From contig OX637799.1 of assembly GCA_951802425.1 (NCBI GenBank), forward strand, positions 1,736,001-1,800,000: a stretch of DNA of 64,000 bases, given 5' to 3'. How positions within the stretch are numbered: the stretch's first letter is position 1; each line of letters starts with the position of its first letter. Positions 1 through 64,000 of this stretch are shown piece after piece. The notes under the pieces were generated by a model. The model was not told where the DNA came from and ran no database searches. It was given only the letters and a program-made list of their open reading frames with translations. Position numbers and translations under genes: made by a program. This stretch comes from Clavaria fumosa. Taxonomy: Eukaryota > Basidiomycota > Agaricomycetes > Agaricales > Clavariaceae.

Positions 1-233
1 ACAGGTGTCTCCGAACCACCACCCGGCTGTCGGCGTCCTCTGCCGAGGCCATGAGTGCCTGGTCGGCTAGTAGAGCGCGGTGGTAGTACGGTAGGAGACG
101 ATATTGTGCTCGGCGAGTCGGTGCTGTTCGCTCGCGTCGGCCGACTAGTGTGATATTTTAAGGGGGGGATGTATCTTTTCACGTGATTATGTGGCCCTTT
201 CTTTCTTACCTTTGAGAGCGAGGTCATCCGAGC
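1..233. other. left-edge sequence without assignable gene
   Basis: No convincing reading frame or RNA gene is visible here. The last part is presumably the promoter and 5' leader of the small gene that starts at 234. It may also include the end of a gene lying outside the window. Confidence 0.4.
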
Positions 234-586
234 ATGGGCAGATCAGCAAAGGTTCACAAAAGGACCCGAGTACGTCTTCTTTTCAAACGGCGGAGAAGAA
301 CGCTTACCCCTTTCTCATGCATTTTCTATGTACTTCGCTTGCGTTACACTGCCACCAGACACTCAAAGCTTTGCCTAAAGCTCAGCACGAAACGAAGGTG
401 GCAGATGTTCAAGAGGCTGCCAAGCGAGCAACGCGAGAAGCGAAGCGGACTCGCAAAGAGTCTAGAGCCGGGGCCGGCAAGAACGTGAGCGGTGGGCGTG
501 TGCTCGGGGAAGCAGACTACGTGACCCTGCCTCGCGGGCGGTCGACGAAAAGCACGGCAGGAAGCGCTCAAGCTGCCTCCGAGTGA
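234..586 (+). CDS. small basic nucleolar-type protein, two exons
   Basis: Proposed exons are 234-269 and 359-586, with an 89-nt intron (GTACGT..CCACCAG), giving about 87 residues. The N-terminus reads MGRSAKVHKR. The second exon is rich in Lys, Arg and Ala (a likely helix), followed by a motif LGEADYVTL near the C-terminus. I associate that layout, a short basic protein with an L-G-x-A-D-Y-V motif, with small conserved fungal proteins of probable nucleolar or ribosome-biogenesis role, but I cannot name a family with certainty. The junction is inferred from consensus sites and frame continuity (phase 0). An additional small exon inside the proposed intron is possible. Confidence 0.5.
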
Positions 587-953
587 CTAACGAAGAGGTG
601 GTGCATAGTTCCCGACGATACGATCACTTGTGAGGTACAGTGATGTGCACATCACCCCTCTGCTAATAATTCGCGACAACCGCAGATCCGACCCCACGGG
701 TGTTTTGTCCCGATTTCCTTGCGACTGCCATCTCTTTTTGATTCGCTTCATCATGAATGATCGAACGAGTACACCGCTACCGTACTGAACATCACTACCA
801 CACCGAATGTCGCTTGCGAACTCAATATTGCTGCTGCGCAGAATAGTTATCATAGTGGTATATTGGGGGGATAAGAAATTCATATCTATGCAAATGGACA
901 TTGTACGTGTCTTAGAACAGTCGAGAAGAGTCGAACGCCGGAATAGAAACGCC
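587..953. other. convergent intergenic spacer
   Basis: This spacer separates the 3' ends of the small + strand gene and the - strand membrane-protein gene. It should hold both 3' UTRs. I see no RNA gene or repeat in it. Confidence 0.5.
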
Positions 954-2677
954 TCATATTTGGCGACTCGTATCGCTGGACTTTTCGCGCACTATCGGGG
1001 AATCTAACCTGATCTGACCGCGATAAATCGTACGCGATAGTTTCGGAATGGCAGGCAATGGGCGAGAAGGCGGCGTATTCGGCACAACACGAAGAAGAGT
1101 TCGACGCGTCGCTGTGGTAGTCGTTTCCGCCCTGGCGTTCGGCATGACTTGTGTCTCACGCCACGCGGTGGCACAACGCCCCTCCACCACACGGGGGCGT
1201 GGTTCGTAGAGCGCGGGATCCGACTCGTGGTACGAGAAGGGGATCAGCGACAGGAGGCTTGCATTCCGCCGCGGCCGAGGAGGGGGCGGATGCGAGCGGG
1301 GTGGTGTTGGCAGCGGCGAGTTGTGGACGGCCTCAGGAACGTCTGCCGGTCCGGGATCATCGCGCCTGCGCTGTAGCATTGTGTTAATCGGAGGCGGACG
1401 GCGGACGACCATTTTTTGGCTCGAGGCGCCTAGCGCCTGGGAAGGCTTCGCAGGAGAGACGCTATTAGATTGCTTCTCCAGGGGTGCTGGGGTCATTGTC
1501 ATTGTCGTCGTTGTCGCCGTTGACGGCGCCTCCTCCGCTTGAACTTGAGCGGCTGGCGCTGAAGCGGGGACTGAAGAAGGGGTGTCCGAGGACGATACGT
1601 CTACTTTATCCAGCGGAAGAAATATTTCAATATCCTTTTGCGAAGTATCGATGAGCTTGGAGATCCCCCGCCTTCGCCCTAGCAGTTTCGCCCAGCGAGA
1701 ATGGAAACTGGAGTGGCTCCGACTCGGTTCCGTGTGGTCCGATCCTTTCTCACTGTCTCCCGGTGATCGTTTCCTTGGCAAGCAGCGTCTGTGCAAGAAG
1801 CAGTATAAGATGGAAATTATGTTTAACATCAGAGCGAGGGTCGCTAAGGAGATTGCGACGACGACAAGGGCTGGCCTGCTGTTAAGGAGAAAGATATCAG
1901 ACCGCCGCGGTACGGAATGATGATGAGATGCGCCTACCGCACAGATGGGAGGTCGTTCGACCCATCGAATGAGGAGACCAGCTGTTGGAATTCGGAGGGA
2001 ATGCAGTCCGCCCGGGAATTGGTATCTCCTCCAACCATGAGCAACGTGGAGGCTTGTTGTCCTCCACTGGCACCATGGCTGAGTACCAGGACCACTGCTG
2101 ATGCGTGGAAAGCAGCCAAAGTGTACGTTGCTTTCCCATCGCCCGCAGATATTAAGGGCAAGGTCTGGGAGAATCCCAGAGGCATGAATAATTGGAGAGA
2201 AGGAGGATGGTCTGCGGTGCTTGTGTTGTATATCAGACTGAGGGCCTCGCACTGCGAGAGATTGCCCGTAAGTGGAAACGGCTGCCCTGATGCTGCGACG
2301 TCCTCGCGCACGCACGAAGCGTTCGTGGAGGGTAGGACTCTGATGATGTCTGAAATCCGGGTGATGTCCTTGCCCGCCGTGTCTTGAAGAGACGCGATAA
2401 ACTCGGTGCCGGCGGGCAAAGGGAGCCATACGACTCCCTCGTAAGAGGTTCCGTCTGTCGAGAGGCGAAACATGGCTTCCTCGATGGGGATAGATATAGG
2501 AACGGAGCCGAGAGGGATCACGGTCAACGACAAAGGCGTCGCGGCGTTGGTTACGGGTAGACGAAGGCGAGCAGGTCCACATTGCTCAACTGCAGAGAAC
2601 ACGAGAGGCGCTGGCCTCGAAAGAGCCGCCTGCGAACCCAAGAAGAAGAAGCTGAGCACAAGCGCGAGGAACTGCAT
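954..2677 (-). CDS. single-pass membrane protein with signal peptide and Pro/Ser-rich cytoplasmic tail
   Basis: Exon 1 runs 2677-1938 and exon 2 runs 1878-954, joined across a 59-nt intron (1937-1879, GTAGGC..CTTAACAG). The phase fits exactly and gives about 554 residues. I chose the ATG at 2677 because it opens a typical signal peptide (MQFLALVLSFFFLGSQA). A predicted extracellular domain of about 220 residues with several N-x-S/T sites and a few Cys follows. Just after the splice junction there is one hydrophobic helix (ALVVVAISLATLALMLNIIS), then a Cys/Arg stop-transfer segment and a long tail rich in Pro, Ser, Thr and Arg containing PPPRPRR and PPSRPLPAIP, which resemble SH3-binding segments. 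Many basidiomycete genomes encode such orphan proteins. A plasma-membrane sensor or cell-wall role is only a guess. An in-frame ATG upstream (2866) would bury the signal peptide and is less likely. Confidence 0.72.
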
Positions 2678-3073
2678 GACTGGGGAGAGTGAGGAGGGAT
2701 GAGAAGGCAACGAAGGCCGTAAATAAGAGGCCTCATGTATGCCAGGCTGCTCGACATTATGATAGAGGAGGAGAACCGTCACGTTAGGCAAGCGGTAGCC
2801 GGACTCGGACTGGTTAGGAGACAGGAAACCGAGCAGGATCTCACGGCAGTGTGACAACAACCGCACCCGACGCTAGATCGTCAGGACTGGGCAATAGCGT
2901 TTCATGAGAAGCTGAGGTTACTCCTGAAGGTCCTCAGCGCAGTGGTCGCCTGGGAGAAGGCTTGATGAGTGGATGCTGAAATTGGATTGCGGTACCCTGA
3001 GGAGCGTGGCGCTGCCGGCTTTCGCGACGTTTGCAAAGTCACACCAAATGACGTTCAGGTCTTCACCATAGCC
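2678..3073. promoter_or_regulatory. divergent promoter region
   Basis: About 396 bp separate the start codons of the membrane-protein gene (-) and the dehydrogenase gene (+). The region must contain both promoters. I see no clear TATA box or repeated motif. Confidence 0.45.
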
Positions 3074-4906
3074 ATGATCCGGGCGACGCGTTTACTGGCG
3101 TCCCTGCACAAATCCACATCATTTCGTCTCCCTGGGACAACCGGGACTGCTCCTGTGCTCCAGGACCACCTACCTAATTCCCAGTCACCTATCACCACGA
3201 AATTGGAATTCTTCAACAGTGTGAACGTGAACGGCGGTCAGATACCTACTTATCGTGTTTTGGATGGGGTGGGCAATCCAATAGACGGTGCGGATATACC
3301 AGAGGTATATACCCGTCGTTGTGTCATGGAACAGTCGTTCACCTTGAGATACCCGGTCATTGCTGATAGGTTGATGAATCCTTTGCACGGAAATTGTATG
3401 TCGAGTATTGCTTTCTTGGGACCGCTCACGACTTTGCCAAAGATATGAGCATATGCAACTCCTGCCGGCGTTGGATACCTTACTGTACAATGTGCAACGA
3501 CAGGGCAAGATCTCCTTTTATGTGCGTCCCACTCCACATTTTTTGCCGTTGCCTAATTTCACCTCTCAGATGACTTCTGTAAGCAGGGCGGGATTTAATC
3601 TGCCTCTGACTGATAATGGACCTATTAGTACGGCGAGGAAGCAACAATTATCGGCTCAGCCGCTGCCCTCGCTGACGATGACGAGTGAGTGACAGCGTCC
3701 ATATACGACAAATACGACAGTTGCTAACACAAGGATTCTCTAAGAGTATTGGGCAAGCGTATTCCTTTGGACATTTTCCTCTTTCTCAAACTATGCTCTT
3801 AGGTCAGTATCGCGAAATGGGCGTGCTCCTTTGGCGCGGTTTCGGCCTAAACAATGTAATGGCCCAATGTCTCGGCAATGAGGAAGATGCCTCTGGCAAA
3901 GGACGGCAAATGCCCGTTGTAAGGCCCATTATTGCATCATTGGCTCTCTTTTTTTAAATGTGTTTCTCAAGCACTTTGGATCTCCTCGTCACCATTTCCA
4001 TACCATATCCTCGCCGTTGGCGACCCAACTTCCGCAGGCGGCTGGAGTAGGCTATGCCCTCAAACGCGATCCAAACAGGCGATCCAAGAACATAGCCGTT
4101 GTTTACTTTGGGGAAGGAGCTGCTTCTGAAGGGGACTTTCACGCGGGGATGCTCTTGGCATCTACCCTGCCATCTCCAACCCTCTTTCTCGGACGGAATA
4201 ACGGGTTTGCGATTTCGACGCCTGCGGTCGAACAGTTTTACGGCGATGGTCTTGCAGCGAGGGGACCTGGCTATGGGATCGATACGGTCAGAGTCGACGG
4301 AAACGACGTGCTGGCTGTTTTTTGGGCTGTCAAGGAGGCGAGGAAACGCTGTCTGGAGTCGGGGCGTGCGGTCCTTGTGGAAGCCATGACATATCGGTAC
4401 ATTTTCTTGGCTCTACGTCACCGGCTCGATTTAGGAAATCGAGATGTTGATCTTACGTGCAGTATCGGTCACCACTCGACGTCAGACGATTCGTTCGCCT
4501 ACCGGCCACGTCAAGAAGTGGAAGATCGGAAACGCATTGACAACCCAATCGCTCGATTACGGTTATTCATGCAGTCCCGTGGCTGGTGGTCGGCGGAGGA
4601 GGAGGAGGCATTGAAGGATAGGTTGAAGAAGAAGATCATGCATACTTTCAAGCGGGCTGAAGGTCTCAAGCGGCCCGAACTCAAAGAGCTTTTCACGGAC
4701 GTCTATGGCGGCGAGGAGCCTTGGAATCTCGTGAGTGGTGCAACTTGTTATCAAATGAATGCTGAGGTCGGCTTGGTGTGCAGAAGGAACAGAGGCAAGA
4801 ACTAGCACGACTGTTGAGGAAGTATGGGGACGCGTGGGAGCCATGGCGGGAGGAATTGAAGAAATTCAAGGGCAAGGGAGAAGAGTTGTCGAAGGAAAGT
4901 GAATAA
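3074..4906 (+). CDS. BCKDHA: branched-chain 2-oxoacid dehydrogenase E1 component, alpha subunit (mitochondrial)
   Basis: This is the ThDP-dependent E1-alpha subunit that, with E1-beta, decarboxylates the 2-oxo acids of Val, Leu and Ile in the mitochondrial matrix. My exon model is 3074-3304, 3370-3395, 3443-3521, 3570-3578, 3629-3684, 3745-3752, 3803-3918, 3972-4396, 4463-4730 and 4784-4906. It sums to 1341 nt and 446 residues, close to the usual family length of about 445. The N-terminus is a basic Ser/Thr-rich presequence ([19 protein letters not shown]). Family motifs in order are [53 protein letters not shown], the ThDP-binding [28 protein letters not shown], and the regulatory phosphoserine loop [10 protein letters not shown]. 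Introns are 47-66 nt. Intron 3753-3802 is GC..AG. The two smallest exons (9 and 8 nt) were placed because they restore the family motif exactly. Confidence 0.93.
3570..3578 (+). other. BCKDHA: 9-nt microexon of the E1-alpha gene
   Basis: It encodes Met-Thr-Ser between ISFY (exon ending 3521) and YGEEA (exon starting 3629). The flanks are good sites: acceptor CTCTCAG at 3563-3569 and donor GTAAGC at 3579. The introns either side are 48 and 50 nt, and all three junctions are phase 0. Without it the conserved segment FY-M-T-x-Y-G-E-E has a three-residue gap. Confidence 0.8.
3745..3752 (+). other. BCKDHA: 8-nt microexon followed by a GC-AG intron
   Basis: The bases AGTATTGG join GA (exon ending 3684) to GT (exon starting 3803) and give Glu-Val-Leu-Gly before QYREMG, as the family requires. 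The acceptor is CTCTAAG and the following donor is GG|GCAAGC, a consensus GC-type site. The intron 3753-3802 ends TCTTAG. Read-through of that intron would meet a stop. Confidence 0.72.
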
Positions 4907-5012
4907 ATAACAGGGCTCTCCTTCTGTTTCGCGACCGCCTTCGGAGCCGTTGATTGAATTAGGCAAACTTAGCCCGTCAGGTTTATAAATGGCCGATGAG
5001 GATGATAACTAT

Positions 5013-5100
5013 GCCCGCCTAGCTCAATTGGTTCAGAGCGTCAGACTTTTACGTAATAATGAAAATCTGAAGGCTGCGAGTTCGAGCCTCGCGGTGGGCT
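5013..5100 (+). tRNA. tRNA-Lys(UUU) with 13-nt intron
   Basis: The acceptor arm GCCCGCC (5013-5019) pairs with GGTGGGC (5093-5099), with one G-U. The D arm is AGCTC..GAGC. The anticodon stem TCAGA (5041-5045) pairs with TCTGA (5066-5070). The loop is C-T-TTT-A-A, so the anticodon is TTT at 5048-5050. An intron of 13 nt (5052-5064) follows position 37, the canonical place. The T stem is GCGAG/CTCGC with loop TTCGAGC. The discriminator appears to be T (5100), unusual for tRNA-Lys but supported by the primer-binding site of element 3 (32083-32099), which matches this 3' end plus CCA over 17 nt. A TATA-like TTTATAAAT lies about 30 bp upstream. Confidence 0.92.
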
Positions 5101-5102
5101 TC

Positions 5103-5109
5103 TTTTTTT
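5103..5109 (+). terminator. RNA polymerase III terminator (T run)
   Basis: Seven consecutive T residues, followed after one C by four more, lie 3 nt after the tRNA body. This is the usual pol III stop signal. Confidence 0.8.
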
Positions 5110-5421
5110 CTTTTGTGGGCGCCTGTCATACCTGTCATAGCTTGGACCATTTTTGCCAAGAAGTTGATATGACGGTGTAATGTGGCGATGTCTATATATC
5201 ATTTTGTTGAGTCAATCACCGTTTCAGCTTCGCGATTAGCACCTGTTCACAGACTAAGAAAAAGGCAATTCTTGTATAACGCTGACCCTGCTTTGATCCG
5301 ATGTCACGTGACCGCGTTGTTACGACCACGTGTTGGATACCTTTTAGTTTCTCAATCCTTCCTCTTCACTTTCCACACACTGTAACCCCCTTCTTACCGC
5401 CACTCTTTCCTTCACGTCCAA
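5110..5421. promoter_or_regulatory. spacer and promoter of the kinase gene
   Basis: About 310 bp lie between the tRNA terminator and the kinase start codon. The region includes two CACGTG/TCACGTG-type E-boxes (near 5305 and 5329) and a pyrimidine-rich stretch just before the ATG, common in fungal promoters. Confidence 0.4.
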
Positions 5422-8400
5422 ATGGCCGTCCAAGTCGCCTCCGACGTTTTCTCTCTCTCTGACAGCGTTCTTTCCGACCGTCTTCAATTCATCGAAGAAG
5501 TGAGTCCATCGCTCTTCGCGTCTCATCGCGTCCTCAATCTATCACGCAGATTGGCTACGGTAATTGGGGGAGCGTTTGGGCCTGCAGGCCCAAGCTCAAG
5601 TCCACGTCGCGCTCCCGTGACGCGGAGAAAACTCGCGACTCAAACAACAAAGTCGCGGTCAAACTGGTCCATCGATCCAAGACACGAACCACAGCGGCAC
5701 GCGTAAGATCCCTGTAAGTCGCCTGTTCTGGGGCAATCAGCCTGCATCGCTGATCTTTCTTGCGCAAAGCTGGAACGAAATGAAGATCGTCAGGTCTCTC
5801 CTCCATGATCCACACCCTTCGATCATCCAGTTCCATTCTTTCATAATAACCCCTTCTTACGTGTTGATCACAATGTACGTACTCCTCTCGCTTTCCTGGA
5901 TCGACCTTGTCTCCACTCACTCTCCCTTACTCATTACATTAGGACACTCCTTTCAAATTTGATTCCCGTCGAAGTCGACGAATCCAAGGCGAAGGGCTGG
6001 TTCCAGTCCCTCCTCTCTGCCGTCTTTCATCTTCATTCACGCGGGATCGTCCATAACGATATCAAGTGAGTCGCATGAACCCACATTCTAAGCTTGTTTG
6101 TTGATTTGTATCTCAGACCCGCAAATGTCATGCTTTCGGAGGCCAACGTGCCAATCATCATTGATTTTGGGTTTGCAGAGAAATACGATTCCGATGAGAC
6201 TGGTGCATTCCAGAGCAATTTGTCCTACGGAACCCCAGAGGCATGTGTCTTGTTCACATATTGATTTTCCCGTTTCTCATGTTCCCTATTGCAGTATCTC
6301 GCCCCGGAACGTGCAGGTGGTCAGTTGCATGACACACGCAAAGCGGACGTTTGGGCACTAGGAGTTACCCTGTTCGAGATCCTGGTGGGCCGGACGCCAT
6401 TCGAGTATGGTAACGGCGAGAAATTCTCCAGTGCGGAGGAATTGCAGAGGTACTGGTCTCGCACAGTCAGTTTGTTTTGTCTGACTGCTTTACGCATTAC
6501 TGACGGGAACCATTGCCAGAATCGGGGAAAATGGGTTGGTAACTGGAAGCTTTCTAAACCCGTAGAGAGGATGCTCAAGCGGATGGTCACGCCCAACGTT
6601 GCCTCGCGCTATACTGCCTCCGAAGCAATGTCTGACCCCTACTGGCGAGTCACTGAGCTAACCCTACACCGTGAGTCGCCTTGTTCGGCCAATGTTGGTC
6701 ACCACAATGATTGGACGCAGAACGTCCGACGAATGCCGCGCGTTCTCCTGCCTCATTTACATTTGACAAACTGAGGGATATGCCCCTTTGGTCGTCTCGA
6801 CATCAAGATGAGGACAAGGAGAACATTGGTGTCTCCGCTCCTAGCCCGGCCCGATACAAAGCACCCAAAGACACTGGCTTGAAGGCTCGCCAGCCATCGT
6901 TTCCAGCGAGAGGTCGGTCCCCATATGCGCTTGGATGACGACGCCACGTTCTCAATCTCTAATTGTCAGGGAAACGACGTTTTCTTTTCGAGACTGGTCT
7001 GCCAAACGTAAAAGGCTTTCCGTCTGCCCGTCGTCCTGCGACCGCTTCGCAAACCAAGGAACAGACTTTAAACCCGTCCTCGGACATTCCTAAACGCCCT
7101 CGTCGCCCACTGGTCGCCCTCCCTTTCGCCCGAGCAAATCGTTCCGCTGTGGAAGAGGATCCGTCGGAAGCCATCCAGGTTGTTCCTCGCACACCAGAGG
7201 ACACAATCGACTCGCCACGGGAGAACACCCAAGAACAAAATAAGGTGAAGCGACGAGTATTGGAATGGGAGAGGGAGAAGGAGCGTCTGAGGGAGATGGA
7301 GAGACTCCGAGAATGGGAAGAGGAGAGAGAGATGGAGCACGAGATGGCACGGATAGAGTGCGGACAGGAGTGGGTATGGCTAGATAAGGATGAGCAAGAC
7401 TTGGTGTCGTCCGGGAGCGACACTTCACCTTCGAGCGACCTAACAGGTATTATTTATCTTAGGCCAAATTTCATTCTAGTCACTAATCCTCTCAAAGGAG
7501 GGCGCCGTTCTCGTTTTGGAAGCGTCCATGCCCTGAAGCATGTGAAGGCCTCTCTTGGTGAGTACTACCAGACTTTCTGGGTATATCTTAGCCGATGCGC
7601 TTTACCATAGGCAAGACGATTTACACTGTCGCGCAACTGGCGGGCCGTATCACGCCACGCTCATTTTCAGCAGAGGAATCAGAAGGCGACGAATATAATT
7701 GCGAATCAGTGGAGGACGACGCATCCTTAGCCGAAGGTAGATCACCCGGTTCCCCATCTGCATTGATTAAAGACATTGATGCCCGAATAGTTCATCCTAA
7801 TCCCCTCGCATGCCCAGCTGTCACGAGCGGACAGCTTGACGCCGATAATGAGCCCGACAGGATGGCTCTCTGGATGCGGAACGTTGAGCGTCAGTGAACC
7901 CCATCGTTATGCTCGACATTCAAATGCTAATTTTTTCATGTGAACAGAGGTCGTCGAAGAAGCTTGTCAGGCATTCGCTTCCGCCCACAAGGAACAAGAC
8001 TCTCCAACTCCTCTTCCACTCACTCCCAGTCCCCGTTTGGCCTCTTCTAATAGAGGCAGCAAAGAGTTGCCAGGCCAGAGCCGTACTACGAGCCGAGCCT
8101 TCTCTGGGCAATCCGAGCCTAGTCTGAATAATTCAGTCAACTTGGCACCTGTCGACCCCCCTACGTTGGAGTGCGGTGCGAGTGTTGCCAGAGCACTTCT
8201 TTCCGAGCCTCCAATAGAAGCTACTTTCGAGTCGCATTTCATTCAAAGTGGGGGCTCGCTGGCACACCGCAGAGAACGATCTCACACTCACGGTGATATC
8301 TTTGATGGACACATACCCTCACCAGGGGAGTTGGAACCAAAATTAACTCAAGGTCTGCTCTATGCATTAATGTTTTAAATCGCTGTGCATTGACGTCGGG

Positions 8401-8926
8401 TGTAGCAGTTACGCATCCCATAATAGCACACCGATTATCCGCGCTTCTTGATCAGCACCAATGTTCAGCCTCCGCAGCTTCCGCGGATGCCTACGAGTTC
8501 GCATCTTCTGGCATGCAGCTTGCGTCATGCCCAAGGGAGGTCGGCGGTGGGGATGGGCCCGACACGCCGGCGTGTCATCGGCGGCAAGGCGTGTACGATC
8601 GATTCGTATCGGCCACGACCGGCCTCAGGTGGGTCGGTCGCCGTCATCAGTCAGACAGCAGCCGCCCTGTTTTCCGAGGCGATAAACGCAACGCGTACGC
8701 CTCGCCTCGCTCCCGCATACCCCATTTGTTTGTTTCGGCCTGCCGCGCAAGACCGACGACACCCCCCATCTCGAAGACCGATCGCAGAAATACGCTGTCC
8801 GTCGAGGCGGTCGGCGGTGTGGCCATCGAGGGCCCCACGCCTAAGGTCGTGGGGATTAGCAGCACGGCTTTTGTCCGCCGCGCGATCAAGGCCATCGCTG
8901 TGAAGACAGTCTCTCGTCGAGACTGA
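5422..8926 (+). CDS. large Ser/Thr protein kinase with HND catalytic loop and KEN box
   Basis: My model has 13 exons: 5422-5499, 5550-5713, 5770-5874, 5943-6065, 6117-6240, 6295-6465, 6520-6670, 6721-6912, 6970-7446, 7498-7557, 7611-7889, 7948-8352 and 8406-8926, giving 949 residues with all phases consistent. The kinase domain fills about residues 24-330: glycine loop IGYGNWGSVW, VAVK lysine, alpha-C Glu in LWNEMKIVR, catalytic loop IVHNDIKPANVML, IIDFGFAEKY, YGTPEYLAPER and DVWALGVTLFE. HRD is replaced by HND while the Asp is kept. The intron at 6241-6294 is GC..AG. The long C-terminal half is probably disordered. It has a KEN motif (DEDKENIG), a highly charged Arg/Glu coiled coil of about 45 residues, and basic segments. 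The last exon frame is the least certain part. The kinase subfamily is not identified. Confidence 0.8.
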
Positions 8927-9251
8927 CGTTGTCTTTGAATTCCGTTCTCGACGTCATCTCTTGTACTTGTACTCATCGTCGATCTTGCTTTCTTGCTTAG
9001 CCACGCTCGAGTAATTTATGGACTTGATTCATGTTTTTCTCCTTACGAACTCGATGATCTGCTGAAGCTAGCTACCTTTGTACGCACTTAACGCATTTGA
9101 CGGATTAGAAAATGCCTTCCCAACAATGATCATGGACACTACCTACCACAAAGCTCACCGCTTTGGGCGCGTCACGTTATCTAGAATACAAGTTGAAATA
9201 GTTTATACTCATTGAAATACACAGCAGCAGAGAGAAGACACAGAATCGACA
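8927..9251. other. convergent intergenic spacer
   Basis: This region holds the 3' UTRs of the kinase (+) and TPR-like (-) genes. No further feature is visible. Confidence 0.5.
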
Positions 9252-12200
9252 TCATGAAGGCGGAGCAACTCGATCTCTTCGTATGGCCACTGGCTTCATG
9301 CGTTTTGCTAGAGAGAGTTCAGGCGAACTTTCGTCCTCCCGCATCCGCTTCTCGGCTGCCCCAAGTATAGACACACCCTTGGCTGCAACGCCTAAGGCAA
9401 CACCACCAGAAGTTGGCGTGGTGCGAGCCAGATCCGGCGCTGCACCTCGGATGCCCATTCCTCGACCACGACCAACTCCCCGGCCCCGCCCAGCCAATGC
9501 CTGCGGAGGCGTGGTGGTCTCACTGGGGAGATCCGCATTTGAGAGTGAAGGCTTGCGAGGTAAGGGCCTCGCGGCAGGCGTGACTGGAGATTGGACTACT
9601 GGAGTTGAACTGGATTGCCCGGTGGAAGGCCCGGCAGAGGCTGAAGAAGGTGGTGGTGACTGCGTGGCTTGCGTAGTTGAAACAGCCGAGTCGGGTATGA
9701 GGCCCGCCCTGGTCCAGGCAAGTACTTGCGCCTCCAACTTCTTAAGCTTAGCTTGCGCTCGGATTAATGCCTGATCTTTGAGCTTTCCCTTCACTGCTTG
9801 CTCCATACGGCCTCGTTCCACCGCGGCGGCTATCTCGTGTTCTTGTAGGGCTCGAATTTTCTTGTCATGCTCAGCAATGGCGGCGTTCTTGGCTTCTTCC
9901 ACAGCTTTCTTCGCAGCCTCTTTACTGGTCTCTGATCGTGACAGAGCCTCATCCCGCTCTCTGATGAGTTCTGCTCTCTCGGCTTCCCAAGAACGCCGAG
10001 CGCCCTCAATATTCGCATCCTCATTTGCAGATGATACGGCAGCTCTCGCCGACCACGAAGCCTTCTCCTCAAGCAGCTTGTCTCGCTCTTCTCGAAGAGC
10101 AGCCTGTGGCAGACGTTAGCAGCCAACCCGTACAATAAATTTTGAGACTGACAATGTCGGATTCCTGGTCAGGTTGCGTTGGAGGGGGCTTAGATGAGTG
10201 CGCCTCGGCAAGCGACTTCTCTAATGCTTCCTTATCATGTTGAAGGCGATCTATCTCTTGCTTCAGAGCTTGTGCTTCGTTCGCAGCCGTCTGAGAGGCA
10301 CTAATCGTCAATTCCTTTATCTGGTCTCTGAGCTCCGTGATTGTGGCATTCAGTTGAGACTTGTCGTTATTCAATTGGCCCAAACGGCTCTTGAACCCTT
10401 GATTGTTCTTCGCCATTGTTTCACGATGCGCACGAATCGATTCCTCAAGGGCAGTGATCTGTTCGCATTGATGAGTATACAGGAAAAGTTACACTGTCGT
10501 CATACTCGCCCGTGCTTTCTGATCATCCTTGTTTGACGTCGTCTGCTCACGAGCGGCAAGTTCGGTTTTAAGCCGCTCAACTTCGTCTTTGAGTGCTTGA
10601 TATTCAACAGGATCAATTCGGTCATACTACGGAGACAGCGTGAGGCAATTTGTGGGATTAGAAATGATGATAGAACCGACCTTCGTGAGAAGTTGCGCAG
10701 CGCGTTCTTGCCATCGTCGATTCTCGTCCTCAAGGCGCTTGATTTGACCCTCACGGGATTCTAGTTCTGACTGAGCGGTACGGGCTCTCTCTTGGGCTGG
10801 CTCAAGTTGTGAACTGAGCTGCTGCAGTCTCGTTTCCAACTCCCTCGCACGTTTGGCGTACATTTCGGAGTCGGCGCGGAGAGTGGCATTGCTCTCACGA
10901 AGAATGTTTAATTGGTTGATCCGCTCGATCAACTCAGCATGTTGAGCCTCCGATGTCGCCGTTTCCACGGCGCGCTCTCGTTCCTAGAGGATTGAGACTG
11001 GGTTAAGTGTCGATTTACGGAAGCCACATACCTCAGACAGAGTGGCCCTGGTTTCCTCCAACGCATGTGATAAATGCTCAATCTGAATTTTCAGACGAGC
11101 ACTTTCCTGCTTGCTGAGCTCGAGTTGGAGATCCACAATCTCCTTCTCCTTGCGCAGATAAGCCACCACAGATCTCAAATCTGAAAGTTTAGTGTCTGCA
11201 TCGTCGCCCGCCTCGACCTCTTTTGGTGCGCCGTTGGGCTGATCTGCCGCCTGTCGAATGCGAGCCGCTTGTGAACTGACGGACTCTAGGTGTTGATGAA
11301 GTAAATTATTCTGGGTCGCCAGATCTTGACATCTGAAAAGCGGAAGTTTAATATCATTCTCCGAGAGAAATAGTCATCGTACCGAGCCCTCAGATCTGAG
11401 ATTTCCTTGTCGAGAGCATCTTTCTGGCTTCTCCAGCTGGCCTCAGACGCTGACAATTTGGATTGGGCAGTCTCAGCTACTGCCAGGTTGTCGCGTGCAG
11501 TAGTCTGTGCGGAGCCCAATTGCCGCTTGAGGGCATCTAAACCTTTAATAGATTCAGCATGAGCCAGGACTTCACGGGAATATTTCTCCTCTGCAACCTG
11601 TTGGCGTGTGTTAAAACGCCGGACGTCACGGCTCGGATAGTGTCAAACCTTTGCGCGCTCCTCCGACTGATGGACCTCGGCCTCCCAGTTGGTCTGGTTA
11701 TTTTCGGACTGCTTGTCTAATGAACTCAGGTCGAAGATAGTACCCTCCAAAGTTTTCTTGTCGGCTAACCACGATCCTCGCTCAGAGTCGAAGTTGCGCT
11801 GCATTTCGGCGGATTTTTCTGTCAAACGCACAATTTCTGCCTGCGCTGACTCAAGTTTCTCCTGAAGTGCTCGTTGCTCGGACTGCATGAAGGCATTCAG
11901 CGCAAAGCTTTGGCGTAACAAGAAGTATTCACCTCGAGACGGGTAATCTGGCTTTCAGATGACGCTTTGTACTCGTCATAAGCAGAGTTCAGAGTTGCCA
12001 GCGCAGACTCATTCGCTTGGCTAATTTCCTTGAACTGTTGCACATGCCGTCGTGCGGCAGCGATGTCTCCTTGCGCAATCTGCAACGCTGAGCTGTACAA
12101 ATAATAAAACAACGATCACAGACAGATACAACGGTGCATGTTCTTACCGAAGCTCTGCTACTTCTGCCTCAAGCTGTTGCTCACGAGTGGAATTTTGATC

Positions 12201-15200
12201 GGGCACCTGAGCCGCGTTTTGATCAGTGTACGGGTGGCCTTCATAAACGGCGAGCTTCGCCTCATTGCCACGGAGTTGTCTTGATACATCCTCCACGCGT
12301 TGTTCAAGCTGTTGCTTACTCATCTGTGCTTCGATCAGGTTTTCGCGAGCCTTGGAGAAATCGTCGTTCTAGGCATCACCGGGATAAGATATAGGCGACT
12401 ATTACTATAGTGAACACGCACGATCTTATCAATGCGAACTTGAAGTTCCTTCAGTTCCAAGGCCTTTTGCATCGAGACATGCCTAAGAGTCTCCCGCTCT
12501 TGCGAAAGCTGCGCTCTAAGGTCTTGACTTCACCAAGGTCAGCGGAGGAACGAAAGGGCTCAGTCCTTCACCCACGTTTGATTCTCGAGCATTTGCAATT
12601 GCCCTTCTAATCGACGCCGGTCTTTCTCCCCCGAACGCTCCAAATCATTATGCATCTTTTGCACATTGACCATGAGAGCGGACAGGTGTGAGCGCTCCAA
12701 CGATAGACTCTTGTTATCCTCCACAAGTCGGCTTTGCACGTTCTAATCCGAGACGATTAGTGAGGATGTCAAAACACAATCGTAGGGCTCACCTCCCAGA
12801 TCTTCTTTTCCGCACGCAAATTAGCACATTCAGTCCTGAGTTGCTCAACACGATTATTAGCGGATAGTAATTCTTCCGACACACGATTGCACTCGATGTC
12901 CACGCGAGTATATTGATCGTAAAGCTTTTGGTTCCGCATGGTTAAGTTTTCGTTATTACGGGTTTGCAGCATGAGCTCCTCATGAGACATCCGTTGGCGA
13001 TCTTAGACGAAATGGATGACAATGACCGAGAGGAAAGTCAAGGGAACGGTGACTTACCAGTCAAAAACTCGATCTTTGCGTTGGCTTTGGCAAGGGCTGC
13101 GCTGAGTTTACCGACATCCCTGTGAGATGCAATAAGATCTTCACGGAGACGTACAGAGTCCGAACCCATTTCGGCCCTATACATCGCAAGCTCTTTCTGC
13201 GTCTCTGCTAGCTCCTTGGCCAATCCGGCTTCGTCCTTCGGCCCAGATTCTTGCTGGAATGGGTCGAGCTCCAAGTCTTGCGCTCGTGCCGCCGCGTTCT
13301 TCTCTGCTCTCGCCAACACGCTTCTCAACGTGTCCCGCTCCTTCGCATAAGCCTGGATGGTAGTCTCGCTGCTCTTCCTCTGCCTCTCCAATTCGGCGGC
13401 CAGTTCTTGAATGGCTTCATGTGCTTCTCTCACCGCTTCCCCTTGTTCTTTCTCCATGACGGCCCGGTATTCCTTCTCCTCTGCTTCCATCTTGGCTCCC
13501 AGCTCCCGGACGATTTTAAGCAGCTTCTGGTTTTGCTCCTGTAGCTGATCGATGGACACGAAAAGAACGAGATTATCAGTTATCACTTCCTCGATGTTCT
13601 CCGCTGGCTTGATGGGATGTTCTTCCAAGTAGTTGTCGGAGGGCAGGACAGGATTCTCATGTCTCGTCAGTCGCTTAAGCAAAGCACGAACTTGGCGTCC
13701 TAGATCCTCCAGCTGCTTCTGCAGCAGTTCGTTCTCATGAATAGATTTAGTGAACTTCTGATGGTTCTCCTGAGCTAAGCTAGCCTGCGAATCCCGGTCG
13801 GAAAGCGCTTGCGATAGTTGCTGAGCGAGCTGCGAAGCCTCCGATTGTAATCTCGCGTACTCCTCCCGCTGCTGCGAGAGGATTGGCGCCTAGAGAGTGA
13901 TATGAGCGTCGTCAAAACAAAGATGTCAGGGAGAGAAATGCCCACCCTTTCTTGAATCTGGGCCAGAACGGACGCTAACGTCCTCTCCATCTGATCGTAC
14001 TCGAGAGACTTCTGATCATAATCTTGCTGTAATTGCACATGTTCCGAGTACACTTCAGTGAAAGTCTTTCCGCCACTCTGCATCTTGCTTGCCATGGCTA
14101 CAGTCGGACTCAACCCCATCATTCCATCCGTCACCTCATCGTGACCGCGTGCAGGAGTGCTGAACGGACCGCCGCGAGCGGGAGAAGCAAGCTCGCCTCT
14201 CTCCATCTTCTGGAGCACGTTCTGCAAATGGTCAACTCTCCTCTCCGCTTCGTCTCTTGCGCTCCGTTCTCTCTCTAGTTCTTCTCTCAACGCAGCCTCC
14301 CGCCTCTCCGCTCGCTCACCAATTTCAGACCAGTCCTTCTCAATATTGTCGACAATTTCCTTAGCTTGATTCTCTCGCTCCTCCATCATGGCAACCAGCC
14401 TCTTCAAACCAGACGCTTCGCTGGAGTAAGTGGCTTCCTGCTCCGCAAGCTGACCCGTAAGGTCCTGGACACGCGTCAAGGCTTGCGTTAGCTGATGAGT
14501 TTGCGCCGTATGGGCAGACTGCAGCGCTTTGAGGGAGCTCTCCGTCGCTGCGTGCGCCTGGGTCAAAGAGTCATATGAAGTTTGCAATTGCGAAACTTCG
14601 GCATGCTTCGTGCGGCGGTACTTCGCGAACTCTTCGGATTTTGCGGCGAGTTCAGACGCGGTTCGATCGCACTCAGCTTGAGAAAGCTGCAGCTGTTGCG
14701 TTAGAGATTCCAATTTGAACTAGGAAAAATGAGCAGAAGGTTGAGTGGACCAGATTACGAGTGAACACATAGTGCTTTACTTGGGTTGAAGTCTCTGCCG
14801 AACGTAATTCTCGAATTTGAGCCTCGAGAGTCTGATGCTCCTGTCTAGCGTTTTTCAAAGTGGTCCTCAACGTCTGGATCTCCTCTAACAGACGCGTGTG
14901 AAAATCATTACACAAAGTCAGATTTCTTGTCTCACCATCACGCTCGATGCCCTCTTGCCTGAGGCGATCAACAACGCCAATGAGCTCGCGTTTCTCCCTT
15001 TCAGTTTCTTGCGTCGCGCGTTTTAAGTTCTCGAGTTCCACTTTGGCGGCAGATTGAGAGCCTGAAACGTTCGCCATCTGACTTCTCAATGAGGCTTGAG
15101 AAGCAGCTGGAATGACAGGAAGGTCATTGGCACATCTAGAAACACGCTGCAGCATAACAGAAACGCACCGAGCTCTTCGCGTTCTTTCCAGACCGAGTCG

Positions 15201-15586
15201 AGCTCGTTTTTCGTAGCCTCCAGCGCTGCTTCTAAATCGTTTGATAGTGTTTCACGATCTTGCAATGCTTGGTCTAATTCAACGTCCTTTCTATCTAACT
15301 CTGCTTGGACGCGGTCGAGATTTTCCTGTATTGACTCGCGATCCTTTATGGAGGCAATGAAAGACAGGTAAACCCGACATATACTCTGCGCATCCGGATT
15401 TGCCCAGTCTTCCACTTCTGGAACAAGTTCCGAAAGGTAGTCCAAGTCCAGGTCCACAGGCAGAGAGACGGAGAGGGAGGTGCGTGTCGGAGGTTCCTGA
15501 GTAGACTGCGTAGAACCGTCTTCTTCAGCTTCCGCAGCAGCCGCGGCAGCAGCAGCGTCATTTTTGCTCTTTCTCCGAGTTTTCAT
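9252..15586 (-). CDS. TPR/Mlp1-type nuclear pore basket coiled-coil protein
   Basis: A multi-exon - strand gene starts at the ATG at 15586 (MKTRRKSKNDAAAA) and ends at a TGA at 9252-9254. Exon 1 ends near 15169 and about fifteen short introns follow. I did not fix every junction. The product would be roughly 1,900 residues and is almost wholly heptad-rich coiled coil. The block near 13,500-13,560, encoding IDQLQEQNQKLLKIVRELG, matches the conserved segment of TPR/Mlp1/Nup-Tpr proteins. The C-terminus is non-coiled and rich in Gly, Arg and Pro (GRGRGVGRGRGMGIRG), followed by a Lys/Arg cluster resembling a nuclear localization signal, also typical of TPR. These proteins form nuclear-basket filaments used in mRNA export and the spindle checkpoint. 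Myosin-like or other coiled-coil proteins are the main alternative. Confidence 0.82.
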
Positions 15587-15743
15587 GATATAACACAACG
15601 TCGGAAGTGAGACCGTGGATGGCAGCAGCGAGTCACGAGCGAGGTTGTATCTGGTCATGTGACTGTGAGCGCCACAGATCTAGTCATGTGACAAAGTCCC
15701 ACGCCTTCTCGGATTTCCCGCCATCATTCTGGACTCTTTCAGT
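15587..15743. promoter_or_regulatory. 157-bp divergent promoter between the TPR-like gene and MOB2
   Basis: The start codons of the two genes are only 157 bp apart, so the promoter must be shared. Two copies of TCATGTGAC or its close variant (GTCATGTGACTG near 15654 and GTCATGTGACAA near 15684) sit in it. They are candidate binding sites for a bHLH-type factor. Confidence 0.5.
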
Positions 15744-16736
15744 ATGTCGTTTTTCAATTCCATAGGGTATGCTTTCGCTGTCGATGGCTTTCTTGTCCTC
15801 ACTCCTCAGTTTCAAGGCGTTCTATGGCCCGCGCTCCTCGTGGGCCAAAACGATCACCCACGCCGACTTCTGCAACTTTTCCACCTCAGGATACATCACA
15901 GCAGCCACCACCGCTACCTCCGTCACCCGTCGCATCATCACCAAACCCCAAGCCATTATATCTATGCAGTCCTTTTGTCGAAGCCGCTCTCGTTAAAGGC
16001 CATTTCAAAACGATCGTCATGCTACCTAAGTATGTAGACATAATGGAATGGGTTGCTGTCAACAGTACGTCTCAATTAGTCCAAGGAGTCTACCATGATC
16101 CTTCATTATTTTTGCGAGTAGTCTTTGACTTCTACACCAACCTCAACGAGTTTTATGGCGTGATCACCGAGTGCTGCACTCAACAGACGTGCCCTACTAT
16201 GTCCGCGGGACCTTCGTTCGTGATTTCATTTTTCATCATTATTCGGCGATTCGGCTCATCTGGCCGAAAGCCTCAACTACGCCTGGATCAACCAAGATCG
16301 CAAGAGCGTCTATCTTCCAGCCCCGACTTATATCGACTATGTCATGGCATGGGTGCAAAACCTTTTAGATGATGACAACGTTTTCCCGACTAAATCTGGT
16401 GCCATTCAATCATATTCATTATATCCAAATCTGATGTTATTTGTATTTTTCAAAGGGCAAGATTTTCCTCCGTCCTTCCCTGCCACCATAAAACACGTTT
16501 ACCGCCAACTCCTCCGAGTTTTTGCACATATATATCATGCGCACTACCCACAGATCCTACACCTGCGTTCTGAACCCCACTTCAACTCTCTATTTGCGCA
16601 TTTCCTCGCATTTGGTCGAGAGTATGAGCTACTAGAGTTGAAAGATATCAAAGGCTCACAAACGGCACCCGTTGGAATTGGTGCGCTAATGGAGAAATGG
16701 AAAGAGATGGGCATCCTTGAGAGGGGAGGCGCTTGA
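15744..16736 (+). CDS. MOB2: MOB kinase activator, Mob2 type
   Basis: Exons are 15744-15766, 15817-16064, 16122-16215, 16271-16398 and 16456-16736, giving 257 residues with every phase consistent. After MSFFNSIGRS and a Pro/Ser-rich linker, the Mob/phocein fold shows PKYVDIMEWVAVN, ITECCTQQTCPTMSAG (zinc-binding Cys pair), APTYIDYVMAWV, FPTKSG, and LLRVFAHIYHAHY (zinc-binding His pair). It is closer to my recollection of Mob2 (partner of the NDR kinases Orb6/Cbk1 in polarity and cell separation) than of Mob1. The last intron (16399-16455, 57 nt) has no stop and is a multiple of three, so its retention would insert 19 residues without a frameshift. Confidence 0.9.
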
Positions 16737-16885
16737 CCATGTGGGGGCTACTCCGCCGGACGGGAAACAGGCGTTATAGTCAATGGGTTGCCAACTCTGC
16801 GATGCATGTAACTTTTCACGGTGGCTTGCGAGGATTTGTTTTCATGTGGCGCACGACACTAAGCATATCCTTACATTTTACTCTC

Positions 16886-17720
16886 ATGGCCAATGCTTCA
16901 TTCATTGCTGAGCATGAGCGTTGCGCCGACCACTTGCATGTCCTATTAATCACCACTGGTAGTGTTGCGTCCATCAAGGCCCCGCTCATCGTGGCAGAGC
17001 TGTTTACCGTCCGTAAGAGCCGAAACTCCTCCCAATTTAGCTCATCAAAGTGTAGCACGGCAATGTCAAAATCGAGGTCGTCGCCACTCAGGCATCGCTG
17101 ACTTTCTTTGACGCCGCCGCGGTGCGAAAGATGGGCGTGAGGGTGTGGTTGGACGAGAATGAGTGGAATGTGTGTGCCCTTTCTCAGCCCAATGTTTCCA
17201 TGTGTACTCTCACCGGCTTCAGGCGGACTACACAATTGGCGACCCAATCCTGCATATCGAGCTTAGGCGGTGGGCGGATGTCGTCATTGTCGCGCCCTGT
17301 TCCGCTAACACGCTCGCCAAAATCGCACACGGGCTTTGCGACAACCTTGCAGTTGCGTTTTCTCCCGCCTGTCACTGCTACATCTCATCCTACACAATGA
17401 ACATAGACGTCCGTGCTGCGTGCCCTCACACCGAGCACGCCAACGTATGTCTTCCCCGCAATGAACACGTATATGTACGCGCATCCCCTGACCGCCGAGC
17501 ATCTTCGTGTCGTGCGTGACGTCATCGGGTATCGTGTGGTGGGACCTATAGGCAAGAACCTCGCCTGTGGTGACATCGGTGTGTAATATTGTCCTGGACA
17601 TTTGGGGTTGCCCGTAGTGCTCAAACACCTGTGATTACAGGGATAGGTGCCATGACTGAATGGCATGATGTTGTAAACATTGTACTTGGCCATTTGAGGG
17701 GTGTGGGTCAAGAGAACTGA
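16886..17720 (+). CDS. phosphopantothenoylcysteine decarboxylase (coenzyme A biosynthesis)
   Basis: This FMN-dependent enzyme converts 4'-phospho-N-pantothenoylcysteine to 4'-phosphopantetheine in the CoA pathway. Exons 16886-17008, 17056-17169, 17223-17351, 17407-17578 and 17641-17720 give 205 residues, about the length of animal and plant enzymes. Diagnostic motifs are LLITTGSVASIKAPLI (FMN loop), GDPILHIELRRWAD (catalytic His), APCSANTLAKIAHGLCDNL, FPAMNTYMYAHP (substrate-binding PAMN) and NLACGDIGIGAM (catalytic Cys). The C-terminal GDIG|IGAM is only recovered by splicing out 17579-17640. Being a short enzyme-like form with the catalytic Cys, it is more likely a true decarboxylase than a Hal3/Vhs3-type long paralogue. 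The first donor (GTCCGT at 17009) is weak, so that junction is the least sure. Confidence 0.88.
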
Positions 17721-18040
17721 GAACTACTGTACCACCTAAGCTAGGTAATAATTGTCAGTCTAGGAATGAGCTATGGGGCTTCTATATCACAGTCAGGGTT
17801 GGTCAAGCATAGTTGAGTAGGGTGAAATATTATGGGCTTTGCAAGTATGTACCAGTGGACAGATGTAGTTGGGTAAGAGAGGTTATGGGAGACATTGGAT
17901 TGGGTTTGTACCCATATAGTGAGTAGGTGAGTAATCACAAGGTTGTGGAGGTTATATTTGGGTACTTGCTGGAAGCTTATTACAAGTGAAGCTGAGCCTT
18001 CTACTACTAGGTTCTACTACTAGGTTCTAGTTCTGGGGAT
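17721..18040. other. spacer between host genes and the retrotransposon island
   Basis: AT-richer sequence without a gene, including a short tandem repeat of CTACTAGGTT near 18002-18028 just before the first LTR. It marks the boundary of the transposon-rich part of the window. Confidence 0.5.
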
Positions 18041-18331
18041 TGTTAGGATCGCTTATGTAAGCCATCCCAAAGTGCAGTTGTGGAGAAACTGGGGAGGGTT
18101 GTTGGAAGGTCACATGACCTGTGGCTGGGTCGGATTATGTAATCATGTAAGATCACATGACCTGGGGCCTGGGTGCATCACGTGATCCGAGGGTCCAAGC
18201 GTGGGAATGCCAGCAAGTGCCGAAGCATTCGCTATAAGTACTTTCGCTTTTCCTTTTTTGTACTCTTTTCCCCTTATCTTAGTATTGTCGTCATGACCTT
18301 ACACTTAAGTTGTGTGAGACCCAGTCTGATA
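18041..18331 (+). repeat. 5' LTR of element 1 (alpha subtype)
   Basis: It starts TGTTAGGATC and ends CAGTCTGATA, about 291 bp. It has a TATA box (CTATAAGTAC near 18231) and CACGTG/CACATGACCT motifs upstream. The probable transcript start lies near CTTATCTTAG at 18273-18282. The alpha subtype reads TATAAGTACTTTCGC where beta reads TATATATACTACGTC. Confidence 0.88.
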
Positions 18332-18332
18332 T

Positions 18333-18343
18333 AATACTAAGAT
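18333..18343 (+). other. self-priming primer-binding site, element 1
   Basis: AATACTAAGAT lies 1 nt after the LTR and is the exact reverse complement of ATCTTAGTATT inside the LTR (18276-18286), at the expected 5' end of the RNA. No tRNA 3'-end complement starting TGG is present at this place. This is the arrangement known from Tf1 of fission yeast. Confidence 0.7.
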
Positions 18344-18905
18344 CCGCCTGTCCGCCCTAGCCCCGTGTCCTAACCTGGCTAGCCTGGACCCTTAATTTCA
18401 AACTGTGACACATTGTCACAGCTCAGCCCCTATCATCCTCTTCTCCTTTACCCTGCCCGCGGTGTGTAACAGAACTGCACGAAATTTTTACTGTGTGTAG
18501 ATACATGTGACCAGACCAGGAGGAAGTCAACTGTGACCCTCCCCAAGTGATACCGAGTGCCCAAGGCCTGGAACTTTGTTTTACAGCTACATACCAGTGA
18601 ATCATGTAGGGTACAGGGCAAGGAAAGGCCCCTACATAGTCTTTCTGTAGTTTCCTGGTCCAGTGGACAGGGCCCTTGCTCTGTGACCATTGTCAGAAGG
18701 GTGCACGGGCAACTCATTAGGAGTTGTGGAGCGACCACCTGGGACACCATTCAGGCCCCACGTTAACAAAAGTTTCATAGAATAAGAGTTCTATAGGTAC
18801 ATAAGTACACAGAAGAGCAGCCTAAGAGGACAGGACTGTTAAGAGATCAAAGAAATCCTGAGTGCCCAAGGCCCAGAACTTTATTTACAGTATCCAGGGC
18901 CTGTG

Positions 18906-21324
18906 ATGGCAGACCATGTCGCCCCACCTGTAGCCCAACCTATGAGGCTTGACCTATCTGTTGCCCCCTTTGATGGGCAGAAAAGGAACTTCCATACATT
19001 CCTCCAATCACTTCGCCTCTTGTTTATGGTGAACCTGACTACCTATGCTATGGACCTGGTGAAGGTCCTCTTTGCTTTGAGCAAAATTACTGGAGATGGA
19101 TTCACTGCTGAATGGGCGAATATGAAAGTGGAAGAGATCCTGGGTAGTGGTGAGGCCGGAACCTGGGTGGAGTTTGTGGAGGAGATGAAGCGGGCGTTTG
19201 ATGACCCAAACAACCATGCGACTGCCCTTGCTGATATTGCAGGGTTGAAACAGGGTGCCATGATGGCACCAGAGTTCTTCATGAGATTCGAGACACTGTT
19301 CTGACAGGTGGAGTTGAGTGCAGAAAAGGACTCAGGAATCCTGGTCCATTGGCTGGAGTTGAACTTGAGTAGGAGGTTGGTGGAGAGGATCTATGGTATC
19401 TCCCCGATGCCAGAGACTTATGGAGAATGGAAAGTGCTGGCAGAAAGACTGGATGCCCAGCAAAGGCGATTTGATGCGATAGTCATGGAACGGACACTGC
19501 AACCCATTGCAACCCCCGTGCGACCCACCGTGACCCTACCACGACCTGACGTGACCGTTTCGCGACCTCTTGTGACCCCTCTGCTGTGTACTCCGGATGT
19601 GGCCATGGCCCAAGGATGGGCCCCTGCTGATGAGAGATGTTGTTTCCGATGCCACCAGACTGGCCATGCTGTCTGTTTCTGCCCCCTGCCTGATACACGT
19701 CTGCAGGTCCCAAGGGCCCAAACCTGGGCAGCACCATGTGCCCCCCAAATGGTGGAGGGATATGAGAAAGAGATTGCATGGCTCCGAGCCTGCATAGAGC
19801 TGTGTGAGAGAGAGAGGAGGACTCCCACTGAGGAGAAGAAGTGTGCCAGCCCCCTTTCCGTCCCTGTGCCTGCTGCAAGTATACCCCAATATACCATCTT
19901 GCAGCGGAGACATACCTGAATTGGGGCTGAGGTGAAGGAGGAAGAGAGACTGGCAGAGCACCTAACCAGAGTGCAGCCAGAAGTGCGGAAACATGTGCCA
20001 CGAGAGCTAGCCATCCAGGTGCACTTGGAGGCTTTCAGCACTGGCAAAGGGACCACAATGAAGGCCCTTGTTGACTCAGGGTGCACCAACTGCTTCATGG
20101 ATTTGGAGTGGGCAAAAGGAGTGGGACTGGAGCCATCTCTCCTGCTGAACCCAATCACCATGTATAATGTGGATGGGACACAGAACAGGAATGGAAAGGT
20201 CTGGTATGGGATAGAGGTGCTGGTGAGAGTTGGTGACCACCAGGAGCAGATCCACTTTCTGCTGGGAAAGACCCAGTCCCACAAGGTCATCCTTGGGCAT
20301 GACTGGCTCAAGCGGCATAACCCAGATATCGACTGGCAGAAGGCAGAGCTGAGCCTTACCTGCTGCCCCCCACAGTGTTCCCCATCCCCTCGAGCCTCTG
20401 CACCCCTGAAAACGAGTACCCTCACATCCACGAGTATTCTGGACACCCATTTTCCCAACTCTGGCCCTACCCCTGATTGGCCCAGCTGCTACCCTTTGGT
20501 GTTTAGTGAAGCGAAGTGGGATGAACTTCCCCGCTCCCAACCAGACTTCGATATTAAGATCAAGTTCAAAAAGGACCCTGAGCACCTCTCCTCCAAGCTG
20601 TATTCTTTGACATGGCAGGAGATGGTGGAGATGAACCATTGGGTGGATGAGCAGCTTGCTTCTGGACGAATCTGGCCCTTGAAATCCCCGTATGCCAGCC
20701 CCTTCTTCTTCAAACATGAGAAGGACAAGCTGCGGCCAATCATCGACTACTCGAGGCTGAATGCACACCTGATCAAGGACAAGTACCCCCTCCCCCGCAT
20801 CCGAGACACAGTGGATGTGCTTAAAGGAGCGTTGATCTACTCTAAGATTGATGCAAAGGGAGGTTTCCCATCTATGCAGGTCTGGCCTGAGCACCAGCAC
20901 CGCTGTGCCTTCCTGACACCCCGTGGACTCTTCGAACCAGCTGTCATGTGGTTTGGACTGCAGAATGCCCCTGCTACCTTCCAATGCTTCATGAATCATG
21001 TGTTGAGGGAGGAGATTGCAGGAGGACATGCGAGGGCCTATGTGGATGATGTCATTGTGTTTGCAGAGGACTTGGCTACACACCAGTACTGGATGGATCG
21101 GGTCTTGAGGAAGTTTGGAGAGAATGGGTTGTGTCTCAAACTCAGTAAATGCGAGTTTGAGAAGAGTGAGATCATCTTCCTGGGGATGAAGATCTCCCAC
21201 AACAGACTAGAGCATGATCCGGCCAAGGGTGCAGCAGTCTGAGATTGGCCATGTCCTAAGAATGTGAAGGATGTCCAGAGGTTCAATGGGATGCTGAACT
21301 ACCTCCGCCGGCACATCCCAAATC
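18906..21324 (+). pseudogene. gag-pol of element 1, N-terminal part (gag, zinc knuckle, protease, RT)
   Basis: One continuous frame begins with MADHVAPP at 18906. The gag domain includes a CCHC knuckle (CFRCHQTGHAVCFC). Protease follows with VDSGCTNCFMD and ILGHDWL, then reverse transcriptase (IDYSRLN, FGLQNAPATFQ, active site YVDD near 21040). In-frame TGA codons occur at 19302, 19917 and 21240. The one at 19917 is shared with the other alpha/beta copies and may be a natural gag-pol readthrough stop. The other two are copy-specific. The reading stops at 21324 where element 2 is inserted and continues at 49109. Confidence 0.85.
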
Positions 21325-21614
21325 TATCAGACTGGGTCTCACACAACTCAAGTGTAAGGTCATGATGACAATACTAAGATAAGGGGAAAAGGGTACAAGA
21401 ATGGAAAAGACGTAGTATATATAGTGAATGCTTCGGCATTTGCCGGCGTTCCCACGCTCGGACCTCTCGGATCACGTGATGCGCCCAGGCCCAGGTCATG
21501 TGATCTTACGATTATGAAATCTGACCACAGCCACAGGTCATGTGACCTTCCAACAACCCTCCCCAGTTTCTCCACAACTGCACTTTGGGATGGCTTACAT
21601 AAGCAATCCTAACA
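21325..21614 (-). repeat. 3' LTR of element 2 (beta subtype)
   Basis: On the + strand it reads TATCAGACTGGG..GATCCTAACA style ends, here ending AATCCTAACA. It is 290 bp, with the TATATATA box of the beta subtype. The polypurine tract of the - strand (AAGAGGGGGGTGA) lies directly next to it at 21615-21628. Confidence 0.88.
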
Positions 21615-21625
21615 TCACCCCCCTC

Positions 21626-23143
21626 TTAAGGCTGGGCGTCCCGACCAGCTAGCTTGGCCTTGTTGGGGTGGGAGAGGAAGAAGTCCCGGAGAACCAACAT
21701 TACGTTAGTGAGGTTCCTACGGGGCTCCCAAGTGTTTTCCTCCACTGGATATCCCAACCACTTCACCAAGTACTTCACCCCACATCCCACCTTCTTAACA
21801 TCAAGGATCGCCTCCACATCATACTCCAGGTAGTCGTCATCAATCGTAGGGGGTGGAGGGGGAGGCAGGTTCTGAGAAGGGAAGGAGGGGGGGTGGTATG
21901 GTGTCAACAGCAACTCATTGAAGACCTGATGGATGCGCCAGGCCTGAGGGAGCTTGAGGCAATACCCAGCAGGTCCCACCTTCTCCTCAACTGCAAAGGG
22001 GCCTGCTCTCTTGTTGTCAAGCTTTTTACAGGGCCGGTCCATCTTCAAGTTTCTAGTATCCAGCCAGACCAGATCTCCCTCAGAGTACTCCCGACTTGGG
22101 CGTTTCCCCTTATCGTAGCTCTTCTTCATCGCTGCCACCGCTTTCTCCATTGCCTCCTTGGCTGCTCTTCGGGACTCCGTGAGCTTAGCCATCCACTCGT
22201 CCGCTGCCGGGTTCACCTCAGAAGGTGGCCGGAGCCCCCCATTCCATGGGTGTCGTCCATAATCGAGGAAGAAAGGTGTCTGTCCTGTCGCTGAGTGCTC
22301 ACGATTATTGAGAGCAAACTCTGCAGTGGACAACCATTCAGCCCAGTCATCCTGGAGATGGTCCACGTAAGCCCGGAGATAGATCTCCATCTCCTGGTTC
22401 GCCCGTTCCATCTGTCCATCAGTCTGTGGATGAAAGGCAGTACTTGGATTTGCCTTTACCCGGATCATGGAGTAGAACTCCTTCATGAAGCAGGACACAA
22501 ACTGGGACCCCCGGTCACTCACAACCTTGTGAGGGACTCCATGGTCACAAAACACTCAATCCCGGAGGAGACGCGCTGCTCCAAGTCCTGTGAGGTCAAG
22601 CCCAATCGCTTCGAGCAGTGTCTGTTTCGTGAATTTGTCGACAATAACAAGGATGGCGTTATGTCCACGGGAGAGGGGGAGGGGACTGACTATGTCCCAT
22701 GAGATCACTGACCAGGGACCATCAGGCACCAGATGGGGGTGCAGTGGGGCAGCACACTTGGTACAGTCGGGCTTCGTCCGCTGGCATGTCTCACACCCCT
22801 GGGCATACTGATCCGCATCTTTTACCATGTCCGGCCACCAATAACCCTTCACTAGTGCTGCTCTCAACTTCCGGGGCCCAGGGTGTCCAGCAGCAGGGAG
22901 GTCATGCTCAAACTCGAGAACAGCCTCACGAGCTCCTAGGGGGACCCAAGTGACTATCCCCTTTTGCCAGAGTCCAGCACGATCTCATGTCCACTCATCA
23001 TCAAGCTCCTCCAGCTTCTGTATGTGTACCGTGCTATTTTTCTGGAGTAGCGTCTCCATTTCTGATGTGAATGACACATGGACTTCCGTTTCTGGGAAAA
23101 CCTGCACCGGTGCATCCTCCTCCACCATCTCTCCATAGTCCGG
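21626..23143 (-). pseudogene. integrase and chromodomain of element 2
   Basis: Reading leftward: HPGPRKLRAALVKGYWWPDM and CETCQ (HHCC zinc domain), the integrase core with WDIVSPLPL (first Asp), VVSDRGSQF (second Asp) and QMERANQEME (catalytic Glu), then a GPF-type segment and a C-terminal chromodomain (VEAILDVKKVGCGVKYLVKW, GYPVEENTWEP). TGA codons at 22556 and near 22988 replace CGA of intact copies. The protein continues into 33022-33334 on the far side of element 3. Confidence 0.85.
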
Positions 23144-24061
23144 TGTAGTGGGTATTACGGTTCTTGCTGCAACTGCTTGATTACAGTCAAGTCCTTCAGG
23201 GGTTCCTGTAAGGCGTTAGAGATTCACCAAACACCCTTGAGGATGTGGAGTATGAATTCAAAATATGTGAGAAATAGAAATATACGGTGTCCGGGATATT
23301 CTGCTATGTGTCCGATAAAATCCGATAAGGATGGTGCGATAAGACGAAGGGCCGGCAACGACGGAGGCCAGCGGATCGAAGGTTGCGACGACGGGTGAGC
23401 TTAGGTGAGGTTTCTAACAGAGAGAAGGGGTTCAGAAAGCTGTATTTCAGAGAGGTCCGGAGTGTACTTAAGTACAGTTCTGTAAGTACAGCAAATTGGA
23501 ATGTACGGAAATGTCCGGAAAACACATGGAACAGCGCCATGTCGCGTGAAGGGTTACATGAAGGAGTTATATCACAAGGGAAATGAGTAGCTCGGAGGAA
23601 TGAAATGTCCGATAACTAGCAAATGTCCGGACCGCTCATAAACTGAAGGAAAGTGGGGCTGGTACAGCAAAGGGGTACTAAGAACAATGGACAAGGTACT
23701 GCAAAGGGTTTGAAACGTTTAAACGATTGAATGGTTGAAAGGGATCAAAATATGAAATTTACAGCATGGTATATGAAATAAAGGAATGGGAATGGAATAG
23801 TGTGTATGTCGAGCGCTGACCGTGCTGGAGAGGTGAAATAGAGAGGCGTGGGCGGTGTGTGAGAGCGGTGGGCTGTGATCGTCACGGGGGATTGAAGACC
23901 GAAGTGTCCGACATCGGACATGTATCGGATACTATCGGTCGTTATCGGACGGTGTCGGATCGTTATCGGTTCGTATCGCACGTAATTTCTTTGGATCGCA
24001 AAACATCCGGATAGTCGGTATCTGTCATGTTTCCGTGTTTAGATCGCATATGGTCCTTACA
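23144..24061 (-). repeat. 3' LTR of element 3, 918 bp
   Basis: The ends are TGTAGTGGG..GGTCCTTACA with TGTA/TACA inverted termini. I compared it line by line with the right LTR and found no difference. The U3 part (right side) holds a phased TCGG array at 23912-23979. Confidence 0.92.
23912..23979. promoter_or_regulatory. helically phased TCGG array in U3 of element 3
   Basis: CGG triplets, mostly in the context TATCGG, begin at 23915, 23926, 23936, 23946, 23956 and 23967, with a related TATCGC at 23977. The spacing is 11, 10, 10, 10, 11, 10 bp, one DNA turn each. The same array is in the right LTR (32875-32937) and, with some CpG decay, in the element 4 LTRs. Confidence 0.6.
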
Positions 24062-24080
24062 TTCTCCCGGGGGCTGAAAA

Positions 24081-24100
24081 TGCAACCGCCCTCGGTTGCA
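24081..24100. promoter_or_regulatory. perfect palindrome with CCG-N4-CGG core upstream of the antisense gene
   Basis: Arms TGCAACCG and CGGTTGCA are separated by CCCT, 20 bp after the LTR and about 120 bp before the antisense start codon. An identical sequence lies in element 4 at 34260-34279. Everted CCG/CGG pairs are one known arrangement recognised by Zn2Cys6 proteins. Binding by the element's own protein is only a hypothesis. Confidence 0.5.
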
Positions 24101-24218
24101 ACCAAACAAGGCCAAATAACGGTTTGTTGATCGTGAAGTACGCGTCGTGTGGGTGCACATAGGTCCAAACACACCCTTGTGTTTTCTCCAGCGACAGCAA
24201 CACGTCGACTCTCCGACA

Positions 24219-25756
24219 ATGGAAAACTTCGATTCTTCAATCTTTCGAAACGCAGTCCAGGCGATGACCGAGGCGCAGGCCATGGCGCCGGGCGAGGAGT
24301 TGCCGGATCGGGGGCAGGATGGAGAGTGCGCGGAGTGGGTGGGGACGTATGCGGGTGACGCGGTGCGTGAACGAGAATCTTTCGTACTTTTTTTTGTATC
24401 GCACTGACAACGTTTTTAGGACGATTTTCTTGCCGGATATGTGGCAGCGATCGACGACGACGTGGAGGTGGACGAGGGACTCGTCCGGGTCGCGCGAAGG
24501 CTCAAGAAGTGGCGGAAGCTCCGCGGGGACGAGTGGTCCGCTGAGCGGACGAGAAGGCGGGAGGAGGTCGAGGCCGAGAAACAGCGCACGAGCGAGGAGA
24601 GGGCGGCTACTGAGCGGGCCGCAGCAGAGGCGGAGGCGGAGGAGAGGCGGGCTGCCGAGAAGAGGGCGCGCCTTGCCCGGGCGCGCTTAATTGTCGTAAG
24701 TGACAGCGACGACGAGGGCGAGGCGGCGGCGGCGGCAACAACGACGACGACGGGAGCGGCGGAGTCCGGTGCAGCGGCGGTAACAACGACGACGATATCA
24801 CCGGACGCCGGAGAGCTGCGTGTGGACGAGGTGGCGGCAGGGGAGGATCCGGACGGTCATCGGACCGTGTGGGGAACCGACGGGGTGACGCCCGTCGGTG
24901 TTATCGAGGCGGCGGCGGTGAGTGCGGTGGCCGGGGGAGGCGAGCAGTCGGTGGAGGAGCCGATGTTCGTGCACCGGGACGGTGCGCGGATGATGGCGAC
25001 TCCGGTGTGGGTGGAGATCGCGAGGCGGAAGGCAGCGGAGCGAGGGCGAGGGAGGAGAGGCGGGGCGAAGAGCGACATAGAGTCCCGGGCTGCGCGGCAG
25101 CCTGGAGATAAGGTGAGTGGTTAATTAAGATATGTGAGGCTTTTTCGACGTCTGATATAATGATTAGGAGCACGTTCCGGGGTGCAAGGAGTGCACCCGG
25201 AAGTGGCGGGCGTGCTACGGAGTGGAGGGGATAGCGTGCCGGTGGTGCCGGACGTATAAGGTATCGTGCAGTCTGTCGGCTGTGCGAGGTAAGTGGTATT
25301 CTTTTTATTTTTCATGATGAGACAAATGATAGGTGTGTTTCAGGAGCGAAAACAGAGAGAGCGGCGGTGTCCGGAACGGAAGGTATGTCGAGAAGGTATC
25401 GGGTCCGCATTTGCTAACGTATCGGAACAGGTCCGAAGGCGGCGGGAGCGAGCGGAAGTAAGAGGCCGAGGCGAGGTGCGACGCGGGTACCGGTTCGCGA
25501 GGAGACGACGCCGGAGGAGGAGGACGAGATTGAGGAGGATACCAGTGTGGAGCTGGTGGAGGAGCCGCCGGCAAAGAAGAAGAAGGCGGAGGCGGGACCA
25601 AGTCGGAAGGGTAAGGAGCGGGAGGTGGCGCGAGGGGTGTCCGGGAGGGAGGCGCTCGATAGGGCGCTGGAGATGATGGAGAGGGGGGCGGACCAGGTGA
25701 AGGCCGGAGCGGAGCTGCTCCGGATGCTCCTCCTTGGCGAGTCGTCCTCTAAGTAA
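24219..25756 (+). CDS. antisense spliced gene of element 3: Zn2Cys6-like cysteine-cluster protein
   Basis: Five exons, 24219-24362, 24420-25112, 25168-25288, 25344-25382 and 25431-25756, give 440 residues. All four introns are GT..AG. Exon 1 is a short acidic helix region. Exon 2 has a strongly charged coiled coil rich in Glu, Arg and Ala, followed by low-complexity Ala/Thr. Exon 3 carries C-x2-C-x6-C-x7-C-x2-C-x6-C (Cys 285, 288, 295, 303, 306, 313), which fits the fungal Zn2Cys6 pattern with basic residues between the first Cys pairs. Exon 5 has an acidic stretch, a basic NLS-like PAKKKK, and a C-terminal amphipathic helix. It lies opposite to gag-pol, between the pol stop and the 3' LTR. 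The homologous gene in element 4 keeps all splice sites. A nuclear DNA-binding regulator is plausible but unproven. Confidence 0.8.
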
Positions 25757-25898
25757 ATATTTTGTTTTTGTTTTTATATATGTTTTTCTTTTTCTATTTG
25801 GTATGGTATGTCGTGTGGGATAAGTGAGGAATGTGAGAATGTGAGAAAATGGTTGAAAGAACGTCGGGTATAAAGTTTGGACTTGTCCGAAATTTCGA

Positions 25899-25924
25899 TT
25901 TTTTTTTTTTTTTTTTTTTTTTTT
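25899..25924 (-). other. A tract downstream of pol (26 T on the + strand)
   Basis: Twenty-six consecutive T on the + strand are an A run on the pol strand, starting about 58 bp after the pol stop codon. Element 4 has 14 T at the same place (36121-36134). The tract sits between the convergent ends of pol and the antisense gene. Confidence 0.7.
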
Positions 25925-25982
25925 GAAGGTGTGAATCAATGTGAAGTATAGAAAAATGAAGGATATGATGGAGAAAAAATAC

Positions 25983-28900
25983 TTAATGGCGAGGCCGAAG
26001 GTTCCGGGTTGCTCCGGAGCGTTGCGGACGAGTTTCTGCAGTGTCGTCGTCGGTGGTTTCATTATCGGATTCATCGGATAGGTCAGCCGCTTGGTTTTGC
26101 TCATCTTCTCTGTCGATAGAGTTGGGTGACGCCTCGTGTATTTGATAGGGAGAGATGTCCTCGTTTATCTCCGTCGTTTGGTCGATGATAGAAGTGACCG
26201 GAATCGATGTTTGCGACCTCGGATAGTAGGGAATGATGCGGAAAGCTGCGTAGTGGATTTTGGAAACGGCGCCGTCGAGTTCCGAGAGAATATAGGCGCC
26301 ATATTGTGTTCGGCGAACGACGATCATCGGTCCGAAGAATCGCGGTTTTGTTTTTCGATTTAATTCCATTTCAACGGCCGAATTGCGGATCAATACCAAC
26401 GATCCGGGTTGGAAGTCGTAGTCGATAATAGACTTCCGGTGTGCGTCGATGAACTGCTTGACGGATTGTTTGCGGGCAGCGAGCACTTTATCGGCGATTG
26501 TTGCTAGATCTTCTTCTCGTTTTTGCAGTTGGCGGGCACGGAGGGCTATCAGTTCCGGAGTGGTCATCGGGGCGTCGGCGGTCGGAATTAAATATGTTGC
26601 TTCGGATATGTCGAAGGGGAAAAGCGGTTCGACGCCATGTGCGATGTAAAATGGGGAGTGGCCGGTGGACCGTTGGATCGTGGTTCGTTCTGCCCAAATG
26701 ACTGAGGGTAAAACGTCCGGCCATTTCGATTCGTCTCCATCTGCTGCTTTGATTAACGACTCACGGACCGATCGATGGGCACGTTCGATGACGCCGTTAG
26801 CGCGGGAGTTGTATCCGGATATACGGATGTGATGGATTCCGTACCGTTTCTTAAGGAAATCGAGGGCTTTGATAAATGGGGCTCCGTTATCCGTGATAAT
26901 CTCTTCTACTGCTCCCCATCGGCATAGTATATCTTCGAATATGAAGGTTCCGAGAAGTCGGGCGGTCTCGTTTCGTAGCGGTCTTGCTTCCGGATATGCG
27001 GATAACGAGCATCGGGCGTGGACGAGAAGTCGGAAACCGCGGGCTCTTGGTAGGAACATAGTATCAATGTGCGCTCGACGGAAAAGACCGGCCGGTGTAG
27101 CGACCGTCAGTGGAATGAAGATCTTCCGGATTTGCCGAGTTTGGCATTGGTGACAAGTTTTGACAAACCATTTTACGTCTTGATCCAGCACCGGCCACCA
27201 GAACCGATTTAGAATACGTGTCCGGATAACGTAAACGCCTTTGTGGCCGAGTGAATCGTGTGCCTCTGTGATAATTGCGAGACGTTTGTGGTCCGGAGGT
27301 ACTACTTGGTGGTATCCGTTAGGTCGGCGACGCCATAATTTGTCATCTAGGATGAAGAACTCGGATGCGGAGCGGACCAGTCGTCGGAACTGGTTTGCGT
27401 CAATGCCGGAGGGACGGATCGGGTTTCGAAGGAAAGATTCAATTTTGCGAATCTGTTCTTCTCTTTTGTTTGCTGCATCGGATCGGGGTATAAGGACGGC
27501 GGAAGATTCGTTCGGGGTCGGTGATTCCTCGGGTGGTACCGTCGAATTGAGTAGCGTCGATCCTGTGTAAACTTTGAAGCGAGTATGGGTGATGCCGGCG
27601 AGTCGTGTCTCGGATGTGTAGGAAGCGTCCGGTGCTCGATTCATGTGTTCCATGGCGAATACGTAGCTCCGATCGATCCATTCTTCGTGATCTTCAGACT
27701 CGGTATCTTCTTCACCATCTGCGGCACGTCGGCGTGATAGTCCGTCGGCTCCGGTGTGCTTATCTGCGGGAATATGAACAAGATCGAAATCGAAGAGTAG
27801 TATACCGGCAATCCATCGATTCATGGCAGCGTTGGGTTGAATGTCCGGATTGTTTAGCATACCCTTAATGAACTTCGTGTCCATTTCGACAGTAAATTTC
27901 GGAAGACCTATAAGGTAAATCCGGTACGACCGAAGTGCGCGGAAGAGTCCGTATAATTCGATTTTTGCTTGTGAGTATCGGGCCTCGCGTTCGTTCCAGG
28001 TAATGGAGCCAAAGCGGGAGGGATATCGTATTCCATCTTCTCCAATTTGGAAGAGTGCGAAACCAACGGCGATATTTGATGAGTCGACGGCGAGGATTAC
28101 GGGTTGTCCGGAGCGGTAGTCGATTGGTCGGATGGCGGATGAGTTCAGAATCGCGTGTTTGAGTCGGTCCATCGAGTTTTGTTCTTCTTTTTCGAATCTG
28201 AATGGCACGTCCTTGCGAGTTAGACTGACAAGAGGTCGGGCAAGTACGGCGTAGTTTTTAATGAATATCCGGAGTAGTCCGCAAACCCCTAAAAATGATC
28301 GGACATCGGTCAGGGTTTTGCAAGGAGGCCAGTCCCGGATACGCTGAACGTTGGAGGCATCCGGAACTCGTCCTTCGTATGTGCACGTATGTCCGGTAAC
28401 GACTGCTTCGGGAACGCAAATTGTCGTTTTCTTGCCGTTAAAGGTTCCTCCGACTTTCTTGATTCGTTGGAGCACCCGGTTGACGTTATTTAAATGCTCC
28501 CAAACAAATCGTCGTATTTGCGGATTCTCAGGGATCGTCTCGTAGGTGCCGTCCGGAAGCTCGTATCGGGTTTCCGGGCCCTTGATCGCTACATCGTCTA
28601 CGAATGGGATGGTTACGTGCGGAATTTCATCTTGTAGAACATGCGTGACGTCTCCATGCATAATCTGCGTCGCGTTGGTGTATCCCATGGGGACGCAGGT
28701 GAGCCGTTTTGCTCCGAGAGGGGTTTGAAACGTGGTGAGGTCTCGGCTTCGTTCGTCCAGAGACCGCTGATCGAAGGAGACGAAAAGGTCGAGTGATCCG
28801 TAACATCCGCGTCCGGCGAATGATTCCGCAAAAACCTCCATTATCGGGGGGACCGCGGAATCGCCGATAGTGATTTTGTTAAGCGGCTGGAGGTTGTGCA

Positions 28901-29720
28901 CGAGTCGGAGAGACTTTCTGTCTTTCTTTAACACGCAAAACCACTGGGACCGATAAGAAGAGTTGGATTCTTCATAAACGCCGGCTGCGATCTTTTCCCG
29001 GATTACTTTGAGAACTTCGTCGTAAATACCGGGGGGAATCGGTATATTTTTGAAGATCCAAGGGATATGTTCGACTGTCGGGATAATAATCGGATCGAAG
29101 TATTTTGCGTCGAATCGTCCTTTTTCGGTCTCTTTCCAAGCGAAGGCGTCTTCCTGGGCTTTAATAAGATGGTGAACGAGTTTTTCTTCCTCCGGCCATA
29201 AGAATCCGGTGGGGTTGGCGTTGTGCGTGTCTTTCCGGTTTTGAGTGTATCGAAGACCGGGGGTGAAATCGGGGGGATGGGTCGGAAGAGTTGGCATATC
29301 GGCTAGGGGGTCCGGGTGTCGGCGTCGGACAATCCGGAATTCTTTGGGTACTGTCGCTTTGATCGGATTGACGCGATTCGCGACTTTCTTATATTTCTTT
29401 CCCAAGTAAACTGGAAGAACGGCGTCCGTAGACAGGGAATTTATTTCGGGGGTTTTGTTGTACAAGGGGGTTGCAACATTTGGACGCGACGGTTCACGTC
29501 CGATAGCGACTGGGGAATCAGCGGAATCGAGAGAAACGTCCGAGATACTGATACAGGGGAAGGGGTCGAGAGAGACTGGGTTTATAAGGGAAAACGATAA
29601 GGGAACGTGAACGGAAGTAGGAAAAATGGCTGGAGTCTCGTATCTGGGTATAGCTTCCGTGTCCGCATTGATCGGAGGTAAGTCCGTTGGTTTGCGGACA
29701 TTCGAGGCTCCAGCTCTCAA
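25983..29720 (-). CDS. pol of element 3: reverse transcriptase, RNase H, integrase
   Basis: It is an uninterrupted frame of about 1,245 codons. RT motifs are WIFKNIPIPPGIYDEVLKV, LRLVHNLQPLNK, VPMGYTNATQIMHGD and an active site FVDD (near residue 373) instead of the usual YVDD/YIDD. RNase H has ILAVDSSNIAVGFALFQIG and the ADGLSRR end. Integrase shows HDSLGHKG..CHQCQ (HHCC), HIDTMFLP, ITDNGAPF and NGVIERAHRSV (D, D, E), then a GPMIV segment. The C-terminus is acidic with no chromodomain. The frame is -1 relative to gag and begins at the gag stop (TTTTTGAGAGC). There is no ATG there, whereas element 4 has TTTTTGATGGC, so expression by -1 slippage or by restart must be considered. Confidence 0.9.
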   Translation of the reverse strand: MRAGASNVRKPTDLPPINADTEAIPRYETPAIFPTSVHVPLSFSLINPVSLDPFPCISISDVSLDSADSPVAIGREPSRPNVATPLYNKTPEINSLSTDAVLPVYLGKKYKKVANRVNPIKATVPKEFRIVRRRHPDPLADMPTLPTHPPDFTPGLRYTQNRKDTHNANPTGFLWPEEEKLVHHLIKAQEDAFAWKETEKGRFDAKYFDPIIIPTVEHIPWIFKNIPIPPGIYDEVLKVIREKIAAGVYEESNSSYRSQWFCVLKKDRKSLRLVHNLQPLNKITIGDSAVPPIMEVFAESFAGRGCYGSLDLFVSFDQRSLDERSRDLTTFQTPLGAKRLTCVPMGYTNATQIMHGDVTHVLQDEIPHVTIPFVDDVAIKGPETRYELPDGTYETIPENPQIRRFVWEHLNNVNRVLQRIKKVGGTFNGKKTTICVPEAVVTGHTCTYEGRVPDASNVQRIRDWPPCKTLTDVRSFLGVCGLLRIFIKNYAVLARPLVSLTRKDVPFRFEKEEQNSMDRLKHAILNSSAIRPIDYRSGQPVILAVDSSNIAVGFALFQIGEDGIRYPSRFGSITWNEREARYSQAKIELYGLFRALRSYRIYLIGLPKFTVEMDTKFIKGMLNNPDIQPNAAMNRWIAGILLFDFDLVHIPADKHTGADGLSRRRAADGEEDTESEDHEEWIDRSYVFAMEHMNRAPDASYTSETRLAGITHTRFKVYTGSTLLNSTVPPEESPTPNESSAVLIPRSDAANKREEQIRKIESFLRNPIRPSGIDANQFRRLVRSASEFFILDDKLWRRRPNGYHQVVPPDHKRLAIITEAHDSLGHKGVYVIRTRILNRFWWPVLDQDVKWFVKTCHQCQTRQIRKIFIPLTVATPAGLFRRAHIDTMFLPRARGFRLLVHARCSLSAYPEARPLRNETARLLGTFIFEDILCRWGAVEEIITDNGAPFIKALDFLKKRYGIHHIRISGYNSRANGVIERAHRSVRESLIKAADGDESKWPDVLPSVIWAERTTIQRSTGHSPFYIAHGVEPLFPFDISEATYLIPTADAPMTTPELIALRARQLQKREEDLATIADKVLAARKQSVKQFIDAHRKSIIDYDFQPGSLVLIRNSAVEMELNRKTKPRFFGPMIVVRRTQYGAYILSELDGAVSKIHYAAFRIIPYYPRSQTSIPVTSIIDQTTEINEDISPYQIHEASPNSIDREDEQNQAADLSDESDNETTDDDTAETRPQRSGATRNLRPRH

Positions 29721-31714
29721 AAATCCGGATGCGGTTTCTTGTTCTTCAAGGATTTGCGGATCGGGATTCGCTCCTTCGTTGGCACTATGATTCTTTCTCC
29801 GGTGTTTGGATCGTTGAGAATAAGGTCCTGGGCCCCGTGGGGATGGTCAATCGTTTGGGAACCGGTTAACATGAAAAACGGTCGTCCGACAAGAACCTCG
29901 CAGGGCAACGTGTCTGCTACTTGCATTTGAACATGGAATGTGCACGGACCGATCTGTAGGGGGAAATTCTTGATGAGTCCGAGGGTCGGAGCGATGGTGC
30001 CATGAGAGGATTCCATGTGAATAACGTTCTCGGAGTGTAGTGGGTTGCCGAGTTTCTCCCAAACGTCTCTTCGCATTGCCACGATTGAGCTGCCTTGGTC
30101 GAGCAGGCACTCCGCGGCGATCCGGTTGTCCAATATCCCTTCTACGATGCGGAGCGGAGCAGCGTCGACGGCGACAACAAGATCGGAGGTGTCCGGGACC
30201 GTAATGTTTGTATAGAGCGTATCCTGTACGATGGACGCGGTGACCGGAACGCGACGAGCGGTAACCACATCCTTCATCTTTTTGCGGATGTCTCCGGAAA
30301 TGGCGAGTAGTTCGCGAGGTGTGACGCGGACTGGCATGTCGAGTGCGCGATCGAATACTTGTTGAACGGTTACCGGATTTTCGATCGGAGCTTGGTAATG
30401 GTACTGGACGTCGGGTCGTTCGATTTTCTCCGGCTTTGATGGACGAGTGACCTGAGGCGGCGTAATAACAACGGCGGGTGGGGGCGGTAACCTAGATGGC
30501 TGAGGATCGGTATTCCTGGGTGTGGGTGCTTTCCTTTTGCCCTTGTCTACTTTCTTCGCGACATCGTTTGCAAAGGTGCGGACCATGTTTTCCAACACGG
30601 TATTCTCGTCATCTTCCTCGTCCGAATCGTCTTCCATGTCCGGGGGGTGAGCGGATTGTCCGATCGGCTGTGCTTCAAATACCGCGGTTGTCGCCGGTTG
30701 CGTGTTCTGGGATTGGTATGTAGCGTAGTACTTGTCGAAGCGCTCGGATAGGTTGTTCCCTGAGATAGTGCCTGGCAAATATCGTCCGGAGGGGAGACAA
30801 ATCCTGCCTTCTGTGTTCCGTATACATTTGCCGGACTTAATGTATTCGAGGGCCTTCGGACAGGCACTAACAAAATGACCTATTTCCGAACAGAAATTAC
30901 ACGTCCGGCCTGCGGGAGAGTTCGTTGTCCGGGGAGCGGAGTGTCTTGCCGGTTCGAGAGATTGGGCTGTCAAAATCGATTCCAGGCGAGCCATTGTGGA
31001 AGCGAATGTTGCCCATGCTGCGGACATATCAAATTCTTCCTTCTTGACTACCGGTTTCGTTTCTCTCCCGGGGGCTGAAGATGCGAGACGGACGGGTCCG
31101 GAAAGTTGATCGGTTGTCGCAGAGTGGGGGGACGTCGAGGAGAGAAGAAATTCAGCTGCACCATGTACTTCATTCATGGGGTAAGGATCCTCCGGATGGT
31201 GGTTTGGTAGTATGATAGCGAGTCGGCTTTCGATCCGACGCCTTGTATGATCCCCAAATCCGAGGATGTAAAGTCGGTTCCTGTCATTTGTGGACATACG
31301 CTGTGATGTGATCAAGTGCGAGGTGATCCGGAGAAAGTCCCGATAGTATTCTCCGTGTTCTGCGCGCGTGTAAACTCCCTTTTGGGCCGAGTCCGATATG
31401 AAACGGTCCAGGTCGGCGACGGAAAATAAGCGACCTCCATCAGATCCTGGATAAAGTCGTCGGACGGCCGCTTTGAAGGTATCCCACGTCCATACCGGGT
31501 CCGGGTCAGGTGAAAGAGTCTCCCAGAGGAGACACGTATCGGTGTCGAGATAGTGCTTGGCGTACCGAATTAAATCGGGTTCTGGAACGTCCGGGTTGAC
31601 GCCGGTGAGCACGATGTCGATGTCCTCGAAGTACCGGTTGAGGTGTGTCGGTACTCCGTCAAAGGCAGGGGCCCCGTGGGCGCCACGGAGCGGATATCTC
31701 GGTTGGTTGGCCAT
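29717..31714 (-). CDS. gag with zinc knuckle and aspartic protease, element 3
   Basis: The 665-residue frame starts MANQPRYPLRGAHGAPAF. The N-terminal half is the capsid-like domain (WDTFKAAVRRLYPGSDGG, LDRFI, YYRDFLRITSHL). A CCHC knuckle CNFCSEIGHFVSAC lies near residue 271. The C-terminal part is a retropepsin-like protease with LLDQGSS near residue 539 and EVLVGRPFF. Placing protease at the end of gag is seen in several gypsy lineages. Element 4 encodes a 665-residue homologue. Confidence 0.88.
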   Translation of the reverse strand: MANQPRYPLRGAHGAPAFDGVPTHLNRYFEDIDIVLTGVNPDVPEPDLIRYAKHYLDTDTCLLWETLSPDPDPVWTWDTFKAAVRRLYPGSDGGRLFSVADLDRFISDSAQKGVYTRAEHGEYYRDFLRITSHLITSQRMSTNDRNRLYILGFGDHTRRRIESRLAIILPNHHPEDPYPMNEVHGAAEFLLSSTSPHSATTDQLSGPVRLASSAPGRETKPVVKKEEFDMSAAWATFASTMARLESILTAQSLEPARHSAPRTTNSPAGRTCNFCSEIGHFVSACPKALEYIKSGKCIRNTEGRICLPSGRYLPGTISGNNLSERFDKYYATYQSQNTQPATTAVFEAQPIGQSAHPPDMEDDSDEEDDENTVLENMVRTFANDVAKKVDKGKRKAPTPRNTDPQPSRLPPPPAVVITPPQVTRPSKPEKIERPDVQYHYQAPIENPVTVQQVFDRALDMPVRVTPRELLAISGDIRKKMKDVVTARRVPVTASIVQDTLYTNITVPDTSDLVVAVDAAPLRIVEGILDNRIAAECLLDQGSSIVAMRRDVWEKLGNPLHSENVIHMESSHGTIAPTLGLIKNFPLQIGPCTFHVQMQVADTLPCEVLVGRPFFMLTGSQTIDHPHGAQDLILNDPNTGERIIVPTKERIPIRKSLKNKKPHPDF

Positions 31715-32082
31715 TTGTATTGGTGCGTGGGGCGGTGAGTGAACTTCGTCTGGTGAATTCTGAGGTGTTTCGGGCGGGAAATGAAGGATGTCTGGTTCAA
31801 GGGGAAGTGGTGTAAGCGGTGAGTGTGGTTGTTCGAAGGTCTGTGGTAGTGAGGGATCCGGAGTGGTGAAACTCGTGTGGGAGTAGACAATGGATGAGAT
31901 ACTGGGAATGTCCGATGGAAGAAGGTGGGAAGTTTCAATTACTTCTCCGGGGGGTTCGGAGGGCGGTGGTTCTGTGATCGGATTCGGGTTTCGACTTCTC
32001 AGGCGTTCGGAGCGTCGAGGCTGAGGAGCGGATGAGCCTCTGGGAATCCTTGAGGGTGGTAGTGAAGACGTCTTGTTGAACC

Positions 32083-32099
32083 CCTCGCGGTGGGCTCCA
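32083..32099 (-). other. primer-binding site of element 3 (tRNA-Lys)
   Basis: Read on the - strand it begins TGGAGCCCACC and complements 17 nt: the last 14 nt of the tRNA-Lys(UUU) gene at 5087-5100 plus CCA. It lies 4 nt from the 5' LTR. Confidence 0.85.
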
Positions 32100-32103
32100 G
32101 AAT

Positions 32104-33021
32104 TGTAGTGGGTATTACGGTTCTTGCTGCAACTGCTTGATTACAGTCAAGTCCTTCAGGGGTTCCTGTAAGGCGTTAGAGATTCACCAAACACCCTTGA
32201 GGATGTGGAGTATGAATTCAAAATATGTGAGAAATAGAAATATACGGTGTCCGGGATATTCTGCTATGTGTCCGATAAAATCCGATAAGGATGGTGCGAT
32301 AAGACGAAGGGCCGGCAACGACGGAGGCCAGCGGATCGAAGGTTGCGACGACGGGTGAGCTTAGGTGAGGTTTCTAACAGAGAGAAGGGGTTCAGAAAGC
32401 TGTATTTCAGAGAGGTCCGGAGTGTACTTAAGTACAGTTCTGTAAGTACAGCAAATTGGAATGTACGGAAATGTCCGGAAAACACATGGAACAGCGCCAT
32501 GTCGCGTGAAGGGTTACATGAAGGAGTTATATCACAAGGGAAATGAGTAGCTCGGAGGAATGAAATGTCCGATAACTAGCAAATGTCCGGACCGCTCATA
32601 AACTGAAGGAAAGTGGGGCTGGTACAGCAAAGGGGTACTAAGAACAATGGACAAGGTACTGCAAAGGGTTTGAAACGTTTAAACGATTGAATGGTTGAAA
32701 GGGATCAAAATATGAAATTTACAGCATGGTATATGAAATAAAGGAATGGGAATGGAATAGTGTGTATGTCGAGCGCTGACCGTGCTGGAGAGGTGAAATA
32801 GAGAGGCGTGGGCGGTGTGTGAGAGCGGTGGGCTGTGATCGTCACGGGGGATTGAAGACCGAAGTGTCCGACATCGGACATGTATCGGATACTATCGGTC
32901 GTTATCGGACGGTGTCGGATCGTTATCGGTTCGTATCGCACGTAATTTCTTTGGATCGCAAAACATCCGGATAGTCGGTATCTGTCATGTTTCCGTGTTT
33001 AGATCGCATATGGTCCTTACA
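32104..33021 (-). repeat. 5' LTR of element 3, 918 bp
   Basis: Same length and, on direct line-by-line reading, the same sequence as 23144-24061. It holds the phased TCGG array at 32872-32939. Confidence 0.92.
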
Positions 33022-33334
33022 CCGGTCTCTGGGAGAGTGCATCTGCCTTTGTATTTGACTTGCCAGTGTGATACTTTATCTCAAAGTCAAAGCACTGGAG
33101 CTCTCCAACCCAACGAACCTGCCTCGGCTTCAACTTCTGGGGCTTCTGGAAGTACTGGAGGTTTGCATGGTCTGTCCAGATCTCGATCTTCTCCTCTGCT
33201 CCAATGAGGTATGCTCGCCACTCACGAAGTGCCCGAATCACAGCCAAGAACTCCTTGTCATACACATCGTAGTTCTTCTCAGCTGCAGTGAGGGCCTTGG
33301 AGATATAGTCAACAACTCTCCAGGTTCCATCCGT
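33022..33334 (-). mobile_element. element 2, middle fragment (RNase H region)
   Basis: About 313 bp of pol (WRVVDYISKALTAAEKNYDVYDKEFLAVIRAL, LQYFQKPQKLKPRQVRWVGE and SNTKADALSQRP). It is flanked on the left by the CCGG duplication of element 3 and on the right by CCGT, where element 4 begins. The same stretch is present again near 45290-45603 in the next chromovirus body, which shows that two separate elements are involved. Confidence 0.85.
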
Positions 33335-34240
33335 TGTAGTAGGCTGTACAGGTGTTGGCTGCAAATAGATGTTCGCGGCTGGGTTCTTCAGGGGGTCTTA
33401 TTACACAATGGGTACACTAGACAGAACCTTGGAGGATGTGGAGGTTGAGTGCAAAAGGTTCAGAGAGTGAAAATATACGTTGTCCGGAGTATCCGGTATC
33501 GGATCCGATAGAGTCCGATGTTTGGATCAAAGGTTCGAGGGGCCGGCAACGACGAAGGCCAGTGGATCAATAGGTACGACGAAAGGTGAGCTTGCTAAAA
33601 ATTACAGCACGATGTGGGCGTTCAAAAAGCTGGATTTCCATATAGTCTGAAGTGTGCTTAAGTACAGTTCTGTAAGTACAGCAAATTGGAATGTACAGAA
33701 ATGTCCGGAAAACATATGGGACAGCGCCATGTCACGTGAAGGGTTATATGGAGGAGTTATATCACAAGGGAATTGAGTAGCTCGGAGGAATGAAATGTCC
33801 GATGTCCGGACCGCTCGTAAACTGAAGGAAAGTGGGGCTGGTACAGCAAAGGGGTATTAGGAACAATGGGCAAAGTACTGCAAAGGGTTTGAAACGTTCA
33901 AATGATTGAATGGTTGAAAGGGATCACAATATGAAATTTACAGCATGTTATATGAAATAAAGGAATGGGAATGGAATAGTGAGTATGTCGAGCGCTGACC
34001 ATGCTGGAGTGATGAAATAGAAAGGTGTGGGTGGTGTGTGAGACCTGCGGGCTGTGATCGTCACGGGGGATTGAAGACCGGGGAGTCCGATATCGGATAT
34101 ATATCAGATGCTATTGGACGTTATTGGACAGTGTCGGATGGTTATCGGATCGTATCGCGCGTAATTGCCTTGGATCGCAAAATATCCGGATAGTCGGTTT
34201 CTGTCATATTTCCGTGTTTAGACCACATATAATCCTTACA
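33335..34240 (-). repeat. 3' LTR of element 4, 906 bp
   Basis: The ends are TGTAGTAGG..AATCCTTACA. It is related to the 918-bp LTR but clearly diverged. The TCGG array recurs at 34091-34158 with the same 10-11 bp phase. Several CGG are changed to TGG or CAG, as expected for CpG decay. Confidence 0.9.
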
Positions 34241-34395
34241 TTCTCCCGGGGGCTGAAAATGCAACCGCCCTCGGTTGCAACCAAACGAGGTCAAATAACC
34301 GTTTGTTGATTGTGAAGTACGCGTCGTATCTGTGTACACAGGTCCAAACACATACTTGTGCTTTCTTCTTCTTCCATCGTCACAGGTCATCGAAT

Positions 34396-35979
34396 ATGGA
34401 GAACTTCGACACTGTAATCTTTCAGAACGCAGTTCAGGCCATGGTGGAAGCACAGGCCGTGGCTCCGGGGAACGTTCTGCCTGAGTCAGGCCAAGATGCT
34501 GAATATGCGGAGTGGGTATGGGGGTATGGAACGGATGTGGTGCGCGACAGTATTTTTCGTTCGTGGTGTTGAGCTGACATATATTCTTTTTAGGATGATT
34601 TTCTTGCAGGATTTGTGGCTGCGATTGAGGAGGATGTAGAGGTAGATGAGGGGCTCGTGGCCGTCATGCGAAGACTGAAGAGGTGGAAGAAGCAGCGTGG
34701 TGAAGTGTGGGCCACCGAGCTGGCGAAGAAAAACAAGGAGGCCGAAGCCGAAAAACAGCGCGAGAGCGAGGAGAGGGCGGCCACCGAGCGGGCCATCGCG
34801 GAGGCGGAGGAGAGAAGAACGGAGGCGGCGAAGGTTGCCGAGAAGAGGGCACGTCTTGCCCAGGTGTGCCTGATCGTTGTTAGTGACAGCGACGATGATG
34901 GCGAGGCGGCAGCGGCAACAGCAACAACAACGACGGGGGCGGCGGAGTCTGGTGCAATGGCAGCGGCGACGACGACGGTATCGCCAGACGCTGCGGAGCT
35001 GCGTGGGGACGAGGTAGCAATTGCGGAGGTGGAGACAGGAAAGGTACGGGTGGCAGTGGCGGAAGATTGGGATGGTCATCGGACCGTGTGGGGAACCGAC
35101 GGGGTGACACCCGTCGGTGTTATCGAAGCGGCAGCCGTGGGTGCGGTGGCCGTGGGAGGGCAGCAGACGGTGGAGGTGCCCCTCACGTTGGAGGCTCGGG
35201 TGGGCGGGCAGATGACGGCGACTCCGGTGTGGGTGGAGATGGCGAGGCGGAAGGCGGCGGAGCGGGGGCGAGGGAGGAGGAGCGGAGCGGGGGCGGACAT
35301 AAAGTCCCGGGCTGCGCGGCAGCCTGGAGATAAGGTGAGTGATCTATTAGAATGTGTGAGGGTTTTAGATATCTGATCTGATGAGTAGGAACACGATCCG
35401 GTTTGTGAGGAGTGCGCCCAGAAGCGGCGGGCGTGTTACGGAGTGGAGGGGGTAGCATGCCGGTGGTGCCGGACCTACAAGGTGTTGTGTAGTCTGTCGG
35501 CTGTACGAGGTAAGTGGTATTCTTTTTATTTCTTGATGAACCAATCTGAAAGGTGTGTTTCAGGAGTGAAAGCCGAGAAGGTCGCAGTGTCCGGTGCTGG
35601 AGGTAAGTCAAGAGAGTGCCGGATCTGTATCGGCTAACGTAGCGGAGTAGGTCCGAAGGCAGCAGAAGCGACCGCGAGCAAAAGGCCGAGGCGAGGTGCA
35701 ACGTGGGCGCTGGTCCGTGAGGAGACGACACTGGAGGAGGAAGAGGAGGATGAAATTGAGGACGATGATAGCGTGGAGTTGGTGGAGCCGCCAGCGAAGA
35801 GGAGGAAGGCGGAGGCGGGTCCCAGCCGAAAGGGAAAGGAGTGGGAGTTGGAGCCAGGAGTGTCTGGAAGGGAGGTGCTGGAGAGAGCACTTGAGATGAT
35901 GGAGAGGGGGGCGGATCAGGTGAAGGCTGGGGCGGAGCTTCTCTGGATGCTCCTTCTTGGCAGGTCATCCGCTAAATAA
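34396..35979 (+). CDS. antisense spliced gene of element 4: Zn2Cys6-like cysteine-cluster protein
   Basis: Exons 34396-34539, 34594-35334, 35389-35509, 35564-35602 and 35651-35979 give 457 residues. Exons 1, 3 and 4 have exactly the same lengths as in element 3. Exons 2 and 5 differ by multiples of three. All six Cys are kept (301, 304, 311, 319, 322, 329) although neighbouring residues differ (for example TRKWRA against AQKRRA). The YGVEG-x-ACRWCRTYKV core is nearly invariant. The product again has an acidic start, charged coiled coil, low-complexity middle, acidic stretch, basic cluster (AKRRKAEAG) and conserved C-terminal helix. The reading frame survives while pol of the same element is broken. 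Confidence 0.8.
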
Positions 35980-36192
35980 ACAGAATATTTCTTTCTTTTG
36001 TTTTTAACTTTATATATTTTGTTTCTGAGTGGAAAAATAGGTGAGAAGTGTGGGACTGAGGTGTGAGGTGAGGAACGTTGGGTATAAAGTGTGGACTTGT
36101 CCGAAATTTCAAATTTCAAATTTTTTTTTTTTTTGAGCTGGAAAAGCCGATATATGAGGTAGGAAAAATGGAGTATGATAGTGGAGCAGTGC

Positions 36193-39100
36193 TTAATGGC
36201 GGGGCCGGAGCTTCCAGATTCCTTCGGAGCGTTTCGAATGGTTATCGGGCGTATCGGAATCAGTAGCATCGCTATCGGATTTGTCGGATTGTGCAGTAGC
36301 TTTTTCAGGATTGTCCTCGGCATCGGTGACGTTGTTGGATTTGTCGGAATGTGCTCGTAATTCATCGGGCTCGTCCTCGGCTGCGATTGTGTTCTCGGGT
36401 TGGTCGTCTACATGTTGTTCCTCATTTGGATTGATGATAGAGGTGACCGGAATCGATGTTTGCAATCGCGGATAGTAGGGAATGATGCGGAAAGCTGCAT
36501 AGTGGATGTTTGAGATGGTGCCATTGAGTTCCGAGAGAATATATGCGCCGTATTGAGTTTGGCAGACGACGATCATCAGTCTGAAGAATCGCGGTTTTGT
36601 TTTCCGATTTAATTCCATTTCAACAGCCGAATTGCGGATCAATACCAACGATCTGGGTTGGAAGTCGTAATTGATAATAGACTTGTGGTGTGCGTCGATG
36701 AACTGCTTGACGGATTGTTTGCGGGCAGCGAGCACTTTATCGGCGATTGTTGCAAGATCTTCTTCTCGTTTTTGCAGTTGGCAGGCACAAAGGGCTATCA
36801 GTTCCGGAGTGGTCATCGGGGCATCGGCGGTCGGAATTAGATATGTTGCTTCGGATATGTCGAAAGGGAAAAGCGGTTCGACGCCATGTGCGATGTAAAA
36901 CAGAGAGTGACCGGTGGATCGTTGGATTGTGGTTCGTTCTGCCCAAATGACTGAGGGTAAAACGTCCAGCCATTTCGATTCGTCTCTGTCTGCTGCTTTG
37001 ATTAATGACTCGCGGACCGACCGGTGGGCACGTTCAATGACGCCGTTAGCGCGGGAATTATATCCGGAAATACGGATGTGATGGATTCCATACCGCTTCT
37101 TGAGGAAATCGAGAGCTGTGATAAATGGGGCACCGTTATCCGTAATGATCTCTTCTACTGCTCCCCATCGGCACAGTATGTCTTCAAATATGAAGGTTCC
37201 GAGAAGTCGGGCGGTCTCATTTCGTAGCGGTCTTGCTTCCGGATATGCGGATAACGAGCATCGGGTGTGGACAAGAAGTCGGAAACCGCGGGTTCTGGGT
37301 AGGAACATGGTATCTATATGTGCTCGACGGAAAAGACTAGCCGGTGTGGCGACCATCAGTGGAATGAAAATCTTCCAGATTTGCTGAGTCTGGCATTGGT
37401 GACAAGTTCGGACAAACCATTTTACGTCTTGATCCAACACCGGCCACCAGAACCGATTTAGAATACGTGTTTGGATAACGTAAACGCCTTTGTGGCCGAG
37501 TGAATCGTGTGCCTCTGTGATAATTGCGAGCCGTTTGTGGTCTGGAGGCACTACCTGGTGGCATCCGTTAGGTCGGCGACACCATAGCTTGTCATCTAGA
37601 ATGAAGAACTGGGATGCGGAGCGGACTAATTGTCGGAACTGGTTTGCGTCGATGCCGGAAGGACAGATTGGGTTTCGAAGGAAAGATTCGATTTTGCGGA
37701 TCTGTTCTTCCCTTTTCTTTGCTGCGTTGGGTCACGGTATAAGGATGGTGGAGGATTCATTCGGAGCCGGTGAATCATTGGATGGTACCGTCAAATTGAG
37801 TAGCATCGATCCTGTGTAAGCTTTGAAGCGAGAATGGGCGATGCCGGCGAGTGGCGTCTCGGATGGGTAGGAAGTGTCCGGTGCTCGATTCATGTGTTCC
37901 ATGGCGAATACATAGCTCCAATCGATCCAGTCTTCGTGATCTTCGGACTCGGTGTCTTCTTCACCATCTGCGGCACGTTGGCGTGATAGTCCGTCAGCTC
38001 CGGTGTGTTTATCTGCGGGAATATGAACAAGGTCGAAATCGAAGAGTAGTATACCAGCAATCCATCGATTCATGGCAGTGTTTGGTTGAACGTCCGGATT
38101 GTTTAGCATACCCTTAATGAACTTCGCGTCCATTTCAACGGTGAATTTCGGAAGGCCGATAAGGTAAATCCGGTACGACCGAAGTGCGTGGAAGAGTCCA
38201 TATAATTCGATTTTTGCTTGAGAGTATCGGGCCTCGCGTTCGTTCCAGGTAATCGAGCCGAATCTGGATGGGTATCAGATTCCATCTTGTCCGATTTGAA
38301 ATAGCGCGAAGCCGACGGCAATGTTGGACGAGTCGACGGCCATAATTATGGGCTGTCCAGAGCAGTAATCGATCAGTTGAATGGCGGATGAGTTGACTAT
38401 TGCATGTTTAAGTTGGTCCATGGAATTTTGCTCTTCTTCTTCGAACCTGAATGGGACGTCCTTATGAGTTAGGCTGACAAGTGGTCGGGCAAGTATGGCA
38501 TAGTTTTTGATGAATATCCGGAGCAGTCCGCAGATGCCTAAAAATGATCGTACATCTGTGAGTGTTTCGCACGGAGGCCAGTCTCGAATGCGCTGAACAT
38601 TGGAAGCGTCCGGAACTCGCCCTTCATATGTGCATGTGTCAGACTTAGTCTCACGGTTCACACAACTTAATGTAAGGTTGATGATGACGATACTAACATA
38701 AGGGGAAAAGGGTACAAGTAAGAAAGCGACGTAGTATATATAGCGAGCGGTTCGGGAGTTGCCGGCGTTCCCACGCTCGGACCCCGTGCGTCACGTGATG
38801 CGTCCAGACCCGGGTCACGTGATTTCCCATTATGTAAGCCACCACCCGTTTGGGTCACGTGACTCGTCCGCAAACTTCCCGCAACTCTTTTGCGATCCTT
38901 TCTTGGCCTTTCCAACCTGCTTATGTAAGCGATCCTGACAGCATGTGTGTCTGGTAACGATTGTTTCGGGGGTGCAAATTGTCGTTTTCTTGCCATTAAA
39001 GGTTCCTCCGACTATTTTGACTCGTTGGAGCACCCGGTTGACGTTATTCAAATGCTCCCAAACGAACCGCCGTATTTGCGGATTCTCCGGGATCGTCTCG

Positions 39101-40278
39101 TAAGTGCCGTCTGGAAGCTCGTATCGGGTTTCTGGGCCCTTAATTGCTACATCGTCTACGAATGGGATGGTTATGTGCGGAATTTCATCTTGTAGTATAT
39201 GCGTGAGGTCTCCATGCATAATCTGTGTCGCGTTGGTGTATCCCATCGGGACGCAAGTGAGCCGTTTGGCTCCGAGAGGGGTTTGAAATGTGGTAAGGTC
39301 TCGACTTCGCTCGTCGAGAGACCATTGATCGAAGGAGACGAATAAGTCGAGAGTTCTGTAGCATCCGCATCCGGCGAATGATTCCGCAAAAACTTCCATT
39401 ATCGGGGGAACCGCGGAGTCACCGATGGTGACTTTGTTTAATGGCTGGAGGTTATGGACAAGTCGGAGAGACTTTCCGTCCTTCTTTAACACGCAAAACC
39501 ACTGGGACCGATAGGAGGAGTTGGACTCTTCATAGACTCCAGCCGCTATCTTGTCCCGGATAACCTTCAGAACTTCGTCATAGATGCCCAGAGGAATCGG
39601 TATATTTTTGAAGATCCAAGGGACATGTTCGACTGTCGGGATGATAATGGGATCGAAGTATTTTGCGTCAAATCGTCCTTTTTCAGTCTCTGTCCAAGCG
39701 AAGGCATCCTCCTGGGCTTTAATCAGATAGTGAATGAGTTTTTCTTCGTCCGGCCATAAAAATCCGGTGGGGTTTGCGTTATGCGCATCTTTCCGGTCTT
39801 GAGTATATCGGAGACCGGGGGTGAAATCGGGTGGGTGTGTTGGAAGTGTCGGTATATTGGCTAGGGGGTCTGGATGCCGGCGTCGGACAATCCGGAATTC
39901 TTCGGGTACTGTTGCTTTGATCGGATTGACGTGGTTCGCTACCTTCTTATATTTCTTTCCTAGGTAAACTGGCAAAACGGTGTCCGTAGACGGGAAATTC
40001 ATTTCGGAGGTATTGTTGTACAGAGGGTGTGCGATATTCGGATGCGTCGATTCACATTCGATAGCGACCAGGGAATCAACGGAATCGAGAGAAATGTCCG
40101 AGAAACTGATACTGGGAATGGGATCGGGAGGCGCTAAATTTACAAGGGAAGACGATGAGAAATTTTGAATGGAAGTAGAAAAGATGGCTGGAGTCTCATA
40201 TTTGGGTATAGGTTCTGTGTCTGCATCGACCGGAGGTGAGTCCGTAGATTTGCAGATAATTGAGGCTCCAGCCATCAA
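36193..40278 (-). pseudogene. pol of element 4, broken by nonsense codons and a solo LTR
   Basis: It is homologous to pol of element 3 and starts with ATG at 40275 overlapping the gag stop (TGATG). Breaks are CGA to TGA changes near 38274 and 37732 and a solo LTR at 38637-38940 inside the RT domain. RT again has FVDD. The integrase motifs (HDSLGHKG, TDNGAPF, NGVIERAHR) remain readable. Confidence 0.88.
38637..38940 (-). repeat. solo LTR of the gamma chromovirus subfamily
   Basis: The 304-bp sequence TGTCAGACTTAG..GATCCTGACA matches the LTRs of element 7. It is flanked by the 5-bp duplication GCATG (38632-38636, 38941-38945). It interrupts pol of element 4, and it presumably remains after recombination between the two LTRs of a full insertion. 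Confidence 0.93.
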
Positions 40279-42272
40279 AAATCCAGATGTGGTTTCTTGT
40301 TATTCGATGTTTTGCAGACTGGGATTCGCTCCTTTGTTGGCACAATGATTCGTTCTCCTGTGTTCGGATCGTTTAGAATGAGATCCTGGGCTCCGTGGGG
40401 ATGGTCAATTGTCTGAGAGCTGGTCAGCATAAAAAATGGTCGTCCGACAAGAACCTCGCAGGGTAGCGTGTCTGCCACTTGCATTTGAACATGGAACATG
40501 CACGGACCGATCTGTAAAGGGAAATTTTTGATGAGTCTGAGCGTCGGAGCGATGGTGCCATGGGATGATTCCATATGGATTACTCGTTCGGAGTGCAACG
40601 GATTGCCGAGCTTTTCCCAAACATCTCGCCTCATTGCTACAATAGAGCTACCCTGGTCAAGAAGACACTCCGCTGCGATCCGGCCGTCTAGAATGCCCTC
40701 TATGATGCGGAGTGGAGCAGCATTGACTGCGACGACGAGATCGGAGGTATCCAGGGCCGTAATGTTCATGTAAAGCGTGTCCTGTACGATGGAAGCAGTG
40801 ACCGGGACGCGGCGGGCAGTGACCATATCCTTCATCTTTTTGTGGACGTCTCCGGAAATGGCGAGTAATTCACGGGGTGTCACACGGACCGGAATGTCGA
40901 GTGCGCGATCGAAAACTTGTTGAACTGTTACCGGATTTTCTATCGGAGCTTGGTAATGATACTGGACGTCAGATCGTTCGATTCTTTCTGGCTTCGATGG
41001 GCGCGTGACCGGAGGCGAGGTAATGACAACGGCGGGCAGAGGAGGTAACCTAGATGGCTGTGGATTGTTATTTCGGGGTGCAGGCGCTTTCCTTTTGCTC
41101 TTGTCTATTTTCTTTGCCACATCATTTGCAAAGGTGCAAGCCATATTTTCCAGGGCGATCCTCTCACCATCTTCTTCTTCCGAATTGTCTTCCGTATCCG
41201 GGGGATTTACGAATGATCTGGTCGGCTGTGCTTCAAATACCGCGGTAGTTGCCGGTTGCGTGTTCTGGGATTGGTAAGTAGCGTAGTACTTGTCAAAGCA
41301 CTCGGATAAGTTATTTCCTATGATAGTCCTGGGCAAGTATTGTCCGGAGGGAAGGCAAATCCTGCCTTCGGTGTTCCGTATACATTTACCGGACTTGATG
41401 TATTCGAGAGCTTTTGGACAAGTATTAACGAAATGACCTAGTTCCGAACAGAAGTTACACATCCGATTTGTAAGGGAATTTGTGGTCCGAGCGGCGGAAC
41501 GTTTTGCTGGTTCGAGGGACTGAGCTGTTAAAATTGATTCCAGGCGAGCCATTGTAGAAGCAAATGTCGCCAAGGCTGCGGACATGTCGAGTTCTTCCTT
41601 TTTGACCACTGGTTTCAGTTCCCTCCCAGGGGTTGCAGATGCGAAGCAGATAGGTCCAGAGAATTGATCGGTTGTTACGGAGTGCGGGGACGTTGAGGAG
41701 AGTAGAAATTCGGCTGCGGCGTGAACCTCATTCATCGGGTATGGGTCCTCCGGATGGTGATTAGGTAGTATAATCGCGAGCCGGCTCTCGATCCGGCGCC
41801 TAGTATGATCCCCAAATCTGAGGATGTAAAGCCGGTTTCTGTCATTTGTGGACATACATTGGGAGGTGATCAAGTGCGAAGTGATCCAGAGAAAGTCCCG
41901 GTAATATTCTCCGTGTTCTGCGCGCGTGTAAACCCCTTTTTGGGCCGAGTCTGATATGAAACGGTCCAAATCGGCGACAGAAAACAAACGACCGCCATCG
42001 GAGCCTGGATAAAGGCGTCGGACAGCCGCTTTGAAGGTTTCCCAGGTCCATACCGGGTCCGGGGCTGGTGTGAGGGTCTCCCAGAGGAGACATGTGTCTG
42101 TGTCGAGGTAGTGCTTTGCGTACCGAATTAAATCGGCTTCCGGAATGTCTGGATTAATGCCGGTGAGTACGATGTCGATGTCCTCGAAATACTGGTTGAG
42201 ATGGGTTGGTACTCTGTCAAAGGCGGGGGCCCCGTGAGCGCCACGGAGCGGATATCTCAGTTGGTTGGCCAT
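40275..42272 (-). CDS. gag with zinc knuckle and protease, element 4
   Basis: The 665 codons are open and collinear with gag of element 3. The knuckle is CNFCSELGHFVNTC and the protease motif LLDQGSS. Many substitutions separate the two copies, but length and frame are the same, so the two elements descend from a coding ancestor and this ORF has not yet decayed. Confidence 0.87.
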   Translation of the reverse strand: MANQLRYPLRGAHGAPAFDRVPTHLNQYFEDIDIVLTGINPDIPEADLIRYAKHYLDTDTCLLWETLTPAPDPVWTWETFKAAVRRLYPGSDGGRLFSVADLDRFISDSAQKGVYTRAEHGEYYRDFLWITSHLITSQCMSTNDRNRLYILRFGDHTRRRIESRLAIILPNHHPEDPYPMNEVHAAAEFLLSSTSPHSVTTDQFSGPICFASATPGRELKPVVKKEELDMSAALATFASTMARLESILTAQSLEPAKRSAARTTNSLTNRMCNFCSELGHFVNTCPKALEYIKSGKCIRNTEGRICLPSGQYLPRTIIGNNLSECFDKYYATYQSQNTQPATTAVFEAQPTRSFVNPPDTEDNSEEEDGERIALENMACTFANDVAKKIDKSKRKAPAPRNNNPQPSRLPPLPAVVITSPPVTRPSKPERIERSDVQYHYQAPIENPVTVQQVFDRALDIPVRVTPRELLAISGDVHKKMKDMVTARRVPVTASIVQDTLYMNITALDTSDLVVAVNAAPLRIIEGILDGRIAAECLLDQGSSIVAMRRDVWEKLGNPLHSERVIHMESSHGTIAPTLRLIKNFPLQIGPCMFHVQMQVADTLPCEVLVGRPFFMLTSSQTIDHPHGAQDLILNDPNTGERIIVPTKERIPVCKTSNNKKPHLDF

Positions 42273-42640
42273 TGGTATTGCTGCGTGAGGAAGTTCTTGT
42301 ATGGCATCGAGAGGATTCTGTGGTTCGTCAGTTGGAAATTGTAAGGTGTTCAGTTCGAGGGGTAGTGGTGTGAGCGGTGAGTGTGGTTCTTCAAAGATCT
42401 GTGGTAATGAGGTAACCGGGGTGGCGAAGCTTGTGTGGGAGTAGACAATGGATGAAATACTGGGAATGTCCGATGGAAGAAAGTGGGAAGTTTCAATTAC
42501 TTCTCCAGGAGGTTCGGAGTGCGGTGATTCTGTGATTCGATCCGGGTTTCGACTTCTCAGACGTTCGGAGCGTCAAGGCTGAAAAGCGGAGGAGCCTCTG
42601 GGAATCCTTGAAGGCTGTAGTGAAGACGTTGTTACGACCC

Positions 42641-42657
42641 CCTCGCAGTGGGCTCCA
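42641..42657 (-). other. primer-binding site of element 4 (tRNA-Lys, one mismatch)
   Basis: It matches the complement of the tRNA-Lys 3' end plus CCA in 16 of 17 positions. The + strand has A at 42647 where the tRNA has G. It lies 4 nt from the LTR. Confidence 0.75.
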
Positions 42658-42661
42658 AAAT

Positions 42662-43473
42662 TGTAGTAGGCTGTACAGGTGTTGGCTGCAAATAGATGTT
42701 CGTGGCCGGGTTCTTCAGGGGGTCTTATTACACAATGGGTACACTAGACAGAACCTTGGAGGATGTGGAGGTTGAGTGCAAAAGGTTCAGAGAGTGAAAA
42801 TATACATTGTCCGGAGTATCCGGTATCGGATCTGATAGAGTCCGATGTTTGGATCGAAGGTTCGAGGGGCCGGCAACGACGAAGGCCAGCGGATCAATAG
42901 GTACGACGAAAGGTGAGCTTGCTAAAAATTACAGCACGATGTGGGTGTTCAAAAAGCTGGATTTCCGTATAGTCCGAAGTGTGCTTAAGTACAGTTCTGT
43001 AAGTACAGCAAATTGGAATGTACAGAAATGTCCAGAAAACATATGGAACAGCGCCATGTTGCGTGAAGGGTTATATGGAGGAGTTATATCACAAGGGAAT
43101 TGAGTAGCTTGGAGGAATGAAATGTCCGATGTCCAGACCACTCGTAAACTGAAGGAAAGTGGGGCTGGTACAGCAAAGGGGTATTAGGAACAATGGGCAA
43201 AGTACTGCAAAGGGTTTGAAACGTTCAAATGATTGAATGGTTGAAAGGGATCACAATATGAAATTTACAGCATGTTATATGAAATAAAGGAATGGGAATG
43301 GAATAGTGAGTATGTCGAGCACTGACCATGCTGGAGTGATGAAATAGAAAGGCATGGGCGGTGTGTGAGACCTGTGGGCTGTGATCGTCATGGGGGATTG
43401 AAGACCGGGGAGTCCGATATCGGATATATATCGGATGCTATCAGACGTTATCAGACGGTGTCGGATGGTTATC
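42662..43473 (-). repeat. truncated 5' LTR of element 4
   Basis: It matches 33335 onward but ends after GGATGGTTATC. The missing last part (about 90 bp) was separated by the element 5 insertion and then lost. Confidence 0.87.
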
Positions 43474-43764
43474 TATCAGACTGGGTCTCACACAACTTAA
43501 GCGTAAGGTCATGACGACAATACTAAGATAAGGGGAAAAGAGTACAAAAAAGGAAAAGCGAAAGTACTTATAGCGAACGCTTCGGCACTTGCCGACTTTC
43601 CCACGCTCGGACCCTCAGATCACGTGATGCGCCCAGGCCCCAGGTCATGTGATCTTACATGATTACATAATCCGACCCAGCCACAGGTCATGTGACCTTC
43701 CAACAACCCTCCCCAGTTTCTCCACAACTGCACTTTGGGATGGCTTACATAAGCGATCCTAACA
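43474..43764 (-). repeat. 3' LTR of element 5 (alpha subtype)
   Basis: It is 291 bp with the AAGTACTTATAG promoter variant on the + strand, like the LTRs at 18041 and 59949. It is unlike the beta LTR that now closes the body on the right. Confidence 0.88.
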
Positions 43765-43775
43765 TCACCCCCCTC

Positions 43776-46700
43776 TTAAGGCTGGGCGTCCCGACCAGCT
43801 AGCTTGGCCTTGTTGGGGTGAGCAAGGAAGAAGTCCCGGAGAAGCAGTGCCACATTGGTGAGGTTCCGTCGTGGCTCCCAAGTGTTCTCCTCCACAGGGT
43901 ATCCCAACCACTTCACCAGGTATCTCACTCCACGCCCCACCTTCTTAACATCAAGGATCGCCTCCACATCATACTCCAAGTGGTCATCATCAATTGTAGG
44001 GGGCGGAGGGGGAGGCAGGTTCTGAGAAGGGAAGGAAGGGGGGTGGTATGGTGTCAACAGCAACTCATTGAAGACCCGATGGATGCGCCAGGCCCGAGGG
44101 AGCTTGAGGCGATACCCAGCAGGTCCCACCTTCTCCTCAACTGCAAAGGGGCCTGCTCTCTTGTTGTCAAGCTTTTTACAGGGCTGGTCCATCTTCAAGT
44201 TTCTAGTATCCAGCCAGACCAGATCTCCCTCAGAGTACTCCCGACTTGGGCGTTTCCCCTTATCGTAGCTCTTCTTCATCGCTGCCACCGCTTTCTCCAT
44301 TGCCTCCTTGGCTGCTCTTCGGGACTCCGTGAGCTTAGCCATCCACTCGTCCGCTGCCGGGTTCACCTCAGAAGGTGGCCGGAGCCCCCCATTCCATGGG
44401 TGTCGTCCATAATCGAGGAAGAAAGGTGTCTGTCCTGTCGCTGAGTGCTCACGATTATTGAGAGCAAACTCTGCAGTGGACAACCATTCAGCCCAGTCAT
44501 CCTGGAGATGGTCCATGTAAGCCTGGAGATAGATCTCCATCTCCTGGTTCGCCCGTTCCGTCTGTCCATCAGTCTGCGGATGAAAGGCAGTACTTGGATT
44601 TGCCTTTACCCGGATCATGGAGTAGAACTCCTTCATGAAGCGGGACACGAACTGGGACCCCCGGTCACTCACAACCTTGTGAGGGACTCCATGGTCACGA
44701 AACACTCGATCCCGGAGGAGACGTGCTGCTCCAAGTCCTGTGAGGTCGAGCCCGATCGCTTCGAGCAGTGTCTGTTTCGTGAATTTGTCGACAATAACAA
44801 GGATGGCATTATGTCCACGGGAGAGGGGGAGGGGACCGACTATGTCCCATGAGATCACCGACCAGGGACCATCGGGCACCAGATGGGGGTGTAGTGGGGC
44901 AGCACGCTTGGTACGGTTGGGCTTTGTCCGCTGGCATGTCTCACACCCCTGGGCATACCGATCCGCATCTTTTACCATGTCCGGCCACCAATAACCCTTC
45001 ACTAGTGCTGCTCTCAACTTCCGGGGCCCAGGGTGTCCAGCAGCGGGGAGGTCATGCTCAAACTCAAGAACGGCCTCACGAGCTCCTAGGGGGACCCAAG
45101 TGACTATCCCCTTTCGCCAGAGTCCAGCACGATCTCGTGTCCACTCATCATCAAGCTCCTCCGGCTTCTGTATGTGTACCGCGCTATTTTTCTGGAGTAG
45201 CGTCTCCATTTCCGATGTGAATGACACACGGACTTCCGTTTCCGGGAAAACCTGCACCGGTGCATCCTCCTCCACTATCTCTCCATAGTCCGGTCTCCGG
45301 GAGAGTGCATCTGCCTTTGTATTTGACTTGCCAGTGCGATACTTTATCTCAAAGTCAAAGCACTGGAGCTCTCCAACCCAACGAACCTGCCTCGGCTTCA
45401 ACTTCTGGGGCCTCCGGAAGTACTGGAGGTTTGCATGGTCCATCCAGATCTCGATCGTCTCCTCTGCTCCAATGAGGTATGCTCGCCACTCGCGAAGTGC
45501 CCGAATCACAGCCAAGAACTCCTTGTCGTACACATTGTAGTTCTTCTCAGCTGCAGTGAGGGCCTTGGAGATATAGTCAACAACTCTCCAGGTTCCATCC
45601 GTCTGCTGCTGCGAGAGCACTCCACCAGTTGCCAGGTTGCTTGCATCTGTCTCTACCTTCCATCTCCCTTTGTCCTGAGGCAGAGCCAAGACCGGGGCTG
45701 ATACGAGTGCCTGGCGGAGATCTCGGAAGGCTGCTTCCTCCTCCTCCTCCCATTTCCATGGAACATTCCCAGTCAGCCAGAAGAGTGGCTTTGCCCGGGC
45801 AGAAAGATTCGGGATGTGCCGGCGGAGGTAGTTCAGCATCCCATTGAACCTCTGGACATCCTTCACATTCTTGGGACGTGGCCAATCTCGGACTGCTGCA
45901 CCCTTGGCCGGATCATGCTCTAGTCTGTTGTGGGAGATCTTCATCCCCAGGAAGATGATCTCACTCTTCTCAAACTCGCATTTACTGAGTTTGAGACACA
46001 ACCCATTCTCTCCAAACTTCCTCAAGACCCGGTCCATCCAGTACCGGTGTGTAGCCAAGTCCTCTGCAAACACAATGACATCATCCACATAGGCCCTCAC
46101 ATGTCCTCCTGCAATCTCCTCCCTCAACACATGATTCATGAAGCATTGGAAGGTAGCAGGGGCATTCTGCAGTCCAAACCACATGACAGCTGGTTTGAAG
46201 AGTCCACGGGGTGTCAGGAAGGTGCAGCAGTGCTGGTGCTTGGGCCAGACCTGCATAGATGGGAAACCTCCCTTTGCATCAATCTTAGAGTAGATCAATG
46301 CTCCTTTAAGCACATCCACTGTGTCTCAGATGTGGGGGAGGGGGTACTTGTCCTTAATCAGGTGTGCATTCAGCCTCAAGTAGTCGATGATTGGCCGCAG
46401 CTTGTCCTTCTCATGTTTGAAGAAGAAGGGGCTGGCATATGGGGATTTCGAGGGCTGGATTCATCCAGAAGCAAGCTGCTCATCCACCCAACGGTTCATC
46501 TCCACCATCTCCTGCCGTGTCAAAGAATACAGCTTGGAAGAAAGGTGTTCAGGGTCCTTTTTGAACTCGATCTTAATATCGAAGTCTGGTCGGGAGCGGG
46601 GAAGTTCATCCCACTTCGCTTCACTAAACACCAAAGGGTAGCGGCTGGGCCAATCGGGGGTAGGGCCAGAGTTGGGAAAACAGGTGTCCAGAATATTTGT

Positions 46701-48234
46701 GGATGCGAGGGTACTTGTTTTCAGGGGTGCAGAGGCTCGAGGGGATGGGGAACACTGTGGGGGGCAGCAGGTAAGGCTCAGCTCTGCCTTCTGCCAGTCG
46801 ATATCTGGGTTATGCTGCTTGAGCCAGTCATGCCCAAGGATGACCTTGTGGGACTGGGTCTTTCCCAGCAGAAAGTGGATCTGCTCCTGGTGGTCACCAA
46901 CTCTCACCAGCACCTCTATCCCATACCGGACCTTTCCATTCCTGTTCTGCATCCCATCCACATTATACATGGTGATTGGGTTCAGCAGGAGAGATGGCTC
47001 CAGTCCCACTCCTTTTGCCCACTCCAAATCCATGAAGCAGTTGGTGCACCCTGAGTCAACAAGGGCCTTCATTGTGGTCCCTTTGCCAGTGCTGAAAGCC
47101 TCCAAGTGCACCTGGATGGCTAGCTCTCGTGGCACATGTTTCTGCACTTCTGGCTGCACTCTGGTTAGGCACTCTGCCAGTCTCACTTCCTCCTTCACCT
47201 CAGCCCCAATTCAGGTATGTCTCCGCTGCAAGATAGTATATTGGGGTATACTTGCAGCAGGCACAGGGACGGAAAGGGGGCTGGCACACTTCTTCTCCCC
47301 AGTGGGAGTCCTCCTCTCTCTCTCACACAGCTCTATGCAGGCTCAGAGCCATGCAATCTCTTTCTCATATCCCTCCGCCATTTGGGGGGCACATGGTGCT
47401 GCCCAGGTTTGGGCCCTTGGGACCTGCAGACACGTATCAGGCAGGGGGCAGAAACGGACAGCATGGCCAGTCTGGTGGCATCAGAAACAACATCTCTCAT
47501 CAGCAGGGGCCCATCCTTGGGCCATGGCCACATCTGGAGTACACAGCAGAGGGGTCACAAGAGGTTGCGAAACGGTCATGGCAGGTCGCGGTAGGGTCGC
47601 GGTGGGTTGTGCGGGGGTCATGGGGGGTCACGGGGGGTCACGGTGTCCGTTCTGTGAGTATCCCATCCAGTTGCCTTTGCTGGGCATCAAGCCTCTCAGC
47701 CAGCACCTTCCATTCTCCATATGTCTCTGGCATCGGGGAGACACCATAGATTCTCTCCACCAACCTCCTACTCAGGTTCAACTCCAGCCAATGGACTAGG
47801 ATTCCTGAGTCCTTCTCTGCACTCAACTTCAGCCATTGGAACAGTGTCTCAAATTTCGTGAAGAACTCCGGTGCTGTCATGGCACCCTGTTTCAGCCCTG
47901 CAATATCGGCAAGGGCAGTCACACGGTCATTCGGGTCATCGAATACGTGCTTCATCTCCTCCACAAACTCTGCCCAGGTTCTGGCCTTGCCACTACCCAG
48001 GATCTCTTCTGCCTTCATATTCGCCCACTCTGCAGCAAATCCTTCTCCAGTAATTTTGCTCAGAGCAAAAAGGACCTTCACCAGGTCCACAGCATAGACA
48101 GTCGGGTTCGCCATAAACAGGAGGCAAAGGGATCGGAGGAACATACAGAAGTTCCTTTTCTGCCCATCAAAGGGGGCAACAGATAGGTCAAGCCTCATAG
48201 GTTGGGCTACAGGCAGGGCGACATGGTCTGCCAT
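43776..48234 (-). pseudogene. gag-pol-chromodomain of the element 5/2 chimera
   Basis: Gag begins MADHVALP at 48234. The protease has VDSGCTNCFMD and RT has YVDD. The RNase H, integrase (WDIVGPLPL, VSDRGSQF, QTERANQEME) and chromodomain (VEAILDVKKVGRGVRYLVKW) follow. From 46319 to 43776 the frame is open for 847 codons. TGA codons interrupt it at 47638, 47211 (the stop shared by the subfamily), 46461 and 46326. Confidence 0.86.
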
Positions 48235-48814
48235 CACAGGCCCTGGATGCTGTAAATAAAGTTCCAGGCCTTGGGCACTCAGGATTTCTTTGATCTCTTA
48301 ACAGTCCTGTCCTCTTAGGCTGCTCTTCTGTGTACTTATGTACCTATAGAACTCTTATTCTATGAAACTTTTGTTAACGTGGGGCCCAAATGGTGTCCCA
48401 GGTGGTCGCTCCACAACTCCTAATGAGTTGCCTGTGCGCCCTTCTGACAATGGTCACAGAGCAAGGGCCCTGTCCACTGGACCAGGAAACTACAGAAAGA
48501 CTATGTAGGGGCCTTTCCTTGCCCTGTACCCTACACGATTCACTGGTACGTAGCTGTAGCTGTAAAACAAAGTTCCAGGCCTTGGGCACTCGGTATCACT
48601 TGGGGAGGGTCACAGTTGACTTCCTCCTGGTCTGGTCATGTGTATCTACACACAGTAAAAATTTCACGTGGTTCTGTTACACACTGCGGGCAGGGTAAAG
48701 GAGAAGAGGATGATAGGGGCTGAGCTGTGACAATGTGTCACAGTTTGAAATTAAGGGTCCAGGCTAGCCGGGTTAGGACACGGGGCTAGGGCAGACAGGC
48801 GGATCTTAGTATTA

Positions 48815-49104
48815 TATCAGACTGGGTCTCACACAACTCAAGCGTAAGGTCATGATGACAATACTAAGATAAGGGGAAAAGGGTACAAGAATGGAAAAGA
48901 CGTAGTATATATAGCGAATGCTTTGGCATTTGCCGGTGTTCCCACGCTCGGACCTCTCAGATCACGTGATGCGCCCAGGCCCAGGTCATGTGATCTTATG
49001 ATTATGAAATCTGACCACAGCCACAGGTCATGTGACCTTCCAACAACCCTCCCCAGTTTCTCCACAACTGCACTTTGGGATGGCTTACATAAGCGATCCT
49101 AACA
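48815..49104 (-). repeat. 5' LTR of element 2 (beta subtype)
   Basis: It is 290 bp and pairs with the LTR at 21325 by subtype and by the AAATC duplication at 49105-49109. The self-priming site ATCTTAGTATT (- strand AATACTAAGAT) is at 48803-48813. Confidence 0.88.
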
Positions 49105-51139
49105 AAATCTTTCTGCCCAGGCAAAGCCACTCTTCTGGCTGACTGGGAATGTTCCATGGAAATGGGAGGAGGAGGAGGAAGCAGCCTTCTGAGATCTCCA
49201 CCAGGCACTCGTATCGGCCCCGGTCTTGGCTCTGCCTCAGGACAAAGGGAGATGGAAGGTAGAGACAGATGCAAGCAACCTGGCAACTGGTGGAGTGCTC
49301 TCGCAGCAGCAGACAGATGGAACCTGGAGAGTTGTTGACTATATCTCCAAGGCCCTCACTGCAGCTGAGAAGAACTACAATGTGTATGACAAGGAGTTCT
49401 TGGCTGTGATTCGGGCACTTCATGAGTGGCGAGCATACCTCATTGGAGCAGAGGAGACGATCAAGATCTGGACGGACCATGCAAACCTCCAGTACTTCCG
49501 GAAGCCCCAGAAGTTGAAGCCGAGGCAGGTTCATTGGGTTGGAGAGCTCCAGTGCTTTGACTTTGAGATAAAGTATCGCACTGGCAAGTCGAATACAAAG
49601 GCAGATGCACTCTCCCAGAGACCGGACTATGGAGAGATGGTGGAGGAGGATGCACCAGTGCAGGTTTTCCCAGAAACGGAAGTCCGTGTGTCATTCACAT
49701 CGGAAATGGAGACACTACTCCAGAAAAATAGCGTGGTACACATACAGAAGCCAGAGGAGCTTGATGATGAGTGGACACAAGATCGTGCTGGACTCTGGCG
49801 AAAGGGGATAGTCACTTGGGTCCCCCTAGGAGCTTGTGAGGCTGTTCTCGAGTTTGAGCATGACCTCCCCGCTGCTGGACACCCTGGGCCCCAGAAGTTG
49901 AGAGCAGCACTAGTGAAGGGTTATTGGTGGCCGGACATGGTAAAAGATGCGGATCGGTATGCCCAGGGGTGTGAGACATGCCAGCAGATGAAGCCTGACC
50001 ATACCAAGCGTGCTGCCCCACTGCACCCCCATCTGGTGCCTGATGGTCCCTGGTCGGTGATCTCATGGGACATAGTAGGTCCCCTCCCCCTCTCCCATGG
50101 ACATAACACCATCCTTGTTATTGTCGACAAATTCATGAAACGGACACTGCTCGAAGCGATTGGGCTCGACCTCACAGGACTTGGAGCAGCACATCTCCTC
50201 CAGGATCGAGTGTTTCGTGACCATGGAGTCCCTCACAAGGTTGTGAGTGACCGGGGGTCCCAGTTTGTGTCCCGCTTCATGAAGGAGTTCTACTCCATGA
50301 TCCAGGTAAAGGCAAATCCAAGTACTGCCTTTCATCTGCAGACTGATGGACAGACGGAACGGGCAAACCAGGAGATGGAGATCTATCTCCGGGCTTACGT
50401 GGACCATCTCCAGGATGACTGGGCTGAATGGTTGTCCACTGCAGAGTTTGCTCTTAATAATCGTGAGCACTCAGCGACAGGACAGACACCTTTCTTCCTC
50501 GATTATGGATGACACCCATGGAATGGGGGGCTCCGGCCACCTTCTGAGGTGAACCTGGCGGCGGACAAGTGGATGGCTAAGCTCACGGAGTCCCGAAGAG
50601 CAGCCAAGGAGGCAATGGAGAAAGCGGTGGCAGCGATGAAGAAGAGCTACAATAAGGGGAAATGCCCAAGTCGGGAGTACTCTGAGGGAGATCTGGTCTG
50701 GCTGGATACTAGAAACTTGAAGATGGACCAGCCCTGTAAAAAGCTTGACAACAAGAGAGCAGGCCCCTTTGCAGTTGAGGAGAAGGTGGGACCTGCTGGG
50801 TATCGCCTCAAGCTCCCTCAGGCCTGGCGCATCCATCGGGTCTTCAATGAGTTGCTGTTGACACCATACCACCCCCCCTCCTTCCCTTCTCAGAACCTGC
50901 CTCCCCCTCCACCCCCTACGATTGATGACGACTACCTGGAGTATGATGTGGAGGCGATCCTTGATGTTAAGAAGGTGGGACGTGGGGTGAAGTACTTGGT
51001 GAAGTGGTTGGGATATCCAGTGGAGGAAAACACTTGGGAGCCCCATAGGAACCTCACTAATGTAACGTTGCTTCTCCAGGACTTCTTCCTCTCCCACCCT
51101 GACAAGGCCAAGCTAGCTGGTCGGGACACCCAGCCTTAA
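49105..51139 (+). pseudogene. RNase H, integrase and chromodomain of element 1
   Basis: The frame continues from the left part. TGA codons at 49189 and 50510 replace CGA. Recognisable are WKVETDASNLATGGVLSQQ (RNase H), HPGPQKL and CETCQ, WDIVGPLPL, VVSDRGSQF, QTERANQEME (integrase) and the chromodomain VEAILDVKKVGRGVKYLVKW..GYPVEENTWEP. Confidence 0.87.
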
Positions 51140-51150
51140 GAGGGGGGTGA

Positions 51151-51440
51151 TGTTAGGATTGCTTATGTAAGCCATCCCAAAGTGCAGTTGTGGAGAAACT
51201 GGGGAGGGTTGTTGGAAGGTCACATGACCTGTGGCTGTGGTCAGATTTCATAATCATAAGATCACATGACCTGGGCCTGGGCGCATCACGTGATCCGAGA
51301 GGTCCGAGCGTGGGAACGCCGGCAAATGCCGAAGCATTCGCTATATATACTACGTCTTTTCCATTCTTGTACCCTTTTCCCCTTATCTTAGTATTGTCGT
51401 CATGACCTTACGCTTGAGTTGTGTGAGACCCAGTCTGATA
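51151..51440 (+). repeat. 3' LTR of element 1 (beta subtype)
   Basis: 290 bp, TGTTAGGATT..CAGTCTGATA with TATATATAC box. It is of a different subtype from the 5' LTR at 18041. Confidence 0.88.
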
Positions 51441-51940
51441 ATTTGCTCTTACCAATTGGAAGCCTATTGGAAGGCATATTTGTTTTCATCTCACCCAGTT
51501 ATGTGAAGTTATAATATCTCATTTATATACACTGATCAGGAGCCTTAGATAATGGAAGATGACCTTACAATTTATGCATCTATCAAATAGCATCTCTGAT
51601 CTTTGGCTTCATAATCTGTGTATGCTATCCCCAGCTTCTTTGGTCTAATTTGTCATGTATGTGCAAGAAGTGTTTCAATAGGGTGCTTCAGGCCCTCTAC
51701 ACTGGTTTCTAAAATGTGTATTGGCCAGCCCTTTTGAAAGGGCATCTTCAGTACCATGGGATCCCTGTATGCCTAGTGTGATTTTGGTACATCAAGTTGA
51801 TTGGCTGTCATGAAAGCGTCGTCCGTACTACCAGGCCAGCAAATTTCAATCCTTTAACTTAAGGAACACCATGCAAATCAGGCGAACAAGGGGCTAAACC
51901 CCAACTATATATTTTATCGCAAGATAAGTACAATACTTAT
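51441..51940. other. 500-bp spacer without recognised feature
   Basis: AT-rich sequence to the right of element 1. No ORF, LTR or RNA gene is apparent. It may be the 3' region of the - strand gene that ends at 51941. Confidence 0.4.
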
Positions 51941-52727
51941 CTACACGAAAGAAAGCCAAGACCCCTCTTCATCAAGGGAGGAGCCCGAGGTGCCGTACTC
52001 AGACCCCCAAGACTCCTCTTCCCACGACTCATCTGAAGAGTCTGAGAAGTCAGACTCACCCACGAACCCGAGAGCTACCCTCAAGGGATGGGAGGCGAAC
52101 TGACCATCCCAGATTCCCGCCTCCAGGGCAGCCTCTCGCAGATCTCGCACAGCACCGAGAGAACCTCCGTCGTCCAGAGTAGGAGACGGGAGGGGGGAAT
52201 AGGCGGGGGGGAGGTCAACGGTAGGAAGGGAGGGCGACGGAGGAGGCGCCACCAACGGGGTATCCAGAGGTTGGGGATCTGGACCTGGGGACGGTAAGCC
52301 GGATGTACAGGACCAGAACCAATCTCAGCCCAATCCTGCCCACCTTGGTACCAAGTACCTTGGTCACCCCAAGGGGTGGTGGCCCAAACAGTTGGCGAGG
52401 GAGGGCGGGGAGGAGCCCAGTCCCAATCTATAAAGAATCAGACTTACTGGAGGCAGAGAGAAGCAGCTCGGCTAACTCACCATGAGGGTCCTCGAGAAGG
52501 TCACAGATACGTCGGTAAGGACCTTGGGTCAAGGAGCAATCCTTGACAAGGTGGGAGGGATCCCCACAGGCGAAGCATCGGTCGAGGACCCAGTAGAGGT
52601 CCGCATCGGCAGGGACAAGTTGAACCCACCAGTGGAAGGTATCGCAAGAGAGCTTGATTCCAGTACGAGGAGCGAAGAGGGAGGAGCTGTGGAAGAACTC
52701 GACAAGGTGGTGGCCTTGGAAGCACAT
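51941..52727 (-). CDS. spliced zinc-knuckle (CCHC) protein, gag-like
   Basis: Exon 1 runs 52727-52448 and exon 2 runs 52284-51941, with a 163-nt intron (GTAAGT..CCCCAG), giving 207 residues with matching phase. The first exon has CFACGDPSHLVKDC, a classic C-x2-C-x4-H-x4-C knuckle, preceded by an aromatic segment (DTFHWWVQLVPADADLYWV). The second exon is Pro-rich, then strongly acidic at the C-terminus (SDFSDSSDESWEEESWGSE). No protease or RT is nearby. It could be a remnant or domesticated gag of a different retroelement, or the end of a larger gene whose upstream exons I cannot see. The start codon is uncertain. Confidence 0.5.
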
Positions 52728-52796
52728 AGCAGGCAGACTCTAAAGGGACGGCGAAAGGAGGAGGACCGTCCTTTTATCCAATAACCGCCACAGACT

Positions 52797-53112
52797 GATC
52801 TCGACCTCGATTGGGCAGACCCCTATCCACCAGACACGATCACCCCTAAGAAGATCTCTGATCAAAGATCAGTTTCACTCGATCACTGCATCACACTGAT
52901 CGATCAAGTGATCATGACTCAGAACAGCTCGATCACAGATCAGCTGACCCTCCGATCATATCCCCAACAAGATCAGATGCAGCCGACATGATGTAATGCA
53001 TCGAAGCGGGGACCCTATCTGATCGCGGATGACATCATCATCACAAGGATCCCAACAAAGATCGACACTGCTCGGACTCATCATTCCAGTGCAAGCGCGC
53101 AGCTTTCCTGAT
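52797..53112. repeat. cluster of GATC motifs
   Basis: Seventeen GATC tetramers occur in 316 bp (about one is expected by chance), many as TGATCA or CGATCA. They lie upstream of the CCHC gene and upstream of the ATG-less ORF at 53189. Function is unknown; it could be a promoter or a decayed LTR. Confidence 0.6.
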
Positions 53113-53172
53113 CATCTATCAGATTCCGATATTTAATCAATGACTCATACATCACGTACAGCCCATAGCTAG

Positions 53173-53182
53173 AGTATATAAG
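53173..53182 (+). promoter_or_regulatory. TATA box candidate
   Basis: AGTATATAAG lies just ahead of the open frame at 53189. Together with the following pyrimidine-rich segment it resembles an LTR or pol II core promoter. Confidence 0.4.
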
Positions 53183-53188
53183 ACCTGA

Positions 53189-53632
53189 GACCAACCCACA
53201 TGTACCCTAGCTTCGATCTTTTCGTCTATACACTTACTTGAGAGACCTCAACTAAGTCTGACAGCAAACGTCGCTGCTGAGAGCTTCGCACTGGAAGGAT
53301 TCGTCTTCCCACCTTTAAGGTCGCAAGTCATCCCTCCTGAGAGTTTCACCAGCCACCCATCGATTGAGCAGAACCTCTATCGGTTCGAGTATTACCAAAG
53401 GTATACAAGAACTTGGATAAAGGACCGACTACTCCGAGCCAATCCCCAGACTTATTACCAGACACTTCGACTACTGCAGGAGTATTCCCTGCATATCGAG
53501 AGACAAGTCCGCCAGGACTATCGACTAGCATTAGAAACTGAACAGACCTTTCGCTCTACCCTTGCACACCAAAGGGGTTTTGCTGTCACAAGCCCGACAT
53601 TGGCCAAGCCTATAAAGCAATGTCTCAGCTGA
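53189..53632 (+). CDS. 147-codon open frame without ATG, possibly gag-like or an internal exon
   Basis: The frame is open from 53189 to a TGA at 53630 but contains no ATG. Its translation is not low-complexity. It includes an aromatic and basic helical stretch (FEYYQRYTRTWIKDRLL, YYQTLRLLQEYSLHIERQV). That composition resembles the helical segments of retroelement capsid proteins. It might be an exon of a gene running to the right before element 7 inserted at 54028, or a non-ATG-initiated ORF. No family is recognised. Confidence 0.35.
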   Translation, partial: DQPTCTLASIFSSIHLLERPQLSLTANVAAESFALEGFVFPPLRSQVIPPESFTSHPSIEQNLYRFEYYQRYTRTWIKDRLLRANPQTYYQTLRLLQEYSLHIERQVRQDYRLALETEQTFRSTLAHQRGFAVTSPTLAKPIKQCLS

Positions 53633-54023
53633 TGATCAGCTGGGCCCATGAAAAGGGCATCAGTCAAAATTGGCTAGGCCTTTTGGATAGGGGATGGGTG
53701 TGCTGAAGGGAGTGAACCCAGATTTCAAGTGTGACAATGTGTCACAATGTGACTGGTGATGAAGTACTTCGCTGCTAGTCATACTGTGACATGTCACACC
53801 TAACATTCAATATTGAACAATTTATTGTAGGGTGTCATATTAAATAAGGGGACATTTGATATAGGATGTTGGATGCAGAATAATTGTCTGGGCTAAGCTC
53901 TTCTTGCTCAGGTACATTAATATCTGGTGGTATTAATGTGCCAAGTCAGGTTTATTAATATGGTGGTATTAATGTGCCAAGTCCAATATTCCTTTGCAGC
54001 TATACAGAGACCTCTGATGCAGC
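53633..54023. other. spacer with a 30-bp direct repeat
   Basis: The segment ATTAATAT..GGTGGTATTAATGTGCC occurs twice (about 53917-53947 and 53955-53983), differing by a CT insertion. Otherwise no feature is seen up to the TATAT target duplication of element 7. Confidence 0.5.
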
Positions 54024-54028
54024 TATAT

Positions 54029-54333
54029 TGTCAGACTTAGTCTCACGGTTCACACAACTTAACGTAAGGTCGATGATGACGATACTAACATAAGGGGAAA
54101 AGGGTACAAGTAAGAAAGCGACGTAGTATATATAGCGAGCGGTTCAGGAGTTGCCGGCGTTCCCACGCTCGGACCCCGTGCGTCACGTGATGCATCCAGG
54201 CCCGGGTCACGTGATTTTCCCATTATGTAAGCCACCACCCGTTCGGGTCACGTGACTCGTCCGCAAACTTCCTGCAACTCTTTTGCGATCCTTTCTTGGC
54301 CTTTCCAACCTGCTTATGTAAGCGATCCTGACA
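54029..54333 (-). repeat. 3' LTR of element 7 (gamma)
   Basis: TGTCAGACTTAG..GATCCTGACA on the + strand, 305 bp. The - strand polypurine tract AAGAGGGGGGTGA adjoins it. Confidence 0.93.
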
Positions 54334-54344
54334 TCACCCCCCTC

Positions 54345-57300
54345 TTAAGGCTGGGCGTCTCGACCTGCCAACTTCGCCTTGTCAGGGTATTGCTGGAAGA
54401 AGTCCCGGAGCAACAGTGCAACGTTAGTGAGGTTGCGACGAGGTTCCCAGGTGTTCTCCTCTGCAGGGTATCCTAACCACTTCACCAAATACTTCACTCC
54501 CCGTCCAACCTTCTTGACATCAAGAATTTCCTCCACCTCATACTCCAAGTGGTCATCGTCAATCGTGGGGGGTGGGGGTGGAGGCAAGTTCTGGGAAGGG
54601 AAAGAGGGAGCAATATACGGGGTGAGTAGCAACTCATTGAAAACCCGGTGAATGCGCCATGCTCAGGGGAGCTTGAGTCGGTATGCTGCTGGTCCAACCT
54701 TCTCTTCGATGGTGAAGGGTCCAGCCCGCTTGTTGTCAAGCTTCTTGGATGGTCGATCCATTTTCAGGTTCCGGGTATCCAGCCAGACTAAGTCCCCCTT
54801 TGAGTATTCACGACTCGGGCGCTTTCCTTTATCATAGCTAGCCTTCATCGCATCTGCCGCCTTCCCCATTGCATCCCTGGCTGCTCTTCGGGATTCCGTG
54901 AGCTTGGCCATCCACTTGTCTGCTGCAGGGTTCACTTCAGAGGGCGGCCGGATACCACCATTCCAAGGGTGCCGGCCATACTCCAGATAGAAAGGTGTGA
55001 ATCCAGTGGCTGAGTGCTCACGGTTATTGAGCGCGAATTCGGCTGTGGATAGCCACTCTGCCCAATCATCCTGCAGATGGTCAACATAGGCCCGGAGATA
55101 CACTTCAACCTCCTGATTGACCCGCTCTGTCTGTCCATCTGTTTGTGGGTGGAAGGCAGTGCTCGGGTTCGCCTTAACTCCAATCATCCCATAAAACTCC
55201 CTCATGAATCTGGACACAAATTGGGTTCCCCGGTCACTCACAACTTTCTGCGGGACTCCATGGTCGCGGAAGACCCGGTCTCGAAGGATCCGAGCAGCAC
55301 CAAGTCCCGTGAGGTCAAGGCCAATAGCTTCGATGAGAGTTCGTTTTGTAAACTTGTCGACAATGACAAGGATCGCGTTGTGACCACGTGAGAGGGGGAA
55401 AGGTCCAACAATGTCCCAAGAGATGACTGCCCAGGGGCTCTCAGGGACAGGGTGTGGATGGAGCGGAGCGGCGCGCCTGGTACGATCAGGTTTGATTCGT
55501 TGGCATGTCTCACATCCACCTGCATACCGATTGGAATCCTTCACCATGCCCACCCACCAATAGGACCTCAGCAGAGCCGCCCTCAGTTTCCGTGGACCAG
55601 GGTGTCCTGCAATGGGGAGGTCATGCTCAAAGGTGAGCACTGCCTCACGTGCTTCTGGGGGCACCCAAGTGATTTCTGCCTTCCGCCAGAGTCCCATCCG
55701 ATCTCTCGTCCACTCATCATCAAGCTCCTCCGGCTTCTGCACATATACCGCACTGTTTTTCTGGAGTAGCGTCTCCATCTCCGATGTGAACGATGTGCGG
55801 GTCTCAGCCTCTGGGAAGACCTGTACTGGTGCATCCTCCTCCACCATCTCTCCATAGTCTGGCCTCCGTGAGAGTGCATCCGCTTTCGTGTTTGAATTCC
55901 CAGTACGGTACTTGATCTCGAAGTCAAAGCACTGGAGCTCTCCAACCCAACGGACCTGCCTCGGTTTCAACTTCTGGGGCTTCCGGAAGTACTGGAGGTT
56001 AGCATGGTCTGTCCAGATTTCGATAGTCTCTTCCACCCCAATCAGGTAAGCCCGCCACTTGCGTAGTGCCCGGATTACAGCCAGGAACTCCTTGTCGTAC
56101 ACATCGTAATTCTTCTCAGCTGCAGTGAGGGCTTTGGAGATGTAGTCTACAACTCTCCAAGTCCCATCCACCTGCTGCTGTGAGAGAACTCCTCCAGTCG
56201 CCAAGTTGCTCGCATCTGTTTCTACCTTCCATCTCCCTTTGTCTTGTGGTAGAGCCAAGACTGGGGCTGATACTAGTGCCAGGCGGAGATCTTGGAAGGC
56301 TGCTTCCTCCTCCTCCTCCCATCTCCACGGGACTTTCCCTGTCAGCCGGAAGAGTGGTTTTGCCCGGGCAGAGAGATTTGGGATGTGCCGGCGGAGGTAG
56401 TTCAGCATCCCGTTGAATCTTTGTACCTCTTTCACATTTTTCGGTCTGGGCCAGTTACGGATCGCCGCGCCTTTAGCTGGGTCATGCTCTAGACGGTTGT
56501 GGGAGATCTTCATCCCCAGGAAGAAAACCTCACTCTTCTTGAACTCGCACTTGCTGAGTCTGAGACACAGGCCATTCTCCCCAAACTTCTTCAAGACCCG
56601 ATCCATCCAATACCGATGTGTAGCCAAATCCTCTGCAAACACTATAACATCATCGACATAGGCTCGGACATGCCCCCCTGCAATCTCTTCTCTCAACACA
56701 TGGTTCATGAAGCGCTGGAAGGTTGCAGGCACATTCTGCAGCCCAAACCACATAACTGCCAGTTCGAAGAGTCCACGGGGCGTTAGGAAAGCACAGCGGT
56801 GCTGATGTTCTGGCCAGACCTGCATCGATGGGAAACCTCCCTTCGCATCAATCTTGGAATAGATGGTCGCCCCCTTTAACACATCCACAGTGTCTCGTAT
56901 GAGGGGGAGGGGGTACTTGTCTTCGATTAGATACGAGTTCAGCCTAGAGTAATCGATAATCGGCCGCAGCTTGTCCTTCTCACGTTTGAAGAAGAAGGGG
57001 CTCACGTACGGGGACTTCGAAGGTCGGATTCGTCCAGAAGCTAGCTGCTCATCCACCCAGCGATTCATTTCCACCATCTCTTCTCGCGTCAGAGAGTATA
57101 GCTTAGAGGAGAGGTGTCCAGGGTCTGTTTTAAACTCGATTTTGATATCAAAGTCAGGGCGGGAGCGGGGGAGCTCATCCCACTTTGCTTCACTAAAAAC
57201 CAAAGGGTAGCGGCTGGGCCAATCAGGGGTAGGGCCAGTGTTGGGAAAACGGGTGTCCGGGATACTGGCCGAGGCCAGGGTACTCGCTTTTGGTGGACCT

Positions 57301-57968
57301 GAGGGTCGAACAGGGGACCGGTGGCTGTGTGGGGAGGAGGCACAGGAGTTGGGGCAGCGGGTGAGCCTTACTTCAGCTTTCACCCAGTCAATCTCTGGAT
57401 TATGACGCTTTAGCCAATCATGCCCAAGGATCGCCGTGTGGGACTGAGTCTTCCCTAGCAGGAAGTGGATCCGCTCCTGGTGGTCGCCAACCGTCACAAG
57501 CAGCTCCATCCCATACCGGATCTTACCATCTCTGTTCTGTGTTCCATCCACATTATACATGGTGATTGGATTCAGCAAGGGAGATGGTTCCAATCCCACT
57601 TTTTTCGCCCACTCCAAGTCCATAAAGCAGTTGGTGCAGCCTGAGTCGACAAGGGCTTTCGTAGTTGCCCCTTTGCCAGTGCTGAGAGCCTCCAGGTGCA
57701 CCTGGATGGAGAGCTCTCGGGGCATATGCAATAGGGTGTCCTTCAGCACCTCTGCAAGGTGCTTTGTTGGCTCCACTTGGCTGCTAGTCCCCTTTTCTCT
57801 TTTCGGTATTTCACTTTTAGCGGTTTCCGTTTCCGCTTTGTCCTTCACCTCAGCCCCAATCCGGGTGTGTCTCCGCTGCAAGATAGTGTATTTTGGGATA
57901 CTAGCTGCGGGTACAGGGACGGGAGGGGGGCTGGGATATCTACTCCTGAGACTCCAGTTCGGACTCAC
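54345..57968 (-). pseudogene. pol of element 7 (protease, RT, RNase H, integrase, chromodomain), one nonsense codon
   Basis: The frame is about 1,207 codons long, interrupted only by TGA at 54663-54665, where the pattern in other copies is CGG/CAG plus GCC-Trp. Protease VDSGCTNCFMD, ILGHDWL; RT IDYSRLNSYLI, FGLQNVPATFQ, YVDD; RNase H WKVETDASNLATGG; integrase WDIVGPFPL, VVSDRGTQF, QTERVNQEVE; chromodomain VEEILDVKKVGRGVKYLVKW..GYPAEENTWEP. The frame is -1 relative to gag and overlaps its stop (CAGTGAGT), so a -1 frameshift or restart is needed. Confidence 0.88.
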
Positions 57969-58966
57969 TGGGCCTCGTCTCCAAAATCCGGCTCTTCAAC
58001 AGGAGCCCTCTTCTCTCTCTCGAGCAAATCCAGGCGGTCTCGGAGCAGTGCAATCTCGTTCTCATAGTCCTCTGCACTACGTGCCTGGCTTTCCACGGCG
58101 CGGATCTGTGGCCTCGGGATCTGCGGACGTGTGTCCTGGAGCTGGCAATCTCTCACCATGTGACCAGCTTGGCCACATCGGAAGCAGGTGCGCAACACTC
58201 CAGGGGCATGGGCACGATCCACCACCATGGCATCACCGGCATTGGTGGGACGCGGCATGGTGGGAGGGGCAGGGGTGCGGGCCAGAGGCTGGGCCAGGAA
58301 GGGACGGGGGGCTGGGGCGAAGCGGGTTTGTTGAGGGAGGGGGCGGCTGGTTGCGGGCAGAGCAGGATGCACAGAGTTCTGTTGTGCGATGACTCCGTCG
58401 AGGCGATGCTGCTGAGCGTCTAGCTTTTCGGCAAGTGCCTTCCACTGCACGTAGGTCTCTGGCATTGGCGAAACACCATAGACCTTTCCTACTAGCCTCC
58501 TGCTCAGATTCGACTCCAGCCAATGGACCAGGATGTCCGAATTGGCCACTTCTGTCATCCCCGCTCTTCGGAACATTGTTTCGAACTTTGCGAAGAACTC
58601 AGGTGCCGTCATGACACCTTGTTTCAACTTCGCAATATCTGCGAGGGCAGTCGCACGGTCATTCGGGTCATCGAACGCTCGCTTCATCTCTTCCACAAAT
58701 TCTGCCCAGGTTCCAACCTCGTTGTTACCCAGGATTTCCTCTCCCTTCACATTTGCCCATTCTGCGGCAAACCCCTCGCCAGTAATTTTGCTGAGGGTGT
58801 AGAGGACCTTTGCCAGGTCCGTGGCATAGATTATCAGATTCGCCATAAACAGGAGGCGGAGCGACCGGAGGAATGTACAGAAATTTCTTTTTTGCCCATC
58901 GAATGGGGCGACGACTAAATCCAGCCTCGTGGCATGGACTTCAGGCGGGGCGACGTGGTCAGCCAT
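57965..58966 (-). CDS. gag of element 7
   Basis: 333 residues from MADHVAPPEV. The capsid-like part has FDGQKRNFCTFLRSLRLLF and FVEEMKRAFDDPNDRA. The knuckle CFRCGQAGHMVRDC lies in the C-terminal third, followed by a short coiled coil (YENEIALLRDRLDLLEREKR). It ends in its own stop, unlike the alpha/beta copies, which have one gag-pol frame with an internal TGA. Confidence 0.9.
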   Translation of the reverse strand: MADHVAPPEVHATRLDLVVAPFDGQKRNFCTFLRSLRLLFMANLIIYATDLAKVLYTLSKITGEGFAAEWANVKGEEILGNNEVGTWAEFVEEMKRAFDDPNDRATALADIAKLKQGVMTAPEFFAKFETMFRRAGMTEVANSDILVHWLESNLSRRLVGKVYGVSPMPETYVQWKALAEKLDAQQHRLDGVIAQQNSVHPALPATSRPLPQQTRFAPAPRPFLAQPLARTPAPPTMPRPTNAGDAMVVDRAHAPGVLRTCFRCGQAGHMVRDCQLQDTRPQIPRPQIRAVESQARSAEDYENEIALLRDRLDLLEREKRAPVEEPDFGDEAQ

Positions 58967-59607
58967 CACAGACCCTGGTGGTGGTGATGGGGTTTCGGGG
59001 ACGTCGGTAACAGGGGAATCGGGGGGGAGCTGGGCTCGACCCGGTCTCGGACGCAGACGCTGTAAATAGAATTCCGGGCCTTGGGCACTCAGGATTTCTT
59101 CGATCTCTTAGCAGTCCTGTCCTCTCAGGCTGCTCTCTATGTATCTAGGTACTTATAGAACTCTTATTCTATAAAACTTGTTGCTAGCGTGGGGCCCAAA
59201 TGGTGTCCCAGGTGGTCACTCCACAACTCCTAGTGAGTTGCCCGTGTGCCCTTCTGACAATGGTCACAGAGCAAGGGCCCTGTCCACTGGACCAGGAAAC
59301 TACAGAAAAACTATGTATAGGGCCTTTCCGTGCCCTGTACACTACACGATTCACTGGTACGTAGCTGTAAAGCAAAGTTCCGGGCCTTTGGCACTCGGTG
59401 TCTCTTGGGGAGGGTCACAGTAGACTTCCTCTGGGTCTGGTCACGTGTATCTACACACAGTAAAAATTTCACACGGTTCTGTTGCACACCGTGGGCAGGG
59501 TAAAGAGAAAGAGGATGAGGGGGATAAGCTGTCACAGAGTGTGACAGTTTGAGATAGGGGTCCAGGCTAGCCGGGTTAGGACACGGGGCTAGGGCAGACA
59601 GGGGTTG

Positions 59608-59617
59608 ATGTTAGTAT
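59608..59617 (-). other. self-priming site of element 7 (covarying)
   Basis: Read on the - strand, ATACTAACAT next to the 5' LTR complements ATGTTAGTAT inside the LTR (59673-59682). Relative to alpha/beta, both partners changed at the same base pair (G-C to C-G). Confidence 0.7.
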
Positions 59618-59619
59618 TG

Positions 59620-59924
59620 TGTCAGACTTAGTCTCACGGTTCACACAACTTAATGTAAGGTCGATGATGACGATACTAACATAAGGGGAAAAGGGTACAA
59701 GTAAGAAAGCGACGTAGTATATATAGCGAGCGGTTCGGGAGTTGCCGGCGTTCCCACGCTCGGACCCCGTGCGTCACGTGATGCGTCCAGGCCCGGGTCA
59801 CGTGATTTTCCCATTATGTAAGCCACCACCCGTTCGGGTCACGTGACTCGTCCGCAAACTTCCTGCAACTCTTTTGCGATCCTTTCTTGGCCTTTCCAAC
59901 CTGCTTATGTAAGCGATCCTGACA
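59620..59924 (-). repeat. 5' LTR of element 7 (gamma)
   Basis: 305 bp, the partner of 54029-54333. TATATATAG box on the + strand near 59717. Confidence 0.93.
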
Positions 59925-59948
59925 TATATTAGAACATGGACAACATAT

Positions 59949-60239
59949 TGTTAGGATCACTTATGTAAGCCATCCCAAAGTGCAGTTGTGGAGAAACTGG
60001 GGAGGGTTGTTGGAAGGTCACATGACCTGTGGCTGGGTCAGATTATGTAATCATGTAAGATCACATGACCTGGGGCCTGGGCGCATCACGTGATCTGAGG
60101 GTCCGAGCGTGGGAAAGTCGGCAAGTGCCGAAGCGTTCGCTATAAGTACTTTCGCTTTTCCTTTTTTGTACTCTTTTCCCCTTATCTTAGTATTGTCATC
60201 ATGACCTTACACTTAAGTTGTGTGAGACCCAGTCTGATA
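59949..60239 (+). repeat. 5' LTR of element 6 (alpha subtype)
   Basis: 291 bp, TGTTAGGATC..CAGTCTGATA, closely similar to 18041-18331 and, in reverse, to 43474-43764. Confidence 0.9.
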
Positions 60240-60240
60240 T

Positions 60241-60251
60241 AATACTAAGAT
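60241..60251 (+). other. self-priming site of element 6
   Basis: AATACTAAGAT, the exact complement of ATCTTAGTATT at 60184-60194 in the LTR. Confidence 0.7.
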
Positions 60252-60813
60252 CCGCCTGTCCGCCCTAGCCCTGTGTCCTAACCCGGCTAGCCTGGACCCT
60301 TAATTTCAAACTGTGACACATTGTCACAGCTCAGCCCCTATCATCCTCTTCTCCTTTACCCTGCCCACAGTGTGTAACAGAACCACGTGAAATTTTTACT
60401 GTGTGTAGATACACGTGACCAGACCAGGAGGAAGTCAACTGTGACCCTCCCCAAGTGATACTGAGTGCCCAAGGCCTGGAACTTTGTTTTACAGCTACGT
60501 ACCAGTGAATCGTGTAGGGTACAGGGCAAGGAAAGGCCCCTACATAGTCTTTCTGTAGTTTCCTGGTCCAGTGGACAGGGCCCTTGCTCTGTGACCATTG
60601 TCAGAAGGGCGCACAGGCAACTCATTAGGAGTTGTGGAGCGACCACCTGGGACACCATTTGGGCCCCACGTTAACAAAAGTTTCATAGAATAAGAGTTCT
60701 ATAGGTACATAAGTACACAGAAGAGCAGCCTAAGAGGACAGGACTGTTAAGAGATCAAAGAAATCCTGAGTGCCCAAGGCCTGGAACTTTATTTACAGCA
60801 TCCAGGGCCTGTG

Positions 60814-63800
60814 ATGGCAGACCATGTCGCCCCGCCTGTAGCCCAACCTATGAGGCTTGACCTATCTGTTGCCCCCTTTGATGGGCAGAAAAGGAACTTC
60901 CGTACATTCCTCCGATCCCTTCGCCTCCTGTTTATGGCGAACCCGACTGTCTATGCTGTGGACCTGGTGAAGGTCCTTCTTGCTCTGAGCAAAATTACTG
61001 GAGAAGGATTTGCTGCAGAGTGGGCGAATATGAAGGCAGAAGAGATCCTGGGTAGTGGCGAGGCCGGAACCTGGGCAGAGTTTGTGGAGGAGATGAAGCA
61101 CGCATTTGATGACCCGAATGACCGTGCAACTGCCCTTGCCGATATTGCAGGGCTGAAACAGGGTGCCATGACAGCACCAGAGTTCTTCACGAAATTCGAG
61201 ACGCTGTTCCAACAGGTGAAGTTGAGTGCAGAGAAGGACTCAGGAATCCTAGTCCATTGGCTGGAGTTGAACCTGAGTAGGAGGTTGGTGGAGAGAATCT
61301 ATGGTGTCTCCCCGATGCCAGAGACATATGGAGAATGGAAGGTGCTGGCTGAGAGGCTTGATGCCCAGCAAAGGTGACTGGATGGGATACTCATGGAACG
61401 GACACCGCGACCCACTGTGACCCCCGTGCGACCCACCATGACCCTACCGCGACCTGCCGTGACCATTTCGCGACCTCTTGTGACCCCTCTGCTGTGTACT
61501 CCAGATGTGGCCATGGCCCGAGGATGGGCCCCTGCTGATGAGAGATGTTGTTTCCGATGCCACCAGACTGGCCATGCTGTCCATTTCTGCCCCCTGCCTG
61601 ATATGCGTCTGCAGGTCCCAAGGGCCCAAACCCGGGCAGCACCATGTGCCCCCCAAATGGTGGAGGGATATGAGAAAGAGATTGCATGGCTCCGAGCCTG
61701 CATAGAGCTGTGTGTGAGAGAGAGGAGGACTCCCACTGAGGAGAAGAAGTGTGCCAGCCCCCTTTCCGTCCCTGTGCCTGCTGCAAGTATACCCCGATAT
61801 ACCATCTTGCAGCGGAGACATACCTGAATTGGGGCTGAGGTGAAGGAGGAAGAGAGACTGGCAGAGCACCTAACCAGAGTGTGGCCAGAAGTGCAGAAAC
61901 ATGTGCCACGAGAGCTAGCCATCCAGGTGCACTTGGAGGCTTTCAGCACTGGCAAAGGGACCACAATGAAGGCCCTTGTCGACTCAGGGTGCACCAACTG
62001 CTTCATGGATTTGGAGTGGGCAAAAGGAGTGGGACTGGAGCCATCTCTCCTGCTGAACCCAATCACCATGTATAATGTGGATGGGACACAGAACAGGAAT
62101 GGAAAGGTCCAGTATGGGATAGAGGTGCTGGTGAGAGTTGGTGACCACCAGGAGCAGATCCACTTTCTGCTGGGAAAGACCCAGTCCCACAAGGTCATCC
62201 TTGGGCATGACTGGCTCAAGCGGCATAACCCAGATATCGACTGGCAGAAGGCAGAGCTGAGCCTTACCCGCTGCCCCCCACAGTGTTCCCCATCCCCTCG
62301 AGCCTCTGCACCCCTGAAAACGAGTACCCTCGCATCCACGAGTATTCTGGACACCCGTTTTCCCAACTCTGGCCCTACCCCCGATTGGCCCAGCCGCTAC
62401 CCTTTGGTGTTTAGTGAAGCGAAGTGGGATGAACTTCCCCACTCCCGACCAGACTTTGATATTAAGATCGAGTTCAAAAAGGACCCTGAGCACCTCTCCT
62501 CCAAGCTGTATTCTCTGACATGGCAGGAGATGGTGGAGATGAACTGTTGGGTGGATGAGCAGCTTGCTTCTGGACGAATCCAGCCCTCAAAATCCCCATA
62601 TGCCAGCCCCTTCTTCTTCAAACATGAGAAGGACAAACTGCGGCCAATCATCGACTACTCGAGGCTGAATGCACACCTGATCAAGGACAAGTACCCCCTC
62701 CCCCGCATCTGAGACACAGTGGATGTGCTTAAAGGAGTGTCGATTTACTCTAAGATTGATGCAAAGGGAGGTTTCCCATCTATGCAGGTCTGGCCCGAGC
62801 ACCAGCACCGCTGCGCCTTCCTGACACCCCGTGGACTCTTCAAACCAGCTGTCATGTGGTTTGGACTGCAGAATGCCCCTGCTACCTTCCAACGCTTCAT
62901 GAATCATGTGTTGAGGGAGGAGATTGCAGGAGGACATGTGAGGGCCTATGTGGATGATGTCATTGTGTTTGCAGAGGACTTGGCTACACACCGGTACTGG
63001 ATGGATCAGGTCTTGAGGAAGTTTGGAGAGAATGGGTTGTGTCTCAAACTCAGTAAATGCGAGTTTGAGAAGAGTGAGATCATCTTCCTGGGGATGAAGA
63101 TCTCCCACAACAGACTAGAGCATGATCCGGCCAAGGGTGTGGCAGTCCGAGATTGGCCACGTCCTAAGAATGTGAAGGATGTCCAGAGGTTCAATGGGAT
63201 GCTGAACTACCTCCGCCAGCACATCCCAAATCTTTCTGCCCCGGCAAAGCCACTCTTCTGGCTGACTGGGAATGTTCCATGGAAATGGGAGGAGGAGGAG
63301 GAAGCAGCCTTCCGAGATCTCCGCCAGGCACTCGTATCAGCCCCGGTCTTGGCTCTGCCTCAGGACAAAGGGAGATGGAAGGTAGAGACAGATGCAAGCA
63401 ACCTGGCAACTGGTGGAGTGCTCTCGCAGCAGCAGACGGATGGAACCTGGAGAGTTGTTGACTATATCTCCAAGGCCCTCACTGCAGCTGAGAAGAACTA
63501 CAATGTGTATGACAAGGAGTTCTTGACTGTGATTCGGGCACTTCGCGAGTGGCGAGCATACCTCATTGGAGCAGAGGAGATGATCGAGATCTGGACAGAC
63601 CATGCAAACCTCCAGTACTTCCGGAAGCCCCAGAAGTTGAAGCCGAGGCAGGTTCGTTGGGTTGGAGAGCTCCAGTGCTTTGACTTTGAGATAAAGTATC
63701 GCACTGGCAAGTCGAATACAAAGGCAGATGCACTCTCCCGGAGACCGGACTATGGAGAGATGGTGGAGGAGGATGCACCGGTGCAGGTTTCCCGGAAACG

Positions 63801-64000
63801 GAAGTCCGTGTGTCATTCACATTGGAAATGGAGACACTACTCCAGAAAAATAGCGTGGTACACATACAGAAGCCGGAGGAGCTTGATGATGAGTGGACAC
63901 AAGATCGTGCTGGACTCTGGCGAAAGGGGATAGTCACTTGGGTCCCCCTAGGAGCTCGTGAGGCCGTTCTCGAGTTTGAGCATGACCTCCCCACTGCTGG
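60814..64000 (+). pseudogene. gag-pol of element 6 (incomplete at the edge)
   Basis: A single frame from MADHVAPP. TGA codons lie at 61375, 61825 (the shared site) and 62710. A one-base deletion in a T run near 63787 (GCAGGTTTCCC against GCAGGTTTTCCC) shifts the frame before the integrase zinc domain. RT has YVDD. Confidence 0.86.

Follow-up and report, generated by a model that had tools for sequence, protein, structure and literature searches.

Several LTR retrotransposons of plants carry an extra open reading frame (ORF) antisense to gag-pol, between pol and the 3' LTR. Passages of a review (PMC7264820) list Grande gene23, RIRE2, Retand and PvRetro13 among them, and name a fungal case, brtn of Boty in Botrytis and Sclerotinia; the Boty paper is also cited in sections of PMC8365987 and PMC4227169. 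The original prediction had referred to antisense ORFs in some plant gypsy elements, which is right for plants and, given brtn, has to be widened to fungi. As those review passages describe them, the ORFs are conserved, occur in most copies of their family and have no clear database similarity save for an SMC domain (PvRetro13) and a transposase 28 domain (Retand); their function is called unknown there (PMC7264820). Two more distant systems are also relevant. HBZ of HTLV, as presented in parts of PMC3185765, is a nuclear factor made from a spliced antisense gene near the 3' LTR, and it regulates its own LTR. VANC, from the VANDAL elements of Arabidopsis, binds short repeated motifs and removes methylation, according to sections of PMC5735166.

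Here we describe an antisense gene in an LTR element, element A, of Clavaria fumosa. It lies in the window, by which we mean the whole 64,000-nucleotide stretch of DNA that was analysed. The gene resembles those of Grande, RIRE2, Retand, PvRetro13 and Boty in lying antisense between pol and the 3' LTR and in being conserved among family copies, the position, orientation and conservation that characterize an aORF-3R. Compared by description, it differs from them in its four introns, predicted and conserved, and in a fold recognisable as a candidate for DNA binding. With HBZ it shares an antisense location near the 3' LTR; splicing is observed in HBZ and predicted for the gene of A, whose HBZ-like features, GT-AG introns and a conserved leader, are both read from sequence. 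HBZ is a bZIP protein that works via CREB and p300/CBP (described in parts of PMC3185765), whereas the protein of A is a predicted zinc cluster, and we claim no sequence kinship. The likeness to VANC, a working idea, consists in an element-encoded protein together with a short repeated motif in the non-coding DNA of the element. VANC belongs to a DNA transposon and to another protein family, and its binding and hypomethylation have been shown, whereas for A they would be predictions. By analogy, the layout may be called HBZ-like and its use is possibly VANC-like. Antisense extra genes as such are already known (Grande, Boty); what is new here is a TCGG array in the LTR. A search of the open-licence literature found no published account of a retrotransposon with a Zn2Cys6 gene in antisense.

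An antisense gene carried by a Ty3/Gypsy element

Element A is a complete LTR element (Table 1). Its LTRs have TG..CA ends and are flanked by a 4-bp duplication, CCGG (23140-23143 and 33022-33025); because the two LTRs are identical, the insertion is recent. Between them the pol domains follow the Ty3/Gypsy order of RVT_1, RNase H and Integrase_H2C2, with RVT_1 slightly below its cut-off and a weak integrase core (rve_3, E 0.022). Elsewhere in the window, 43776-46319 holds the pol of another LTR element with a chromodomain (E 7.5e-14), a domain not found in the pol of A, and inverted repeats of 87 nt (99%) and 140 nt (89%) at 18041-18331 and 21325-21614 bracket about 3 kb that is possibly a DNA transposon.

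Table 1. Positions of features in elements A and B within the window
Feature	Position	Strand	Remarks
Element A, complete LTR element	23144-33021		gag-pol on minus strand
3' LTR of A	23144-24061	-	918 nt; identical to 32104-33021 over full length
TCGG array of A	23914-23969	+	six sites, spacings 11, 10, 10, 10, 11; U3 of 3' LTR; same in 5' LTR, +8960
Leader between LTR and antisense ATG	24062-24218	+	predicted promoter/5' UTR of antisense gene
Antisense gene of A	24219-25756	+	ATG 24219, stop ends 25756; 440 codons without internal stop
Exon 1	24219-24362	+	48 codons
Exon 2	24420-25112	+	231 codons; charged helical stretch, acidic LIVVSDSDDEGE
Exon 3	25168-25288	+	contains six-cysteine cluster
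Exon 4	25344-25382	+	
Exon 5 with stop	25431-25756	+	basic clusters; leucine-rich stretch at C-terminus
Introns of A's gene	24363-24419, 25113-25167, 25289-25343, 25383-25430	+	57, 55, 55, 48 nt; GT-AG
pol frame of A	25983-29720	-	RT, RNase H, integrase zinc domain; pol stop at 25983
gag-like frame of A	29717-31714	-	DUF4100 and aspartyl protease matches weak, both below cut-off
5' LTR of A	32104-33021	-	identical to 3' LTR
Antisense gene of B	34396-35979	+	457 codons
Introns of B's gene	34540-34593, 35335-35388, 35510-35563, 35603-35650	+	54, 54, 54, 48 nt

The antisense gene occupies the space between the pol stop and the 3' LTR, on the strand opposite gag-pol. The model proposed earlier, five exons and four introns encoding 440 residues, proved accurate: its coordinates are correct and all introns are GT-AG on the plus strand. 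The same gene is present in the neighbouring element B, whose 3' LTR begins at 33335 and whose other LTR copy is cut at 43473. At its LTR-side end the leader contains a polypurine tract as well as an older hairpin that belongs to the sense strand. The leader segment 24062-24190 shows 82-95% identity to A in all but one of 17 family loci, the exception being L024 with 67%. In the interval that separates the two stops, antisense and pol, the plus strand has 26 consecutive T (25899-25924). A role for this T run was considered and dropped, since in 13 family loci its length ranges from 5 to 25 nt.

Searching the genome (a 48.8-Mb assembly in 17 contigs) with the DNA of the antisense gene gave 42 match pieces at about 40 places, and the protein search at least 200 match pieces, of which one copy may yield several. 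All of the best 28 of the 42 DNA matches, the window copy included, are intact and retain every one of the eight splice dinucleotides; the six-cysteine pattern is preserved in 27. Having been chosen as best matches, the 28 are uninformative on decayed copies. Twenty further loci (L009-L028) were hand-picked across the similarity range. pol is antisense to the gene in 20/20, and the most diverged, L024 and L026, are 46% and 53% identical to A over their longest matched gene piece. L028, a near-identical copy with an internal deletion in its antisense gene, was excluded from the alignment, which comprises 21 genes (A, B and L009-L027). An open frame from ATG to stop is found in six of these (A, B, L009, L011, L013, L026), two more (L017, L021) are open with the start codon lost, and 13 have stops, frameshifts or missing parts. 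Beyond this genome, six related proteins in metagenomes show 38-67% identity to exon 2, and a scan of viral contigs with pol and with exon 2 found no relative.

Long open frames are numerous in this region, on both strands and in more than one frame, and the full-length proteins of A and B have no Pfam match above the cut-off. Both observations are what one would expect of chance open frames in GC-rich DNA or of a passenger fragment of a host gene. The substitution pattern contradicts this explanation. Across the 28 pairs of the eight open copies dN/dS is 0.19-0.48; the higher values, 0.42-0.48, belong to pairs within L009/L011/L013/L017, and the remaining 22 pairs give 0.19-0.31. As a guard against CpG-driven bias, we moved each observed substitution to an exon site drawn at random among those with the same trinucleotide context. 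From A to B there are 132 amino-acid changes against 187.2 +/- 6.8 expected, and from A to L026 there are 214 against 273.4 +/- 7.6. In each of eight out of eight directed comparisons, none of 1000 such simulations was as low as the observed value. This codon constraint across families rules out a chance ORF and, with introns, frame and amino acids conserved across families and 28/28 best copies intact, makes the whole chance-or-passenger explanation extremely unlikely. Moreover, gene distances follow pol distances (Mantel r 0.86, 0/5000 permutations, 16 loci; L014, L016, L019, L023, L025 and L028 left out), and the gene therefore travels with the element. We conclude that the antisense gene is a real, selected, element-borne gene.

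A different possibility is that the antisense transcript itself acts, pairing with genomic RNA and feeding or blocking RNA silencing, with the protein secondary. Such roles for the antisense RNA of LTR elements are raised in passages of the review (PMC7264820). We consider this improbable, because the codon-level constraint and the conserved introns and cysteines show that selection acts on the protein.

The introns themselves are well conserved. Counting only those rows of the 21-row alignment in which one or both sides of the intron concerned survive, GT-AG stands at homologous places in 17/18, 19/20, 20/20 and 21/21 rows for introns 1 to 4. No intron-less copy was found in the genome with either an exon 2-3 junction pattern or a joined-exon-end search. 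Allowing up to three mismatches, the former hit two places, both the end of an unspliced intron; in the latter, 40/40 scored copies gave fragmented matches, interrupted at the junctions. The exon 2 donor is read through, as GDK-VS, in five of the six metagenome proteins (P0001-P0004 and P0006); P0005 stops earlier. On the sense strand the introns of A read CT..AC, so the genomic RNA is not expected to splice them and reverse transcription would keep them. The idea that the introns survive retrotransposition is supported by these searches. Antisense placement would be a simple route for a retroelement to own introns, as only the antisense transcript could splice them.

The predicted zinc cluster

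Zn2Cys6 domains (PF00172) have the pattern C-x2-C-x6-C-x5-12-C-x2-C-x6-8-C, and proteins with this domain read CGG triplets. Exon 3 of both A and B holds C-x2-C-x6-C-x7-C-x2-C-x6-C, with a predicted short helix after each CxxC, and the six cysteines are kept in 20/20 exon-3 copies, one of which (L022) has a 3-residue deletion in the loop. Foldseek matches of the exon 3 model in the PDB, a weak predicted model, are Zn2Cys6 domains in 20 cases out of 20. Zn_clus is reported for 16/16 exon-3 members at E up to 10; among ten members scored singly, one exceeds the Pfam cut-off (L019, 21.7 vs 21 bits), and A scores 11.2 bits. In a sequence search of the PDB no Zn2Cys6 chain was among the matches listed. 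The cluster differs from the PF00172 domains of fungi in lying mid-protein, in scoring mostly below the Pfam cut-off and in being encoded by a retrotransposon. Thus, of the claim that the protein is Zn2Cys6-like, the cysteine pattern in exon 3 stands as proposed, and on the agreement of all Foldseek matches, from a weak model and with Pfam scores mostly below the cut-off, exon 3 probably encodes a Gal4-type Zn2Cys6 cluster.

A phased TCGG array in the LTR

The U3 region of the LTR of A contains six evenly spaced TCGG sites, all on the same strand, about 95-150 nt from the inner LTR end and, in the 3' LTR, about 250-305 bp upstream of the antisense ATG. The array was first noticed and then tested, so the following tests are post hoc: none of 400 dinucleotide shuffles of the LTR reached six TCGG in 80 nt, and a TCGG cluster beyond chance (reached by at most 3/400 shuffles) was present in 13 of 16 LTRs tested. 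The LTRs failing the test are those of B (60/400), L018 (37/400) and L027 (16/400); in B and L018 the array sites carry C-to-T type changes. No array was found in the LTRs of L019 and L024. Over 216 TCGG pairs within 80 nt, which are not independent because the LTRs are related, vector strength was 0.71 at 10.5 bp, and it was 0.82 for A with its far relative L026. Controls for the phasing were mixed: all CGG gave 0.22 and CCG 0.29, and 26 CCGA pairs gave 0.50 at 10.5 and 0.84 at 10. Genome-wide counts of phased TCGG (902 vs 155 reversed) were rejected as a specific signal, since the places listed include unrelated repeats; another TCGG spacing (197 vs 18 reversed) was likewise not specific.

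We propose that the array is a candidate target of the antisense protein. Our preferred reading, to which we give a probability of roughly 55%, is that the conserved antisense gene encodes a predicted nuclear Zn2Cys6 protein that binds the CGG sites of the LTR and regulates transcription of the element. Antisense transcription would start from the LTR or leader side, the four predicted introns would be spliced from that transcript, and exon 3 would fold as a zinc cluster. The protein may then enter the nucleus by way of conserved KRPR and AK(K/R)-type clusters and would bind the evenly spaced array. Since the array is at the same U3 place in both LTRs, one protein could act on its own gene and on gag-pol. 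The original prediction was a nuclear regulator of the LTR, of silencing or of target choice. Regulation of the LTR keeps the rank of a hypothesis, with the phased array as new, indirect evidence, and the other two roles stay conjectural.

It is possible, if doubtful, that the antisense protein is a genuine nuclear or chromatin factor acting elsewhere (in integration, the particle or the silencing machinery) and that the array serves Zn2Cys6 proteins of the host. A search of the host genome for Zn_clus gives 27 matches with E no higher than 0.05, and the mid-protein position and poor Zn_clus score of the antisense cluster also fit this alternative. Together with short introns, such Zn_clus genes suggest that the host is fungal. 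Against it, array, gene and element co-occur in the 13 of 16 LTRs, and the fold search gives DNA-binding Zn2Cys6 domains only.

Gene-less relatives, CpG content and integration

The nearest gene-less relatives, L105 and L106 (pol 44-46% identical), are the two loci examined out of nine DUF4100 candidates for which no antisense gene was listed in the vicinity. L105 has one long pol frame, and in L106 the frame is broken. In the 2.7 and 2.5 kb after their pol there was no trace of the antisense gene (one chance-level match, E 0.75). No TCGG was found in the same stretches, an absence that is confounded with CpG loss because both are nearly CpG-free. Indeed, CpG o/e is 0.05 in L105 and 0.08 in L106, versus 1.43 and 1.21 in the gag-pol of A and B; it is 0.66-1.22 in the 20 family loci and 0.40-0.64 in four stretches, partly interrelated, of other elements in the window. 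This one system brings together a candidate for the DNA-binding domain and another for its target array; it also has near-identical copies by the dozen and a sister lineage lacking the gene, so that the function of antisense extra genes becomes directly testable.

The contrast in CpG is what one would predict, in a comparison uncontrolled for element age and history, if the gene encoded an anti-silencing factor, a spliced Zn2Cys6 protein that sits on CpG-containing CGG sites along one face of the LTR and keeps methylation off it. The gene-bearing lineage would then stay CpG-rich, and the gene-less relatives would have lost their CpG. We regard this reading as unlikely. If true, it would make the gene a retrotransposon counterpart of VANC, with the fold of a fungal transcription factor and an HBZ-like layout.

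Integration also occurs at CpG. The left flank is NCGN in 20/20 fetched copies (among L045-L084), and the 4-bp duplication matches in 16 of the 18 copies with both ends found, always as NCGN. When 16 LTRs from across the families are compared, 11 have NCGN as their left flank and five have N(CA/TG)N, as if decayed. The CpG frequency of the window is 5.8%, and in a control with another window element a matching target duplication was not found. So strict a preference needs some protein of the element, a point in favour of an antisense protein that acts in integration and leaves the array to the host; integrase is the simplest candidate. For our preferred reading, in which the protein binds the LTR, another potential operator was considered, the palindrome GCAACCG-CCCT-CGGTTGC beside the LTR, which occurs in 59 exact copies in the genome, the reversed control in none. 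We rejected it as an operator proper to the antisense protein, since the gene-less sisters have CAACTG-GGGA-CAGTTG beside their LTR. The hairpin-forming palindrome lies at 24062-24110 (minus strand) in A and at 2785-2828 of L105, and its fold is unexceptional against shuffles (z -0.46 and -1.39). Given the counterpart in the gene-less sisters, the palindrome is probably old and belongs to the sense strand.
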